From contig NZ_JABFAP010000001.1 in the NCBI RefSeq assembly GCF_017168255.1, positions 385,931 through 449,930 on the forward strand: a stretch of DNA of 64,000 nt, written 5' to 3'. A program made the translations under genes and the position numbers. Under the pieces are notes generated by a model. It was not told the origin of the DNA, ran no database searches, and worked only from the letters and a program-made list of their open reading frames with translations. Source of the stretch: Agrococcus sp. KRD186. Its GTDB lineage: Bacteria > Actinomycetota > Actinomycetes > Actinomycetales > Microbacteriaceae. Shown piece by piece: positions 1 to 64,000 of this stretch. Position 1 is the first letter of the stretch. Each line of letters opens with the position of its first letter.

Positions 1-45
1 CTGACATCACGCACGCCGTTCTCCTGACCACTCGTTTCCGTACCT

Positions 46-585
46 TTGACAGTTCAGAAACTAGGCAGGGAACGGCGTGCGGCCGTCACGGCACGCTCAA
101 CGCGCCCACAGGTATGTCAGGAGCGCCGGATTGTTGCTGTCCCGGCCCTCGCGGCCGCCTCGCTGCTCGCGCTGACCGGCTGCTTCCAGCTGCCGCCCGT
201 GGGCGGCACGCAGACGACCGAGGAGCCGGGGGGCGGCACAACGCAGGAGCCCGGCGGCGGCACCGCATCGGAAGACTTGGCTGGCACGTCGTGGAGCGGT
301 GAGCTCGGCCCGGGCTTCGCCACCATGGACTTCACGCTCAACGCCGACGGCACCGTCGACATCAGCGACTGGAACGACGGCGACGGCGGGCCCTTCGATG
401 AGGACGCAGACGTCTGGTCCGGCGACCCCTCGAACCTGACGGTGACCATCACCCAGCTCACCGATCAGAACCAGGACTCCGAGTCCTTCGACGTGACCTT
501 CACGGGCACCGCCGAGGGGGGCGAGATGGACCTCTCGGGCGAGTCGCCCGACGGCACCTGGACGCTGACGGCAACCCAGGGCTGA
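46..585 (+). CDS. putative secreted lipoprotein, start uncertain
   Basis: A hydrophobic stretch ends in the lipobox LALTGC (Cys about residue 46), followed by a Gly/Thr/Glu linker and an acidic, beta-rich domain of about 105 residues. I recognise no family. It would be exported and lipidated at the membrane. The only standard start in this frame before the lipobox is TTG at 46, which leaves an unusually long n-region. An AGGAG at 119-123 sits just upstream of an ATT at 130, and an ATG at 114 is one base out of frame. The true start is therefore unclear, or a one-base indel is present. A strong hairpin terminator follows the stop. Confidence 0.55.
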
Positions 586-601
586 ACCGCATCCTGTGCG
601 T

Positions 602-635
602 CGAGGCGCCCCGTGCTGAGGCACGGGGCGCCTCG
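602..635 (+). terminator. hairpin terminator after lipoprotein gene
   Basis: A perfect 15-bp inverted repeat with loop TGAG (617-620) begins 17 bases after the lipoprotein stop and ends 25 bases before miaB. There is no long T run, as is common in high-GC actinobacteria. Confidence 0.75.
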
Positions 636-659
636 CTCGTCCGGCGGTATCCTGGAGCG

Positions 660-2153
660 ATGTCCACCACCCTCGCGCAGCGCACCTACGAGGTGAAGAC
701 CTTCGGATGCCAGATGAACGTCCACGACTCTGAGCGGCTCCGCGGCTCGCTCGAGGAGGCGGGCTACGTCGAAGCCCTCGACGGCGCTCCCGACGTGATG
801 GTGATCAACACCTGCGCCGTGCGCGAGAACGCCGACCAGAAGCTCTACGGCCACCTCGGCTACCTCGCCAAGACCAAGCGAGAGCGCGAGGGCTTCCAGA
901 TCGCGGTCGGCGGCTGCCTGGCGCAGAAGGATCGGGCCAGCATCCTCGAGCGCGCGCCCTGGGTCGACGTGGTCTTCGGCACCCACAACCTCGGGTCGCT
1001 CCCCACCCTGCTCGAGCGCAGCCGGCACAACGGCGAGGCCGAGGTCGAGATCCTCGAGTCGCTCGAGGTCTTCCCCTCGACGCTGCCGACCAAGCGCGAA
1101 TCCACCTATGCAGGCTGGGTGTCGATCTCGGTCGGCTGCAACAACACCTGCACGTTCTGCATCGTGCCCTCGCTGCGCGGCAAAGAGCGCGACCGCCGCC
1201 CGGGCGAGATCCTCGCCGAGCTGCAGGCGCTCGTCGACGACGGCGCCATCGAGGTGACCCTGCTGGGGCAGAACGTCAACTCCTACGGCGTCGAGTTCGG
1301 CGACCGGCTCGCCTTCGGCAAGCTGCTGCGCGCGGCCGGCGAGATCGACGGGCTCGAGCGCATCCGCTTCACCAGCCCGCATCCGGCCGCCTTCACCGAC
1401 GACGTCATCGATGCGATGGCGGAGACGGATGCGGTGATGCCGCAGCTGCACATGCCGCTGCAGTCGGGCTCCGACCGGGTGCTGAAGGCCATGCGCCGCT
1501 CCTACCGGTCGACGAAGTTCCTGGGGATCCTCGACAAGGTGCGCGACCGCATCCCGGAGGCCGCGATCACCACGGACATCATCGTGGGCTTCCCGGGCGA
1601 GACCGAGGAGGACTTCCAGGAGACGCTGCGGGTGGTGGAGGCCTCGCGGTTCGCCTCGGCGTTCACGTTCCAGTACTCGATCCGACCCGGCACCCCCGCG
1701 GCGACGATGCCCGACCAGGTGCCGAAGGCGGTTGTGCAGGAGCGCTTCGAGCGGCTCACCGCGTTGCAGGATCACATCTCCCACGAGGAGAACCAGCGGC
1801 AGGTCGGCCGCACCGTCGAGGTGCTCGTCTCGGTCGGCGAGGGCAAGAAGGATGCGGAGACCCACCGCTTGAGCGGCAGGGCCCAGGACAACCGGCTCGT
1901 GCACTTCAGCCCCGGCGCGCTCACGGGGCCGGCTGCGCCGCGCCCCGGCGACATCGTGACGACCACCGTGACCCACGCCGCGCCGTTCCACCTGATCGCC
2001 GACAGCGAGCCTGCGAGACTGCGCCGCACCCGTGCCGGCGACGCGTGGGACCGCGCGCAGGACGACTCGTGCGCGGTGCCGAGCACCGGTGCGACGGGCG
2101 CCGCTGTCGGCGGCCCGGTCTCGCTCGGCCTGCCCACCCTGCGCGTGCGGTGA
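660..2153 (+). CDS. miaB: tRNA-2-methylthio-N6-dimethylallyladenosine synthase MiaB
   Basis: A radical-SAM methylthiotransferase that adds the 2-methylthio group to i6A37 of tRNAs reading UNN codons. The N-terminal cluster cysteines are C17 (FGCQMN), C52 (NTCAVREN) and C86 (GGCLAQ). The radical-SAM triad C160/C164/C167 lies in [15 protein letters not shown], and a TRAM domain follows near residues 375-450. Its 497 aa exceed the usual ~450 because of a Gly/Ala/Thr-rich tail after TRAM. miaA, which makes its substrate, starts 13 bases downstream, so the two are probably cotranscribed. The start is ATG after GGAGCG. Confidence 0.95.
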
Positions 2154-2166
2154 GCAGCGCCGGCCT

Positions 2167-3069
2167 GTGAGGCTCATCGCCGTCGTCGGCGCGACCGGCA
2201 CCGGCAAGACCGAGCGCTCGCTCGAGATCGCCGACGCGGTCGTGCAGCTCGGCGGCACGGCAGAGATCGTCAACTGCGACGCCATGCAGCTCTACCGCGG
2301 CATGGACATCGGCACCGCGAAGGCGAGCATCGCCGAGCGCCGTGGCCATCCGCACCATCTGCTCGACGTGCTGGAGCCGTGGCAGGACGCCGCGGTCGCG
2401 CGGTACCGACAGTCCGCGCTCGCAGCGCTGGAGTCCATCGAGGCTCGTGGCGCGGTGCCGATCCTGGTCGGCGGCAGCGGGCTCTACGCCTCGAGCGTGC
2501 TCTACGACTTCGCCTTCCCCGCCACCGACGCGCTGCTGCGCGCGCAGCTCGAGGCGGAGCTCACGCAGCTCGGCGCCGCCTCGATGCACGAGCGGCTGCT
2601 GCGCGTGGATCCCGCCGCGGCCGCCGCCATCGGTCCGCACAACGGCAGACGGCTGGTGCGAGCGCTGGAGGCCGTCACCCTCACGGGCGAGCCGTTCCGC
2701 GTGGGGCTGCCCCCGGAGGAGGCGCTGCTGCGCCCGACGATCATCCAGCACCAGCGGGTCGAGCGCGCCGAGCTCGTCGCACGCCTCGATGCGCGGGTGG
2801 AGCGGATGTGGTCGCTCGGCATCGTCGAGGAGGCTCGGCGATTGCGGGCAGCCGGCATCGAGCGCGGCACCACGGCGCAGCAGGCGATCGGCTACCGGCA
2901 GGCGCTCGACCAGCTCGACGGCACGCTCGCCGAGGCGGAGGCGATCGAGCAGACGCAGGCGCTCACCCGCCGCTACGCGCGCCGGCAGGTCTCCTGGTTC
3001 CAGCGCTACCCGGCTGCGCCGGCAGCGGACGCGGCTGCCATCGCGCAGCGGGCGCTCGATACGCTGTAG
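2167..3069 (+). CDS. miaA: tRNA dimethylallyltransferase MiaA
   Basis: Transfers the dimethylallyl group from DMAPP to N6 of A37 in tRNA, the step before MiaB. The P-loop GATGTGKT is at residues 8-15, followed by NCDAMQLYRGMDIGTAK, a family signature around the catalytic Asp. The start is GTG at 2167, because the conserved core begins five residues later; the frame stays open further upstream but that stretch overlaps miaB. The 300-aa length is normal. It lies between miaB and dapF, the usual actinobacterial order. Confidence 0.95.
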   Translation: MRLIAVVGATGTGKTERSLEIADAVVQLGGTAEIVNCDAMQLYRGMDIGTAKASIAERRGHPHHLLDVLEPWQDAAVARYRQSALAALESIEARGAVPILVGGSGLYASSVLYDFAFPATDALLRAQLEAELTQLGAASMHERLLRVDPAAAAAIGPHNGRRLVRALEAVTLTGEPFRVGLPPEEALLRPTIIQHQRVERAELVARLDARVERMWSLGIVEEARRLRAAGIERGTTAQQAIGYRQALDQLDGTLAEAEAIEQTQALTRRYARRQVSWFQRYPAAPAADAAAIAQRALDTL

Positions 3070-3072
3070 GAC

Positions 3073-3939
3073 ATGACAGCACTGGCGACCGGCGTGTTCT
3101 CGAAGGGGCACGGGACCGGCAACGACTTCGTGCTCATCGCCGATCCCGATGGTGCACAGCCGCTGAGCGCCGAGCGCGTGCGCGCGCTCGCCGACCGGCG
3201 GTTCGGCATCGGCGGCGACGGCGTCATCCGCGCGGTGCGCTCCGGCGCCACCGGCGATGCGGCGCTCGATGCGGCACCGGCGGGCACCTGGGCGATGGAC
3301 TACTGGAACGCCGACGGCTCGCTCAGCGAGATGTGCGGCAACGGCGTGCGCGTCTTCGTGCGCTTCCTGCTGGAGTCGCGGCTCGCCCAGCTCGCCGACG
3401 GCGAGGGCATCGACATCGCCACCCGCGCTGGCATCAAGCGGGTCGAGCGACGAGGCTCGCTGTTCGCCGCCGACCTGGGCGCCTTCGAGCTCGGCGGCGA
3501 CCGCCTGGTCGCGGCCGACGGGCTCGACGTCGACCGTCCCGGCCTCGACGTCAGCACGGGCAACCCGCACGTGGTCGTCGCGCTGGCGAGCGACGCGGAG
3601 CTCGAGGCGCTCGACCTGCACGCGGCGCCCGCACTCGACCCGGCCCCCGCATCCGGCGCGAACGTCGAGTTCGTGGTCCCCGGCGCGATCGCCGACGGCG
3701 TCGGCTCGATCCGCATGCGGGTGCACGAGCGCGGATCCGGCGAGACGCTCTCGTGCGGCACCGGTGCGGTCGCCGCTGCGATGGCGACGCGCCACTGGTC
3801 AGGGGATGCGGCGGACCGGTGGATCGTCGATGTCCCGGGCGGCCGGCTCGAGGTCGAGGTCGACGAGCGCGGTCACGCCTGGCTGACCGGCCCGGCAGAG
3901 CTCGTGTTCCGCGGCGAGGGGCTCAGTCCGGTGCGGTGA
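3073..3939 (+). CDS. dapF: diaminopimelate epimerase DapF
   Basis: Interconverts LL- and meso-diaminopimelate for lysine and peptidoglycan. It is a PLP-independent two-cysteine epimerase: the catalytic cysteines are C88 (MCGNGVRVF) and C228 ([12 protein letters not shown]). [11 protein letters not shown] at the N-terminus and NPHVVV in the middle are also family motifs. The 288-aa length is normal. The ATG is four bases after the miaA stop, so it is probably in the mia operon. Its 3' end overlaps the convergent methyltransferase gene by 17 bases. Confidence 0.95.
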
Positions 3940-4528
3940 CGGCGATGATCCGGTACGTCCGCTTGGAGTCCGCGCGCTCGACGTCGAAGTCGGCGAAGCG
4001 CTCGGTCAGCCAGCGCAGCAGCGAGTCGGCGCCCAGATGCTTCTGCACCACCAGCCATGCGGTCGCGCCGGGGGCCAGTCGCGGGATCCAGGTCTCCAGC
4101 AGCTGGTGGAGCTGCGGCTTGCCGATGCGGATGGGCGGATTCGACCAGATGGCTGCGAAGCGCACGTCCTCCGGCACCCGCTCAGGTGTCGCGGGGGTGA
4201 TGTTCGATAGACTGAGCAACTCGGCATTCCGCTCCACGAGCGAGAGCGCTCGAGCGTTGACGTCGACCGCCCACACGTGCGCGTCGGGGGAGCGGGTCGC
4301 GAGCGTCGCGGCGATGGGCCCCCAGCCGCAGCCCAGATCGAGCAGCTCCCCGGTCTGGGGCGGAGCGGGCACGGCAGCCAGCAGCACCTCGGTGCCGACA
4401 TCGAGTCGGTCGCCGGAGAACACCCCGGTCGCGGTCACCATCTCCCGCTCGGCGCCGTCGATCGGCACCCGGATCGTGCGCACCGACTGGGGCGCGGCGG
4501 GATCGGGGGAGAAGTAGTGGTCCGGCAC
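3923..4528 (-). CDS. class I SAM-dependent methyltransferase (RsmC/RlmG-like)
   Basis: It contains the MTS (small) methyltransferase domain: PDHYFSPDP near the start, the SAM site [12 protein letters not shown] and the catalytic-type motif SNPPIRIGK. This NPP(I/F) signature is typical of rRNA guanine-N2 methyltransferases of the RsmC family, but the protein is single-domain (about 201 aa), so the target is inferred. The GTG at 4528 gives the family-like N-terminus MPDHYFS; a GTG at 4552 would add eight residues. It diverges from hflX, whose ATG is 27 bases away, so the promoters must overlap. Confidence 0.85.
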
Positions 4529-4555
4529 GGACTCGACAGTAGCGAAGGACACGAC

Positions 4556-6055
4556 ATGGCAGAACCGCAGGAGCGCATCCCGGAGGGCGGACGCGCGATG
4601 GAGCGCATCCTCGCCTGGGCGCAGCCGGCAGAGGGCACGGTGCTCGACGAGCGAGCGCAGGCGCTCGACGGCGACGCCGTCGAAGGCGATGCGGACGGCG
4701 AGCAGCTCGATCGCGCCGATCGCGCGGCACTGCGCCGCGTCGGCGGCCTGCGCACCGAGCTCGAGGACGTCACCGAGGTCGAATACCGCGAGCTGCGCCT
4801 CGAGAACGTCGTGCTGGTCGGGGTCTACTCGGGGTCCACAGAGGATGCCGAGAACTCGCTCCGCGAGCTGGCGGCGCTCGCTGAGACCGCCGGAGCCCAG
4901 GTGCTCGACGGCATGCTCCAGCGCCGCCCGAACCCTGATCCCGCGACCTACGTCGGCCGCGGGAAGGCCGACGAGCTCGCCGAGGTCGTGAAGGATCTCG
5001 GCGCCGACACCGTGGTGGCCGACAGCGAGCTCTCGCCCAGCCAGCGGCGCGCGCTCGAGGACCGCGTGAAGGTCAAGGTGATCGATCGCACAGCGGTCAT
5101 CCTCGACATCTTCAGCCAGCACGCCAAGAGCCGCGAGGGCAAGGCGCAGGTCGAGCTCGCGCAGCTCGAGTACCTGCTGCCGCGCCTGCGCGGTTGGGGT
5201 GAGTCGATGTCGAGGCAGGCCGGCGGCCAGGTCGGCGGCCAGGGCGCCGGCATGGGCTCGCGCGGACCGGGTGAGACGAAGATCGAGCTCGACCGCCGCC
5301 GCATCCACACGCGCATGGCGAAGCTGCGCAGGCAGATCAAGGGCTTCGCGCCCGCGCGGCAGGCGAAGCGCGCGAATCGCGACCGCTTCGAGGTGCCGGG
5401 CGTCGCGATCGCCGGCTACACGAACGCCGGCAAGTCGTCGCTGCTCAACCGCATCACGGGCGCCGGGGTGCTGGTGGAGAACGCGCTGTTCGCGACCCTC
5501 GATGCCACCGTGCGGCGCGCGACCACGGCGGATGGCAGGGACTTCACGATCGCCGACACCGTCGGCTTCGTGCGCAACCTTCCGCACCAGCTGGTGGAGG
5601 CCTTCCGGTCGACGCTCGAGGAGGTCGCGGAGTCGGCGCTGATCGTGCACGTCGTCGACGGCAGCCACCCCGATCCCGCCGCGCAGATGGCGACAGTGCG
5701 CGACGTGCTGGGGGAGACTGGCGCGCGTTCCATCCCCGAGATCGTGGTGTTCAACAAGACCGACCTCATCAGCGACGACGAGCGGCTGGTGCTGCGCGGC
5801 CTGCAGCCCGACGCGATCTTCGCCTCAGCGCGCACCGGCGAGGGCGTCGACGAGATCCTCGCGCGCATCGCCCAGCTGCTGCCGCGGCCGGAGGTCGAGG
5901 TCTCGCTGCTCGTGCCCTACGACCGCGGCGACGTGGTGTCGATGCTGCACGACCGCTTCGAGGTGGTGCACGAGCAGCACGAGGAGGGCGGCACCCGCAT
6001 CGACGCCAAGGTCTCCGAGGCGGTGCTCAGCCAGCTGGCCGAGTTCCGCGCGTGA
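4556..6055 (+). CDS. hflX: ribosome-associated GTPase HflX
   Basis: A GTPase that binds 50S subunits and splits stalled or heat-damaged ribosomes. The N-terminal HflX domain carries DGMLQRRPNPDPATYVGRGK. A basic helical region follows, then the G domain with G1 AGYTNAGKSS near residues 284-292, G3 DTVGF and G4 NKTD. The 499-aa length is typical of actinobacteria. The ATG at 4556 was chosen because the upstream extension overlaps the divergent methyltransferase. It converges on lexA with only two bases between the stops. Confidence 0.95.
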   Translation: MAEPQERIPEGGRAMERILAWAQPAEGTVLDERAQALDGDAVEGDADGEQLDRADRAALRRVGGLRTELEDVTEVEYRELRLENVVLVGVYSGSTEDAENSLRELAALAETAGAQVLDGMLQRRPNPDPATYVGRGKADELAEVVKDLGADTVVADSELSPSQRRALEDRVKVKVIDRTAVILDIFSQHAKSREGKAQVELAQLEYLLPRLRGWGESMSRQAGGQVGGQGAGMGSRGPGETKIELDRRRIHTRMAKLRRQIKGFAPARQAKRANRDRFEVPGVAIAGYTNAGKSSLLNRITGAGVLVENALFATLDATVRRATTADGRDFTIADTVGFVRNLPHQLVEAFRSTLEEVAESALIVHVVDGSHPDPAAQMATVRDVLGETGARSIPEIVVFNKTDLISDDERLVLRGLQPDAIFASARTGEGVDEILARIAQLLPRPEVEVSLLVPYDRGDVVSMLHDRFEVVHEQHEEGGTRIDAKVSEAVLSQLAEFRA

Positions 6056-6057
6056 CC

Positions 6058-6684
6058 TCAGACTGAGCGGAGCACCGCCACGACCTTGCCGAGCACCTCG
6101 GACTCGTCGCCCAGGATGGGCTCGAAGGCCGAGTTGCGGGGCAGCAGCCAGGTGTGGCCGTCGCGCTGCTTGAAGACCTTCACGGTCGCCTCGCCGTCGA
6201 GCATGGCGGCGACGATGTCGCCGTTCTCGGCGGTGCGCTGCTGCCGCACGACGACCCAGTCGCCGTCGCAGATGGCCGCGTCGATCATCGACTCGCCGAC
6301 CACCCTCAGCATGAAGAGGTCGCCGCCGCTGCCCACGAGCTGCTTCGGCAGCGGCATGACGTCCTCGACCTGCTGCTCCGCCGTGATCGGGATGCCGGCG
6401 GCGATCTGACCGACCATCGGCACGAAGGTCGCCTGCTCCATGCTGCCGACCGCGCCGTCGGCCTCGTCGGCGATCAGCAGCTCGATGGTGCGCGGCCTCG
6501 AGGGGTCGCGGCGGATGATGCCCGCGAGCTCGAGCTGCCCCAGCTGGTGCGTCACGCTCGAGAGCGACGAGAGCCCCACGGCGTCGCCGATCTCGCGGTA
6601 GCTCGGCGGATAGCCGCGCTGGCGCACCGCGCCCTGGATGTACTGCAGGATCGCCTGCTGCTTCTCGGTCAGCTGCCTCGTCAT
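6058..6684 (-). CDS. lexA: SOS transcriptional repressor LexA
   Basis: The DNA-damage regulon repressor. The winged helix-turn-helix is at residues 1-70 ([18 protein letters not shown]). The RecA-stimulated self-cleavage site is A96-G97 in GQIAAGIP, with catalytic Ser132 (GESMIDAA) and Lys169 (ATVKVFK). The 208-aa length is normal. Two LexA boxes between it and the divergent LysM gene indicate autoregulation and joint control of the neighbour. Confidence 0.97.
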
Positions 6685-6743
6685 CGCCCGCTCCGCTCTC
6701 GCTCGCGGGCCATGTCAGTGGCCTGCGATTGACTCCGTTTGGT

Positions 6744-6759
6744 TCGAAAGCGTATCCGA
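6744..6759. promoter_or_regulatory. weak LexA-box-like site, lexA side
   Basis: TCGAAAGCGTATCCGA fits the actinobacterial LexA palindrome TCGAAC-N4-GTTCGA with three mismatches. It is 60 bases upstream of the lexA ATG. Confidence 0.4.
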
Positions 6760-6772
6760 CAGGGCGCTGGAA

Positions 6773-6788
6773 TCAAACGGGTGTTCGA
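6773..6788. promoter_or_regulatory. LexA (SOS) box in lexA upstream region
   Basis: TCAAACGGGTGTTCGA matches TCGAAC-N4-GTTCGA with a single mismatch (position 3). It lies about 90 bases upstream of lexA and fits lexA autorepression. Confidence 0.75.
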
Positions 6789-6818
6789 GCGTGTCGTGGA
6801 GAAACTCCGCGACAGGGC

Positions 6819-6848
6819 TTGACGCATCCGGTCAATCGAAGATAGGTT
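6819..6848 (+). promoter_or_regulatory. promoter of the LysM gene
   Basis: A -35 element TTGACG (6819-6824) and a -10-like TAGGTT (6843-6848) are 18 bases apart. The -10 lies inside the LexA box at 6836-6851, so bound LexA would block RNA polymerase. The site is 71 bases upstream of the ATG. Confidence 0.6.
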
Positions 6849-6851
6849 CGA
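6836..6851. promoter_or_regulatory. LexA (SOS) box over LysM-gene promoter
   Basis: TCGAAGATAGGTTCGA matches TCGAAC-N4-GTTCGA with one mismatch. It overlaps the -10 of the promoter reading toward the LysM protein. Confidence 0.8.
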
Positions 6852-6918
6852 AACAGAGATTCGCGGGCGGTGCTCCCGGCCGAGCATCGCCCGCGGATCC
6901 CAGACCAGAGGAGTACCG

Positions 6919-7272
6919 ATGACTGCGATCGCCACCACCACGACGCCGACGATCCGCGTGCGGATGACCGCCCGTGGCCGCCGCGCTCTTGCGCTGCTCG
7001 TCGCCGCTCCCGTCATCGCCGCCGGCTCGCTCGCGGGCATCGGTGTGCTCGGCGATGCACTCGCCGGCGCGGTCGCCTCGGCGTCCTCGCAGTCCGGCAC
7101 GTTCGAGTACGTGAGCGTGCAGCCCGGTCAGTCGCTGTGGCAGATCGCGCAGTCGGTCGCCCCCGGCGCCGACCCGCGCGATGTGGTCGCCGAGATCGAG
7201 ATGCTCAACGGCATCGCCGGCGCGATCCAGCCCGGCGAGCAGCTGGCCATCCCCGCGCAGTACACGCACTGA
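6919..7272 (+). CDS. LysM-domain membrane protein, SOS-induced division inhibitor candidate
   Basis: A 117-aa protein with a basic N-terminus, one transmembrane segment near residues 20-40 and a C-terminal LysM domain (about 66-112, PGQSLWQIAQSV ... NGIAGAIQPGEQLAIP). LysM binds peptidoglycan. Small membrane LysM proteins beside lexA include Bacillus YneA and the mycobacterial Rv2719c/ChiZ group, which stop cell division during DNA damage. The LexA box on its promoter supports the same role here, though function is inferred from context. GAGGAG precedes the ATG. Confidence 0.8.
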   Translation: MTAIATTTTPTIRVRMTARGRRALALLVAAPVIAAGSLAGIGVLGDALAGAVASASSQSGTFEYVSVQPGQSLWQIAQSVAPGADPRDVVAEIEMLNGIAGAIQPGEQLAIPAQYTH

Positions 7273-7345
7273 ACGCCGCTCCGCTGACGGCGTGCCCTCG
7301 ATCGCGCGCTGTGCACGGCATCTGACATCGGCCTAGGCTGGTTCG

Positions 7346-8425
7346 GTGACGAGCCTCGACGACCTGCCGATCCGCGACGACCTGCGCGGGCTGACGCCCT
7401 ACGGCGCCCCGCAGCTCGAGGTGCCGGTGCGGCTGAACGTCAACGAGAACGCCTATCGCGTGCCCGAGGCGGTCGCCCTCGACATCGTGCAGGAGATCGC
7501 ACGCGCGCTGCCTGACGCGAACCGCTACCCCGACCGCGAGTTCGACACGCTGCGCGCCGGCTTCGCCGACTACCTCGGCCACGGCCTGCAGCCCGAGCAG
7601 ATCTGGGCGGGCAACGGCTCCAACGAGGTGCTCCAGCACGTGCTGCAGGCGTTCGGCGGCCCTGGGCGCTCCCTGCTCTCGTTCACGCCCACCTACTCGA
7701 TGTATCCGCTCCTGGCTCAGGGTGTGGGGATGCGGTGGGTCCCGGTGCCGCGCGCCGACGACTTCACCCTCACCCCCGATGCCGTCCGAGCGGCGATCGC
7801 CGAGCACGACCCCGACGTGGTGTTCCTGTGCTCGCCGAACAACCCCACCGGCACCGCGATCGGGCTCGACGTGATCGAGGCGGCCGCCGAGTCCGCGCGC
7901 GGCATCGTGCTGGTCGACGAGGCCTACGCCGAGTTCGCCCACGACCGCGGCCAGACGGCGCTGACGCTGCTCGAGCGCTTCCCGCGGCTGCTCGTCTCTC
8001 GCACGATGAGCAAGGCCTTCGCCTTCGCCGGCATCCGGGTCGGCTACCTCGCCGCGCACCCGGCGGTCATCGACGCGCTGCGACTCGTGCGGCTGCCCTA
8101 TCACCTCTCGGCGATCACGCAGGCGGCCGCCGTCGCGGCGCTGCGGCACAGCGATGAGATGCTCTCGCGCGTCGACTCGCTGCGCGAGCAGCGCGACCGC
8201 ATCGTCGACGAGCTGACGGCGCTGGGACTGCAGCCCTACCCATCCGACTCCAACTTCGTGCTGGTGGGCAGGATCGACGACCCGAAGGCCGTCTTCCAGG
8301 CGCTGCTCGACCGCGGCATCCTGGTGCGCGACGTCGGCCTGCCGGGCACCCTGCGCATCACGGCAGGCACGCCCGGGGAGACGACCGCTGTGCTGGCGGC
8401 GATGGCCGAGCTCACCGGAGAATAG
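7346..8425 (+). CDS. hisC: histidinol-phosphate aminotransferase HisC
   Basis: A PLP fold-type I aminotransferase converting imidazole-acetol phosphate to histidinol phosphate. Visible motifs are LNVNENAY near the N-terminus, the substrate/PLP region SPNNPTGTAI, VDEAYAEF, and the PLP lysine in SRTMSKAFAFAGIRVGY. The 359-aa length is normal. The start is GTG. It opens the local his cluster; hisD, which often precedes it, is not present in this window. Confidence 0.93.
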   Translation: MTSLDDLPIRDDLRGLTPYGAPQLEVPVRLNVNENAYRVPEAVALDIVQEIARALPDANRYPDREFDTLRAGFADYLGHGLQPEQIWAGNGSNEVLQHVLQAFGGPGRSLLSFTPTYSMYPLLAQGVGMRWVPVPRADDFTLTPDAVRAAIAEHDPDVVFLCSPNNPTGTAIGLDVIEAAAESARGIVLVDEAYAEFAHDRGQTALTLLERFPRLLVSRTMSKAFAFAGIRVGYLAAHPAVIDALRLVRLPYHLSAITQAAAVAALRHSDEMLSRVDSLREQRDRIVDELTALGLQPYPSDSNFVLVGRIDDPKAVFQALLDRGILVRDVGLPGTLRITAGTPGETTAVLAAMAELTGE

Positions 8426-8434
8426 GATCGAAGC

Positions 8435-9034
8435 ATGCCCCGCACCGCAACCATCGAGCGCGCCACGAGCGAGTCGAGCATCCGCCTGTCGCTCGACCTC
8501 GACGGCACCGGCACCTCGTCGATCTCGACGACCGTGCCCTTCTTCGACCACATGCTGACCGCCTTCTCGAAGCACTCCCTCATCGACCTCGACGTGCAGG
8601 CCACCGGCGACATCGACATCGACGCCCACCACACCGTCGAGGACACCGCGATCGCCCTCGGGCTTGCGCTGCAGGAGGCGCTCGGCGACAAGGCCGGCGT
8701 GCGCCGCTACGGCGACGCGACGGTGCCGCTCGACGAGGCGCTCGCGCGCGCCGTCGTCGACCTCTCCGGGCGCCCGTTCCTGGTGCACACGGGGGAGCCC
8801 GCGGGCTTCGAGCTGCACCGCATCGGCGGGCACTTCACCGGCTCGCTGGTGCGTCACGCCTTCGAGGCGATCACGCTGAACGCGCGCATCACCGCGCACG
8901 TCGAGGTGCTGGCCGGTCGTGACCCCCACCACATCGCCGAGGCCGAGTTCAAGGCGTTCGCCCGCGCCATGCGCGTCGCGGTCGAGACCGACCCGCGCGT
9001 CACGGGCGTACCCTCGACCAAGGGCGCGCTGTAG
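8435..9034 (+). CDS. hisB: imidazoleglycerol-phosphate dehydratase HisB
   Basis: A manganese-dependent dehydratase of histidine synthesis. The metal-binding motifs are FFDHML and [14 protein letters not shown] in the first half and [21 protein letters not shown] in the second. It is the monofunctional bacterial form (199 aa) without the phosphatase domain found in enterobacteria. The ATG is 10 bases after the hisC stop. Confidence 0.95.
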
Positions 9035-9062
9035 CGCGCAGCACTGTGATGAGGACCACGCT

Positions 9063-9701
9063 GTGACCGCCGCTCGACCCAGGGTCGCGCTGCTCGACTA
9101 CGGGCTCGGCAACGTGCACTCGGCCGCCAAGGCGCTCGAGGCGGCCGGTGCCGAGGTGTCGCTGACCGCTGACCGCGCCACGGTGATGGAGGCGGACGGA
9201 CTGGTCGTGCCCGGGGTCGGCTCGATCGCCGCCTGCATGGCCGGGATCCAGGCCATCCGCGGCGGCGAGCTCATCGGGCGGCGGCTCGCCGGCACGCGGC
9301 CGGTGCTCGGCATCTGCGTCGGCATGCAGGTGCTGTTCTCCTCTGGGGAGGAGGGCGGCGTCCACACCGACGCGCTCGACGAGTGGCCCGGCACCGTGCG
9401 CCGGCTGCGGGCCGACATCCTGCCCCACATGGGCTGGGCAGAGGTCGACGCGCCGGAGGACTCCGAGCTCTTCGCCGGGCTCCACGACGAGCGCTTCTAC
9501 TTCGTCCACTCCTACGCCGCCACCGAGTGGCACATCGACCCGCACCCCCGCATCCGGCAGCCGCGCGTCACCTGGGCAGAGCACGGCGAGCGCTTCATCG
9601 CGGCCGTCGAGAACGGCCCGCTGGCGGCGACGCAGTTCCACCCCGAGAAGTCGGGGGAGGCGGGCATCCGCCTGCTGACGAACTGGGTTCGCGGACTCTG
9701 A
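9063..9701 (+). CDS. hisH: imidazole glycerol phosphate synthase subunit HisH
   Basis: The glutamine amidotransferase subunit that supplies ammonia to HisF. The class I triad is visible: nucleophile Cys in VLGICVGMQ, and His plus Glu in [20 protein letters not shown] starts the domain. The start is GTG at 9063 after GATGAGGA; the same frame runs further up into hisB but that part is not conserved. 212 aa. hisF is not in this window. Confidence 0.95.
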
Positions 9702-9789
9702 CCCCTCGCGAGTACGATCGCTGAGGCTGATCGCACGCCGCAGCCCACTGCGCGATCGCACCACCCGCACCCGAAGAAGGCACCACCCC

Positions 9790-10539
9790 ATGACCGATTT
9801 CAACCAGTCGCCCAAGCTGCAGCTGCTGCCCGCCATCGACGTCGCCGACGGCAAGGCCGTGCGGCTGACGCAGGGCAAGGCGGGCACCGAGACCTCCTTC
9901 GGCAGCCCAGTCGACGCGGCTGAGGACTGGGTGCGCCAGGGCGCCGAGTGGATCCACCTCGTCGACCTCGACGCGGCGTTCGGCCGCGGCGACAACCGCG
10001 CGGTGATCAAGAAGGTCATCAAGGCGATCAGGGGCCGCGTGCAGGTCGAGCTCTCCGGCGGCATCCGCGACGAAGCCTCGCTGGAGGCTGCACTTGCCAC
10101 GGGCGTCAAGCGCATCAACCTCGGCACCGCGGCGCTCGAGAACCCCGAGTGGACCGCCTCGGCGATCGCCGAGTACGGCGAGCAGATCGCCGTCGGCCTC
10201 GACGTGCGCGGCACCACGCTGGCTGCGCGCGGCTGGACGCAGGACGGCGGCGACCTCTGGCACGTGCTGGAACGCCTCGAGGCCGCCGGCTGCAGCCGCT
10301 ACGTGGTCACCGACGTGACGAAGGACGGCACGCTCAAGGGCCCGAACATCGAGCTGCTCAAGCAGGTCGCCGACCGCACCGACAGGCCGATCGTCGCCTC
10401 CGGCGGCGTCTCCAGCCTCGACGACATCGCCGCGCTCCGCGAGCTCGTGCCGCACGGCGTCGAGGGCGCCATCGTCGGCAAGGCGCTCTACGCCGGCGCC
10501 TTCACGCTGGTCGCCGCGCTGGACGTCGCGGGACAGTAG
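9790..10539 (+). CDS. priA: HisA/PriA phosphoribosyl isomerase
   Basis: A TIM-barrel isomerase of histidine synthesis (ProFAR to PRFAR). Catalytic-type aspartates are in [15 protein letters not shown] and [13 protein letters not shown]. In actinobacteria without trpF this enzyme (PriA) also isomerises phosphoribosyl anthranilate. Whether that holds here depends on trpF elsewhere, so dual activity is inferred. 249 aa. The ATG follows AAGAAGG at 9774-9780. An 88-base gap separates it from hisH. Confidence 0.9.
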
Positions 10540-10547
10540 GGGGCGCC

Positions 10548-11375
10548 GTGAGTCGCGCTGCCGACTCGGCGGGGCGCCCCTGGGAGGGGCGCACGTTCAC
10601 CCACCACGACACCGCCTACGCCGGCGACGACGGCTCGGCGCCGGCGGGCTATCTCGACGCGGTCGCCGCGCTGGCCGAGGGCACCGGTGCTCGGGCGCTG
10701 GTCGTCGACGCGCTGCGCGGCGAGCGGCTGCTGGTGCCGCTGCTGGCCGCCGCGGGCGAGACCGGCGTCGACGAGCGCGGTCGCACGATCGACAAGACCC
10801 AGGAGCTCTCGATCGTCACCGTGCAGGGGCCGGACGGCGCCGGCATCCTCCCGATGTTCTCGCACGTCGGCGCGATGCAGGCCTGGAACGCGAAGGCCCG
10901 CCCCGTGCCCACGAGCGTGCAGCGCGCCGCCGCGGCCGCCCTCGACGGGCCCGCCCGCGTCGTCATCGACCCCGGCAGCGAGAGCGAGTTCGTGCTCACG
11001 CGCACGATGCTCGAGGCGCTGCTGACGGATGCGTCCTGGTCGTGGGGCGTGGAGGACGCGGCCGTGCACGCGGCCGTCGAAGCAGCGATGTTCGCCCAGC
11101 CCTCGGTGCAGGCGATCGTGCTGGCGACCGGCGACCCGCGCGGCCGGCTGGCCGGCGCCGACCTCGAGGTGCACGCGCTCGTCGATGCGGCGGAGGACGC
11201 CGCCGCGCAGCTGCGGGCGGCCGCCGACGCGCTCGGCGAGGTCGAGGCGGTGCGCGAGCGCATCGCGAGCGTCGCCGTGCGGATGCACCGCTGGGACGGG
11301 GGAGCGGCGCGCGTGCCGCTCGTGGCACCCGCCGTCCTCGCGATCACGCGCGGCGAGTGGCAGTCGCGCGGCTGA
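10548..11375 (+). CDS. SseB N-terminal-domain protein
   Basis: A 275-aa protein with the SseB_N domain, which is found next to hisA and infC in many actinobacteria. The segment LVPLLAAAGETG ... TQELSIVTVQGPDG ... LPMFSHVGAMQAW is typical of the family. No enzymatic motif, signal peptide or membrane helix is visible; the C-terminal third is helical and Ala-rich. The GTG at 10548 is eight bases after the hisA stop, suggesting cotranscription. The biological role is unknown. Confidence 0.75.
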   Translation: MSRAADSAGRPWEGRTFTHHDTAYAGDDGSAPAGYLDAVAALAEGTGARALVVDALRGERLLVPLLAAAGETGVDERGRTIDKTQELSIVTVQGPDGAGILPMFSHVGAMQAWNAKARPVPTSVQRAAAAALDGPARVVIDPGSESEFVLTRTMLEALLTDASWSWGVEDAAVHAAVEAAMFAQPSVQAIVLATGDPRGRLAGADLEVHALVDAAEDAAAQLRAAADALGEVEAVRERIASVAVRMHRWDGGAARVPLVAPAVLAITRGEWQSRG

Positions 11376-11383
11376 CCTGCGGC

Positions 11384-11743
11384 TCAGATGACCGAGCCGG
11401 TCCACTTCTCGCCCGGGCCCTTGCCGGGGGCGTCGGGCATGGAGCTGGCCTCGCGGAACGCCAGCTGCACCGAGCGCAGCCCGTCGCGCAGCGGTGCGGC
11501 GTGCATGCTGCCCACCTCGGGGGCGGCGGCGGTGACGAGTCCGGCGAGCGCGTTGATGAGCTTGCGCGCCTCGTCGAGGTCGAGCTGCTGCTCGGGGTCG
11601 TCGGCCAGGCCGACCTTGACTGCCGCGGCGCTCAGCAGGTGGATCGCGACGGTGTTGATGAGCTCGACCGCCGGCACCTCCGCGATGTCGCGAGCCTCCT
11701 CGAGGCCGTCGTCGTCATGGGTGTGCTGGGCGGTGTCAGTCAT
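11384..11743 (-). CDS. DUF1844 family protein
   Basis: A 119-aa protein with the DUF1844 core (PAVELINTVAIHLLSAAAVKVGL ... LDEARKLINALAGL). Its position directly upstream of and divergent from infC is conserved in actinobacteria. It is helical and acidic at the N-terminus, with no signal peptide. The function is unknown. It converges on the SseB gene with eight bases between stops. Confidence 0.8.
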   Translation of the reverse strand: MTDTAQHTHDDDGLEEARDIAEVPAVELINTVAIHLLSAAAVKVGLADDPEQQLDLDEARKLINALAGLVTAAAPEVGSMHAAPLRDGLRSVQLAFREASSMPDAPGKGPGEKWTGSVI

Positions 11744-11966
11744 GGCTCTTCTCCCGAAGATAGGTCTCTGGTAGGCTTTTGCAGGTTTCGGGCTCTCGCC
11801 CGGAGGTGAAAGAGGAGCAATCCCACCCGCAGCCGCTTCAAGGCTACCGGGTCAGCAGCACCAGACGCTCGTCGTCGCAGGTGCTGAGCCATGCGGCAGC
11901 GACCGCGACGTGGCTGCTCTTCTCGCCGTGCACCAGCACACAGCATTCGATGAGAAGGAGCCCGCG
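11744..11966 (+). promoter_or_regulatory. infC leader with ribosome site before an ATC start
   Basis: A 223-base divergent region between DUF1844 and infC. AAGGAG (11955-11960) is six bases before the ATC at 11967, and this spacing decides the infC start. TAGG-type -10 sequences occur near 11761-11780, but no -35 could be assigned with confidence. I see no recognisable L20/L35-type leader fold. Confidence 0.45.
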
Positions 11967-13094
<1,128 letters not shown>

Positions 13095-13103
13095 GAGAGA
13101 AGA

Positions 13104-13298
13104 ATGCCCAAGCAGAAGACGCACTCAGGTGCGAAGAAGCGCTTCAAGATCACCGGCAGCGGCAAGGTCGTCAAGCAGGGCGCAGGCATGCGCCACAACC
13201 TCGAGGTGAAGTCGTCGGTCCAGACCCGCCGCCTCAACCGCGACGTGGTGCTCGCACCGGCCGACGCCAAGAACATCAAGAAGCTGCTCGGCCGCTGA
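13104..13298 (+). CDS. rpmI: 50S ribosomal protein L35
   Basis: A 64-aa basic large-subunit protein. [21 protein letters not shown] is the L35 signature and the length is standard. The ATG follows AGGAGAGA, nine bases after infC; this is the conserved infC-rpmI-rplT operon. Confidence 0.97.
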
Positions 13299-13334
13299 CG
13301 CGGGCGACGAAGAAGAGATAGAGAGAACAGACTC

Positions 13335-13721
13335 ATGGCACGTGTCAAGAGGGCGGTCAACGCCCACAAGAAGCGTCGCGTCATCCTCGAGCAGGCCTCG
13401 GGCTACCGCGGTCAGCGCTCGCGCCTCTACCGCAAGGCGAAGGAGCAGCTGCTCCACTCGCACGTGTACGCGTTCCGCGACCGCAAGGCCAAGAAGGGCG
13501 ACTTCCGCCGCCTGTGGATCCAGCGCATCAACGCCGCGTCGCGCCAGAACGGCCTGACCTACAACCGCCTCATCCAGGGCCTCGGCCTCGCGGGCATCGA
13601 GGTCGACCGTCGCATGCTCGCCGACATGGCGATCAACGACGCAGCAACGTTCACGGCACTCGTCGAGGCGGCCAAGGCAGCCCTGCCGGCCGACACCTCG
13701 GCGCCCAAGAACGCAGCCTGA
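13335..13721 (+). CDS. rplT: 50S ribosomal protein L20
   Basis: A 128-aa 23S-rRNA-binding protein needed early in 50S assembly. Visible motifs are [43 protein letters not shown] and the [13 protein letters not shown] segment. It is the third gene of the infC operon. The next gene starts on TTG one base after its stop. Confidence 0.97.
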
Positions 13722-13722
13722 T

Positions 13723-14535
13723 TTGCTCGACAGCCCCCGTGCGCCCCGCGTGCGTGAGGCTGCCAAGCTCCAGCAGCGAACAGCCCGGTCACAGACCGGG
13801 CTGTTCCTGTTGGAGGGACCGGCCGCCCTCGACGAACTCGTGCGCTGGCAGCCTGCGCTGCTCGTCGACGTCTTCGCCACCGAGGCAGCGCGCGAGCGCC
13901 ATGGCGAGCTGATCGCCGCCGCAGCGCAGCACGCACCCGTCACCGAGGTCTCCGAGCGCGCCCTTGCGGCCATCGCCGACACCGTGCACCCGCAGGGAGT
14001 CGTCGCCGTCGCGAAGCAGTCGCCCGTGCGCCTCGAGGATGCGATGGCGCGCGCCGCAGCAGCTGCGCACCCGCTCGTCGCGATCCTGCACGAGGTGCGC
14101 GACCCGGGCAACCTCGGCACCATCCTGCGCGCGGCCGACGCGGCCGGCGCATCCGCCGTCATCGTGACGGCCAACTCGGTCGACCCCTACAGCCCGAAGG
14201 TCGTGCGCTCCACCACTGGCTCCCTCTTCCACATCGACGTCTCAGTCGGGGCGAGCACCGCGGATGCGGTGGATGCGGCCCGCGCGCTGGGCATGCAGGT
14301 GCTGGCCGCCGACGTGTCGGGGGAGGACCTCACCGCGCTGCAGGCCGCCGGTGCGCTCGCGCTCCCCACCGCGTGGCTGTTCGGCAACGAGGCTCGCGGC
14401 CTCGATCGGGCCACGCTGGCTCTGGCCGACCGGGCCGCCCGGCTGCCCGTCTACGGTGCCGCGGAGTCGCTGAATCTCGCCACCGCGGCATCCGTCTGCC
14501 TCTACCAGAGCGCCTTCGCCCTGCGCGGCGTGTAA
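13723..14535 (+). CDS. TrmH/SpoU-family RNA 2'-O-methyltransferase
   Basis: A SPOUT RNA ribose methyltransferase, 270 aa. An N-terminal substrate-binding domain (TGLFLLEGPAALDELV) precedes the trefoil-knot catalytic domain with motif 1 HEVRDPGNLGTILRAADA, motif 2 LFGNEARGL and motif 3 AESLNLATAASVCLYQ. The position after rplT is common in actinobacteria, where it is usually annotated as an rRNA methyltransferase; the modified nucleotide is unknown. The TTG start at 13723 fits family N-termini and suggests coupling to rplT. Confidence 0.88.
   Translation: MLDSPRAPRVREAAKLQQRTARSQTGLFLLEGPAALDELVRWQPALLVDVFATEAARERHGELIAAAAQHAPVTEVSERALAAIADTVHPQGVVAVAKQSPVRLEDAMARAAAAAHPLVAILHEVRDPGNLGTILRAADAAGASAVIVTANSVDPYSPKVVRSTTGSLFHIDVSVGASTADAVDAARALGMQVLAADVSGEDLTALQAAGALALPTAWLFGNEARGLDRATLALADRAARLPVYGAAESLNLATAASVCLYQSAFALRGV
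13778..13806 (+). terminator. perfect hairpin early in the SpoU-methyltransferase gene
   Basis: A 13-bp perfect inverted repeat with a 3-base loop (ACA, 13791-13793) starts 57 bases after the rplT stop, inside the first 30 codons of the next gene. It could attenuate transcription past the ribosomal-protein operon. No T run follows, and it may instead be incidental coding sequence. Confidence 0.4.
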
Positions 14536-14612
14536 CGGGCGTCGTGTAACCGTTTCATTGCAATCTGTGCGAGCGCGCATCATTGCGACAGCGGTCGTGC
14601 TTTGATGAGCGC

Positions 14613-15350
<738 letters not shown>

Positions 15351-15390
15351 CCTGTCCCACACCATCCATCACCACTGAAGGAGAAGCACC

Positions 15391-16323
15391 ATGCGCAGCA
15401 AGAGCAAGGTGACGCTCGGCGTCGCTGCTTTCGCCGTCCTCGCGCTCACCGCGTGCGGCGGCCCGGCCGGCACCACGTCGTCCGACCCCGCTGAGGCGCC
15501 CGAGGAGAGCGGTGCCGCGAGCGGCGAGCACCCCTACGGCCTCGAGGTCGTCGAGTCGCCCGAGTTCGAGGAGGGCACCTCGATGGCCGAGTTCGCCGAA
15601 GCGGGCTCGATCACGATCGGCACGAAGTACGACCAGCCGCTGTTCGGCCTCGTCGGTCCTGACGGCAGCCCTGAGGGCTTCGACGTGGCCGTCGGCTCGC
15701 TCATCGCGGCCGAGCTCGGCATCCCGTTCGAGAACATCCAATGGGAGGAGACCGTCTCCGCGAACCGCGAGACGTTTATCGAGAACGGCAACGTCGACAT
15801 CGTTGTCGCGACCTACACGATCAACGACGCCCGCAAGGAGAAGGTCGACTTCGCGGGCCCGTACTACCTCGCCGGCCAGGCGCTGATGGTGCAGTCGGGC
15901 AACCCCGAGGGCATCATGGGCCCGGAGAATCTCGCCGGCCAGCCGGTCTGCTCGGTCGAGGGCTCGACGCCCGCCGCGCACATCGTCGACGAGTACGACG
16001 CTGACCTGCAGGCGACGGACGCCTACTCGAACTGCCTCGACCCGCTGCGCAACGGTCAGGTCGTCGCGGTCACGACCGACAACGTGATTCTGGCCGGCTT
16101 CGTCGACCAGAACCAGGGTGAGTTCGAGCTCGTCGCCGACGGCGACACGTTCACGGATGAGCCCTACGGCATCGGCCTGGAGAAGGGCGACGACGAGTTC
16201 CGCACCTTCATCAACGACACGCTCGAGGCCGCCTACGAGGACGGTCGCATGGCGTCCCTCTGGGAGCAGACGGCCGGTGTCGTGCTGCCGACGCCGGAGT
16301 TCCCCGCACCCGACCGCTACTGA
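15391..16323 (+). CDS. gluB: glutamate-type substrate-binding lipoprotein
   Basis: Signal peptide and lipobox LALTAC (Cys22), a Ser/Glu-rich linker, then a family 3 solute-binding domain: ITIGTKYDQPLFGL, GFDVAVGSLIAAELGI, VATYTINDARKEKVDFAGPYY. It delivers the amino acid to the permease pair on the outer face of the membrane. 310 aa. AAGGAG precedes the ATG. A 14-bp hairpin follows the stop, which could keep its transcript level above that of the permeases. Confidence 0.9.
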   Translation: MRSKSKVTLGVAAFAVLALTACGGPAGTTSSDPAEAPEESGAASGEHPYGLEVVESPEFEEGTSMAEFAEAGSITIGTKYDQPLFGLVGPDGSPEGFDVAVGSLIAAELGIPFENIQWEETVSANRETFIENGNVDIVVATYTINDARKEKVDFAGPYYLAGQALMVQSGNPEGIMGPENLAGQPVCSVEGSTPAAHIVDEYDADLQATDAYSNCLDPLRNGQVVAVTTDNVILAGFVDQNQGEFELVADGDTFTDEPYGIGLEKGDDEFRTFINDTLEAAYEDGRMASLWEQTAGVVLPTPEFPAPDRY

Positions 16324-16336
16324 TCGATCACCCGAA

Positions 16337-16368
16337 CCGGATGCGGGAGGGCGACCTCCCGCATCCGG
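16337..16368 (+). terminator. intercistronic hairpin between binding protein and permease
   Basis: A perfect 14-bp stem (16337-16350 with 16355-16368) and loop GCGA, in the 63-base gap after gluB. No T run follows. It probably acts as an attenuator or 3'-end stabiliser rather than a full stop, since the permeases have no clear promoter of their own. Confidence 0.65.
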
Positions 16369-16386
16369 CCTCCGGATGAGGGGCTG

Positions 16387-17034
16387 ATGCAAGCAATCTT
16401 CGAGAACCTGCCGCTGTGGCTGCAGGGAATGGGCATGACGCTGATGCTGACCGGCGTCGTCACGCTCATCGGGCTGCCGATCGGCATCCTGCTGGCGGGC
16501 ATGCGCGTCTCGCCGGTGGCCGCGCTGCGCGTGGTCGCGGCCATCTGGACCGAGGTCGCGAGGAACACCCCGCTGACGCTGGTGTTCTTCTTCACCGCCT
16601 TCGTGCTCCCGAAGCTTGGCTTCATCTTCGACTTCACGCTCGGCGCGATCCTCGCGCTGACGTACTACACGAGCGCGTTCTTCGCCGAAGCCGTGCGTTC
16701 GGGCATCAATTCCGTCCCCATCGGGCAGGCTGAGGCATCGCGCTCGATCGGGCTCGGCTTCGGGCAGACGATGGGGCTCGTCGTGCTGCCGCAGGCGTTC
16801 CGCAGCGTGCTCCCGCCCCTCATCAACGTCGTCATCGCGCTCACCAAGAACACCTCGGTCGCGATGGGCTTCTTCGTCTTCGTGCTCACCTCCGTGGCGC
16901 AGCGGCTGGCCAACGTCTACGGCGACCAGGCGCTCGAGGTCTTCATCGGCATCGCGCTCAGCTATCTGATCATCACGGTGCCGCTCGGCCAGCTCGTCGA
17001 CCACCTCGAGCGGAAGTGGAGCGTGCAGCGATGA
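16387..17034 (+). CDS. gluC: amino-acid ABC transporter permease (GluC type)
   Basis: A 215-aa inner-membrane permease of the HisMQ family with about five helices. The EAA loop is EASRSIGLGFGQTMGLVVLPQAF. It opens with LPLWLQGMGMTLMLTG, typical of GluC. It pairs with the next permease; the downstream ATG overlaps its stop. Confidence 0.9.
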   Translation: MQAIFENLPLWLQGMGMTLMLTGVVTLIGLPIGILLAGMRVSPVAALRVVAAIWTEVARNTPLTLVFFFTAFVLPKLGFIFDFTLGAILALTYYTSAFFAEAVRSGINSVPIGQAEASRSIGLGFGQTMGLVVLPQAFRSVLPPLINVVIALTKNTSVAMGFFVFVLTSVAQRLANVYGDQALEVFIGIALSYLIITVPLGQLVDHLERKWSVQR

Positions 17035-17972
17035 GCGGTTCCGTCCTCTTCGACGCACCCGGCCCGAACGCGATCCGGCGATCCCGGATCATGTCGATCG
17101 TCTTCGCGGTCGCGGCAGTCGCCGCAGTGGCGCTCGCGGTCTACCAGCTGTGGCTCGGCGGCGCGTTCTACCAGGATCGTTGGGACATCTTCTCCGACGA
17201 GCGTTTGTGGTTCGGCGCGCGTGGGCTCTTGTTCGGCCTCGGCACGACGCTGTCGATCGCTGGCATCGCGGCCGTCGGTGCCATCGTGCTGGGCGTCGTC
17301 TTCTCGATCCTTCGGAACGCGTACTCCCGGTGGGTGCGCATCCCGACGACCGTCGTGCTCGAGTTCTTCCGCGGCATGCCCGTGCTGCTGATGATGCTGT
17401 TCATCCTCATCGTCTTCGCCTCCGGCGCCTACTGGGCCGTCGTGTGGGCGCTGATCGTCTACAACGGCGCGATCATCGGCGAGGCGCTGCGCGCCGGGAT
17501 GGCGTCGCTGCCAAAGGGCCAGCGCGAGAGCGGGCTCGCGATCGGGCTGACGCCGCTGCGCACGACGCTCGAGATCGAGCTGCCGCAGGCGTTCCGCATC
17601 ATGCTGCCGATCATCCTCGCGCAGCTCATCGTGCTGCTGAAGGACACCTCGCTCGGCTACATCGTCGGGTCGGAGGAGATGCTCCGCATCGGTCGCCAGC
17701 TCGTCGACTTCTACGACCGGGAGGGCGGCCCGTACGCCCTGTCGATGTTCTTCGTGATGCTCGCGATCTACCTCGCGGTCAACCTCAGCCTCTCGGCGAT
17801 CGTCCGCTGGCTGCACAAGCGCGTCTCGCGGCCCCGCAAGGGCGGGCCGAACCTCGACGGCACGAAGACCGAGGCGATCCCGGTCTCGACCACGGCGATC
17901 CGCGCGCAGCGCACCGCCGACACGGATGGGCCGCCGCAGCCTCCGGGCGCGGGCGGCACGCTGGGCGGCTGA
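17031..17972 (+). CDS. gluD: amino-acid ABC transporter permease (GluD type)
   Basis: The second permease of the importer, 313 aa, HisMQ family. An N-terminal helix (residues ~20-40), a 40-residue external segment and the core membrane domain with GLTPLRTTLEIELPQAF are followed by a cytosolic Arg/Lys/Pro-rich tail of about 60 residues. The ATG at 17031 overlaps the gluC stop (ATGA), indicating translational coupling. Confidence 0.9.
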   Translation: MSGSVLFDAPGPNAIRRSRIMSIVFAVAAVAAVALAVYQLWLGGAFYQDRWDIFSDERLWFGARGLLFGLGTTLSIAGIAAVGAIVLGVVFSILRNAYSRWVRIPTTVVLEFFRGMPVLLMMLFILIVFASGAYWAVVWALIVYNGAIIGEALRAGMASLPKGQRESGLAIGLTPLRTTLEIELPQAFRIMLPIILAQLIVLLKDTSLGYIVGSEEMLRIGRQLVDFYDREGGPYALSMFFVMLAIYLAVNLSLSAIVRWLHKRVSRPRKGGPNLDGTKTEAIPVSTTAIRAQRTADTDGPPQPPGAGGTLGG

Positions 17973-18000
17973 GCAACGCGACCGCCGGTAGGATCGTCGG

Positions 18001-19047
18001 GTGTCACACCCCGACGAGAACGCCGACCTCGGCGCGCGCGTCGACGCCGCGGTGACCGCGGCGCTCGCAGCGATCGAGGCCGCCCAGACCACCGCCGAGC
18101 TGCAGGCGGCGAAGGCCGCCCACAACGGGCAGGGGAGCGAGCTCGCCTCGCTCAACGGCTCGCTGCGCGAGATCGCACCCGAGGACCGCAAGGCGGCCGG
18201 CCAGGTCATCGGCGCCGGCCGCGGCCGCGTCGGCGAGGCGATCACCGCCCGCCAGGGCGAACTCGCCGCGGCCGAGGAGCGCGCGCAGCTCGAGGCCGAG
18301 CGCGTCGACGTCACTGCCGTGCCGCGCATCCGCTCTGCCGGTGGACGGCACCCGCTGACGATGCTCGTGGATGAGATGAGCGATGTGTTCATCGGCATGG
18401 GCTGGGAGGTCGCAGAGGGCCCGGAGCTCGAGCACGAGTGGTACAACTTCGACGCGCTGAACGTCGACCCCGACCACCCCGCGCGCGGCGAGTCCGACAC
18501 CTTCTACGTCGCGCCCGCCGACCGGCACATGGTGCTGCGCACGCAGACGAGCCCGGTGCAGATGCGCTCGATGCTCACCCGCGAGCTGCCGATCTACATC
18601 GTCGCCCCCGGCCGCGTCTACCGCACCGACGACATCGACGCCACGCACCTGCCGGTCTTCACGCAGATCGAGGGCCTCGCGATCGACAAGGGCATCACGA
18701 TGGCCCACCTGCGCGGCACGCTCGAGCACCTGGCCCGCATCATGTTCGGCGAGGAGGCGAAGATCCGCCTGCGCCCCAACTACTTCCCGTTCACCGAGCC
18801 GAGCGCCGAGATGGATGTCTGGCACCCCGGCATGCGCGGCGGGCCGCGCTGGGTGGAGTGGGGCGGCTGCGGCATGGTGAACCCCAACGTGCTGCGCGCG
18901 GCGGGCCTCGACCCCGAGGTGTACTCGGGCTTCGCGTTCGGCATGGGCATCGAGCGCACCCTGCAGTTCCGCTACCAGCTCGACGACATGCGCGACATGA
19001 TCGAGGGCGACGTGCGCTTCACCGAGCAGTTCGGGATGGTGATCTGA
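18001..19047 (+). CDS. pheS: phenylalanyl-tRNA synthetase alpha subunit
   Basis: The catalytic subunit of the alpha2-beta2 class II synthetase. An N-terminal coiled-coil arm (residues 1-100) binds tRNA. The catalytic core carries motif 2 GRVYRTDDIDATHLPVF and motif 3 FGMGIERTLQFRY. 348 aa, standard. The start is GTG at 18001, 28 bases after gluD. The stop overlaps the pheT ATG. Confidence 0.96.
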   Translation: MSHPDENADLGARVDAAVTAALAAIEAAQTTAELQAAKAAHNGQGSELASLNGSLREIAPEDRKAAGQVIGAGRGRVGEAITARQGELAAAEERAQLEAERVDVTAVPRIRSAGGRHPLTMLVDEMSDVFIGMGWEVAEGPELEHEWYNFDALNVDPDHPARGESDTFYVAPADRHMVLRTQTSPVQMRSMLTRELPIYIVAPGRVYRTDDIDATHLPVFTQIEGLAIDKGITMAHLRGTLEHLARIMFGEEAKIRLRPNYFPFTEPSAEMDVWHPGMRGGPRWVEWGGCGMVNPNVLRAAGLDPEVYSGFAFGMGIERTLQFRYQLDDMRDMIEGDVRFTEQFGMVI

Positions 19048-21566
19048 TGCGGATTCCGCTGTCATGGCTCGCGGAGCACGTCGAGCTGCCGAAGGAGAAC
19101 GCCGCCGAGTGGCTGCACGCGCAGCTCGTGCGCGTCGGCTTCGAGGAGGAGGCGGTGCACGGCGGCGAGCTGCGCGGGCCGATCGTGGTCGGCCGCGTGC
19201 TCGAGTTCGTCGACGAGCCGCAGAAGAACGGAAAGGTCATCCGCTGGTGCCAGGTCGACGTCGGCGAGGCCAACGGCGGCGTGCGCGGCATCGTCTGCGG
19301 GGCGCTCAACTTCGTCGCCGGCGACCGCGTCGTCGTGACGCTGCCGGGCTCTGCGCTCGGCGACTTCGAGATCGCCGCGCGCAAGACCTACGGCCACGTC
19401 TCCGACGGCATGATCGCCTCGGTGCGCGAGCTCGGCATCGGCGACGACCACGACGGCATCCTGCGCCTCGACGAGGCCGGCATCGAGGGCGAGGTCGGGG
19501 CGGATGCGCTGGCGCTGCTCGGTCTGGACGGCCAGGCCGTCGAGATCAACGTCACACCCGATCGCGGCTACGCGCTCTCCATCCGCGGCATCGCGCGCGA
19601 GCTCGCCACCGCGACCGGACGCCCGTTCACCGACCCCGCCGACACCGCGCGCCGCGCGGTCGGCCGGGGCGACGCATCCGCCGCCCCGAGCGGTTTCCCG
19701 CTAGCGGTGCAGGACGACGCGCCGATCCGCGGCAACGTCGGCTGCTCGCGCTTCGTGGTGCGGATCGTGCGCGGCATCGACCAGTCGCGCCCGACGCCGG
19801 CGTGGATGGCGGGGCGGCTGCGCCTGGCCGGCATGCGCTCGATCTCGCTGGGCGTCGACATCACCAACTACGTCATGCTCGAACTCGGCCAGCCGTTGCA
19901 CGGCTACGACCTCGGCAAGCTGCGCGGCGGCATCACCGTGCGCCGCGCGCAGCCGGGCGAGCGCATCACCACGCTCGACGACGTCGACCGGGCGCTGAGC
20001 GAAGAGGATCTGCTCATCACCGACGACCGCGGAGCGATCGGCATCGCCGGCGTGATGGGCGGCGCCGAGACCGAGATGGATGCCTCCACCACCGAAGTGG
20101 CGATCGAGGCGGCGACCTTCGACGCCGTCACGATCGGCCGTGCGTCGCGCCGGCATCGGCTGATCTCCGAGGCCTCGAAGCGCTACGAGCGCGGCGTCGA
20201 CCCGGCCGTGGCCGACGCAGCCGCGGCGCGCGCTGCGCAGCTCTTCGTCGAGCTCGCCGGCGGCACCCTCGACACCGCGTACGGCGCCGAGATCGGCGGC
20301 GTGCCCGAGATGCAGCCGATCAGCATCCCGGTGGGCTTCTGGCGCACCCTGATGGGCGCGGACTACACCGACGACGAGGCCCGCGCAGCACTGCTGGCGA
20401 TCGGCGCGCGCGTCGAGGATGGCGCGACGACTGCGCCGACCTGGACGGTCACGCCGCCCACCTGGCGCCCCGACATCGTCGACCGCGAGAGCCTCGTCGA
20501 GGAGATCGCGCGCATCGTCGGCTTCGACCGCATCCCCTCGGTGCTGCCGGTCGCCCCACCCGGGCGCGGCCTCACGCGCGCCCAGCGGCTGCGCCGCGCC
20601 GTCGCGAACGGCCTCGCAGCGTCCGGGCTGACGGAGGTGCTCGTGGCACCGTTCGTCTCCGAGCAACAGGCGCGCATGGCGGGCGCCGAGCCCGTGCGGC
20701 TCGAGAACGCGCTCGACGCCGAGCGCTCCTGGCTGCGCACCGCGCTCGTGCCGGGCATGCTCGACACCGCGCACCGCAACCTGGGGCGCGGGCTCACCGA
20801 CCTCGCGCTGTTCGAGCTCGGCCGTGTCTTCCATGCGGTGGACGGCCACGGCACGGCCGAGCTGCCCGGCGCCGCCGCGCGTCCGGCGGACGACGTGCTG
20901 GCCGAGCTCGACCGGCTGCCGGCGCAGCCGGACCATGCGGCCGTGGTGCTGCTGGGGGAGCGGGTGCGCAAGCAGCCCGGCCGCCCGGCCGAGCGCTTCG
21001 GCATCGCCGACGCCATCGAGTCCGCCGAGCGCATCGCCCGCACCGCGGGCCTCGAGCTCGAGGTGCGCCAGGCGCAGCGCGACTGGCTGCACCCGGGCCG
21101 TGCCGCCGAGCTGCTGGTCGGCGAGACGGTCGTCGGTGTGGCCGGCGAGCTGCTGCCCGCGATCGCGGCGGAGGCCGACCTGCCCCGCGTGGTCGCGGTG
21201 GCAGAGCTCGACCTGAGCGCGCTCATCCGGCTCGCCCGCGTGGGCCTCGAGACGCAGGTCATCGCCCCCGTGCCGGCCGCGACGCAGGATCTCTCGCTGG
21301 TGGTGCCGATCGACGTGCCCGCTGGCGAGGTGCGCCGCGCGGTGCGCGAGGGCGCGGGCGCGCTGCTCGAGCACATCGCGCTGGTCGACGACTACCGCTC
21401 CACCGGTTCGGATCACGGCGGGCTCGGCGAGCACGAGAAGTCGCTCACCTTCGCGCTGCGCTTCCGCGCCGCCGACCGCACGCTCACGGCCGCCGAGGCA
21501 TCGGAGACGAAGCTCGCGGGCCTCGCCGTCGCGACCGAGCGCTTCGGGGCGAAGCTGCGGGAGTAG
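19047..21566 (+). CDS. pheT: phenylalanyl-tRNA synthetase beta subunit
   Basis: The beta subunit of PheRS, 839 aa. It has an N-terminal MRIPLSWLAEHV segment, an OB-fold tRNA-binding domain near 40-150 (GIVCGALNFVAGD), B3/B4 and B5 domains, a catalytic-like core (PPTWRPDIVDRESLVEEIARI) and a C-terminal FDX-ACB anticodon-binding domain (ATQDLSLVVPIDVP). The ATG at 19047 overlaps the pheS stop (TGATG). Confidence 0.96.
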   Translation: MRIPLSWLAEHVELPKENAAEWLHAQLVRVGFEEEAVHGGELRGPIVVGRVLEFVDEPQKNGKVIRWCQVDVGEANGGVRGIVCGALNFVAGDRVVVTLPGSALGDFEIAARKTYGHVSDGMIASVRELGIGDDHDGILRLDEAGIEGEVGADALALLGLDGQAVEINVTPDRGYALSIRGIARELATATGRPFTDPADTARRAVGRGDASAAPSGFPLAVQDDAPIRGNVGCSRFVVRIVRGIDQSRPTPAWMAGRLRLAGMRSISLGVDITNYVMLELGQPLHGYDLGKLRGGITVRRAQPGERITTLDDVDRALSEEDLLITDDRGAIGIAGVMGGAETEMDASTTEVAIEAATFDAVTIGRASRRHRLISEASKRYERGVDPAVADAAAARAAQLFVELAGGTLDTAYGAEIGGVPEMQPISIPVGFWRTLMGADYTDDEARAALLAIGARVEDGATTAPTWTVTPPTWRPDIVDRESLVEEIARIVGFDRIPSVLPVAPPGRGLTRAQRLRRAVANGLAASGLTEVLVAPFVSEQQARMAGAEPVRLENALDAERSWLRTALVPGMLDTAHRNLGRGLTDLALFELGRVFHAVDGHGTAELPGAAARPADDVLAELDRLPAQPDHAAVVLLGERVRKQPGRPAERFGIADAIESAERIARTAGLELEVRQAQRDWLHPGRAAELLVGETVVGVAGELLPAIAAEADLPRVVAVAELDLSALIRLARVGLETQVIAPVPAATQDLSLVVPIDVPAGEVRRAVREGAGALLEHIALVDDYRSTGSDHGGLGEHEKSLTFALRFRAADRTLTAAEASETKLAGLAVATERFGAKLRE

Positions 21567-21680
21567 CGCGCCGTCCCGTCGGCGCACTGCGAACCGCGCC
21601 GGCGCTCCCGTCGGCTCAGCGCGATCCGCGCCGGCGCTCCCGTCGGCGCACCGCGATCCGCGACGGGCGCTCCCGGTGCG
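21566..21680. repeat. about 32-nt GC-rich tandem repeats after pheT
   Basis: Two near-identical 32-base copies (21596-21627 and 21628-21659) share GCGCCGGCGCTCCCGTCGG and end CGCGATCC. They are flanked by degenerate partial copies at 21566-21595 and from 21660. The first partial copy contains GCGCCG-TCCCGT-CGGCGC, a potential hairpin right after the pheT stop, so the array may act in termination. The gap 21567-21882 holds no convincing gene. Confidence 0.7.
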
Positions 21681-21736
21681 CGCTCGAGCTGCGCGGGCGG
21701 ATGCGTCGGCAGGGTCATGCTGCGGAAGCGGCTGAG

Positions 21737-21823
21737 ATGTGCACGCGCTGCGGCGCGGAAGCGGGCGGCAACCCCGGATCTCGGCCAAGTCCGCGCTCCT
21801 CACCGCAGCACGCGCGTGCACAT
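21737..21823. repeat. long inverted repeat in pheT-SIMPL gap
   Basis: ATGTGCACGCGCTGCGG (21737-21753) is nearly the reverse complement of the sequence at 21803-21823, with a 4-base bulge. It would form a stem of about 17 bp around a loop of about 50 bases. The role is unknown. Confidence 0.55.
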
Positions 21824-21882
21824 GTTGTCCGGCGTCAACCCGCAGCGCCCCGGTCGCCAGGCTTCGGGAGTAGCATCCGGCC

Positions 21883-22551
21883 ATGGTGGCGATCACGGTC
21901 TGCGGCACGGCCCTCGAGCGCGCGAGCGCCGAACGGGCGACGGTGACGGTGCAGTCGCGCTGGAGCGCGCCCAGCGCGGAGGCCGCGATGGGCGCGGTCA
22001 GCGAGGCGCACGAGCGGCTGGTCAGCGACGCGAAGGCGCACGAGCGCGCCGGCGCGGCGGAGTCGTGGCACGCTGACCGCGTGTGGATCTCGCATCACCA
22101 GGAGTGGGTGGGCGAGGGCCAGCCGCGCAACTCGGTCTACACCGCCTCGGCGTCGGTGACGGTGCGCTTCCAGGACTTCGAGGCGCTCGGCGCCTGGATC
22201 GGCCGCGTCGGCATCCACCAGACCCACGAGGTGGGCGGCATCGAGTGGTCGCTCTCGGAGGACACCCAGCGCGCGCTCGCCAAGGCGGCGCGCACCCGCG
22301 CGATCGCCGACGCGGTCGAGCGGGCCGGCGACTACGCGTCGGCGGCGGGCCTCGGCTCGCCGGTGGTCGACGGCATCCAGGAGCCGGGCACGACGCCGCC
22401 GGGGCCGCCGATGCCGAAGGGCCGCGTGGCGACGATGGCGATGGCCTCCGCCGATGCCGCACCGGCCGTCTCCCTCGAGGCGGGCGAGCTCGAGGTGCAC
22501 GCCGCCGTCGAGGTGCGCTTCGTCGCCGAGCCGCAGCGGCACGCTATCTGA
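21883..22551 (+). CDS. SIMPL (DUF541) domain protein
   Basis: A 222-aa protein of the SIMPL/DUF541 family: ITVCGTALERASAERATVTV at the start, a helical middle, and TAATVTV-like beta strands (YTASASVTVRFQDF). I see no signal peptide, so unlike Gram-negative periplasmic members it is probably cytosolic. The family role is poorly defined. The ATG is preceded by GGGAG. It stands alone between pheT and argC. Confidence 0.75.
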   Translation: MVAITVCGTALERASAERATVTVQSRWSAPSAEAAMGAVSEAHERLVSDAKAHERAGAAESWHADRVWISHHQEWVGEGQPRNSVYTASASVTVRFQDFEALGAWIGRVGIHQTHEVGGIEWSLSEDTQRALAKAARTRAIADAVERAGDYASAAGLGSPVVDGIQEPGTTPPGPPMPKGRVATMAMASADAAPAVSLEAGELEVHAAVEVRFVAEPQRHAI

Positions 22552-22593
22552 TTCGGGTCGTCCCGGGGATCGGCGGCCGAGTAGCCTGGACGC

Positions 22594-23640
22594 ATGAGCC
22601 TCTCCGTCGCCGTCGCAGGCGCGAGCGGGTACGCGGGTGGCGAGCTCCTGCGGCTGCTCGCGCAGCACCCCGAGCTGGAGGTGCGCACGGTCACCGCGCA
22701 CTCGAACGCCGGGCAGCCCCTCGTCGCCGTGCACCCGAACCTGCGCTCCCTCGCATCGCTGACGTTCCAGGAGACGACGCCCGAGGTGCTCGCCGGGCAC
22801 GACGTGGTCTTCCTGGCACTGCCGCACGGGCACTCGGCGGCGATCGCCGCGCAGCTGCCCGAGTCGACGCTCGTCGTCGACGCCGGCGCCGACCACCGGC
22901 TCGAGCGCGCCGAGGAGTGGCAGCAGTACTACGGCACCGAGCACGCCGGCACCTGGCCCTACGGCATGCCAGAGCTCATCCTCGCCGACGGCGGCCGGCA
23001 GCGCCGCGAGCTGCGCGCCGCCCGCCGCATCGCCGTGCCCGGCTGCAACGCCACGGCCGTCACGCTCGCGCTCGCGCCGGGCGTCGCGGCCGGCCTCATC
23101 GACACGACCGCGATCACCTCGGTGCTCGCCGTCGGTTCCTCCGGCGCCGGCCGCGCCGCCAAGACCCATCTGCTGGCGGCAGAGCTCACCGGCTCCGCCA
23201 CGCCGTACGGGGTCGGCGGCACCCACCGGCACCTGCCCGAGATCGCGCAGAACCTGCGCACCGCCGGCGGCAGCGACATCCGTCACTCCTTCACGCCGGT
23301 GCTGGTGCCCATGTCACGCGGCATCCTCGCGACCGTCACCGCGCCGCTCGTGGGCGATGCGACCGCCGAGCAGGTGCGCTCGGCGTGGCTGACCGCCTAC
23401 GGCGACGAGACCTTCATCCACATCACCGACGCCGGCAGCTACCCGCGCACCGCCGACGTGCTGGGCTCGAACTCGGTGCACCTCGGCGTCGGCCTCGACG
23501 AGGCGGCCGGCCGCGTGGTCGTGATCGCCGCGATCGACAACCTCGGCAAGGGCACCGCCGGTGCCGCCGTGCAGTCGGCGAACATCGCGCTCGGCTTCGA
23601 CGAGCAGCTCGGCCTCTCGGTCGACGGGCTCGCCCCGTGA
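22594..23640 (+). CDS. argC: N-acetyl-gamma-glutamyl-phosphate reductase ArgC
   Basis: NADPH-dependent reduction of N-acetylglutamyl phosphate to the semialdehyde in arginine synthesis. The Rossmann motif is [14 protein letters not shown] and the catalytic cysteine lies in [23 protein letters not shown] and [13 protein letters not shown] are family motifs. 348 aa. First gene of the arg cluster; its stop overlaps the argJ GTG. Confidence 0.95.
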
Positions 23641-24827
23641 GCGTCACCGCCGCGGCGGGCTTCCGCGCCGCGGGCGTCGCCGCCGGGCTGAAGTCGACCG
23701 GCGCGCTCGACGTGGCGCTGATCGTCAACGACGGCCCGCGCTCCGATGCCGCCGGCGTGTTCACCTCCAACCGCGCCAAGGCCAACCCGGTGCTGTGGAG
23801 CGAGCAGGCGCTCGCCGGCGGCAGCGCCCGCGCCGTCATCCTCAACTCCGGCGGCGCCAACTGCTTCACGGGCGCGTTCGGTTTCCAGACCACCCACCAG
23901 ACCGCCGAGCGCGTCGCCGAGCGCCTGGGCATCGGCGCGATCGAGGTGCAGGTGTGCTCGACCGGCCTGATCGGCGTCGGCGACGAGACCTTCCGCCAGG
24001 GCGTGCTCGCGGGCGTCGAGGGGTGTGCGGATGCGCTGGCGCACGACAGTGCGGACGACGCGGCCGCGCTGCGGGCCGCGCAGGCGATCATGACCACCGA
24101 CTCGGTGCCCAAGCAGGCGATCGCCCACGGCGCGGACCCGGCGACCGGCGACGGGTACACCGTCGGCGGCATGGCCAAGGGCGCCGGGATGCTCGCGCCG
24201 GGCCTGGCGACCATGCTGGTCGTGCTCACCACCGACGCGGTCGCCGATGCCGACGTGCTCGACCGGGCGCTGCGCGCCGCGACCCGCGTCACCTTCGACC
24301 GGCTCGACTCCGACGGCTGCATGTCCACCAACGACACCGTGCTGCTGCTGGCGAGCGGCGCCTCGGGCGCCACCGCCGACGAGGCCGGGCTCACCGCCGC
24401 GGTGACGCAGGTCTGCGACGACCTCGCCCAGCAGCTGCAGCTCGACGCCGAGGGCGCCAGCCACGACATCACCATCGAGGTGCGCCAGGCCGCGAGCGAG
24501 GACGAGGCCGTGGTGGTCGCCCGCTCGGTCGCCCGCTCCAACCTGTTCAAGGCGGCGATCTTCGGCAACGACCCCAACTGGGGCCGCGTGCTCGCCGCGA
24601 TCGGCACCACCGATGCGGCCTTCGACCCGTACGCGGTCGACGTCTCCTTCAACGGCGTGCGGCTCTGCCACGCGGGAGAGCCCGACCGCCCGCGCGAGGA
24701 GGTCGACCTGGCGCCCCGCGCGACCCACATCGTCATCGACCTCTTCGCCGGTGACGCGACCGCGAGCATCCGCACCAATGACCTCACCCACGACTACGTG
24801 CACGAGAACTCCGCATATGCGAGCTAG
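23637..24827 (+). CDS. argJ: glutamate N-acetyltransferase/ornithine acetyltransferase ArgJ
   Basis: Recycles the acetyl group from N-acetylornithine to glutamate. It self-cleaves before a threonine in [16 protein letters not shown] (the ATML site) to give alpha and beta chains. NPNWGRV-like [12 protein letters not shown] and [12 protein letters not shown] are also present. The start is GTG at 23637, overlapping the argC stop (GTGA). 396 aa, normal length. Confidence 0.95.
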
Positions 24828-24831
24828 CGCC

Positions 24832-28204
<3,373 letters not shown>

Positions 28205-28208
28205 ATTC

Positions 28209-29513
28209 GTGCAGGTGATCGAAACCGCGCCCATCCAGCTCGACCCGGCATTCAGCAATGTCTGGGACGAGCTCCAGTACCGCGGCAGCGTGCACGTCTC
28301 CACTGACGCCGAGGCCCTCGAGACCGCGCTCGGCGGCGATCCGATCACCTTCTACTGCGGCTTCGACCCCACGGCGCCGAGCCTGCACCTGGGCAACCTC
28401 GCGCAGCTGATCGTCATGCGCCGCCTGCAGCTGGCCGGGCACCGGCCGCTGGCGCTGGTGGGCGGATCGACCGGTCTGATCGGCGACCCCAAGCCCACCA
28501 GCGAGCGGCAGCTCAACGAGCGCGAGACCGTCGCCGAGTGGGTGACCTACCTCGGCGACCAGATGCTGCGCTTCCTCTCGGCCGAGGGTGACAACCCCGT
28601 GCAGCTGGTGAACAACCTCGACTGGACGGCGCCGCTGTCGACCGTCGACTTCCTGCGCGAGATCGGCAAGCATTTCCGCGTCGGCACGATGCTGAAGAAG
28701 GACGCGGTCGCCTCGCGCATGGAGTCCGATGAGGGCATCTCCTACGCCGAGTTCAGCTACCAGGTGCTGCAGGGCATGGATTTCCTCGAGCTCCACCGGC
28801 GCTACGGCTGCATCATGCAGACCGGCGGCAGCGACCAGTGGGGCAACCTGACCGCCGGCACCGAGCTGGTGCGGAAGGCGGAGGGCGTGCACGCCCATGC
28901 GATCGGCACGCCGCTGATCACCGACGCCGACGGCAAGAAGTTCGGCAAGAGCGAGGGCAACGCGGTCTGGCTCGACGCCAACCTCACCACGCCCTACGCG
29001 ATGTACCAGTTCTGGCTCAACCAGGACGACGCGATCGTCGTGCAGTTGCTGAAGTCGTTCACGTTCCTGCCCTCCAGCCGCATCGATGAGCTCGCGCGGG
29101 CGACGGCCGACGCACCCTTCCGCCGGGAAGCGCAGAAGGAGCTCGCGATCCAGGCGACGTCGTTCATCCACGGGGTCGAGGCGACGCAGCAGGCGATCGA
29201 TGCCTCGCAGGCGCTGTTCGGCTCCGGTGACCTGACCGCGCTCGACGCGTCGACCCTCGCTGCGGCGGTCGCGTCGCTCGACAAGCACGCGACGGCGACG
29301 CCGGATGCGCCGGTGCTGCAGCTGCTGCAGGAGACCGGTCTGGTCGACACGCTCTCCGATGCCCGGCGCGCGATCGCCCAGGGTGGGGTGAGCGTCAACA
29401 ACGAGCGCATCGACGATGCCGCCGCGACGCTGGAAGGGCGGCTGCTGCACGGCAGGTTCGCGGTGCTGCGCCGCGGCAAGAAGACACTGGCCGGCATCGA
29501 CACCGGCGTCTGA
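28209..29513 (+). CDS. tyrS: tyrosyl-tRNA synthetase TyrS
   Basis: A class I synthetase charging tRNA-Tyr. The HIGH-type motif is PSLHLGNL within YCGFDPTAPSLHLGN, and the KMSKS-type motif is KFGKSEGN. A C-terminal S4 RNA-binding domain (LSDARRAIAQGGVSVNNERI) follows. 434 aa. The start is GTG at 28209, with a second GTG two codons on. No T-box is visible upstream. A strong terminator closes the arg-tyrS run. Confidence 0.96.
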   Translation: MQVIETAPIQLDPAFSNVWDELQYRGSVHVSTDAEALETALGGDPITFYCGFDPTAPSLHLGNLAQLIVMRRLQLAGHRPLALVGGSTGLIGDPKPTSERQLNERETVAEWVTYLGDQMLRFLSAEGDNPVQLVNNLDWTAPLSTVDFLREIGKHFRVGTMLKKDAVASRMESDEGISYAEFSYQVLQGMDFLELHRRYGCIMQTGGSDQWGNLTAGTELVRKAEGVHAHAIGTPLITDADGKKFGKSEGNAVWLDANLTTPYAMYQFWLNQDDAIVVQLLKSFTFLPSSRIDELARATADAPFRREAQKELAIQATSFIHGVEATQQAIDASQALFGSGDLTALDASTLAAAVASLDKHATATPDAPVLQLLQETGLVDTLSDARRAIAQGGVSVNNERIDDAAATLEGRLLHGRFAVLRRGKKTLAGIDTGV

Positions 29514-29542
29514 TGCATCGACGGCGTGCTGGACGAGGGAGT

Positions 29543-29578
29543 GAGAACGGGGGGCCTACGGGCCCCCCGTTCTCGTTT
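29543..29578 (+). terminator. rho-independent terminator after tyrS
   Basis: A perfect 14-bp GC-rich stem with loop TACG (29557-29560), followed by GTTTTC. It insulates tyrS from the rRNA operon. Confidence 0.9.
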
Positions 29579-29734
29579 TCCGCTGAAACACTGAGCGACA
29601 CGCCCGGGATGCTGGCGTTTTGTGCCCTGGGGCCAGCGTCCATGTAATGTTTCTACCTGTCACCCCAAAGACGCAGAGCCGAGAGGCCAGCGGATCAAGA
29701 GGGACCACCTCCTCGCCGTGAGGCACCACGCAAT

Positions 29735-29764
29735 TTGCGTGTTGGGCCGAAACGCGAGTATGGT
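29735..29764 (+). promoter_or_regulatory. possible upstream rrn promoter
   Basis: TTGCGT and TATGGT are 18 bases apart in the long rrn upstream region. This is a weaker match than the three promoters downstream. The rest of 29579-29834 shows no gene. Confidence 0.3.
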
Positions 29765-29840
29765 GACAATCCACTTCAACGATGAACGTGCGGAGCGCAC
29801 GGACGGCAGCTACGGCGGCCGGCCAGCGCGACACGCCGAC

Positions 29841-29868
29841 TTGACAGTCACTCCGGAGCGTGTAACCT
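29841..29868 (+). promoter_or_regulatory. rrn promoter P1
   Basis: Consensus TTGACA (29841-29846) and TAACCT (29863-29868), 16 bases apart. First copy in the duplicated unit. Confidence 0.8.
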
Positions 29869-29919
29869 AGACAGGTTGCCACAAACCGGGACTTGACTGC
29901 GAGTCAGGCAGAAGCCGAC

Positions 29920-29947
29920 TTGACAGTCACTCCGGAACGTGTAACCT
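29920..29947 (+). promoter_or_regulatory. rrn promoter P2
   Basis: TTGACA (29920-29925) and TAACCT (29942-29947), 16 bases apart. It differs from P1 by one base in the spacer. Confidence 0.8.
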
Positions 29948-30017
29948 AGACAGGTTGCCACGATCCGGAACTCAACTGCGAGTCCGGTGGGAGTCAAACT
30001 CCGCACGGCGTGTCGAA

Positions 30018-30045
30018 TTGACACTCTCCGAGAAGTGGTTATGAT
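30018..30045 (+). promoter_or_regulatory. rrn promoter P3
   Basis: TTGACA (30018-30023) and TATGAT (30040-30045), 16 bases apart. It is about 220 bases before 16S and unrelated in sequence to P1/P2 beyond the core elements. Confidence 0.8.
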
Positions 30046-30097
30046 TGAGAAGTTGCCTCGACGCAGACCCGGAAGGGAAAGCGCGAGAGCGTCCGAT

Positions 30098-30119
30098 CCT
30101 TGAGAACTCAACAGCGTGC
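30098..30119 (+). promoter_or_regulatory. rrn leader antitermination/processing motif
   Basis: CTTGAGAACTCAACAG is the leader element usual before actinobacterial 16S genes, with TTGAG/CTCAA able to pair. A related element, AGTTGAGAACTACACAG, sits before 23S at 32068. An AT-rich stretch follows to the start of 16S. Confidence 0.55.
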
Positions 30120-30265
30120 ACAATGTCAAATGCCAAAATATTAACTCGTCCTGCCTTTTAGGCAGAACGATTCCTTTGGATAAGACAGATTGTCAGTAGA
30201 CAGTCTATTTTGTCAGCATCAAACTCGCTGCCATCCGGCTTTCCCCGGTTTGGTACGCAAAATTC

Positions 30266-35298
<5,033 letters not shown>

Positions 35299-35336
35299 TA
35301 ACATATATATGAGCTTGCTGCTCGCGTCCACTTTGT

Positions 35337-35361
35337 GGTTCTCGATGTACGGTCGAGAACC
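35337..35361 (+). other. processing stem-loop between 23S and 5S
   Basis: GGTTCTCGA and TCGAGAACC form a perfect 9-bp stem with a 7-base loop, probably an rRNA processing element. Confidence 0.5.
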
Positions 35362-35412
35362 GCAGCCCTTCGCTTCATTGCGGAGAGCTGTGCAGATCGA
35401 AACATCAATAGT

Positions 35413-35531
35413 GTTTCGGCGGCCATAGCGAGAGGGAAACGCCCGGTCACATTCCGAACCCGGAAGCTAAGGCTCTCAGCGCCGATGGTACTGCAGGGGG
35501 GACCCTGTGGGAGAGTAGGACACCGCCGGAC
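35413..35531 (+). rRNA. rrf: 5S ribosomal RNA
   Basis: A ~119-base 5S rRNA from GTTTCGGCGGCCATAGCG to CACCGCCGGAC; its ends pair. The loop region CCGAACCCGGAAGCTAAG is conserved. Confidence 0.95.
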
Positions 35532-35540
35532 TTCTTTTGG

Positions 35541-35576
35541 AAAGGGGCCCCAGATTATTCTGGGGCCCCTTTTTTC
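35541..35576 (+). terminator. rrn operon terminator
   Basis: A 14-bp perfect stem (35541-35554 with 35559-35572), loop TTAT, and a run of Ts. A strong intrinsic terminator ten bases after 5S. Confidence 0.93.
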
Positions 35577-35625
35577 ATTTGTCCTACAGTTGTGCAAGCG
35601 CCGACGTGGTGGAGAGGATCGTGCC

Positions 35626-37701
35626 GTGAACGACGAGGCAGACCGTAGCAGTTCGGGTCGCGACGACGACCGCCGCCGCAACTCCGGTGACGCAGGCCGA
35701 CCCAAGCGGGACGGTGACCGCCGTCCCCAGCGCGACGGCGACCGCCGCTTCGGGGACCGCGACCGCAAGCCCGCGCGTGACGGCGACCGCCGGCCGCAAC
35801 GTGACGGTGACCGTCGCTTCGGCGATCGTGACCAGCGGCCCCAGCGTGACGGCGACCGTCGCTTCGGCGATCGTGACCAGCGTCCGCAGCGGGATGGCGC
35901 TCGCAGCTTCGGCGAGAGCGAGCGCAAGCTCCGCCCCGGCGACCGCGGGTACCGTCCCGATGGGGACCGCCGCCCTTCGGGCAATGCCGATCGCAGCCAG
36001 CGCGATGGCGCGCGCCGCTTCGGCGATCGTGACCAGCGTCCGCAGCGTGATGGCGACCGGCGCTTCGGCGATCGGGACAACCGGCCGCAGCGCGACGGTG
36101 ACCGTCGTCCGCAGCGCGAGGGCGAGCGACGCTTCGGTGACCGCGACCAGCGTCCGCAGCGCGACGGAGACCGCAAGCCCGCTCGTGATGGCGAGCGGCG
36201 CTTCGGCGATCGGGACAACCGGCCGCAGCGCGACGGTGACCGTCGTCCGCAGCGTGACGGTGAGCGGCGCTTCGGCGACCGCGACCAGCGTCCGCAGCGC
36301 GATGGTGACCGCAGGCCTCCGCGTGATGGTGACCGTCGCGCAGCACGGGATGGCGATCGTCCGTTCGGCGACCGCAGGCCGCGTGATGGCGAGCGGCGCT
36401 TCGGCGACCGCGACCAGCGCCCTCAGCGGGATAGCCGTCCGCAGCGCGACGGCGCTCGCCCGCACGGCCGCGGCGACCAGGCACGCCGCGACGACCAGCG
36501 CACGCGCAACCAGGGGCCGCAGCGTGACGCAGCGCGCCCCGGGCGTGACTTCGAGCACCGTGGCGATGGCTCCGGCGAGAGCTTCAAGCAGGTGCGCGAC
36601 GACGACTTCGTCGCTCCCGAACTGCCTGACGACATCCAGGCAGAGGATCTCGACATCGGCGCGCGTGCGCAGCTGAAGACCCTCACGAAAGAGAACGCCG
36701 AGTACGTCGCCAAGCACATGGCGATGGCGGGTCAGCTGATCGATGAGAATCCGGAGCTCGCGCACCAGCACGCACTCACGGCGGCCCGCCGTGCCGGCCG
36801 CATCGGCGTCGTGCGCGAGACGCTCGCGATCACCGCCTACCAGCTGGGCGACTTCGCGCTGGCGCTGCGCGAGCTGCGCACCTACCGCCGCATCACCGGT
36901 CGCGACGACCAGCTGCCGCTGATGGCTGACTGCGAGCGCGGACTCGGCCGCCCCGAGAAGGCGCTGGAGCTCGCCCGGTCTGTGGACGCATCCACTTTGG
37001 AGACCCCGGTGCGGGTCGAGCTGGCGATCGTCAAGTCGGGGGCGCGCCTCGATCTCGGTCAGCCCGATGCCGCGCTCGAGGAGCTGCGGATCCCCGAGCT
37101 GCGCAAGGACAAGGCGTTCGAGTACAGCCCTGCGCTGTTCGCGAGCTTCGCCGGCGTGCTCGAAGAGCTCGGCCGCGACGACGAGGCTGCGGAGTGGTAC
37201 GCGCTCGCCGACCGGGCGATCGATGCCCTCGAGGCCGCGCTGGCCCCGGGCGAGCTCGAGTTCGTCGGCATCAGCACCGAAGGCGGCGAGCCCGTCGAGG
37301 CCGCTGTCGGGGATGAGGGCGTTGAGCTCGAGCCCGATGGCGCGGAGGACGCAGAGTCTGCGCAGCACGATGCGGCGCATGAGACGGCACTCGGTTCGAC
37401 CGAGTCGGCCATGGTCGAGGCGGCGGACGTCCCTGAGGGCGAGGCTGGCTCCGCGAACTCGGACGACAGCGCCGACGCGGAGCTGCCCGACGCCACCGAG
37501 CCGACGGCCGAGACTTCGGTCATCGATGCTCCGGTCGACGCTGCGGCTGAGGCACCGGCTGACGAGCAGCACGACGCGCTGTTCGGCGATGCGCTCTTCG
37601 GGGACGACCTCATCGAGCCTGCCGGCACCGAGGACGCCGGCACCGACGAGGCCGGCCAGGACGGAGCGGGGGAGACCCAGCGCGACGGAGGCGCGCGCTG
37701 A
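35626..37701 (+). CDS. Arg/Asp-rich repeat protein with TPR-like domain
   Basis: A 691-aa protein in the slot of mycobacterial Rv1691 (TPR protein before a HAD phosphatase). Residues ~25-305 are tandem copies of a 15-residue unit close to RPQRDGDRRFGDRDQ, with about ten FGDR(D/R) cores. Residues ~330-540 are helical TPR-like repeats (GDFALALRELRTYRRITGRDDQ, GRPEKALELARSVD). The remainder is an acidic Ala/Glu/Asp tail. The highly charged repeats suggest nucleic-acid or ribosome contact, but this is inference. The GTG at 35626 follows GGAGAGG. Confidence 0.85.
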   Translation: MNDEADRSSSGRDDDRRRNSGDAGRPKRDGDRRPQRDGDRRFGDRDRKPARDGDRRPQRDGDRRFGDRDQRPQRDGDRRFGDRDQRPQRDGARSFGESERKLRPGDRGYRPDGDRRPSGNADRSQRDGARRFGDRDQRPQRDGDRRFGDRDNRPQRDGDRRPQREGERRFGDRDQRPQRDGDRKPARDGERRFGDRDNRPQRDGDRRPQRDGERRFGDRDQRPQRDGDRRPPRDGDRRAARDGDRPFGDRRPRDGERRFGDRDQRPQRDSRPQRDGARPHGRGDQARRDDQRTRNQGPQRDAARPGRDFEHRGDGSGESFKQVRDDDFVAPELPDDIQAEDLDIGARAQLKTLTKENAEYVAKHMAMAGQLIDENPELAHQHALTAARRAGRIGVVRETLAITAYQLGDFALALRELRTYRRITGRDDQLPLMADCERGLGRPEKALELARSVDASTLETPVRVELAIVKSGARLDLGQPDAALEELRIPELRKDKAFEYSPALFASFAGVLEELGRDDEAAEWYALADRAIDALEAALAPGELEFVGISTEGGEPVEAAVGDEGVELEPDGAEDAESAQHDAAHETALGSTESAMVEAADVPEGEAGSANSDDSADAELPDATEPTAETSVIDAPVDAAAEAPADEQHDALFGDALFGDDLIEPAGTEDAGTDEAGQDGAGETQRDGGAR
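35690..36540 (+). repeat. 45-base in-frame repeats inside the TPR gene
   Basis: Repeated blocks such as CGCTTCGGCGAT and CAGCGTCCGCAGCG recur every 45 bases (some 30), encoding the RPQRDGDRRFGDRDQ unit. The long antisense open frames across this stretch follow from the repeat composition. Confidence 0.85.
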
Positions 37702-38723
37702 TGGCACTGTTCCGCAAAGCCGCCCCGCCGGAGCCCACGCCGATCGACGGCGTCGACTGCCTGTATCTCGACCTCGATGGGGTTGTCTACAAGGGACCCG
37801 ATGCCATCCCGCACGCCGTCGAGAGCATCAATGGCGCGGGCATCCGCCCGGTGTACCTGACGAACAACGCCTCGCGCACGGACGCCGAGGTCGCGGAGCA
37901 CCTCTCGTCGTTCGGGCTGCAGCTCACGGCCGATGACGTCGTCACCAGCCCGCAGGCGGCCATGCGGCTGCTCGCGCAGCACCTCGAGCCGGGCGACCGC
38001 GTGCTCGTGGTCGGCGGCGCCGGCATCGTCGTCGAGGTCGAGGCGCGCGGCTGGCAGGTCGTGCGTACCGCCGCCGAGCAGCCGAAGGCGGTCGTGCAGG
38101 GCTTCCACCCCTCGGTCGGCTGGCAAGAGCTCGCCGAGGCTTCGTTCGCGCTCCACACCGGCATCCCGTGGGTGGCGACCAACGGCGACTGGACGATCCC
38201 GGTCGCTGGCGGCATCGCGCCCGGCAACGGCACGCTCGTCTCGGCGGTGCACACCGCCGTCGGCAGGCTCGCCGACTTCGCAGGCAAGCCCGAGCGCCAC
38301 ATGTACGACGTGGCGACCGAGCGCTTCGCCGCCGCCGCACCGGCGATGGTGGGCGACCGCCTCGACACCGACATCCTCGGTGCTCGCCGGGCGGGCATGC
38401 GCTCGATCATGGTGCTCACCGGCGTCGACCGCGGCGCGCACCTCATCGGCGCCGACGAGTCGATGCGGCCCGATCACATCATCGAGGACCTGCGGGGGCT
38501 GACCGAGCCCATCGCGCCGCTGCGGGAGACGCTCGAGCGCTCGACCGGCGACACCTACTTCGAAGTCGGCAAGGCGGCGGTGCGCCGCAGCGGCATCGAC
38601 ATCACGCTCGTGCGCGCGGGCGAGCGGCCGGTCGACACGATCCGCGCCGCCTGTGCCGCCGTGTGGACCGCTGACCGCCCCGTGCTGGGCCTGCGCATCG
38701 CCGACGAGCTGCTTGCGCTGTAG
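37701..38723 (+). CDS. HAD-superfamily phosphatase (NagD-like)
   Basis: Subfamily IIA HAD hydrolase: motif I DLDGVVYKG, motif II YLTNNASRT, and motif III/IV MVGDRLDTDILGARRAGM. 340 aa, with ~70 residues after the HAD core. In other actinobacteria it also follows the TPR gene. Substrates are unknown; p-nitrophenyl- and nucleotide-phosphatase activities are known in the family. The ATG overlaps the upstream stop (TGATG). Confidence 0.9.
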   Translation: MALFRKAAPPEPTPIDGVDCLYLDLDGVVYKGPDAIPHAVESINGAGIRPVYLTNNASRTDAEVAEHLSSFGLQLTADDVVTSPQAAMRLLAQHLEPGDRVLVVGGAGIVVEVEARGWQVVRTAAEQPKAVVQGFHPSVGWQELAEASFALHTGIPWVATNGDWTIPVAGGIAPGNGTLVSAVHTAVGRLADFAGKPERHMYDVATERFAAAAPAMVGDRLDTDILGARRAGMRSIMVLTGVDRGAHLIGADESMRPDHIIEDLRGLTEPIAPLRETLERSTGDTYFEVGKAAVRRSGIDITLVRAGERPVDTIRAACAAVWTADRPVLGLRIADELLAL

Positions 38724-38743
38724 CGGCGGTGGCCGCGACGCGG

Positions 38744-38824
38744 GTCAGTCGTCGTCGACGATCGCAGCCGCGCTGCTCAGTCGTCGTCGTCGACCCTAGC
38801 CACGCTGCTCAGTCGTCGTCGACT
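38744..38824. repeat. three direct repeats at the end of the phosphotransferase gene
   Basis: TCAGTCGTCGTCGAC recurs at about 38745, 38777 (with one extra GTC) and 38809, about 32 bases apart. Read on the minus strand, each copy repeats the last codons (GTC GAC GAC GAC TGA) of the phosphotransferase plus flanking bases. Confidence 0.8.
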
Positions 38825-39549
38825 GGCGGATCCCACAGCGCCCGCCAGCGAGCGACGCGTACGGCATCGCGCTCGATGCCGTAGGCGCGCCAGAAGGCGG
38901 GCTCGGCCTCGGCGAGCCCGTTCCACTCCAGCGACCACGAGGCGATCGCGAGATCCGACCAGCGGTCGCCCACGCCGACGCGCCCGAGGTCGACCAGACC
39001 CGCGAAGCGGCCGTCGGCGATGAGCGTGTTCGGCGCGCACGGGTCGCCGTGGCAGACGACCCGGTCGTCCGGACCGGTGCCGCCGATCGCCGATGCGTGG
39101 TCGAGGGCGGATGCGGTCCAGTCGGGGGCGGGGAACGGGCAGCCGGCGACCGGCAGAGCGTGCAGGCGCCGCAGCCCTTCGCCGAGCGCGGCCGCCGCGC
39201 GCTCCGGATCGCGCAGCCCCGCGGCGGAGACGATCGATGCCGCGTCGATCGCGGCGGTCACGAGCGTCGCGCCGGCTGCATCGGCGGCGTGCGCGACCAC
39301 CCTCGGCACCGTCAGCGAACCCGCCTGGGCGAGCCAGCGCATCCGCTCTGCCTCGTCTGCGAGCGACTCGCCAGAGCCGGCCGGGCTCCACTTGACGTAG
39401 ACCGAGCCGCTCGGGCGGTCGATGCGGGCGGTGATGCCACCGGTCTCGTTCTGCCAGACCAGCTCGACCGGGTGGTGCTCGGCGAGCCGCGCGATCGCGG
39501 GCGGCACCGGCGTGCCGGCGGGCGGGGGCGCGGCGAGGACGGAGGGCAC
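38809..39549 (-). CDS. APH(3')-like phosphotransferase
   Basis: A small-molecule kinase of the aminoglycoside 3'-phosphotransferase/choline kinase fold, 246 aa. The catalytic loop is CHGDPCAPNTL and the metal site LVDLGRVGVGDRWSDLA, both close to the APH(3') pattern. The ATP lysine is in GSVYVKW. The start is GTG at 39549. Chromosomal members often have unknown substrates, so resistance is not established. The gene is isolated, opposite to its neighbours, and absent from the conserved order of this block. Confidence 0.82.
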   Translation of the reverse strand: MPSVLAAPPPAGTPVPPAIARLAEHHPVELVWQNETGGITARIDRPSGSVYVKWSPAGSGESLADEAERMRWLAQAGSLTVPRVVAHAADAAGATLVTAAIDAASIVSAAGLRDPERAAAALGEGLRRLHALPVAGCPFPAPDWTASALDHASAIGGTGPDDRVVCHGDPCAPNTLIADGRFAGLVDLGRVGVGDRWSDLAIASWSLEWNGLAEAEPAFWRAYGIERDAVRVARWRALWDPPVDDD

Positions 39550-39630
39550 AGGACGACGCTAGCGAACGGCTGGACTGCGCCGACGGCGAACGACCTGGAG
39601 CCGGCGGCGCCGACGTGGTCTGCTTGCGGC

Positions 39631-40626
39631 ATGACACGTGAGCGAACGCTCGGGCGCGTGCTCGTGCTCGGCGGCACCCGATGGCTCGGCCGGCGCATCG
39701 CGCAGGCGCACCTCGCGCGCGGGGCAGACGTGACGTGCCTCGCCCGTGGCGAGGGCGGCGACGCTTCTGAGGGGGCGCGGCTGGTGGTCGGCGACCGGGA
39801 GCGAGCGGATGCGTATGCCGGGCTCACGGGGGAGTGGGACGAGGTCGTCGACGTCACCCGGCTGCCGGCGCATGCGGCAGGAGCGCTCGACGCGCTCGCC
39901 GATCGCGCGCGCCACTGGACCTTCGTCTCCTCGGTCTCGGCGCAGCGGCTGGAGGGAGCGCCCGTCGGCGCCGCCGAGGACGACGAGCTGGTGCCGGAGG
40001 ACGTGAGCGGTGAGGAGTACGGCGGCGCGAAGGCGTGGATCGAGCGCGTCGCACGCGAGCGGCTGGGCGAGCGGCTCGCGATCGTGCGGCCCGGGCTCAT
40101 CGGCGGGCCGGGCGACGAGAGCGGCCGCTTCGGCTACTGGGTGGCGCGGCTCGCGCTCGCGGGCGGCGATCCGGTGCTCGTGCCGGCGCGCGACCAGCCG
40201 ACGCAGACGATCGACGTGCGCGATCTGGTGGACTTCCTGGTCGAGCAAGCGCCGACGCACAGCGACATCGTGAACGCCGTCGGAGCAGCGGGCGGGCTGC
40301 ACGACCACATCGCGCTCGCGCGGGAGATCGCCGGGCACACGGGTGAGCTGGCGCGGGCGAGCGACGAGCAGCTCGCCGCGCTCGGCATCGAGCACTGGGC
40401 CGGGCCGCGTGCACTGCCGCTGACGCTGCCGGCCGAGCTGGGCCCGCATGCGCAGCGCTCGAGCGACCGCTACCGCGCGGCCGGCGGCACGCACCGCCCG
40501 CTGCGGGAGACCCTCGAGGCCGTGCTCGCCGACGAGCGTGCGCTCGGTCTGGACCGGCCCGCTCCCCACAGGCTCTCGCGCGCCGACGAGCTGGCGGCCA
40601 TCGATTCGCTAGCCTCGCTGTCATGA
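39631..40626 (+). CDS. NAD-dependent epimerase/reductase (extended SDR)
   Basis: A 331-aa SDR protein. The nucleotide-binding motif is VLVLGGTRWLGRRIAQ; the active-site region has SSVSAQRL and YGGAKAWIER (YxxxK). It resembles the GGTRFLG reductases with a short C-terminal domain. The substrate is unknown. The ATG at 39631 follows an untranslatable overlap with the divergent phosphotransferase; its stop overlaps the next ATG. Confidence 0.85.
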   Translation: MTRERTLGRVLVLGGTRWLGRRIAQAHLARGADVTCLARGEGGDASEGARLVVGDRERADAYAGLTGEWDEVVDVTRLPAHAAGALDALADRARHWTFVSSVSAQRLEGAPVGAAEDDELVPEDVSGEEYGGAKAWIERVARERLGERLAIVRPGLIGGPGDESGRFGYWVARLALAGGDPVLVPARDQPTQTIDVRDLVDFLVEQAPTHSDIVNAVGAAGGLHDHIALAREIAGHTGELARASDEQLAALGIEHWAGPRALPLTLPAELGPHAQRSSDRYRAAGGTHRPLRETLEAVLADERALGLDRPAPHRLSRADELAAIDSLASLS

Positions 40627-40790
40627 CCGAAGCGCACGGCCAGCACGCAGGCGGCACCGACGAGCACGCCACCGATGGGCTCGTCGACGAGCTCGACCTG
40701 CTCGAGCAGCAGCCGCTCGAGGAGCGCGCCGAGCAGCTCGCGCGCATCCACGACAAGCTGCAGGCCGAGCTGGGCGCCGTGCGTGGCTGA
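40623..40790 (+). CDS. conserved 55-aa protein upstream of TlyA
   Basis: An ATG at 40623 overlapping the SDR stop opens a 55-codon frame encoding an acidic helical peptide: LVDELDLLEQQPLEERAEQL, then ARIHDKLQAELGAVRG. A short protein of this type sits just before tlyA in other actinobacteria (the Rv1693 slot). The heptad-like leucines suggest a coiled coil. Function unknown. Confidence 0.75.
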   Translation: MTEAHGQHAGGTDEHATDGLVDELDLLEQQPLEERAEQLARIHDKLQAELGAVRG

Positions 40791-40809
40791 GCCGGCAGCC
40801 AGCGCGCCG

Positions 40810-41592
40810 ATGCAGCTGCGGCTCGACCAGGCGCTCGTCGAGCGCGGTCTCGCGCGCAGTCGCACGCAGGCGCAGCAGCAGATCGCTGCCGGGATCGTGT
40901 CGGTCGACGGGCATGCCGTCGTGAAGGCAAGCCACAAGGTCGGCCCCGACGCCGAGCTCTCGGTCGAAGGCGGCGATCCGTGGGTCTCACGCGCGGCGCA
41001 CAAGCTGCTCGCCGCGCTCGACGCCTTCGCCATCGATCCCTCCGGGCGCGACGCGCTCGACGCGGGCGCCTCCACCGGCGGCTTCACGCAGGTGCTGCTC
41101 GCGCGCGGCGCCGCGCACGTGACGGCGCTGGACGTCGGGCACGGCCAGTTCCAGCTCGACGTGGCCGCGCATCCCATCACCCTCATCGAGGGGCAGAACG
41201 TGCGCGAGCTCGCACCTGGCTCGATCGAGCCCGCGCCGTCGATCATCACCGCCGACCTGTCGTTCATCTCGCTCGGGCTCGCGATCGGGCCGCTGACCGG
41301 CGTCGCCGCGCCCGACGCCGACTGGGTGGTGCTCATCAAGCCGCAGTTCGAGGTGGGCCGCACGGGCGTGCGCGAGGGCATCGTGACCGACCCGACGCTG
41401 CGCGCGCAGGCCATCGAGCAGGTGCTCTGGGCGGCGTGGGATGCGGGGCTGGGCACCGCGGGGCTGATCGGCAGCCCCATCATCGGCGGGCGCGGCAACC
41501 TCGAGTACCTCGCGCACCTGTCGGCGACGGCGGGCGGGAATCCGACACAATGGCTGGAGGAGTCCGTCAGGCTGTCGAAGGAGGCGCGGTGA
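40810..41592 (+). CDS. tlyA: TlyA-family rRNA 2'-O-methyltransferase
   Basis: An S4 RNA-binding domain (residues 3-62, RLDQALVERGLARSRTQAQQQ) joined to an FtsJ-like methyltransferase with the SAM motif DAGASTGGFTQVLLARGA. Mycobacterial TlyA methylates 16S C1409 and 23S C1920 and sets capreomycin sensitivity. 260 aa from the ATG at 40810; an in-frame GTG at 40783, overlapping the small upstream gene, would add nine residues. Confidence 0.92.
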   Translation: MQLRLDQALVERGLARSRTQAQQQIAAGIVSVDGHAVVKASHKVGPDAELSVEGGDPWVSRAAHKLLAALDAFAIDPSGRDALDAGASTGGFTQVLLARGAAHVTALDVGHGQFQLDVAAHPITLIEGQNVRELAPGSIEPAPSIITADLSFISLGLAIGPLTGVAAPDADWVVLIKPQFEVGRTGVREGIVTDPTLRAQAIEQVLWAAWDAGLGTAGLIGSPIIGGRGNLEYLAHLSATAGGNPTQWLEESVRLSKEAR

Positions 41593-42491
41593 GCGTTCGC
41601 AGGTTCCTGCTCGCGTTCCACCCCGGGCGCGCCGAGGCGGTGCAGACGACGGCGAGCATCGCGGCGCGGCTGCTGGCCGCCGGCGTGACGCCGGTCGTGC
41701 TCGCCGACGACCGCGGTGTGCTGCTCGAGGGCCGCTCGGGGCTCGACGCGGTGGAGCCGTACGAGCCCTCCGACATCCCAGAGATCGAGCTGATCATCAC
41801 GCTCGGCGGCGACGGCACGATCCTGCGGGCCGCCGAGCTGCAGCGCGACATCGACGCGCCGCTGCTGGGCATCAACCTCGGCCACGTCGGCTTCCTGGCC
41901 GAGGCAGAGATGGCCGATATCGATGAGGTCGTCGAGCGGGCGCTGCGGGCGGACTACGAGGTCGAGCACCGGCTGGTGATGTGCGTGCGCGTGTTCGACG
42001 GCGACCGCCAGGTGCACGAGACCTGGGCGATCAATGAGGCCGCGATCGAGAAGGCCGGCTCGGGTCGCATGATCTCGACGCTGCTCGAGATCGACGACCG
42101 GCCGATCTCGTCGTTCGGAACCGACGCCGTCATCCTCGCCACCCCGACCGGCTCGACGGCGTACTCGTTCTCGGCCGGCGGCCCCATCGTCTGGCCGACC
42201 GCCGAGGTGCTGCTGATGGTGCCGCTGGGCGCCCACGCGCTGTTCACCCGCCCCATGGTGGTCGCGCCGACATCGACGATGTCGGTGACCATCGCCGACG
42301 ACTCCACCAGCGCCGCCGTGCTGTGGTGCGACTCGCGCCGCTCGTTCGAGCTGCCTCCGGGCTCGCGCGTCGAGGGCACGCGCGACGGCCGGCCGCTGCG
42401 GCTCGCGCGGCTGACGCGCGCGCCCTTCTCCGACCGGCTGGTCGCGAAGTTCCACCTGCCCGTCGAAGGCTTCCGGCGGAAGCGGCCGTGA
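41589..42491 (+). CDS. nadK: NAD kinase
   Basis: Makes NADP from NAD and ATP/polyphosphate. The GGDG motif is in ITLGGDGTILRAAEL; NEAAIEKAGSGRM and TPTGSTAYSFSAGGPI complete the family signature. 300 aa. The GTG start overlaps the tlyA stop, and its own stop overlaps the recN GTG. Confidence 0.95.
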   Translation: MSVRRFLLAFHPGRAEAVQTTASIAARLLAAGVTPVVLADDRGVLLEGRSGLDAVEPYEPSDIPEIELIITLGGDGTILRAAELQRDIDAPLLGINLGHVGFLAEAEMADIDEVVERALRADYEVEHRLVMCVRVFDGDRQVHETWAINEAAIEKAGSGRMISTLLEIDDRPISSFGTDAVILATPTGSTAYSFSAGGPIVWPTAEVLLMVPLGAHALFTRPMVVAPTSTMSVTIADDSTSAAVLWCDSRRSFELPPGSRVEGTRDGRPLRLARLTRAPFSDRLVAKFHLPVEGFRRKRP

Positions 42492-44197
42492 CGCGCCTCG
42501 ACGAGCTCACGATCCGCTCACTGGGCGTGATCGACGATGCGCGGGTGCCGCTGGGCGCCGGCTTCACCGCGATCACCGGCGAGACCGGCGCTGGGAAGAC
42601 GATGGTCGTGCAGGCGCTCGCGCTGCTGCGCGGTGAGCGCACCGACGGCGGCGTGATCCGCGCCGGGGAGGAGCGCGCCGCCGTGCAGGGCGTCTGGCTC
42701 GTCGATGATGCGGATGCCGTGGCTCTCGTCGAGGATGCCGGTGGCAGCCTCGACGACGGCGAGCTGATCCTCGGGCGCGCGCTCTCGCGCGGGCCGGACG
42801 GCGCCGCGCGCTCGCGCGCGCAGGCCGGCGGCGCCGCGGTGCCGGCGGGGCTGCTGCGCGAGCTCGCCGACCGTCTGGTGGCGGTGCACGGGCAGGCCGA
42901 CCAGCAGCGGCTGCGCTCCGCCGAGGCCCAGGCGGCGGCGCTCGACCGGGCCGCCGGGGCGCCGCTCGGCGAGCTGCTCAACGCGTACCGCCGTGAGCAC
43001 GCGGCCTGGACCGATGCGCGCGACGCTGCGGAGCGCATCCGCACCGAGCATGATGCGCGAGCCGCCGAGGCCGCATCGCTGCGTGCGGAGCTCGAGGAGC
43101 TCGAGGCCTTCGACCCGCAGCCGGGGGAGCAGGAGGAGCTGGCCGCGATCGCGAACCGGCTGGAGCACTCCGAGGGGCTGCGGATGGAGCTCGCCGACGC
43201 GCACGCTGCGCTGCTGAGCGACGACGACGCCCCTGACGCAGTGACGCTCGCAGGGACAGCGCGCCGGTTGGTCGAGCGTGCGACCACCGATGACCCGGCG
43301 CTCGCAGAGGCGCTGGAGCTGCTCGTGCAGGCGGATGCGCTGCTGCAGGAGGCCTCCGCGTCGATCGTGAAGGCACTGGACGATCTGGAGCGCCCGGAGC
43401 GCAGCCTCGACGAGGTGCAGGATCGGCGCGCCGATCTGTCGGGGCTCGAGCGCAGGCTCGGACGACCGCTCGAGGTGGCGCTCGAGGCGGCCCCGCAGGC
43501 TGCGCTGCGGCTGGTCGAGCTCGACGGGGACGACGATGAGCTCGCCCGCCTGGCTGCCGAGGAGGAGCGCTGCCTGGCGGCCGCGACCGCGCTCGCCGAC
43601 CGGCTGAGCGCGCTGAGGCAGGACACCGCCCGACGGCTCGAGGAGGCCGTCGGCGCCGAGCTGCGGGCGCTCGCGATGCCGAACGCGCGGCTGGTCATCG
43701 AGGTCGCGCAGACGGAGACCCTGGGCGCGAGCGGCCACGACCGCATCAGGATGCTGCTCGCACCGCATCCGGGCGCCGAACCGCGGCCGGTGCAGAAGGG
43801 CGCCTCCGGGGGCGAGCTCAGCCGCATCATGCTCGCGCTCGAAGTGGCGCTCGCGGCGGGTTCGCTGGCGGAGCAGAGCGTGCCGACCATGGTCTTCGAC
43901 GAGGTCGACGCCGGCGTCGGCGGAGCCGCGGCGATCGAGATCGGCCGCCGTCTCGCGCAGCTCGCCGAGCACTGCCAGGTGATCGTCGTCACCCACCTCG
44001 CGCAGGTCGCCGCCTTCGCCGAGCACCATGTGCGGGTGGAGAAGGGCACCGACGGTCGCATCACGGCGTCGCAGGTCTCGGCGGTCGAAGGTGAGGAGCG
44101 CCTGGCCGAGCTCGCCCGCATGCTCTCGGGCACCGCATCCGACACCGCCCTCGCGCACGCCCGTGAGTTGCTCGCCGATGCGCGAGCGGTGGGATAG
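42488..44197 (+). CDS. recN: DNA repair protein RecN
   Basis: An SMC-like ATPase for double-strand-break repair, 569 aa. Walker A is [10 protein letters not shown] near residue 35; a central coiled coil spans about 150-370; the signature [15 protein letters not shown] and Walker [14 protein letters not shown] follow. The GTG at 42488 overlaps the nadK stop. No LexA box is visible before it; it is embedded in the tlyA-nadK operon. Confidence 0.95.
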
Positions 44198-44208
44198 GCT
44201 CGAAACCC

Positions 44209-45960
<1,752 letters not shown>

Positions 45961-45964
45961 CGCG

Positions 45965-46579
45965 ATGATCGAGGACACGCTCGGCGCGCAGCCGGTGCTC
46001 GCGCGCGAGCGGCTGCTCGACGGCCGCGTGTTCGACGTGGAGGCGCAGGAGTTCGAGCTGGGCGGGCAGCGGATCCGCCGCGAGGTCGTCGTGCACCCCG
46101 GTGCCGTCGCGGTCGTGGCCGTGAACGGGGCCGACGAGCTCATGCTCGTGCACCAGTACCGCCACCCGGCGGGCGGCACGCTCTGGGAGCTGCCCGCGGG
46201 CCTGCTCGACATCGCAGGCGAGGATCCGCTGCTCGGCGCGCAGCGCGAGCTGGCCGAGGAGACCGACCTGGAGGCCGGCACCTGGCGCACGCTCGTCGAC
46301 GTCTCCACCACGGGCGGCGGCTCGACCGAGATGATCCGCGTCTACCTGGCCACCGACGTGCGTGAGCTGCCCGACGCCTTCGCGCGCGAGCACGAGGAGG
46401 CCGAGATGGAGCGCCGCTGGGTGCCGCTCGACGAGGTGCTCGAGGCGGCGGCCACCATGCGGCTCCACAACGCCACGCTGCTGGCGGCGCTGCTCGCGCT
46501 CACGCAGCTGCGTGCCCGCCGCCTCGACGCGCAGCCCGCCGACGTGCCCTTCGACTGGCACGCATCCGCCCGGGCATGA
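45965..46579 (+). CDS. NUDIX hydrolase (ADP-ribose pyrophosphatase type)
   Basis: A 204-aa NUDIX protein with PAGLLDIAGEDPLLGAQREL followed by AEETDLEAG, the ADPRase-style NUDIX box. VHQYRHPAGGTLWELPAG is also typical of ADP-ribose pyrophosphatases. Its place between pyrG and xerD is conserved in actinobacteria (Rv1700 slot). The ATG is four bases after pyrG. Confidence 0.88.
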   Translation: MIEDTLGAQPVLARERLLDGRVFDVEAQEFELGGQRIRREVVVHPGAVAVVAVNGADELMLVHQYRHPAGGTLWELPAGLLDIAGEDPLLGAQRELAEETDLEAGTWRTLVDVSTTGGGSTEMIRVYLATDVRELPDAFAREHEEAEMERRWVPLDEVLEAAATMRLHNATLLAALLALTQLRARRLDAQPADVPFDWHASARA

Positions 46580-46603
46580 TGCGCGCGTGAGGCGGCAGCG
46601 CCC

Positions 46604-47569
46604 GTGACACCCCAGCAGGCCGTCGACCGGCTGCTGCGACAGCTCGCCATCGAGCGCGGCCTCTCGCAGCACACGGTCGCCGCCTACCGCCGCGACCTCA
46701 CCGGCTACCTGGCGGTGCTCGAGGCACGCGGGGTGACGGATGCGTCGGCCATCACGGGCGAGGACGTCGCGGCGTTCCGCGGCTCGCTCGCCGACCGCGG
46801 CCTGGCCGCCTCCTCGGTGGCGCGGCACCTGTCGGCCGTGAAGGCGCTGCACCGCTGGCTCGTCGAGGAGCAGGTCGCGGAGGAGGACGTGGCGAAGGAG
46901 CAGCGGCCGCCGAAGCTGCCCTCCCGACTGCCGAAGGCGATCTCGGTGTCGCAGATGCAGCGGATGCTGGAAGTCGCCGGCGGGGACGCGGATGGCGCCG
47001 CCGATGGCGGCGCGGCCGACGCGAGCGCGGTCAGCGACGGCGCGGCGGTCGACCCGGCCCGGCTGCGCGACCGCGCCCTGCTCGAGCTGCTCTACGCCAC
47101 CGGCGCCCGCATCTCCGAGCTCATCGCGCTCGACGTCGACGACGTGGCCGCGATCGCGGAGCACGGGCTGCTGCGCGTCACCGGCAAGGGCACGAAGCAG
47201 CGGCTGGTGCCGGTGGGCTCCTATGCGCGGGCGGCGACGGATGCGTGGCTGGTGCGGGGGAGGGCGGCGTTCGCCGCGAAGGGGCGCGGCACGCCCGCGC
47301 TGCTGCTCGGTGCCCGGGGCGGGCGCCTGAGCCGCCAGGCGGCGTGGGAGATCATCCAGCGGGTGGCCGAGGAGGCCGGGGTGACGGGCGTCTCGCCGCA
47401 CACCTTCCGCCACTCCTTCGCGACCCACCTGCTGGAGGGCGGCGCCGACGTGCGCGTGGTGCAGGAGCTGCTCGGCCACGCCTCGGTGGCGACCACGCAG
47501 ATCTACACGCATGTCACCGCCGACACGCTGCGCGACATGTACACGACGGCGCACCCGCGGGCGCGCTGA
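46604..47569 (+). CDS. xerD: tyrosine recombinase XerD
   Basis: Resolves chromosome dimers at dif with XerC and FtsK. SAM-like core-binding domain (residues 1-95), then the catalytic domain with Arg in [26 protein letters not shown] (H-x-x-R), and the nucleophile Tyr in [15 protein letters not shown]. 321 aa, slightly long because an Ala/Asp/Gly-rich insert (~25 residues, near 125-150) links the domains. The start is GTG. Confidence 0.94.
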
Positions 47570-47572
47570 GCG

Positions 47573-48262
47573 TCAACGGACGAAACCTTCGCGCAGGCGG
47601 CCTCCGGCGCGCTCGAGCTCGTGCCCCGCCGCGATGCCGAACGCGCTCGCATCGCCGGCGAGCAGCGGTGCTGCCAGCGCGTTCGCGCGATCCGGGCTCC
47701 ACGCCCGCAGGCGACGCACCAGGTGCTTGCCGCGTCCGAGCCAGCGGCCGTTCGCCAGCAGTGCGAGCGCAGCGACATCTTCGAACAGGCACGCCATGAT
47801 CGTGCGCTGCTCGAGCGCGTCGTGCGCGTCGAGGAGATCATCGAGGAGATCCGTGACCGCATAGCGCATGAGATCGAGGCGTCGGCGGTCGACGACCGGC
47901 CCGCGGGCGAGCACTGCTGCCCAGTCCGGCCGGAGCCGCAGCAGGGTCGGTCCTGTGAGGACCGCGGTGCCTCCGACGAGCATGTCGACGATGACTGGCC
48001 GCGCCTCCTCGACCCCGCGGTTCGCCCAGCGGTCGAATCCCGCCTCGGTGTACGCGAACACCTCCATCGCCTCGCCCTCGAAGGCGTAGTTCGCCGCAAG
48101 GGAGTCTGCGTCGCCGAGCATTCCCTCGGGCCCGAGGACCAGCAGGTCGATGTCGCTGGTGGCGGTGCGCCGTCCGCTCGCGGTGCTGCCCGCGACGACT
48201 GCGCTGTCGGCGCCGGGGAACTCCTGCTCGACGAAGCGGCGGGCGATCTCGAGGTGCTGCAT
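47573..48262 (-). CDS. nucleotidyltransferase-domain protein (KNTase-like)
   Basis: A 229-aa protein with the polymerase-beta-fold nucleotidyltransferase motif [19 protein letters not shown] (GS...DxD), then a helical domain (ALEQRTIMACLFEDVAALALLANGRW). It resembles aminoglycoside nucleotidyltransferases and MNT-type antitoxins, but no HEPN partner is adjacent. The substrate is unknown. The ATG at 48262 starts right at the conserved domain. It converges on xerD with three bases between stops. Confidence 0.78.
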   Translation of the reverse strand: MQHLEIARRFVEQEFPGADSAVVAGSTASGRRTATSDIDLLVLGPEGMLGDADSLAANYAFEGEAMEVFAYTEAGFDRWANRGVEEARPVIVDMLVGGTAVLTGPTLLRLRPDWAAVLARGPVVDRRRLDLMRYAVTDLLDDLLDAHDALEQRTIMACLFEDVAALALLANGRWLGRGKHLVRRLRAWSPDRANALAAPLLAGDASAFGIAAGHELERAGGRLREGFVR

Positions 48263-48292
48263 GGGGCGACGATACCGGCGTAGCGTGTGCGC

Positions 48293-48676
48293 ATGATCAC
48301 GATCGATGCCATCGGCATGGTGGCGCAGGACATGCCCGCGACGCTGGCGTTCTATCGGGCGCTCGGCCTCGACATCCCGGCGGAGGCGGACGACGAGCCG
48401 CATGCCGAGGCGACGCTGCCCGGTGGGCTGCGGCTCATGTGGGACACCGAGGCGACCATCCGCTCGTTCGACCCCGACTACCGGCGTGAGCCCGGCCAGA
48501 GCCACACGCTCGCCGCCCGCTGCGACAGCGCGGCGGAGGTCGACGCGACCGTCGCGCGGCTCGTGGGGCTCGGCCACCGGGTCGTGCGGGAGCCGTGGGA
48601 CGCCGCGTGGGGGCAGCGCTACGCGACGGTCGCCGACCCGGACGGCCGCGGCGTCGACCTCTACGCCGCGCTCTGA
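48293..48676 (+). CDS. VOC-family (glyoxalase-like) protein
   Basis: A 127-aa vicinal-oxygen-chelate protein: paired beta-alpha-beta modules, starting ITIDAIGMVAQDMPATLAFYRALG and ending YATVADPDGRGVDLYA. The substrate is not predictable. It diverges from the nucleotidyltransferase gene with a 30-base gap. The ATG at 48293 is preferred over the GTG two codons upstream. Confidence 0.82.
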   Translation: MITIDAIGMVAQDMPATLAFYRALGLDIPAEADDEPHAEATLPGGLRLMWDTEATIRSFDPDYRREPGQSHTLAARCDSAAEVDATVARLVGLGHRVVREPWDAAWGQRYATVADPDGRGVDLYAAL

Positions 48677-48709
48677 GTGGCGCGGCCGCGCGGGCGCTAT
48701 GGTCTGGTC

Positions 48710-49735
48710 ATGAGCATCGCCGCTTTCGACCGATACCCGCTGACCTTCGGGCCGAGCCCCGTGCATCCGCTCGACAACCTGACCAAGCATCTCGGCGGCG
48801 CGGCGGTCTGGGCCAAGCGGGAGGACGTGAGCTCGGGCCTCGCGTTCGGCGGCAACAAGACCCGCAAGCTCGAGTACATCGTGCCCGACGTGCTCGCCTC
48901 CGGTGCCGACACGCTCGTGTCGATCGGCGGCTACCAGTCGAACCACACCCGGCAGGTGGCCGCGGTGGCCGCGAAGCTGGGCCTCAAGTGCCGGCTGGTG
49001 CAGGAGCGCTGGGTCGACTGGGACGACCCGGTGAACGACAAGGTCGGCAACCTGCTGCTCTCGCGCATCATGGGCGCCGACTCACGGCTCGACGCGGCAG
49101 GCTTCGACATCGGCATCCGCTCCTCGTGGGAGGAGGCGCTCGCGGAGGTCGAGGCGGCAGGCGGCACGCCCTACGGCATCCCCGACGGCGCCAGCGAGCA
49201 CCCGTTCGGCGGGCTCGGCTTCGCCAACTGGGCCTACGAGGTGGCCGAGCAGGAGCGCGAGCTGGGCGTCTTCTTCGACACGATCGTGGTCTGCACGGTG
49301 ACCGGCTCGACCCACGCGGGCATGATCGCCGGGTTCGCCGCCCTGGAGGACGCAGGCGGGCGACCGCGCCGCGTGCTCGGCATCGACGCATCCGCCACCA
49401 TCGACAAGACGCGCGACCAGGTGGCCCGCATCGCCCGGCACACCGCGCAGCTCATCGGCCTCGAGCGCGATTTGCGCGACGACGAGATCACCGTGCTCGA
49501 GGGCTGGGCCGGCGACCTCTACGGCATCCCGGTGGCGTCGACGGTGGATGCGATCCTCACGACCGGCAGGACCGAGGGCATGATCATCGACCCGGTCTAC
49601 GAGGGCAAGTCGATGGCGGGGCTCATCGATCTGGTGCGCTCGGGCGCGATCGCGAAGGGCTCGACGGTGCTCTACGCCCACCTCGGCGGCCAGCCTGCGC
49701 TCAACGCCTACTCGGGCATCTTCCCCTGGAGCTGA
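48710..49735 (+). CDS. acdS: 1-aminocyclopropane-1-carboxylate deaminase
   Basis: A PLP fold-type II enzyme that opens ACC, the ethylene precursor, to 2-oxobutyrate and ammonia. The PLP lysine is K50 in [11 protein letters not shown]297-E298 in [11 protein letters not shown] match the Tyr-Glu pair that distinguishes ACC deaminases from D-cysteine desulfhydrases. [15 protein letters not shown] is conserved. 341 aa. Such genes let plant-associated bacteria lower host ethylene. A broken relative lies 2.4 kb downstream. Confidence 0.9.
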
Positions 49736-49818
49736 GCGGGGTCGGTCACAGGATGAGAAGAGCCTGGTTGGCCGACCGAGGGCGGAGGCAGCACTGGTCG
49801 GTCGTAGACGGCTTCGTA

Positions 49819-50748
49819 TCAGTACCGAGCCCGTTGCAACCAAGCGGTGATGGACGCTGCCATGGCGACCGCACAGAGCAGACCGCCGATGGCTAAGCCC
49901 AGCATCGGACTCGGCCCGAGGATCGCCATTGGGCGGAACGAACCGGTGAACTCCAAGATGTCCCGACCAACAACCAAGATGAGGTTCCGCGGGTCCAATG
50001 GGCCGAGGATCGGTATCAGGAAGTAGGCGAGCACCAAGCCGGACATGGTGAATGCACGCTCGCGGGCCCAAGACGCGATCGCGAAGGCCGCAAGCCCGAA
50101 CACCCCGCCGACGCCGAGCGAGTAGGCGATGGACAACAAGATCCCGCCGTCGATGCGCGGCGTTGCGGCTGTGACGCCTGAGTCGCCAGCCACGCCTGGG
50201 ACGAGCAACGTCGCGATTGCGCCTGCTGCGGAGGAAGCCGCGAGGGTTGCCAGGCAGGTCAGGAAGACGAGCAGCAGCAGCGTCATCGTCTTTGCAGCAA
50301 CGAAGGCGACGAGGCCCGACTGGGGCCAGCGAACGCGAATGGACCGACTCCGCGCGTCGTGCGTTGCAAGGCCCACGCCCAGCAGCATGCCGAGGACGGG
50401 GAAGAAGAGGACGGTGGACAGCGCAATCGCTGAGCGCGCAGAGCCAAGAGCCGACATGTTGCCAAGTGCGACCGACGCGCGGTCGTAGTCGTATCGCAGC
50501 GGGTTGTTGGTGATCTCAGCCCCGCCGGGCCCGGTCTCGATCGACACTGGCGCTTGCAAAGCGGCCTCAACGGACTCTCCGGCCTGCTCATACTCCTCAA
50601 CCGTGGCGAGGAACTGGCCGACCTCAGCGGACGCGAAACTCGAGTTGGAGACAGTGTTCCAGCCTGTTGCGGCTGCCGCTGCGAGCAACAGCACGAGAAT
50701 GAGTTTTGAGTTCCACGCCCACCTCAACTCACGGCGGATCTCACTCAT
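49819..50748 (-). CDS. ABC transporter permease (ABC-2-like)
   Basis: A 309-aa membrane protein. One helix near residues 15-30, a ~70-residue external loop, then about five more helices ending in an Ala/Gly-rich pair. Topology fits an ABC-2-type exporter subunit; no close family is recognised. The ATG at 50748 overlaps the ATPase stop by eight bases. Last gene of the minus-strand cassette. The region looks less GC-rich than the core genes around it. Confidence 0.8.
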   Translation of the reverse strand: MSEIRRELRWAWNSKLILVLLLAAAAATGWNTVSNSSFASAEVGQFLATVEEYEQAGESVEAALQAPVSIETGPGGAEITNNPLRYDYDRASVALGNMSALGSARSAIALSTVLFFPVLGMLLGVGLATHDARSRSIRVRWPQSGLVAFVAAKTMTLLLLVFLTCLATLAASSAAGAIATLLVPGVAGDSGVTAATPRIDGGILLSIAYSLGVGGVFGLAAFAIASWARERAFTMSGLVLAYFLIPILGPLDPRNLILVVGRDILEFTGSFRPMAILGPSPMLGLAIGGLLCAVAMAASITAWLQRARY

Positions 50749-51442
50749 GGAACGAGTCGTACGTCTCTTCAAGGCTCGCCGTCCTCTCGTAGTGCGCAGT
50801 CCCGTCGTGCAGCACACCGTCCTTCAGGATGTAGAGGCGGTCGGCAAACCCTTCGAACACGGCAAGATCATGGCCGGATGCGATGACCGTGCGGCCGGAG
50901 TCGACGACAGACTCGAGCGCACCCCGCACGCGCGCTCGAGTCGACCGGTCAAGACCGTTGCTGAATTCATCCAGCAGCAGGACCTTGGCGCTGCTCGCCA
51001 CAGCGATGGCGATGAGCACCAGCCGCGTTTGGCCAGCGGAGAGCCTGCCAGCGCGCGCAACCAAGAGGTCTTTCGGGAGCAGGCTCCGCACTGTTGGCGA
51101 GGATGCCGCTGTCCCATCGTTCAATTGGTACTCGATGTTCTTGGCCACCGTCCAAGTCGGATACATCGTCGATTCGTCGAAGACGCCGAAGATGTCGCCG
51201 CCAGCGAGCGACCGCCCGCTCATTGCGCCCCCGAACCGCACGGAGCCACTGAAGGACTCCAGTCCGAGCATGCATTTGAACAGCGTCGTCTTGCCCGAGC
51301 CATTCTCGCCGAGAATCGCGACGACATGCCCCGACGGGAAGCTAGCGGAGGCCCCGTTGAGAACCGACCGCTGGTAAGCCTTGCTCAACTCCTCGATGAT
51401 GAGGTCAGGGGACTCATCCGCTGCGGTCAGTTGATCCACCAC
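50741..51442 (-). CDS. ABC transporter ATP-binding protein
   Basis: A 233-aa ATPase: Walker A GENGSGKTT, signature LSAGQTRLV (LSAGQ instead of LSGGQ), Walker B VLLLDEFSNGLD and a switch His in ASGHDLAVF. It pairs with the permease to form an exporter or membrane-extraction machine. The start is GTG at 51442, 16 bases inside the end of the secreted-protein gene, so the three genes are translationally coupled. Confidence 0.88.
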   Translation of the reverse strand: MVDQLTAADESPDLIIEELSKAYQRSVLNGASASFPSGHVVAILGENGSGKTTLFKCMLGLESFSGSVRFGGAMSGRSLAGGDIFGVFDESTMYPTWTVAKNIEYQLNDGTAASSPTVRSLLPKDLLVARAGRLSAGQTRLVLIAIAVASSAKVLLLDEFSNGLDRSTRARVRGALESVVDSGRTVIASGHDLAVFEGFADRLYILKDGVLHDGTAHYERTASLEETYDSFHE

Positions 51443-52023
51443 CCGTTGTACGCCCCGCTCTTCTGGACGTCAATGCGAGCGGTTGACGTCCAGTTGTACA
51501 CGTTCGCGTTACCCCACGGCGTGGGAACGCCTGCACCGACCATGTAGCGACCGCGCCAGCTGTGCTTGGACGACGTCGTAGAGATGCGACTCGTGCCCAA
51601 CGCTGTGACGTTGTTCGGGAAGATCGCGCCGGTGCTCTGGTAGCCGGAGCTGGAGAGGATGGTGTACCCGGTGTAGCGCCAGTAGACGCGCTCGTCCGCC
51701 CAGGCCAACCACGATCCGCGATAGAGGCTGACTTCCATGCTGTAGGTCGCTTGCGTCGACGCCATGCCGTTTGTCGTCGCCATGCCAGTCGGCGCTACTC
51801 GCGCCACGCCGGACGTTGAGTGCGCGTTCGCAGTCCAAGCGTCGATGACCTGCAACTGTTCTGCCGTCAGCCCCTCGACTTCGGCGGGTTCGTCGGGGCT
51901 GCTCGCGAAGGCAGCCTCCGGGATGAGGATCGAACTCGTCAGTACCATGAAGCCGGAGATCAGGCCGATCAGAGCCAACGGTCGACGCCTCGCGTGCGTC
52001 GCCGGTTCTTCATAGTTGTGCAT
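51427..52023 (-). CDS. secreted Trp-rich protein, unknown family
   Basis: A 198-aa protein with a basic n-region (THARRRP), a hydrophobic core (LALIGLISGFMVLTSS) and a likely signal-peptidase site AFA-SS near residue 41. The mature part has a short acidic helical segment, then a beta-rich domain of about 110 residues with at least eight Trp and many Tyr/Ser/Thr and no Cys. It ends NGWWIN. I do not recognise a family; it loosely recalls small secreted beta-sandwich bacteriocins, but this is unproven. Start ATG with GGAGAG. First gene of the ABC cassette. Confidence 0.8.
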   Translation of the reverse strand: MHNYEEPATHARRRPLALIGLISGFMVLTSSILIPEAAFASSPDEPAEVEGLTAEQLQVIDAWTANAHSTSGVARVAPTGMATTNGMASTQATYSMEVSLYRGSWLAWADERVYWRYTGYTILSSSGYQSTGAIFPNNVTALGTSRISTTSSKHSWRGRYMVGAGVPTPWGNANVYNWTSTARIDVQKSGAYNGWWIN

Positions 52024-52071
52024 AATCTCTCCATTGAGGTTGCAGAATCACGGAACTCGCGATTTGCGCGA

Positions 52072-52100
52072 ACTGTAGCATTCGGGCGTTGTCTCGGCAA
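52072..52100 (-). promoter_or_regulatory. candidate promoter of the secreted-protein/ABC cassette
   Basis: On the minus strand TTGCCG (52100-52095) and TACAGT (52077-52072) are 17 bases apart, about 50 bases before the ATG of the secreted protein. Confidence 0.5.
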
Positions 52101-52140
52101 CAGACCGGTGAGATGATCCACGCCGAAGGGCCTTTTCGGC

Positions 52141-52281
52141 CTCGCTGCTCTAACGCATCACGGGCGCCGACGGCCGCCTCGAGGCGGCGGAGTTCGACAT
52201 CGGCATGGGCTCCTCCTGGGAGGAAGCGTTCGGTCGAGGCTGCCGACGGCATCCGTCTATGGCATCGTCGCCTGGAGCTGA
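52141..52281 (+). pseudogene. decayed acdS-like fragment
   Basis: 52141-52237 aligns base for base with 49051-49147 of acdS; the translation RITGADGRLEAAEFDIGMGS matches [24 protein letters not shown] (52151) replaces a Ser codon. After about 52245 the sequence jumps to the acdS end: TATGGCATC...GCCTGGAGCTGA parallels GGCATCTTCCCCTGGAGCTGA. About 560 internal bases are missing. It is diverged, not a recent copy. The gap 52024-52520 otherwise holds only short GC hairpins near 52308-52420. Confidence 0.85.
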
Positions 52282-52520
52282 GGGTCGCGTCACTGGGAGG
52301 GGAGAGTCGGCCGGAAGGCCGAATCCAGCCTCTGCTCGGAAGGGCCGCCGAGATCTCCTCTGCTCGTGACGCGCGGCGGCTCAGGATGCGCGGCGTCGGG
52401 GCGGCCCTTCGGGCCTCCTCGACGAGCGCATCAGGCAGGGGCGAGCCTCAACCAGAGGTTGAGATACACGCCGCGCCGGGCTACCGGGGGAAGTCGGCGG
52501 GGGTTCCTAGACTCGGAACC

Positions 52521-53399
52521 GTGAGCAACAGCACCGAGACCCTGGCCGGCATGGAGGCGCCCACGCTCGGGCCGACCGGGCGTGCGGTGCAGGAGTTCCC
52601 CGTGCCTGCGCCGCTGAAGTCGCACGGCCCCGCGCGCATCATCACGATGTGCAACCAGAAGGGCGGCGTCGGCAAGACGACCACCTCGATCAACCTGGGC
52701 GCCGCCGTCGCCGAGTACGGCCGCCGCGTGCTGGCCGTCGACTTCGACCCGCAGGGCGCGCTGAGCGCGGGCCTGGGCGTCGACAACCACGACGCGACCA
52801 CGATCTACGACCTGCTGCTCAACCCCAAGATCGACCCCCGCGAGGCGATCCAATCGACCTCGGTCGAGGGGCTCGACGTGATCCCCGCCAACATCGACCT
52901 GTCGGCGGCCGAGGTGCACCTCGTCAACGAGGTCGCCCGCGAGCAGATCCTCGCCCGGGTTCTGCGCCGCGTCGCCGACGACTACGACCTCATCCTGATC
53001 GACTGCCAGCCCTCGCTCGGCCTGCTCACCGTGAACGCGCTCACCGCCGCGCACGGCGTGCTCATCCCGCTCGAGAGCGAGTACTTCGCCCTCCGCGGCG
53101 TCGCGCTCCTGAAGGAGACGATCGAGAAGGTGCAGGACCGCCTGAACCCGGCGCTGCAGCTTGACGGCATCCTGGTCACGATGTTCGACTCCCGCACCCT
53201 GCACGCACGCGAGGTCATGGAGCGTGTGGTCGAGACCTTCGGCGACACCGTGCTCGACACCGTCATCCGCCGCACCGTGAAGTTCCCCGACGCATCCGTC
53301 GCCGGGGTGCCCGTGACGCAGTTCGCGCCCGAGCACGCCGCCGCAGAGGTGCACCGCCAGCTCGCGCGCGAGCTGATCGCCCGCGGCGCCATCGCCTGA
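52521..53399 (+). CDS. ParA-family ATPase next to scpAB
   Basis: A 292-aa ParA/MinD-like ATPase with the deviant Walker A KGGVGKTTTS, DFDPQGALSAG and LIDCQPSLGLLT. No parB is adjacent, so it is the orphan ParA that precedes scpA in actinobacteria (Rv1708 slot), not the main partition ATPase. It probably helps chromosome organisation together with condensin. The start is GTG at 52521. Confidence 0.9.
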   Translation: MSNSTETLAGMEAPTLGPTGRAVQEFPVPAPLKSHGPARIITMCNQKGGVGKTTTSINLGAAVAEYGRRVLAVDFDPQGALSAGLGVDNHDATTIYDLLLNPKIDPREAIQSTSVEGLDVIPANIDLSAAEVHLVNEVAREQILARVLRRVADDYDLILIDCQPSLGLLTVNALTAAHGVLIPLESEYFALRGVALLKETIEKVQDRLNPALQLDGILVTMFDSRTLHAREVMERVVETFGDTVLDTVIRRTVKFPDASVAGVPVTQFAPEHAAAEVHRQLARELIARGAIA

Positions 53400-53407
53400 C
53401 GTGGGCT

Positions 53408-54259
53408 GTGCCATCGCCTGACGCGGCCGACGCCGCACCCGCCGAGGCGGAGACGTCGGGCGCCGCCGACGAGACGGGCGGCTTCCGCCTCGCGCTCGAC
53501 AACTTCGACGGGCCCTTCGACCTGCTGCTGACGCTCATCGGCAACCGCTCGATGGATGTCACCGAGATCGCGCTCAGCCGCGTCACGAACGACTTCATCG
53601 CCTACGTGCGCACGCTCGACACGCAGGAGGAGCTCGAGCAGGCGAGCGAGTTCATCGTCGTCGCCGCGACGCTGCTCGACCTCAAGATCGCCTCGCTGCT
53701 GCCCGCCGGCGACGTCGTCGACAGCGAGGACGTCGCGCTGCTCGAGGCCCGCGACCTGCTCTTCGCGCGGCTGCTGCAGTACCGCGCGTTCAAGCAGGCG
53801 GCGCTGTGGGCCGCCGAGCGCATCGGCGCGGAGTCGAGCCGCCACGCCCGCTCGGTGCGGCTCGAGGACCGCTTCCGGCAGCGCACGCCCGAGCTGCGGT
53901 GGACGCTCTCGGCCGACGACTTCGCAGCCCTCGCGCTGCTGGCGCTCACGCCCAAGGAGATCCCGACCGTCGGGCTCACGCACCTGCACGCGCCGCTCGT
54001 GTCGATCCGCGAGCAGGCCGCGCACATCGTCTCGATGCTGCGCTCGAAGGGCACCACCACGTTCCGCGAGCTGATCGCCGGCGAGGCCACTCGCGGGGTC
54101 ATCGTCGCGCGCTTCCTCGCGGTGCTCGAGCTCTACCGCCACGCCGCGATCACCTTCGAGCAGCTCGAGCCGCTCGGCGAGCTCTCGCTCAGCTGGACGG
54201 GCCACGACTTCCGCGACGAGGACCTCGTGAGCTTGGGGGCAGACTATGACCATGCCTGA
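53408..54259 (+). CDS. scpA: segregation and condensation protein A
   Basis: The kleisin subunit of bacterial condensin (SMC-ScpAB). 283 aa. LDNFDGPFDLLLTLIGNRSMDVTEIALS is the N-terminal SMC-head-binding part, and the C-terminal winged helix contains TTFRELIAGEATRGVIVARFLAVLEL. The start is GTG at 53408, created within a short duplication of the parA end. scpB overlaps its 3' end. Confidence 0.94.
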   Translation: MPSPDAADAAPAEAETSGAADETGGFRLALDNFDGPFDLLLTLIGNRSMDVTEIALSRVTNDFIAYVRTLDTQEELEQASEFIVVAATLLDLKIASLLPAGDVVDSEDVALLEARDLLFARLLQYRAFKQAALWAAERIGAESSRHARSVRLEDRFRQRTPELRWTLSADDFAALALLALTPKEIPTVGLTHLHAPLVSIREQAAHIVSMLRSKGTTTFRELIAGEATRGVIVARFLAVLELYRHAAITFEQLEPLGELSLSWTGHDFRDEDLVSLGADYDHA

Positions 54260-54917
54260 GACCGAGACGCAGACAGCGACGCAGACACAGGCGGATGCGT
54301 CGGCGCAGCAGGGCGAGGAGGTCACCGAGGCCGCGGCCCCGGTGGAGGACCGCTCGCACCTGCCGCTCGAGCGCCGCATCGAGGCGATCCTGATGGTCGC
54401 CGACGAGCCGCAGGGCGCCGTGCACCTCGCGACCGCGCTGCGCGCGCCGGTCAAGCAGGTGAAGGCGGCGATCGAGGCGCTCCGCGACGACTACGACGGC
54501 AAGCCGGTGGGGGATCGGCCGGCAGGCCCCGAGCGCGGCTTCGAGCTGCGCGAGGTGGGCGGCGGCTGGCGCATCTACGTGCGCGACGCCTACGACGTCG
54601 ACGCCGCCGACTTCGTGCTGACGCAGACGCCCACGAAGCTCTCGCAGGCGGCGCTCGAGACGCTCGCCGTGATCGCCTACAAGCAGCCCATCACGCGCGG
54701 CGCCGTCGCGGCCATCCGCGCCGTCAACGTCGACTCGGTGGTGCGCACGCTGCTCGGCCGCGGGCTCATCCGCGAAGCCTTCGCCGACAGCGAGACCGGC
54801 GCCATCAACTACGAGACCACCGAGCTGCTGCTGACGCAGCTCGGCCTGAACTCGCTCGACGAGCTGCCGCCGATCTCGCCGCTGCTGCCCGACGGCGAAG
54901 AGGATATGTTCGCATGA
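54246..54917 (+). CDS. scpB: segregation and condensation protein B
   Basis: The winged-helix KITE subunit that dimerises and binds ScpA. 223 aa, with an acidic Thr/Gln/Glu N-terminus and the core LPLERRIEAILMVADEPQ ... ETLAVIAYKQPITRGAVAAIRAV. It overlaps scpA by 14 bases; an ATG two codons later is an alternative start. Confidence 0.94.
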   Translation: MTMPETETQTATQTQADASAQQGEEVTEAAAPVEDRSHLPLERRIEAILMVADEPQGAVHLATALRAPVKQVKAAIEALRDDYDGKPVGDRPAGPERGFELREVGGGWRIYVRDAYDVDAADFVLTQTPTKLSQAALETLAVIAYKQPITRGAVAAIRAVNVDSVVRTLLGRGLIREAFADSETGAINYETTELLLTQLGLNSLDELPPISPLLPDGEEDMFA

Positions 54918-55681
54918 GCGACCCCAGCACCACGGGCGGCAGCCCGGCAGCCGAGGGCGAGCGCCTGCAGAAGGTGCTCGCCGCAGCAGGCGTCGCCAGC
55001 CGCCGCGTCGTCGAGGACATGATCGTCGCCGGCCGCATCACCGTCGACGGGCGGGTCGTGACCGAGCTCGGCACCCGCATCCAGCCGGAGGCGCAGGTGA
55101 CCGTCGACGGCACCGCGGTGCAGCTCGACACCACCAAGCGCTACCTGATGCTCAACAAGCCCACCGGCGTCGTCTCCACCATGAGCGACGAGCGCGGCCG
55201 CCCCGACCTGCGCGAGTTCGTCGCCGACATCGACGAGCGCGTCTACAACGTCGGCCGTCTCGACGCCGACACCTCCGGCCTCCTCATCCTCACCAACGAC
55301 GGCGACCTCGCGCACGTGCTTGCGCATCCGTCCTTCGGGGTGCAGAAGACCTACGTCGCGAAGGTGCGGGGCGCGGTCGACCAGCGCGTCATCCGCCAGC
55401 TGCTGCAGGGCTTCGAGCTCGACGACGGCAGCATCCGGGCCGACGCCGCGCGGCTGATCGGCAGCCCGTCGAAGGGCCACTCGATGGTCGAGCTGACGCT
55501 GCACTCGGGCCGCAACCGCATCGTGCGGCGCATGCTCGACCACGTGGGGCACCCGGTGGTCGAGCTCGTGCGGCGCTCGTTCGGCCCGCTCCACCTCGGC
55601 ACCCTCCGCGCGGGGCGGGTGCGCGAACTCAGTACGATAGAGCGCGGCGCGATCCTCACACTCTCGAGGTCGGCGCCCTAG
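54914..55681 (+). CDS. rluB: 23S rRNA pseudouridine synthase RluB type
   Basis: An S4 domain (RLQKVLAAAGVASRRVVEDMI) followed by the RsuA-family catalytic domain with Asp in GRLDADTSGLLILTNDG. 255 aa. It converts a uridine in 23S helix 80/90s to pseudouridine; the exact site is inferred. ATGA overlap with scpB; conserved scpAB-rluB-cmk-der order. Confidence 0.92.
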   Translation: MSDPSTTGGSPAAEGERLQKVLAAAGVASRRVVEDMIVAGRITVDGRVVTELGTRIQPEAQVTVDGTAVQLDTTKRYLMLNKPTGVVSTMSDERGRPDLREFVADIDERVYNVGRLDADTSGLLILTNDGDLAHVLAHPSFGVQKTYVAKVRGAVDQRVIRQLLQGFELDDGSIRADAARLIGSPSKGHSMVELTLHSGRNRIVRRMLDHVGHPVVELVRRSFGPLHLGTLRAGRVRELSTIERGAILTLSRSAP

Positions 55682-55720
55682 GCAGCAGCAGCCATCCAGC
55701 CCCCGATCCAGGAGCCACTC

Positions 55721-56800
55721 GTGACCCACCGACTGCGCGGCCCCGTGCGCATCGTCGGCACCGGGCTGCTCGGCACCTCCATCGGCCTCGGCCTCGCCGC
55801 CCGCGGCGTCGAGGTGCAGCTGCACGACGCCTCGCCGACCGCCATGCGGCTGGCCGCGGACTACGGCGCCGGCCGGGTGGCCGAGCCGGGCGATGCGCCC
55901 GAGCTGATCGTGGTCGCCGTGCCGCCGGATGTCACGGCGCAGGTCGTGGCGGCCGAGCTCGAGGCGTTCCCGGATGCGGTGGTCACCGACGTCGCGTCGG
56001 TCAAGGCCGTGCCGCTCGCCCAGCTGCGGGCGATGGGCGCCGACGTCAGCCGCTACCTCGGCACCCACCCGATGGCGGGCCGTGAGAAGAGCGGCGCGAT
56101 CGCCGGCACCGGCGACCTGTTCGTCGGCCGCCCCTGGGTGATCGCGAGCCACGAGGGCATCTCGTACGAGCGCGGCAGCCTCGTCGACGACCTCATCCTC
56201 GACCTGGGCGCCGTGCCTATCGAGTCGACCCCTGACGAGCACGACCGTGCGGTCGCGATCGTCAGCCACGTGCCGCAGTTGGTCTCCTCGCTGATGGCCG
56301 CCCGGCTCGCCGACGCGCCCGACGAGGCGCTGCGCCTCGCCGGCGGCGGCGTGCGCGACGTCACCCGCGTCGCCGCGAGCGACCCGGCGCTGTGGATCCA
56401 GATCCTGGGCGCCAATGCACCCGCGATCGTCGAGCAGCTGCGCGCACTGCAGACCGACCTCGCGACGCTCGTCGACGCGCTCGACGACCCGGAAGCATCC
56501 GGCAGCCGGAAGACGATGGCGGATGCGTTGCGTGCCGGTAACGACGGCGTCTCGCGCCTGCCGGGCAAGCACGGCACGCACACGCGCTTCACGCTCGTGC
56601 AGGTGCGCATCGACGACCGGCCGGGCCAGCTGGCGCGGCTGCTGGCCGACATCGGCGACGCCGACGTGAACCTCGAGGACGTGCGGATCGAGCACGCCGA
56701 GGGCGCGCAGTTCGGCGTCGTGGAGATCACGGTGCTGCCGGAGGCGGTGCAGCGGCTGCACGAGGCGCTCGAGCAGCTCGGCTGGCAGGTGCTCGCGTGA
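55721..56800 (+). CDS. tyrA: prephenate dehydrogenase with ACT domain
   Basis: Tyrosine synthesis, NAD(P)-dependent. Rossmann motif VGTGLLGTSIGLGLAARG, active-site GTHPMAGREKSG, and a C-terminal ACT regulatory domain (RIDDRPGQLARLLADIGDAD). 359 aa. The start is GTG. It sits between rluB and cmk, an addition relative to the mycobacterial order. Confidence 0.92.
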   Translation: MTHRLRGPVRIVGTGLLGTSIGLGLAARGVEVQLHDASPTAMRLAADYGAGRVAEPGDAPELIVVAVPPDVTAQVVAAELEAFPDAVVTDVASVKAVPLAQLRAMGADVSRYLGTHPMAGREKSGAIAGTGDLFVGRPWVIASHEGISYERGSLVDDLILDLGAVPIESTPDEHDRAVAIVSHVPQLVSSLMAARLADAPDEALRLAGGGVRDVTRVAASDPALWIQILGANAPAIVEQLRALQTDLATLVDALDDPEASGSRKTMADALRAGNDGVSRLPGKHGTHTRFTLVQVRIDDRPGQLARLLADIGDADVNLEDVRIEHAEGAQFGVVEITVLPEAVQRLHEALEQLGWQVLA

Positions 56801-57483
56801 GCGGCGCCGACACGAGCGGCACCGCGGTCGTCGTTGCGATCGACGGCCCCGCCGGCAGCGGCAAGTCGTCGGTGGCGCGCGCGGTGGCGCGCGAGCTGGG
56901 TTTCCAGTTCCTCGACACCGGCGCCGCCTACCGGGCGCTCACCTGGCTCATCCTCGAGCAGGGCGGCGACACCGACGACGAGCCGACGGTGATCAGCAGC
57001 CTGGGCGCGCTCGACTCGCTCGAGCTCACCGTCGACGTCACCGGGCAGCGGGTCGCGATCCAGGGGCACGACGTCACCGAGGAGATCCGCACCGAGCGCA
57101 TCTCCGTCGCCGTCTCGGGCGTCGCCCGCACCGCCGCCGCCCGCGAGGCCGTCAACGTGCGCTTCCGCGCCATCATCGCCGCAGCCACCCCCGGCATCGT
57201 CGCCGAGGGCCGCGACATCACCACCGTCGTCGCGCCCGACGCCGACGTGCGCGTGCTGCTGACCGCCGACGAGGCCGTGCGCGTGCGCCGGCGCTTCGGC
57301 GACGTCGGCGGCGACGAGCTGCAGGTGGGCGCGCGCCTCGCGGCGCGCGACGCCTCCGATTCCCGTGTGGTCGACTTCCTCAACGCCGCGGACGGCGTGA
57401 CGGTGGTCGACTCCACCCATCTCACCTTCGATGAGACGGTCGATGCGATCGTCCGGCTCACGAGCGAGGAGCAGCATGACTGA
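56797..57483 (+). CDS. cmk: cytidylate kinase
   Basis: Phosphorylates CMP/dCMP. P-loop [27 protein letters not shown], and [14 protein letters not shown]. 228 aa. The GTG overlaps the tyrA stop (GTGA), and der starts within its last eight bases. Confidence 0.95.
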
Positions 57484-59032
57484 CACCCAGGGCACCGAGC
57501 CCACCGAGAACACTGAACCCACCGAGCCCACCCTCTCCGACGACTTCGACGGTCCGCTCGAGGCGGGCCCGGCGATCGAGCAGGACGCCTACGAGACCGA
57601 CGAGGCGCGGGTCGCAGCGCTGCGCGCCGGGCTCTCCGGCTACGAGCTCGACGATGAGGACGCCGCGCTGCTGGATCTCGCCGAAGTGGGCGCCGACGCC
57701 ATCCGCGTGATGCCGGCGCTGCCGGTGCTGGCGATCGTCGGCCGCCCGAACGTCGGCAAGTCGGCGCTCGTGAACCGCATCCTCGGTCGCCGCGAGGCCG
57801 TCGTCGAGGACACCCCGGGCGTCACCCGCGACCGCGTCTCCTACAAGGCGGAGTGGAACGGGCGTCGCTTCACGCTCGTCGACACCGGCGGCTGGGAGCC
57901 CGACGCGCGCGGCATCGACCGCTCGGTCGCCATCCAGGCCGAGATCGCCGTCGAGCTCGCCGACGCGGTGCTGTTCGTCGTCGACGTCAACGTCGGCCCC
58001 ACCTCCACCGACGAGCACGTCGTGCGGATGCTGCGGCAGTCGAACCGGCCGGTCATCCTGGTGGCCAACAAGGCCGACGACGCGCGCCGCGACCTGGAGG
58101 CATCGTCGCTGTGGAGCCTCGGCCTGGGTGAGCCCCACCCCGTCTCGGCGGCGCACGGCCGCGGCGTCGCCGACGTGCTCGACCTGGCCATGACCAAGCT
58201 GCCCGCGATCTCGGCGGTCGCGAAGGAGGAGCTCGGCGGCCCGCGCCGCGTGGCGCTGCTGGGCCGCCCCAACGTCGGCAAGTCGAGCCTGCTCAACAAG
58301 GCCGCGGGGGAGGAGCGCGTGGTCGTCAACGAGATCGCCGGCACCACCCGCGACCCCGTCGACGAGCAGATCGAGCTCGGCGGGCGCGTCTGGCGCTTCG
58401 TCGACACCGCCGGCATCCGTCGCCGCGTGCATCTGCAGCAGGGCGCTGACTTCTACGCCACGCTGCGCACGCAGGCGGCGCTCGAGAAGGCCGAGGTCGC
58501 CGTCGTGCTGCTCGACGTGACCGAGCCGCTCAGCGAGCAGGACGTGCGCATCATCGACCTGGTGCTCGAATCGGGCCGCGCCCTCGTGCTCGCGTTCAAC
58601 AAGTGGGATCAGCTCGACGACGACCGCCGCCGCTACCTCGAGCGCGAGATCGAGAAGGATCTCGCGCACGTCGACTGGGCACCGCGGGTCAACATCTCCG
58701 CCCGCACAGGTCGCCACCTCGAGAAGCTCGTGCCCGCGCTCGAGACGGCGCTCGACTCGTGGGACACCCGCATCCCCACCGGCAAGCTCAACGCCTTCAT
58801 CGCCGAGCTCACCGCCGCCCACCCGCACCCGCTGCGCGGCGGCAAGCAGGCGCGCATCCTCTTCGCCACCCAGGCCTCGACCAGGCCGCCCACCTTCGTG
58901 CTGTTCACGACCGGCTTCCTCGACCCGCAGTACCGGCGCTTCATCACGCGCCGTCTGCGCGAGGACTACGGCTTCGAGGGCAGCCCGATCGTGGTGAACA
59001 TGCGCGTTCGTGAAAAGAGGCAGCGCCGGTAG
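57476..59032 (+). CDS. der: ribosome-assembly GTPase Der (EngA)
   Basis: 50S assembly GTPase with two G domains: [14 protein letters not shown] with NKAD, then [14 protein letters not shown] with NKWD, and a C-terminal KH-like domain. 518 aa. The first ~75 residues are an acidic extension beginning with Thr/Glu/Pro repeats ([13 protein letters not shown]). A hairpin terminator follows the stop. Confidence 0.95.
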
Positions 59033-59040
59033 GCGCTGAC

Positions 59041-59064
59041 GCGAAGGCCCTTTCGGGCCTTCGC
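59041..59064 (+). terminator. hairpin terminator after der
   Basis: GCGAAGGCCC-TTTC-GGGCCTTCGC, a perfect 10-bp stem starting eight bases after the der stop. Confidence 0.8.
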
Positions 59065-59310
59065 CATGAACGCGCCGAGGCCGTCTCGGCCGAGGGGCGC
59101 GAGAAGCGCACCCGCCGCACGTAGCCGCCGGCCAGCTGCAGGTATACGGCGGTTGGCTCCAACGCGCGCCGTGCAAGACCGGAGTTCCGCAACTGGTGAG
59201 CACACGTTGCCCGGGATTCCGCGCGGTGGCGCGGAAGTTGACGGTTGGGCGTGTGGGGGTCGTGTTACTACAGGGTCGGCTCGGACCGGCGTATCGGCCT
59301 CAGTTGCCCA
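59065..59310. other. intergenic stretch without recognised gene
   Basis: Between the der terminator and the tandem array. Open frames here have no recognisable protein pattern and no good ribosome site. GAGGCCGTCTCGGCCGA near 59078 is a small inverted repeat. I see no tRNA. Confidence 0.5.
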
Positions 59311-59480
59311 GCGCCCCCCGCATCTGAGTGGCGCCTCCCGCATGTGATTGGCGCCTCCCGCAGGTGAGCGGCAGCTCCCGCAGGTCAGTGGCGGCTCCGG
59401 CAGGTGAGCGGCGGCTCCGGCAGGTGAGTGGCGGCTCCGGCAGGTGAGCGGCGGCTCCCGCACGTGAGTGGCGCCTCCGC
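59311..59480. repeat. tandem array of 20-base repeats
   Basis: Eight consecutive 20-base units fill 59311-59470, plus a partial ninth. The commonest form is GCGGCTCCGGCAGGTGAGCG. Units differ at a few positions (GCGCC/GCGGC, CCC/CCG, GAGCG/GAGTG) and alternate GAGCG and GAGTG endings in the second half. There are no spacers. It lies downstream of der and about 125 bases before a membrane-protein gene. Confidence 0.93.
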
Positions 59481-59605
59481 GTGAAGGCAAGCCTCGGCGC
59501 TCACCGGCTATGTCGGGAGAATCCAGCCACCAGCGCCCGGCAACCGAATTCTGCCGATCGCCGCCTCGCCGCACCAGTTAGGGTGACCGCAGGAGGGGCG
59601 GTGCA

Positions 59606-60019
59606 ATGGAGCAGACCGCACGGATTCCGAACCCGGTCAGCGGGCGGATCGATGACGGTTATGACACACCGCCCGTCACGCCCCTCATGATCGCCTGCCG
59701 CTACGGCATGACCGCATGGCTGCCGCTGTATGTGCTGGCGGGCGCGCCGTTCGACCTGCAGCCGCCCCTCTGGCTGCTCGTCGTGGCGATGGCAGTGATC
59801 ATCCTGCTGGCCGCCGGAGTCAACGGCGGCTGGCTTCGCACCAGTCGCCCGAGCGCTTGGTGGGGAGTGCACATAGCGACTGGCACCGTCGTGCTGGTGG
59901 CCTGGCTGTGGGCTCGGAGCACGGGCGAGGTGCTCGTCGCGCTCGTCCCCGCGCTGCTGGTGCTCGGCGGGGTGCTCGGTGCTGCGGGCATGCACGTCTG
60001 GCTGGCGCGCCGCGGCTGA
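59606..60019 (+). CDS. small membrane protein, unknown function
   Basis: 137 aa with a polar N-terminal ~28 residues, then four hydrophobic helices (about 30-47, 52-72, 84-101, 108-130). No family recognised. The ATG is preceded by AGGAGGGG, a strong ribosome site. It converges on the M20 peptidase gene with a 4-base gap. Confidence 0.75.
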   Translation: MEQTARIPNPVSGRIDDGYDTPPVTPLMIACRYGMTAWLPLYVLAGAPFDLQPPLWLLVVAMAVIILLAAGVNGGWLRTSRPSAWWGVHIATGTVVLVAWLWARSTGEVLVALVPALLVLGGVLGAAGMHVWLARRG

Positions 60020-60023
60020 GGGC

Positions 60024-61337
60024 TCAGCAGCTCTGCTCGATCAGATCGGCATACCAGCGGCAGCCGGCCAGCCAGGTGTCGATGCGGATGCGCTCGTCGC
60101 GCGCGTGCAGCGTGAGCCGCTCCTCGCGGGTCATCTCGAACGGCGCGAAGCGGTAGACGCGGTCGGTGATGCGGTGCGCGTGCCGGCCGTCGGTGCCGCC
60201 GAGCATGACGTAGGGCACCGTCAGCACATCCGGACGCAGTCGCGCGATCGCCGCGACGATGTCATCCCACCCGGCGCCGTTCGAGGGGCTCTCGGGGCTC
60301 GGCCCGTGCCCGTGCAGCACCGTCAGCTCGACCGCCTCGTCGGCGATCGCCCGCTCCATGAACGCGACGGTCTCCTCGACCGACGAGCCCAGCGCGATGC
60401 GCACGTTCACCACCGCGACCGCCTGTTCCGCGAGCGCGTTCGCCGCCGCCGAGCCCGAGAGCTGCGTCACGACCGCCGTGGTCGCGAGCATCGCGCGCGT
60501 CTCGTCCTGGCGCGCCAGGATGCGCTCCACGAGCGGCCGCGAGCGCCGCACGTTCCGCAGCACCGCGCCCTGCACACCCTCGGCCTCGGCACCCAGCAGC
60601 TCGAGCATGCGCAACGCGGGCTCGGGCAGCGAGCGCGGCCACTTGGCGAAGTCCAGCCGCCGAATGGCGCGCGCCAGCCGCGAGGTGGCGGGCAGCGCCG
60701 GCGGGGTCGAGGCGTGCCCGCCCGTCTGCGCCACGCGCATCCGCACGTTGGCGAAGCCCTTCTCGGCCACCCCCACCACGGCGACATCGCGGGTCACGCC
60801 CGCGATCGGCGGCTCGATGATCGCCCCGCCCTCGTCGAGCGCCCACGCCGGCCGCACACCGCGCCGCTCGAGCTCGGCGATGGCCGACGCGGCGCCCGTG
60901 CCCATGGTCTCCTCGTCGTGCCCGAACACCAGCCACACGTCGCGCGCCGGCACGAAGCCCGCCTCCATCAGCACCTCGATCGCGACGCAGATGGCGACGA
61001 GCGAGCCCTTGTCGTCGAGGGTGCCGCGGCCCCAGATGTGGGTCTCGTCGCGGTGGCCGGAGTAGGGCGGATGCGTCCAGGCCGCCCCGGCGAGCCCGTC
61101 ACCGTCGGGCGCGGGCACGACATCCTGGTGCGCCATCAGCAGCGCCGGCGCGCCCTCGCCGCGGCCGGGCCAGCGGGCGAGCATCGTGTCGCCGATCCAC
61201 TCGGCCTCGAGGGCGGCGAAGAGCTGCGGGAAGCGCTCCTCGAGCGCCGCGCGGAAGGCGGGCAGCTGCTCGGGGGCTTCGGTGGGCACGCGCACGAGGG
61301 CGATCAGGTGCTCGGTGGCGTCATCGGCGATCTGCAC
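60024..61337 (-). CDS. M20-family metallopeptidase (carboxypeptidase S-like)
   Basis: A two-zinc amidohydrolase of the M20/M25/M40 group. Zinc ligands and the catalytic base lie in LLMAHQDVVPAPDGD, WGRGTLDDKGSLVA and VFGHDEETMGTG; a dimerisation insert spans about 195-320. 437 aa, start GTG. No signal peptide, so cytosolic dipeptide or N-acyl-amino-acid hydrolysis is likely; the substrate is unknown. It diverges from the next gene with a 24-base gap. Confidence 0.87.
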   Translation of the reverse strand: MQIADDATEHLIALVRVPTEAPEQLPAFRAALEERFPQLFAALEAEWIGDTMLARWPGRGEGAPALLMAHQDVVPAPDGDGLAGAAWTHPPYSGHRDETHIWGRGTLDDKGSLVAICVAIEVLMEAGFVPARDVWLVFGHDEETMGTGAASAIAELERRGVRPAWALDEGGAIIEPPIAGVTRDVAVVGVAEKGFANVRMRVAQTGGHASTPPALPATSRLARAIRRLDFAKWPRSLPEPALRMLELLGAEAEGVQGAVLRNVRRSRPLVERILARQDETRAMLATTAVVTQLSGSAAANALAEQAVAVVNVRIALGSSVEETVAFMERAIADEAVELTVLHGHGPSPESPSNGAGWDDIVAAIARLRPDVLTVPYVMLGGTDGRHAHRITDRVYRFAPFEMTREERLTLHARDERIRIDTWLAGCRWYADLIEQSC

Positions 61338-61361
61338 CCGCGCAGGCTATCGTCGGCACCG

Positions 61362-62303
61362 ATGGAACCCGCTGCACCGCATGGCTATGACGCCGAGGAA
61401 GCCGAGCTGCTCGCCAAGCTGCGCGGCGCCGGCAGCGTGTTCGCCGAGGAGGAGCTGGCAGAGCTGCAGGCTGCTGCCGAGGCGGACGACGACCTCGCGA
61501 TCCTGCCCGCCTGGGTCGATCGCCGCACGCTCGGCGAGCCGATCGAGCACATCGTCGGCAGCGCCGCCTTCGCCGAGCTGCGCGTGGCGGTGCACGCGGG
61601 CGTGTTCGTGCCCCGCCGCCGCACCGTGCTGCTGGCGACCATCGTCGCCGACCGGCTGCGCGAGCTCGCCGACCGGCGCGCGCCCGGCGATCCCGCACCG
61701 CGCCTGCTCGATCTCGGGTGCGGCACGGGCGCCATCGCGGCGCTCGCGATGCACCGCGTGCCGGGCATCGAGGTGGTGGCGATCGACGCCGACCCGGCCG
61801 CCGTGCGCTGCGCGCAGGTCAACCTGCCGGGAGCCGTGGTGGTGCGCGCGAACGAGATCGAGGCGCTGCACGGCCTGCCGCCGGCCGGCAGCAGGACGCC
61901 CGGCACTGGGAGACCCGGCGCCGACGCGACCGGCGCCGACGTGACCGGCACCGACGCGACCGGCGCCGGCGCGCCTGCCGGCAGCAGCGCATCCGCCCTC
62001 TTCGACGTCATCGCCGCCAACCTGCCCTACGTGCCCACCGCCGAGCTCGTGCACCTGCCGCACGACACGCTCGAGTACGAGTCGGCGCTCGCGCTCGACG
62101 GCGGCATCGACGGCCTCGACCCGCTCGGCGAGCACGCCACCGCGATGGCCGCGCACCTCCGCACCGGCGGCATCGCCGTCACCGAGGTCGCCCCGCACCA
62201 GGTGGAGACGGCGGCGGCGATCCTCGAAGCGGTCGGCTTCTCGGCGATCGAGGTGCGCAGCGACGACGAGATCGGCGCGACCGCGCTCATCGCCACCCGG
62301 TGA
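61362..62303 (+). CDS. PrmC/HemK-like methyltransferase
   Basis: A class I methyltransferase related to release-factor glutamine methyltransferase. N-terminal helical domain, GEPIEHIVGSAAF, the SAM motif LLDLGCGTGAIAALA, and ANLPYVPT where PrmC has NPPY. A ~30-residue Gly/Ala/Asp/Thr insert coded by 15-base repeats (about 61908-61980) precedes that motif. 313 aa. The changed NLPY and the insert make the target uncertain. Confidence 0.82.
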   Translation: MEPAAPHGYDAEEAELLAKLRGAGSVFAEEELAELQAAAEADDDLAILPAWVDRRTLGEPIEHIVGSAAFAELRVAVHAGVFVPRRRTVLLATIVADRLRELADRRAPGDPAPRLLDLGCGTGAIAALAMHRVPGIEVVAIDADPAAVRCAQVNLPGAVVVRANEIEALHGLPPAGSRTPGTGRPGADATGADVTGTDATGAGAPAGSSASALFDVIAANLPYVPTAELVHLPHDTLEYESALALDGGIDGLDPLGEHATAMAAHLRTGGIAVTEVAPHQVETAAAILEAVGFSAIEVRSDDEIGATALIATR

Positions 62304-62431
62304 GCGCGCCGCCGATCCGTGGCGGCTCAAGCGTGGCCGCCGATCCGTGTCCGTCGAACCGTGAACGCCGCCCTGACGAAGCGCCCGCCCGGCGCGTTAC
62401 CGTGGGGCGACCCAGCAACGAGGAGGCTGCC
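62304..62431. other. upstream region of kynA with short repeats
   Basis: GCCGCCGATCCGTG occurs twice (about 62309 and 62336), the first copy extending to a small inverted repeat CCGCC...GGCGG. AGGAGG at 62421-62426 is the kynA ribosome site. Confidence 0.5.
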
Positions 62432-63301
62432 GTGAGCGTCGAGGACAACACCCGCGAGATCGAGGAGGGCGTCGTCACCGACCTGCGCGAGCGCATGACC
62501 TACGGCAGCTATCTCGGCCTCGACACGCTGCTCGCCTCGCAGCACCCCAAGAGCAGCCCAGAGCACCACGACGAGCTGCTGTTCATCATCCAGCACCAGA
62601 CCACCGAGCTGTGGCTCAAGCTCGTCATCCACGAGCTCGACGACGCCCGCCGGCTGCTGGCGAGCGACGACCTGGGCGCGGCGCTCAAGCGCATCGCGCG
62701 CGTCAAGCACATCCAGGAGGTGCTGACGCAGCAGTGGTCGGTGCTCGCCACCCTCACGCCCACCGAGTACGCGCAGTTCCGCGGCTCGCTCGCGAGCGCC
62801 TCCGGCTTCCAGAGCGCCCAGTACCGGCAGGTCGAGTTCGCGCTCGGCAACAAGCACGCCCGCATGCTGCAGGTGTTCGAATCGAACCCGGCCGATCACG
62901 CGGCGCTCGAGGCCGAGCTGCACCGGCCGAGCCTGTACGACGAGTTCCTGCGGCTGCTCGCCCGCCGCGGCCACGACGTGCCCGCCGAGCTCCTCGAGCG
63001 CGACGTCACCAAGGCGCACGTCTACACCGAGGCGCTCGTGCCGGTGTTCCAGAAGATCTACGAGGACGCCGGCCGACCCGACGTCGACGAGGACTGGCGC
63101 GCCTACGAGGCCTGCGAGGAGCTCGTCGACCTCGAGGACAACTTCCAGTTCTGGCGCTTCCGCCACCTGCGCACGGTCACCCGCACGATCGGCATGAAGC
63201 ACGGCACCGGCGGCTCGAGCGGCGTCGACTTCCTCAAGCGCGCGCTCGAGCTCACCTTCTTCCCCGAGCTCTACGTCGTGCGCACCCGGATCGAGGAGTG
63301 A
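62432..63301 (+). CDS. kynA: tryptophan 2,3-dioxygenase KynA
   Basis: A heme enzyme that opens the indole ring of tryptophan to N-formylkynurenine. Family motifs: LTYGSYL-like MTYGSYLGLDTLL, HDELLFIIQHQTTELWLKL, GSLASASGFQSAQYRQVEFALGN-type region and a C-terminal MKHGTGGSSGVDFL. 289 aa. The start is GTG at 62432, six bases after AGGAGG. The next gene's GTG overlaps its stop. Confidence 0.94.
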   Translation: MSVEDNTREIEEGVVTDLRERMTYGSYLGLDTLLASQHPKSSPEHHDELLFIIQHQTTELWLKLVIHELDDARRLLASDDLGAALKRIARVKHIQEVLTQQWSVLATLTPTEYAQFRGSLASASGFQSAQYRQVEFALGNKHARMLQVFESNPADHAALEAELHRPSLYDEFLRLLARRGHDVPAELLERDVTKAHVYTEALVPVFQKIYEDAGRPDVDEDWRAYEACEELVDLEDNFQFWRFRHLRTVTRTIGMKHGTGGSSGVDFLKRALELTFFPELYVVRTRIEE

Positions 63302-64000
63302 GCCTCCCGATCATCGCCCGGGTGGATCGGGCGCGCATCGGCGGTCACTGGGTGACGGATGCGGTGGTCGAGCTCAGTGACACCGGGATGCGGCTCGTGC
63401 CGGAGGGCCAGGCACTGCCGCGGCGACTCCGGCGCATCGAGGGCGCGCTGCTGCCGCCGATCACCGACGCCCACGTGCACCTGGGGCTCGCCGACGCCGC
63501 GCTGTCGGGGCCGAGCGCGCTCGGCCGCATGCTCGATCTCGGCTGGGCGCCGGAAGCGCTCCCGGGGCTGATCGATGCGGCGCACAGCGCGCACCGCGGG
63601 CTCGACGCGCGCTTCGCCGGCCCCTTCCACGCGGCGGCCGGCGGCTACCCGTCCGGTCGCTCGTGGGCGCCGCCGGGCTCGGTCGCCGAGCTCGCCGACC
63701 CGGCCGCCGCGGCGCGCTCGGTGCGCGCCCAGGCCGCGGCAGGCGCATCCGCCATCAAGGTCACGCTCAACAGCGAGGCAGGGCCGGTGCCCGACGACGC
63801 GCTGCTCGGGGCGCTCGCGGCGGAGGCGCGCGCCGTGGCGCTGCCGCTCGTCGCACACGCGCAGGGTCACGGGCAGGTCGAGCGGGCGCTGGCGGCAGGG
63901 GTCGACGTGCTCGCGCACACGCCCTGGACGGAGCGGCTGAGCGACGACGTCATCCGCGCCGCGGCCGCGAGTCAGACCTGGATCTCGACGCTCGCGATGC
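63298..64000 (+). CDS. amidohydrolase-family protein (partial, runs off the window)
   Basis: The GTG at 63298 overlaps the kynA stop; the frame stays open to the end of the window (234 codons seen). The N-terminal composite beta domain leads into the metal motif LPPITDAHVHLGL, then KVTLNSEAGPVPDD and VAHAQGHG, as in amidohydrolases with an imidazolonepropionase-like core. Coupling to kynA suggests a role in tryptophan/kynurenine breakdown, but it is not a recognised kynurenine formamidase. Confidence 0.8.
   Translation, partial: MSLPIIARVDRARIGGHWVTDAVVELSDTGMRLVPEGQALPRRLRRIEGALLPPITDAHVHLGLADAALSGPSALGRMLDLGWAPEALPGLIDAAHSAHRGLDARFAGPFHAAAGGYPSGRSWAPPGSVAELADPAAAARSVRAQAAAGASAIKVTLNSEAGPVPDDALLGALAAEARAVALPLVAHAQGHGQVERALAAGVDVLAHTPWTERLSDDVIRAAAASQTWISTLAM

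Follow-up and report, generated by a model that had tools for sequence, protein, structure and literature searches.

The window, a stretch of 64,000 nucleotides from Agrococcus sp. KRD186, carries between acdS and parA a cassette of three overlapping genes, which encode a Sec-type secreted protein, an ABC transporter ATPase and an ABC-2 type permease. Our comparisons support the cassette being a lineage-specific, horizontally acquired insertion. Judged from sequence comparisons, it is one member of a recurrent, mobile and unnamed operon family, scattered over two phyla. We propose that the cassette probably encodes a bacteriocin exported by the Sec pathway, together with an ABC transporter for self-immunity.

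Organization of the locus

The left border of the insertion is an intact acdS gene (48710–49735, plus strand), encoding 1-aminocyclopropane-1-carboxylate (ACC) deaminase. Its product scores 518.7 bits against NCBIfam TIGR01274 (cut-off, 392), which makes it a true ACC deaminase by the family model, and it shares 91–94% amino acid identity with the acdS products of six congeners. The three cassette genes lie on the minus strand and are transcribed in the order secreted protein (51427–52023, 198 aa, the presumed bacteriocin), ATPase (50741–51442, 233 aa; PF00005, E = 3.7e-20) and permease (49819–50748, 309 aa), with overlaps of 16 and 8 bp. Upstream of the cassette, the promoter search gave no match. 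An acdS remnant on the plus strand (52138–52281) follows, and a short segment matching nothing in the congeners separates it from the conserved leader of parA. The native right border lies in this leader, at a perfect inverted repeat, CTCAACC-AGA-GGTTGAG (52447–52463, plus strand), which is a single site in the window and looks from its sequence like a candidate operator of a regulator. The conserved parA gene (52521–53399, plus strand; PF13614) stands to the right of the slot. The intact acdS, the three overlapping minus-strand genes and the acdS-like fragment are thus present as an earlier note on this DNA had described them.

Foreign origin of the cassette

The entire interval from acdS to the parA leader (49736–52440) is missing in the congeners. 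Within the genus, the secreted-protein gene occurs only in the window genome (n = 24) and in none of the 23 congeners. Every one of the 24 genomes carries parA; acdS is found in eight, seven of which have it in the slot before parA. In four congeners (G004, G010, G019 and G001), the slot is uninterrupted and consists of acdS, 84–108 bp with the conserved leader, and parA. Each of the six congeners that have acdS in the slot (L036–L041) also has the leader, with the inverted repeat intact in five of them and altered in G011.

The composition of the cassette also sets it apart, and the earlier statement that it is less GC-rich than its neighbours holds. Its GC content is 63.8%. Stretches of equal size outside the rRNA operon average 72.3% (SD 2.0), which places the cassette about 4 SD below the mean, and the minimum among such stretches away from the cassette is 66.2%. 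The GC3 values of the cassette genes are 0.78–0.82, versus 0.95–0.97 in xerD, VOC, acdS, parA and scpA. Elsewhere in the window, the long region of low GC (29.5–35.5 kb) has another source, a complete rRNA operon (16S, 23S and 5S) at 30266–35531. The unique presence of the cassette, the uninterrupted site in the congeners and the foreign composition together indicate that a foreign cassette entered a variable slot, in agreement with the earlier note, and exclude the pattern that the note had set against its own reading, a cassette of normal composition common to all relatives. Contamination by a stray contig is improbable, as the cassette is embedded in a contig of 3.05 Mb.

The same slot holds other genes elsewhere in the genus. 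In G007, about 9.5 kb including ABC ATPase genes lies between acdS and parA (L038, 4863–14352), which marks the slot as an exchange site. In G011, about 660 bp is found there (L037, 1901–2563), plus a second inverted repeat, and this insert seems, from its sequence, to hold a small acetyltransferase-like gene in the minus orientation. With the acdS–parA interval serving as a gene-exchange slot in the genus, its gene content should not be taken as purely vertical.

The acdS remnant

The fragment at the right edge aligns significantly with acdS, as the earlier note had supposed, both in a six-frame search of the entire genome (E = 1.3e-6) and by pairwise blastn (77% over 128 bp, E = 7e-24). It is 144 bp long and comprises codons ~115–157 and the last codons of acdS, with an in-frame TAA at 52151–52153. 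Several details of the original description shift: the homology starts at about 52138 rather than 52141, the internal loss is real but amounts to about 535 bp (acdS nucleotides ~471 to ~1006) instead of about 560, and the reading phase of acdS is kept, the TAA aside, for about 28 codons, after which small indels follow. The TAA itself was correctly noted. The remnant has been dead for some time.

Where did this remnant come from? In a search of 400 family genomes, it matched congeneric acdS genes best, at 78% and 77%, with the next match at 73%, and it is equidistant from every congeneric acdS (68–70 of 85 sites). The alignments support its origin as an acdS copy of the genus' own lineage and disfavour a donor from another sampled genus. 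We also asked whether the intact acdS could be a hybrid or a late import; sliding nucleotide identity along the gene gave no hybrid signal and does not support this.

The earlier note had suggested either a second acdS-like copy or recombination. The genus-lineage acdS at the right edge bears out the acdS part of this proposal, although its two routes are not separated. We give an even chance to a tandem acdS duplicate having come first, with the cassette then entering between the copies. This order is favoured by the remnant belonging to the acdS of the genus lineage, and by a weak likeness just past the two stop codons, which is suggestive only, since its score was reached by 15 of 500 shuffles. 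The alternative is the integration of a circular element carrying the 3′ part of acdS, which left a displaced 3′ end. Both routes produce the same layout of intact acdS, cassette and 5′-truncated acdS, and neither is marked by a direct repeat or an integrase that would define an integration mechanism, or by a hybrid signal in the intact acdS. Moreover, the equal distance to all congeneric acdS genes means that the remnant cannot be dated or placed.

The secreted protein

The secreted protein is “hypothetical” in the automatic annotation, belongs to no Pfam or NCBIfam family and is unnamed in every library used. Its architecture consists of a signal peptide, a linker in several members, and a domain of about 105 residues. 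In the window protein, the signal peptide covers about residues 1–40 (51904–52023, minus strand), with the cleavage site, inferred by eye, at PEAAFA|SS. The following residues, ~41–91 (51751–51903, minus strand), form a linker or pro-region with LTAEQLQVIDAW, which resembles the pro-regions of Paenibacillus, Defluviitaleaceae and other relatives. Several members from the Actinomycetota, Paenibacillus and Defluviitaleaceae have a linker segment like L-T-x-x-Q-x-x-A/V-I-x-x-W, which is absent in Lactococcus. Neither a lipobox nor a membrane anchor was present in the secreted-protein sequences seen.

The mature domain (about 107 aa; 51427–51750, minus strand) carries the motif G-x-PTPWG-N. In the alignment, the residues G12, W17, S34, Q38, G41, F44, P45, G52, G67, G72, G74 and T77-P78-W79-G80 are invariant or nearly so. 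The AlphaFold model of the domain is confident (pLDDT 90.2, pTM 0.78) and predicts a seven-stranded, all-beta fold. The domain is strongly basic in 11 of 13 members (pI 9.5–10.7) and contains 3–9 Trp and 0–1 Cys residues; the less cationic members are L081 (pI 6.8) and L080 (pI 8.3). Its mean pairwise identity is 39%, versus 33% and 25% for the other two cassette proteins, and it is more conserved than its own ATPase in 53 of 66 pairs. Such conservation above the ATPase is unusual and suggests that its surface or its ligand is under tight constraint.

We found no relatives in viral contigs, phage records, PHROGs or the viral fold library, and thus a phage origin of the cassette is unsupported. 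SdpA was rejected as a relative, because its match (E = 0.13–0.25) is at chance level.

The ABC transporter

The ATPase has all of its motifs: the Walker A, the LSAGQ signature, the Walker B and the H-loop. PADLOC matches of the ATPase were rejected as generic P-loop hits. In the permease, the 13-row alignment reveals a conserved external loop, N-x-x-R-Y-D-Y-D, following the first helix. Its AlphaFold model (pLDDT 84) has an ABC-2/type V fold, the nearest solved folds in Foldseek are NosFY, ABCG and PmtCD (best E = 7e-3, probability 1.00), and several of its relatives match the Pfam family ABC2_membrane. An ATPase with the full set of motifs and a permease with the ABC-2 fold together identify the pair as an ABC-2 (type V) exporter. 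Among 140 Microbacteriaceae genomes, the permease family occurs in only two, both of which carry the secreted gene. The permease therefore appears to be dedicated to the secreted protein.

An operon family in two phyla

The same three-gene operon is present in 18 further loci. The ATPase gene adjoins the secreted gene in the same orientation in all 18, and the permease is missing only from L075, at a contig end. The Actinomycetota members are from the Propionibacteriaceae, Microbacterium, Glaciihabitans and related MAGs, Paenarthrobacter, and two more Micrococcales genera, and those of the Bacillota are from Lactococcus chromosomes (L. garvieae and L. nasutitermitis), mobilizable Lactococcus plasmids, Paenibacillus and a Defluviitaleaceae MAG. 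The flanking genes are unrelated between loci, and in the seven loci examined no further gene accompanies the operon consistently. The unit is therefore the set of three genes. In the concatenated tree, the window operon groups with those of the Propionibacteriaceae and Microbacterium, and not with the Glaciihabitans operon of its own family. The earlier term “secreted-protein/ABC cassette” described the gene types correctly, while the bacteriocin-like, mobile operon family went unrecognized.

These members were collected by several searches. Strong profile matches (E ≤ 1e-15) outside the window were obtained in 5 of 400 Microbacteriaceae genomes, and all five have the full operon. A scan of 84,980 species with one narrow, degenerate peptide motif gave 13 loci, in all of which the secreted gene is followed by the ATPase gene; five of the 13 are the same Microbacteriaceae loci. 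An order-level search of 396 genomes added three further loci. A tblastn search of plasmids identified two Lactococcus plasmids encoding the C-terminal domain (40% identity over 101 aa), in both of which the ATPase and the permease follow, with 26% and 21% identity to those of the window. The genome-contig search with the single window protein returned nothing, while the motif-based alignment succeeded. Similarly, the plasmid search with the window permease was empty, while that with the Lactococcus permease yielded a plasmid lacking the secreted gene. Weak family matches (L064–L067, E = 2.5e-4 to 0.007) were left out of the member count, and two weak matches that were examined (L073 and L074) have no ATPase or permease partner in the 9.5-kb stretch. 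We found no literature on the plasmids or on such an operon family.

Retention of the transporter after loss of the secreted gene

The transporter genes persist in three loci whose secreted gene is disrupted or gone. In the plasmid pUCCL630E, the transporter block is 99.4% identical to that of pLLUC7005E over 1670 bp; it starts right after the stop codon of the secreted gene and abuts a transposase fragment, and the secreted gene is undetectable there. In pLLF72C, a deletion of about 260 bp took the upstream region and the signal peptide of the secreted gene. In Paenarthrobacter sp. AR 02 (L087, 5740–6296), the secreted gene is frameshifted and the ATPase and permease genes are open; this frameshift could be either decay or a sequencing error. 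The reverse case, a secreted gene without the ATPase, was not found among the counted member loci. The losses are therefore one-way, as a toxin-immunity pair predicts, although the cases are few. The plasmids that keep the transporter but lack the secreted gene are built-in controls.

On pUCCL630E (L122, 196–4939), the transporter genes adjoin a gene for a divergent PBP2X-like penicillin-binding protein and one for a secreted-looking protein of 94 aa. The PBP2X-like protein scores 807.9 bits against the PBP2X model (cut-off, 1050). This neighbour is a possible hint at a target in the cell wall.

Proposed function

How would the three gene products act together? We infer the following sequence of Sec export, antibacterial action at the envelope, and immunity. 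The product of the first gene would leave the cell by the general Sec pathway, guided by its predicted signal peptide, and release the cationic, Trp-rich and nearly Cys-free beta-domain of about 105 residues. The released domain would then attack a conserved target in the envelope of Gram-positive bacteria. Meanwhile, the products of the second and third genes, as a dedicated ABC-2 exporter, would keep the domain off the producer's own membrane or wall, and thereby provide self-immunity.

The cassette has the features of this functional class: a signal peptide, a small mature protein, and dedicated putative immunity genes that outlast the presumed bacteriocin gene. The strict linkage, the sporadic spread, the mobilizable plasmids, the one-way losses, the cationic domain, the exporter-like permease and the logic shared with lactococcin 972 all argue for a bacteriocin. 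On the other side, none of the libraries used calls any member a bacteriocin, the domain is not strongly cationic in two members, and the losses number only three, one of them a frameshift that could be a sequencing error. Bacteriocins often diverge fast. The high conservation of the domain fits an invariant target, but it also fits a housekeeping secreted role.

The main alternative, which we consider unlikely, casts the secreted protein as an accessory to the exporter, for instance an extracellular partner that receives or delivers an envelope component or a drug, and the operon as a system for efflux or envelope maintenance rather than attack. That the three genes are strictly linked and overlap, and that the secreted domain is more conserved than the ATPase, is consistent with this alternative, and NosFY-type exporters do use an extracytoplasmic partner, NosD. 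However, loci that have lost or disrupted the secreted gene still retain the ABC pair, which implies that the pair is useful without the secreted protein. In addition, the sequences seen lack a lipobox or membrane anchor, and the distribution is sporadic and partly plasmid-borne.

Quite improbable, in our view, is a reading in which the secreted domain is distantly related to Zea (Lmo2686), a secreted Listeria protein, and assembles into a ring-shaped oligomer for binding RNA or some other polymer outside the cell, with the exporter being separate or supporting. The top Foldseek match of the confident model is indeed Zea (PDB 4k15; E = 1.6e-3, probability 1.00, TM 0.47), and both are small, basic, Sec-secreted proteins (PMC6907008). 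Zea is reported to bind RNA and is not known to have a dedicated ABC operon. The resemblance in fold is weak, with an rmsd of 5.8 Å and 15% identity, and neither a TM above 0.5 nor a profile match, by which a Zea fold would be assigned, was obtained. Profile searches of all PDB chains to E = 10 gave chance-level matches only, 4k15 not among them, and no sequence relation to the cassette domain is detectable. The 4k15 match may serve as a lead only. The last alternative, a signal or pheromone with the ABC transporter as its exporter or sensor, has in its favour a small secreted protein linked to a transporter, but we regard it as very improbable, given the protein's own Sec signal peptide, the folded domain of about 105 residues, large for a pheromone, and the seven loci where no further gene is conserved beside the operon.

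We return to the bacteriocin as the preferred reading. The secreted protein defines an operon family of two phyla, for which a fold is predicted and the invariant residues are clear, and if the antibacterial reading is true, the family would offer a ready set of unmodified, almost Cys-free antibacterial proteins with their immunity pumps. A bolder version, which is doubtful, is a new class of Gram-positive antibacterials. Its members would be beta-proteins that are exported by Sec, form rings or barrels and carry an invariant TPWG motif, and they would have spread between Actinomycetota and Bacillota in a three-gene attack-and-immunity cassette. They would be unrelated to known bacteriocins and share their fold only with Zea.

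Comparison with known systems

The lantibiotic protection ABC transporters (TIGR03740 and the LanFEG type) resemble the cassette in their self-protection logic and in the ATPase match (E = 6e-22). However, the score of 78 bits is far under the cut-off of 310, and the ATPase matches several import ATPases at least as well; the cassette has no modification enzyme, and its secreted protein is almost Cys-free. PmtCD exports phenol-soluble modulins and protects against them. The permease shares the fold of PmtCD and the other type V exporters (ABCG and NosFY) by Foldseek, but with identities of about 10–17% and TM scores of about 0.4–0.5, and no function was transferred.

The nearest functional analogue appears to be the lactococcin 972 cluster, where a Sec-exported bacteriocin is encoded with the putative ABC immunity genes orf2 and orf3 (PMC4055356; PMC12634713). 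Like the cassette, it is compact, joining a gene for a small Sec-secreted protein with a pair of putative ABC immunity genes, and it is found on a Lactococcus plasmid. The cassette is not a homologue, as judged by profile comparison: the motifs of the secreted proteins differ (GGGxWxYGV...SxYxH in lactococcin 972, GxPTPWGN in the cassette), and hhalign with a profile of ten Microbacteriaceae TIGR01653 members gave a probability of 0.1%. TIGR01653 had no match in 13 cassette-family members and none in the window genome. In the wider family, TIGR01653 genes (L088–L099) are present in 14 of 150 sampled Microbacteriaceae genomes.
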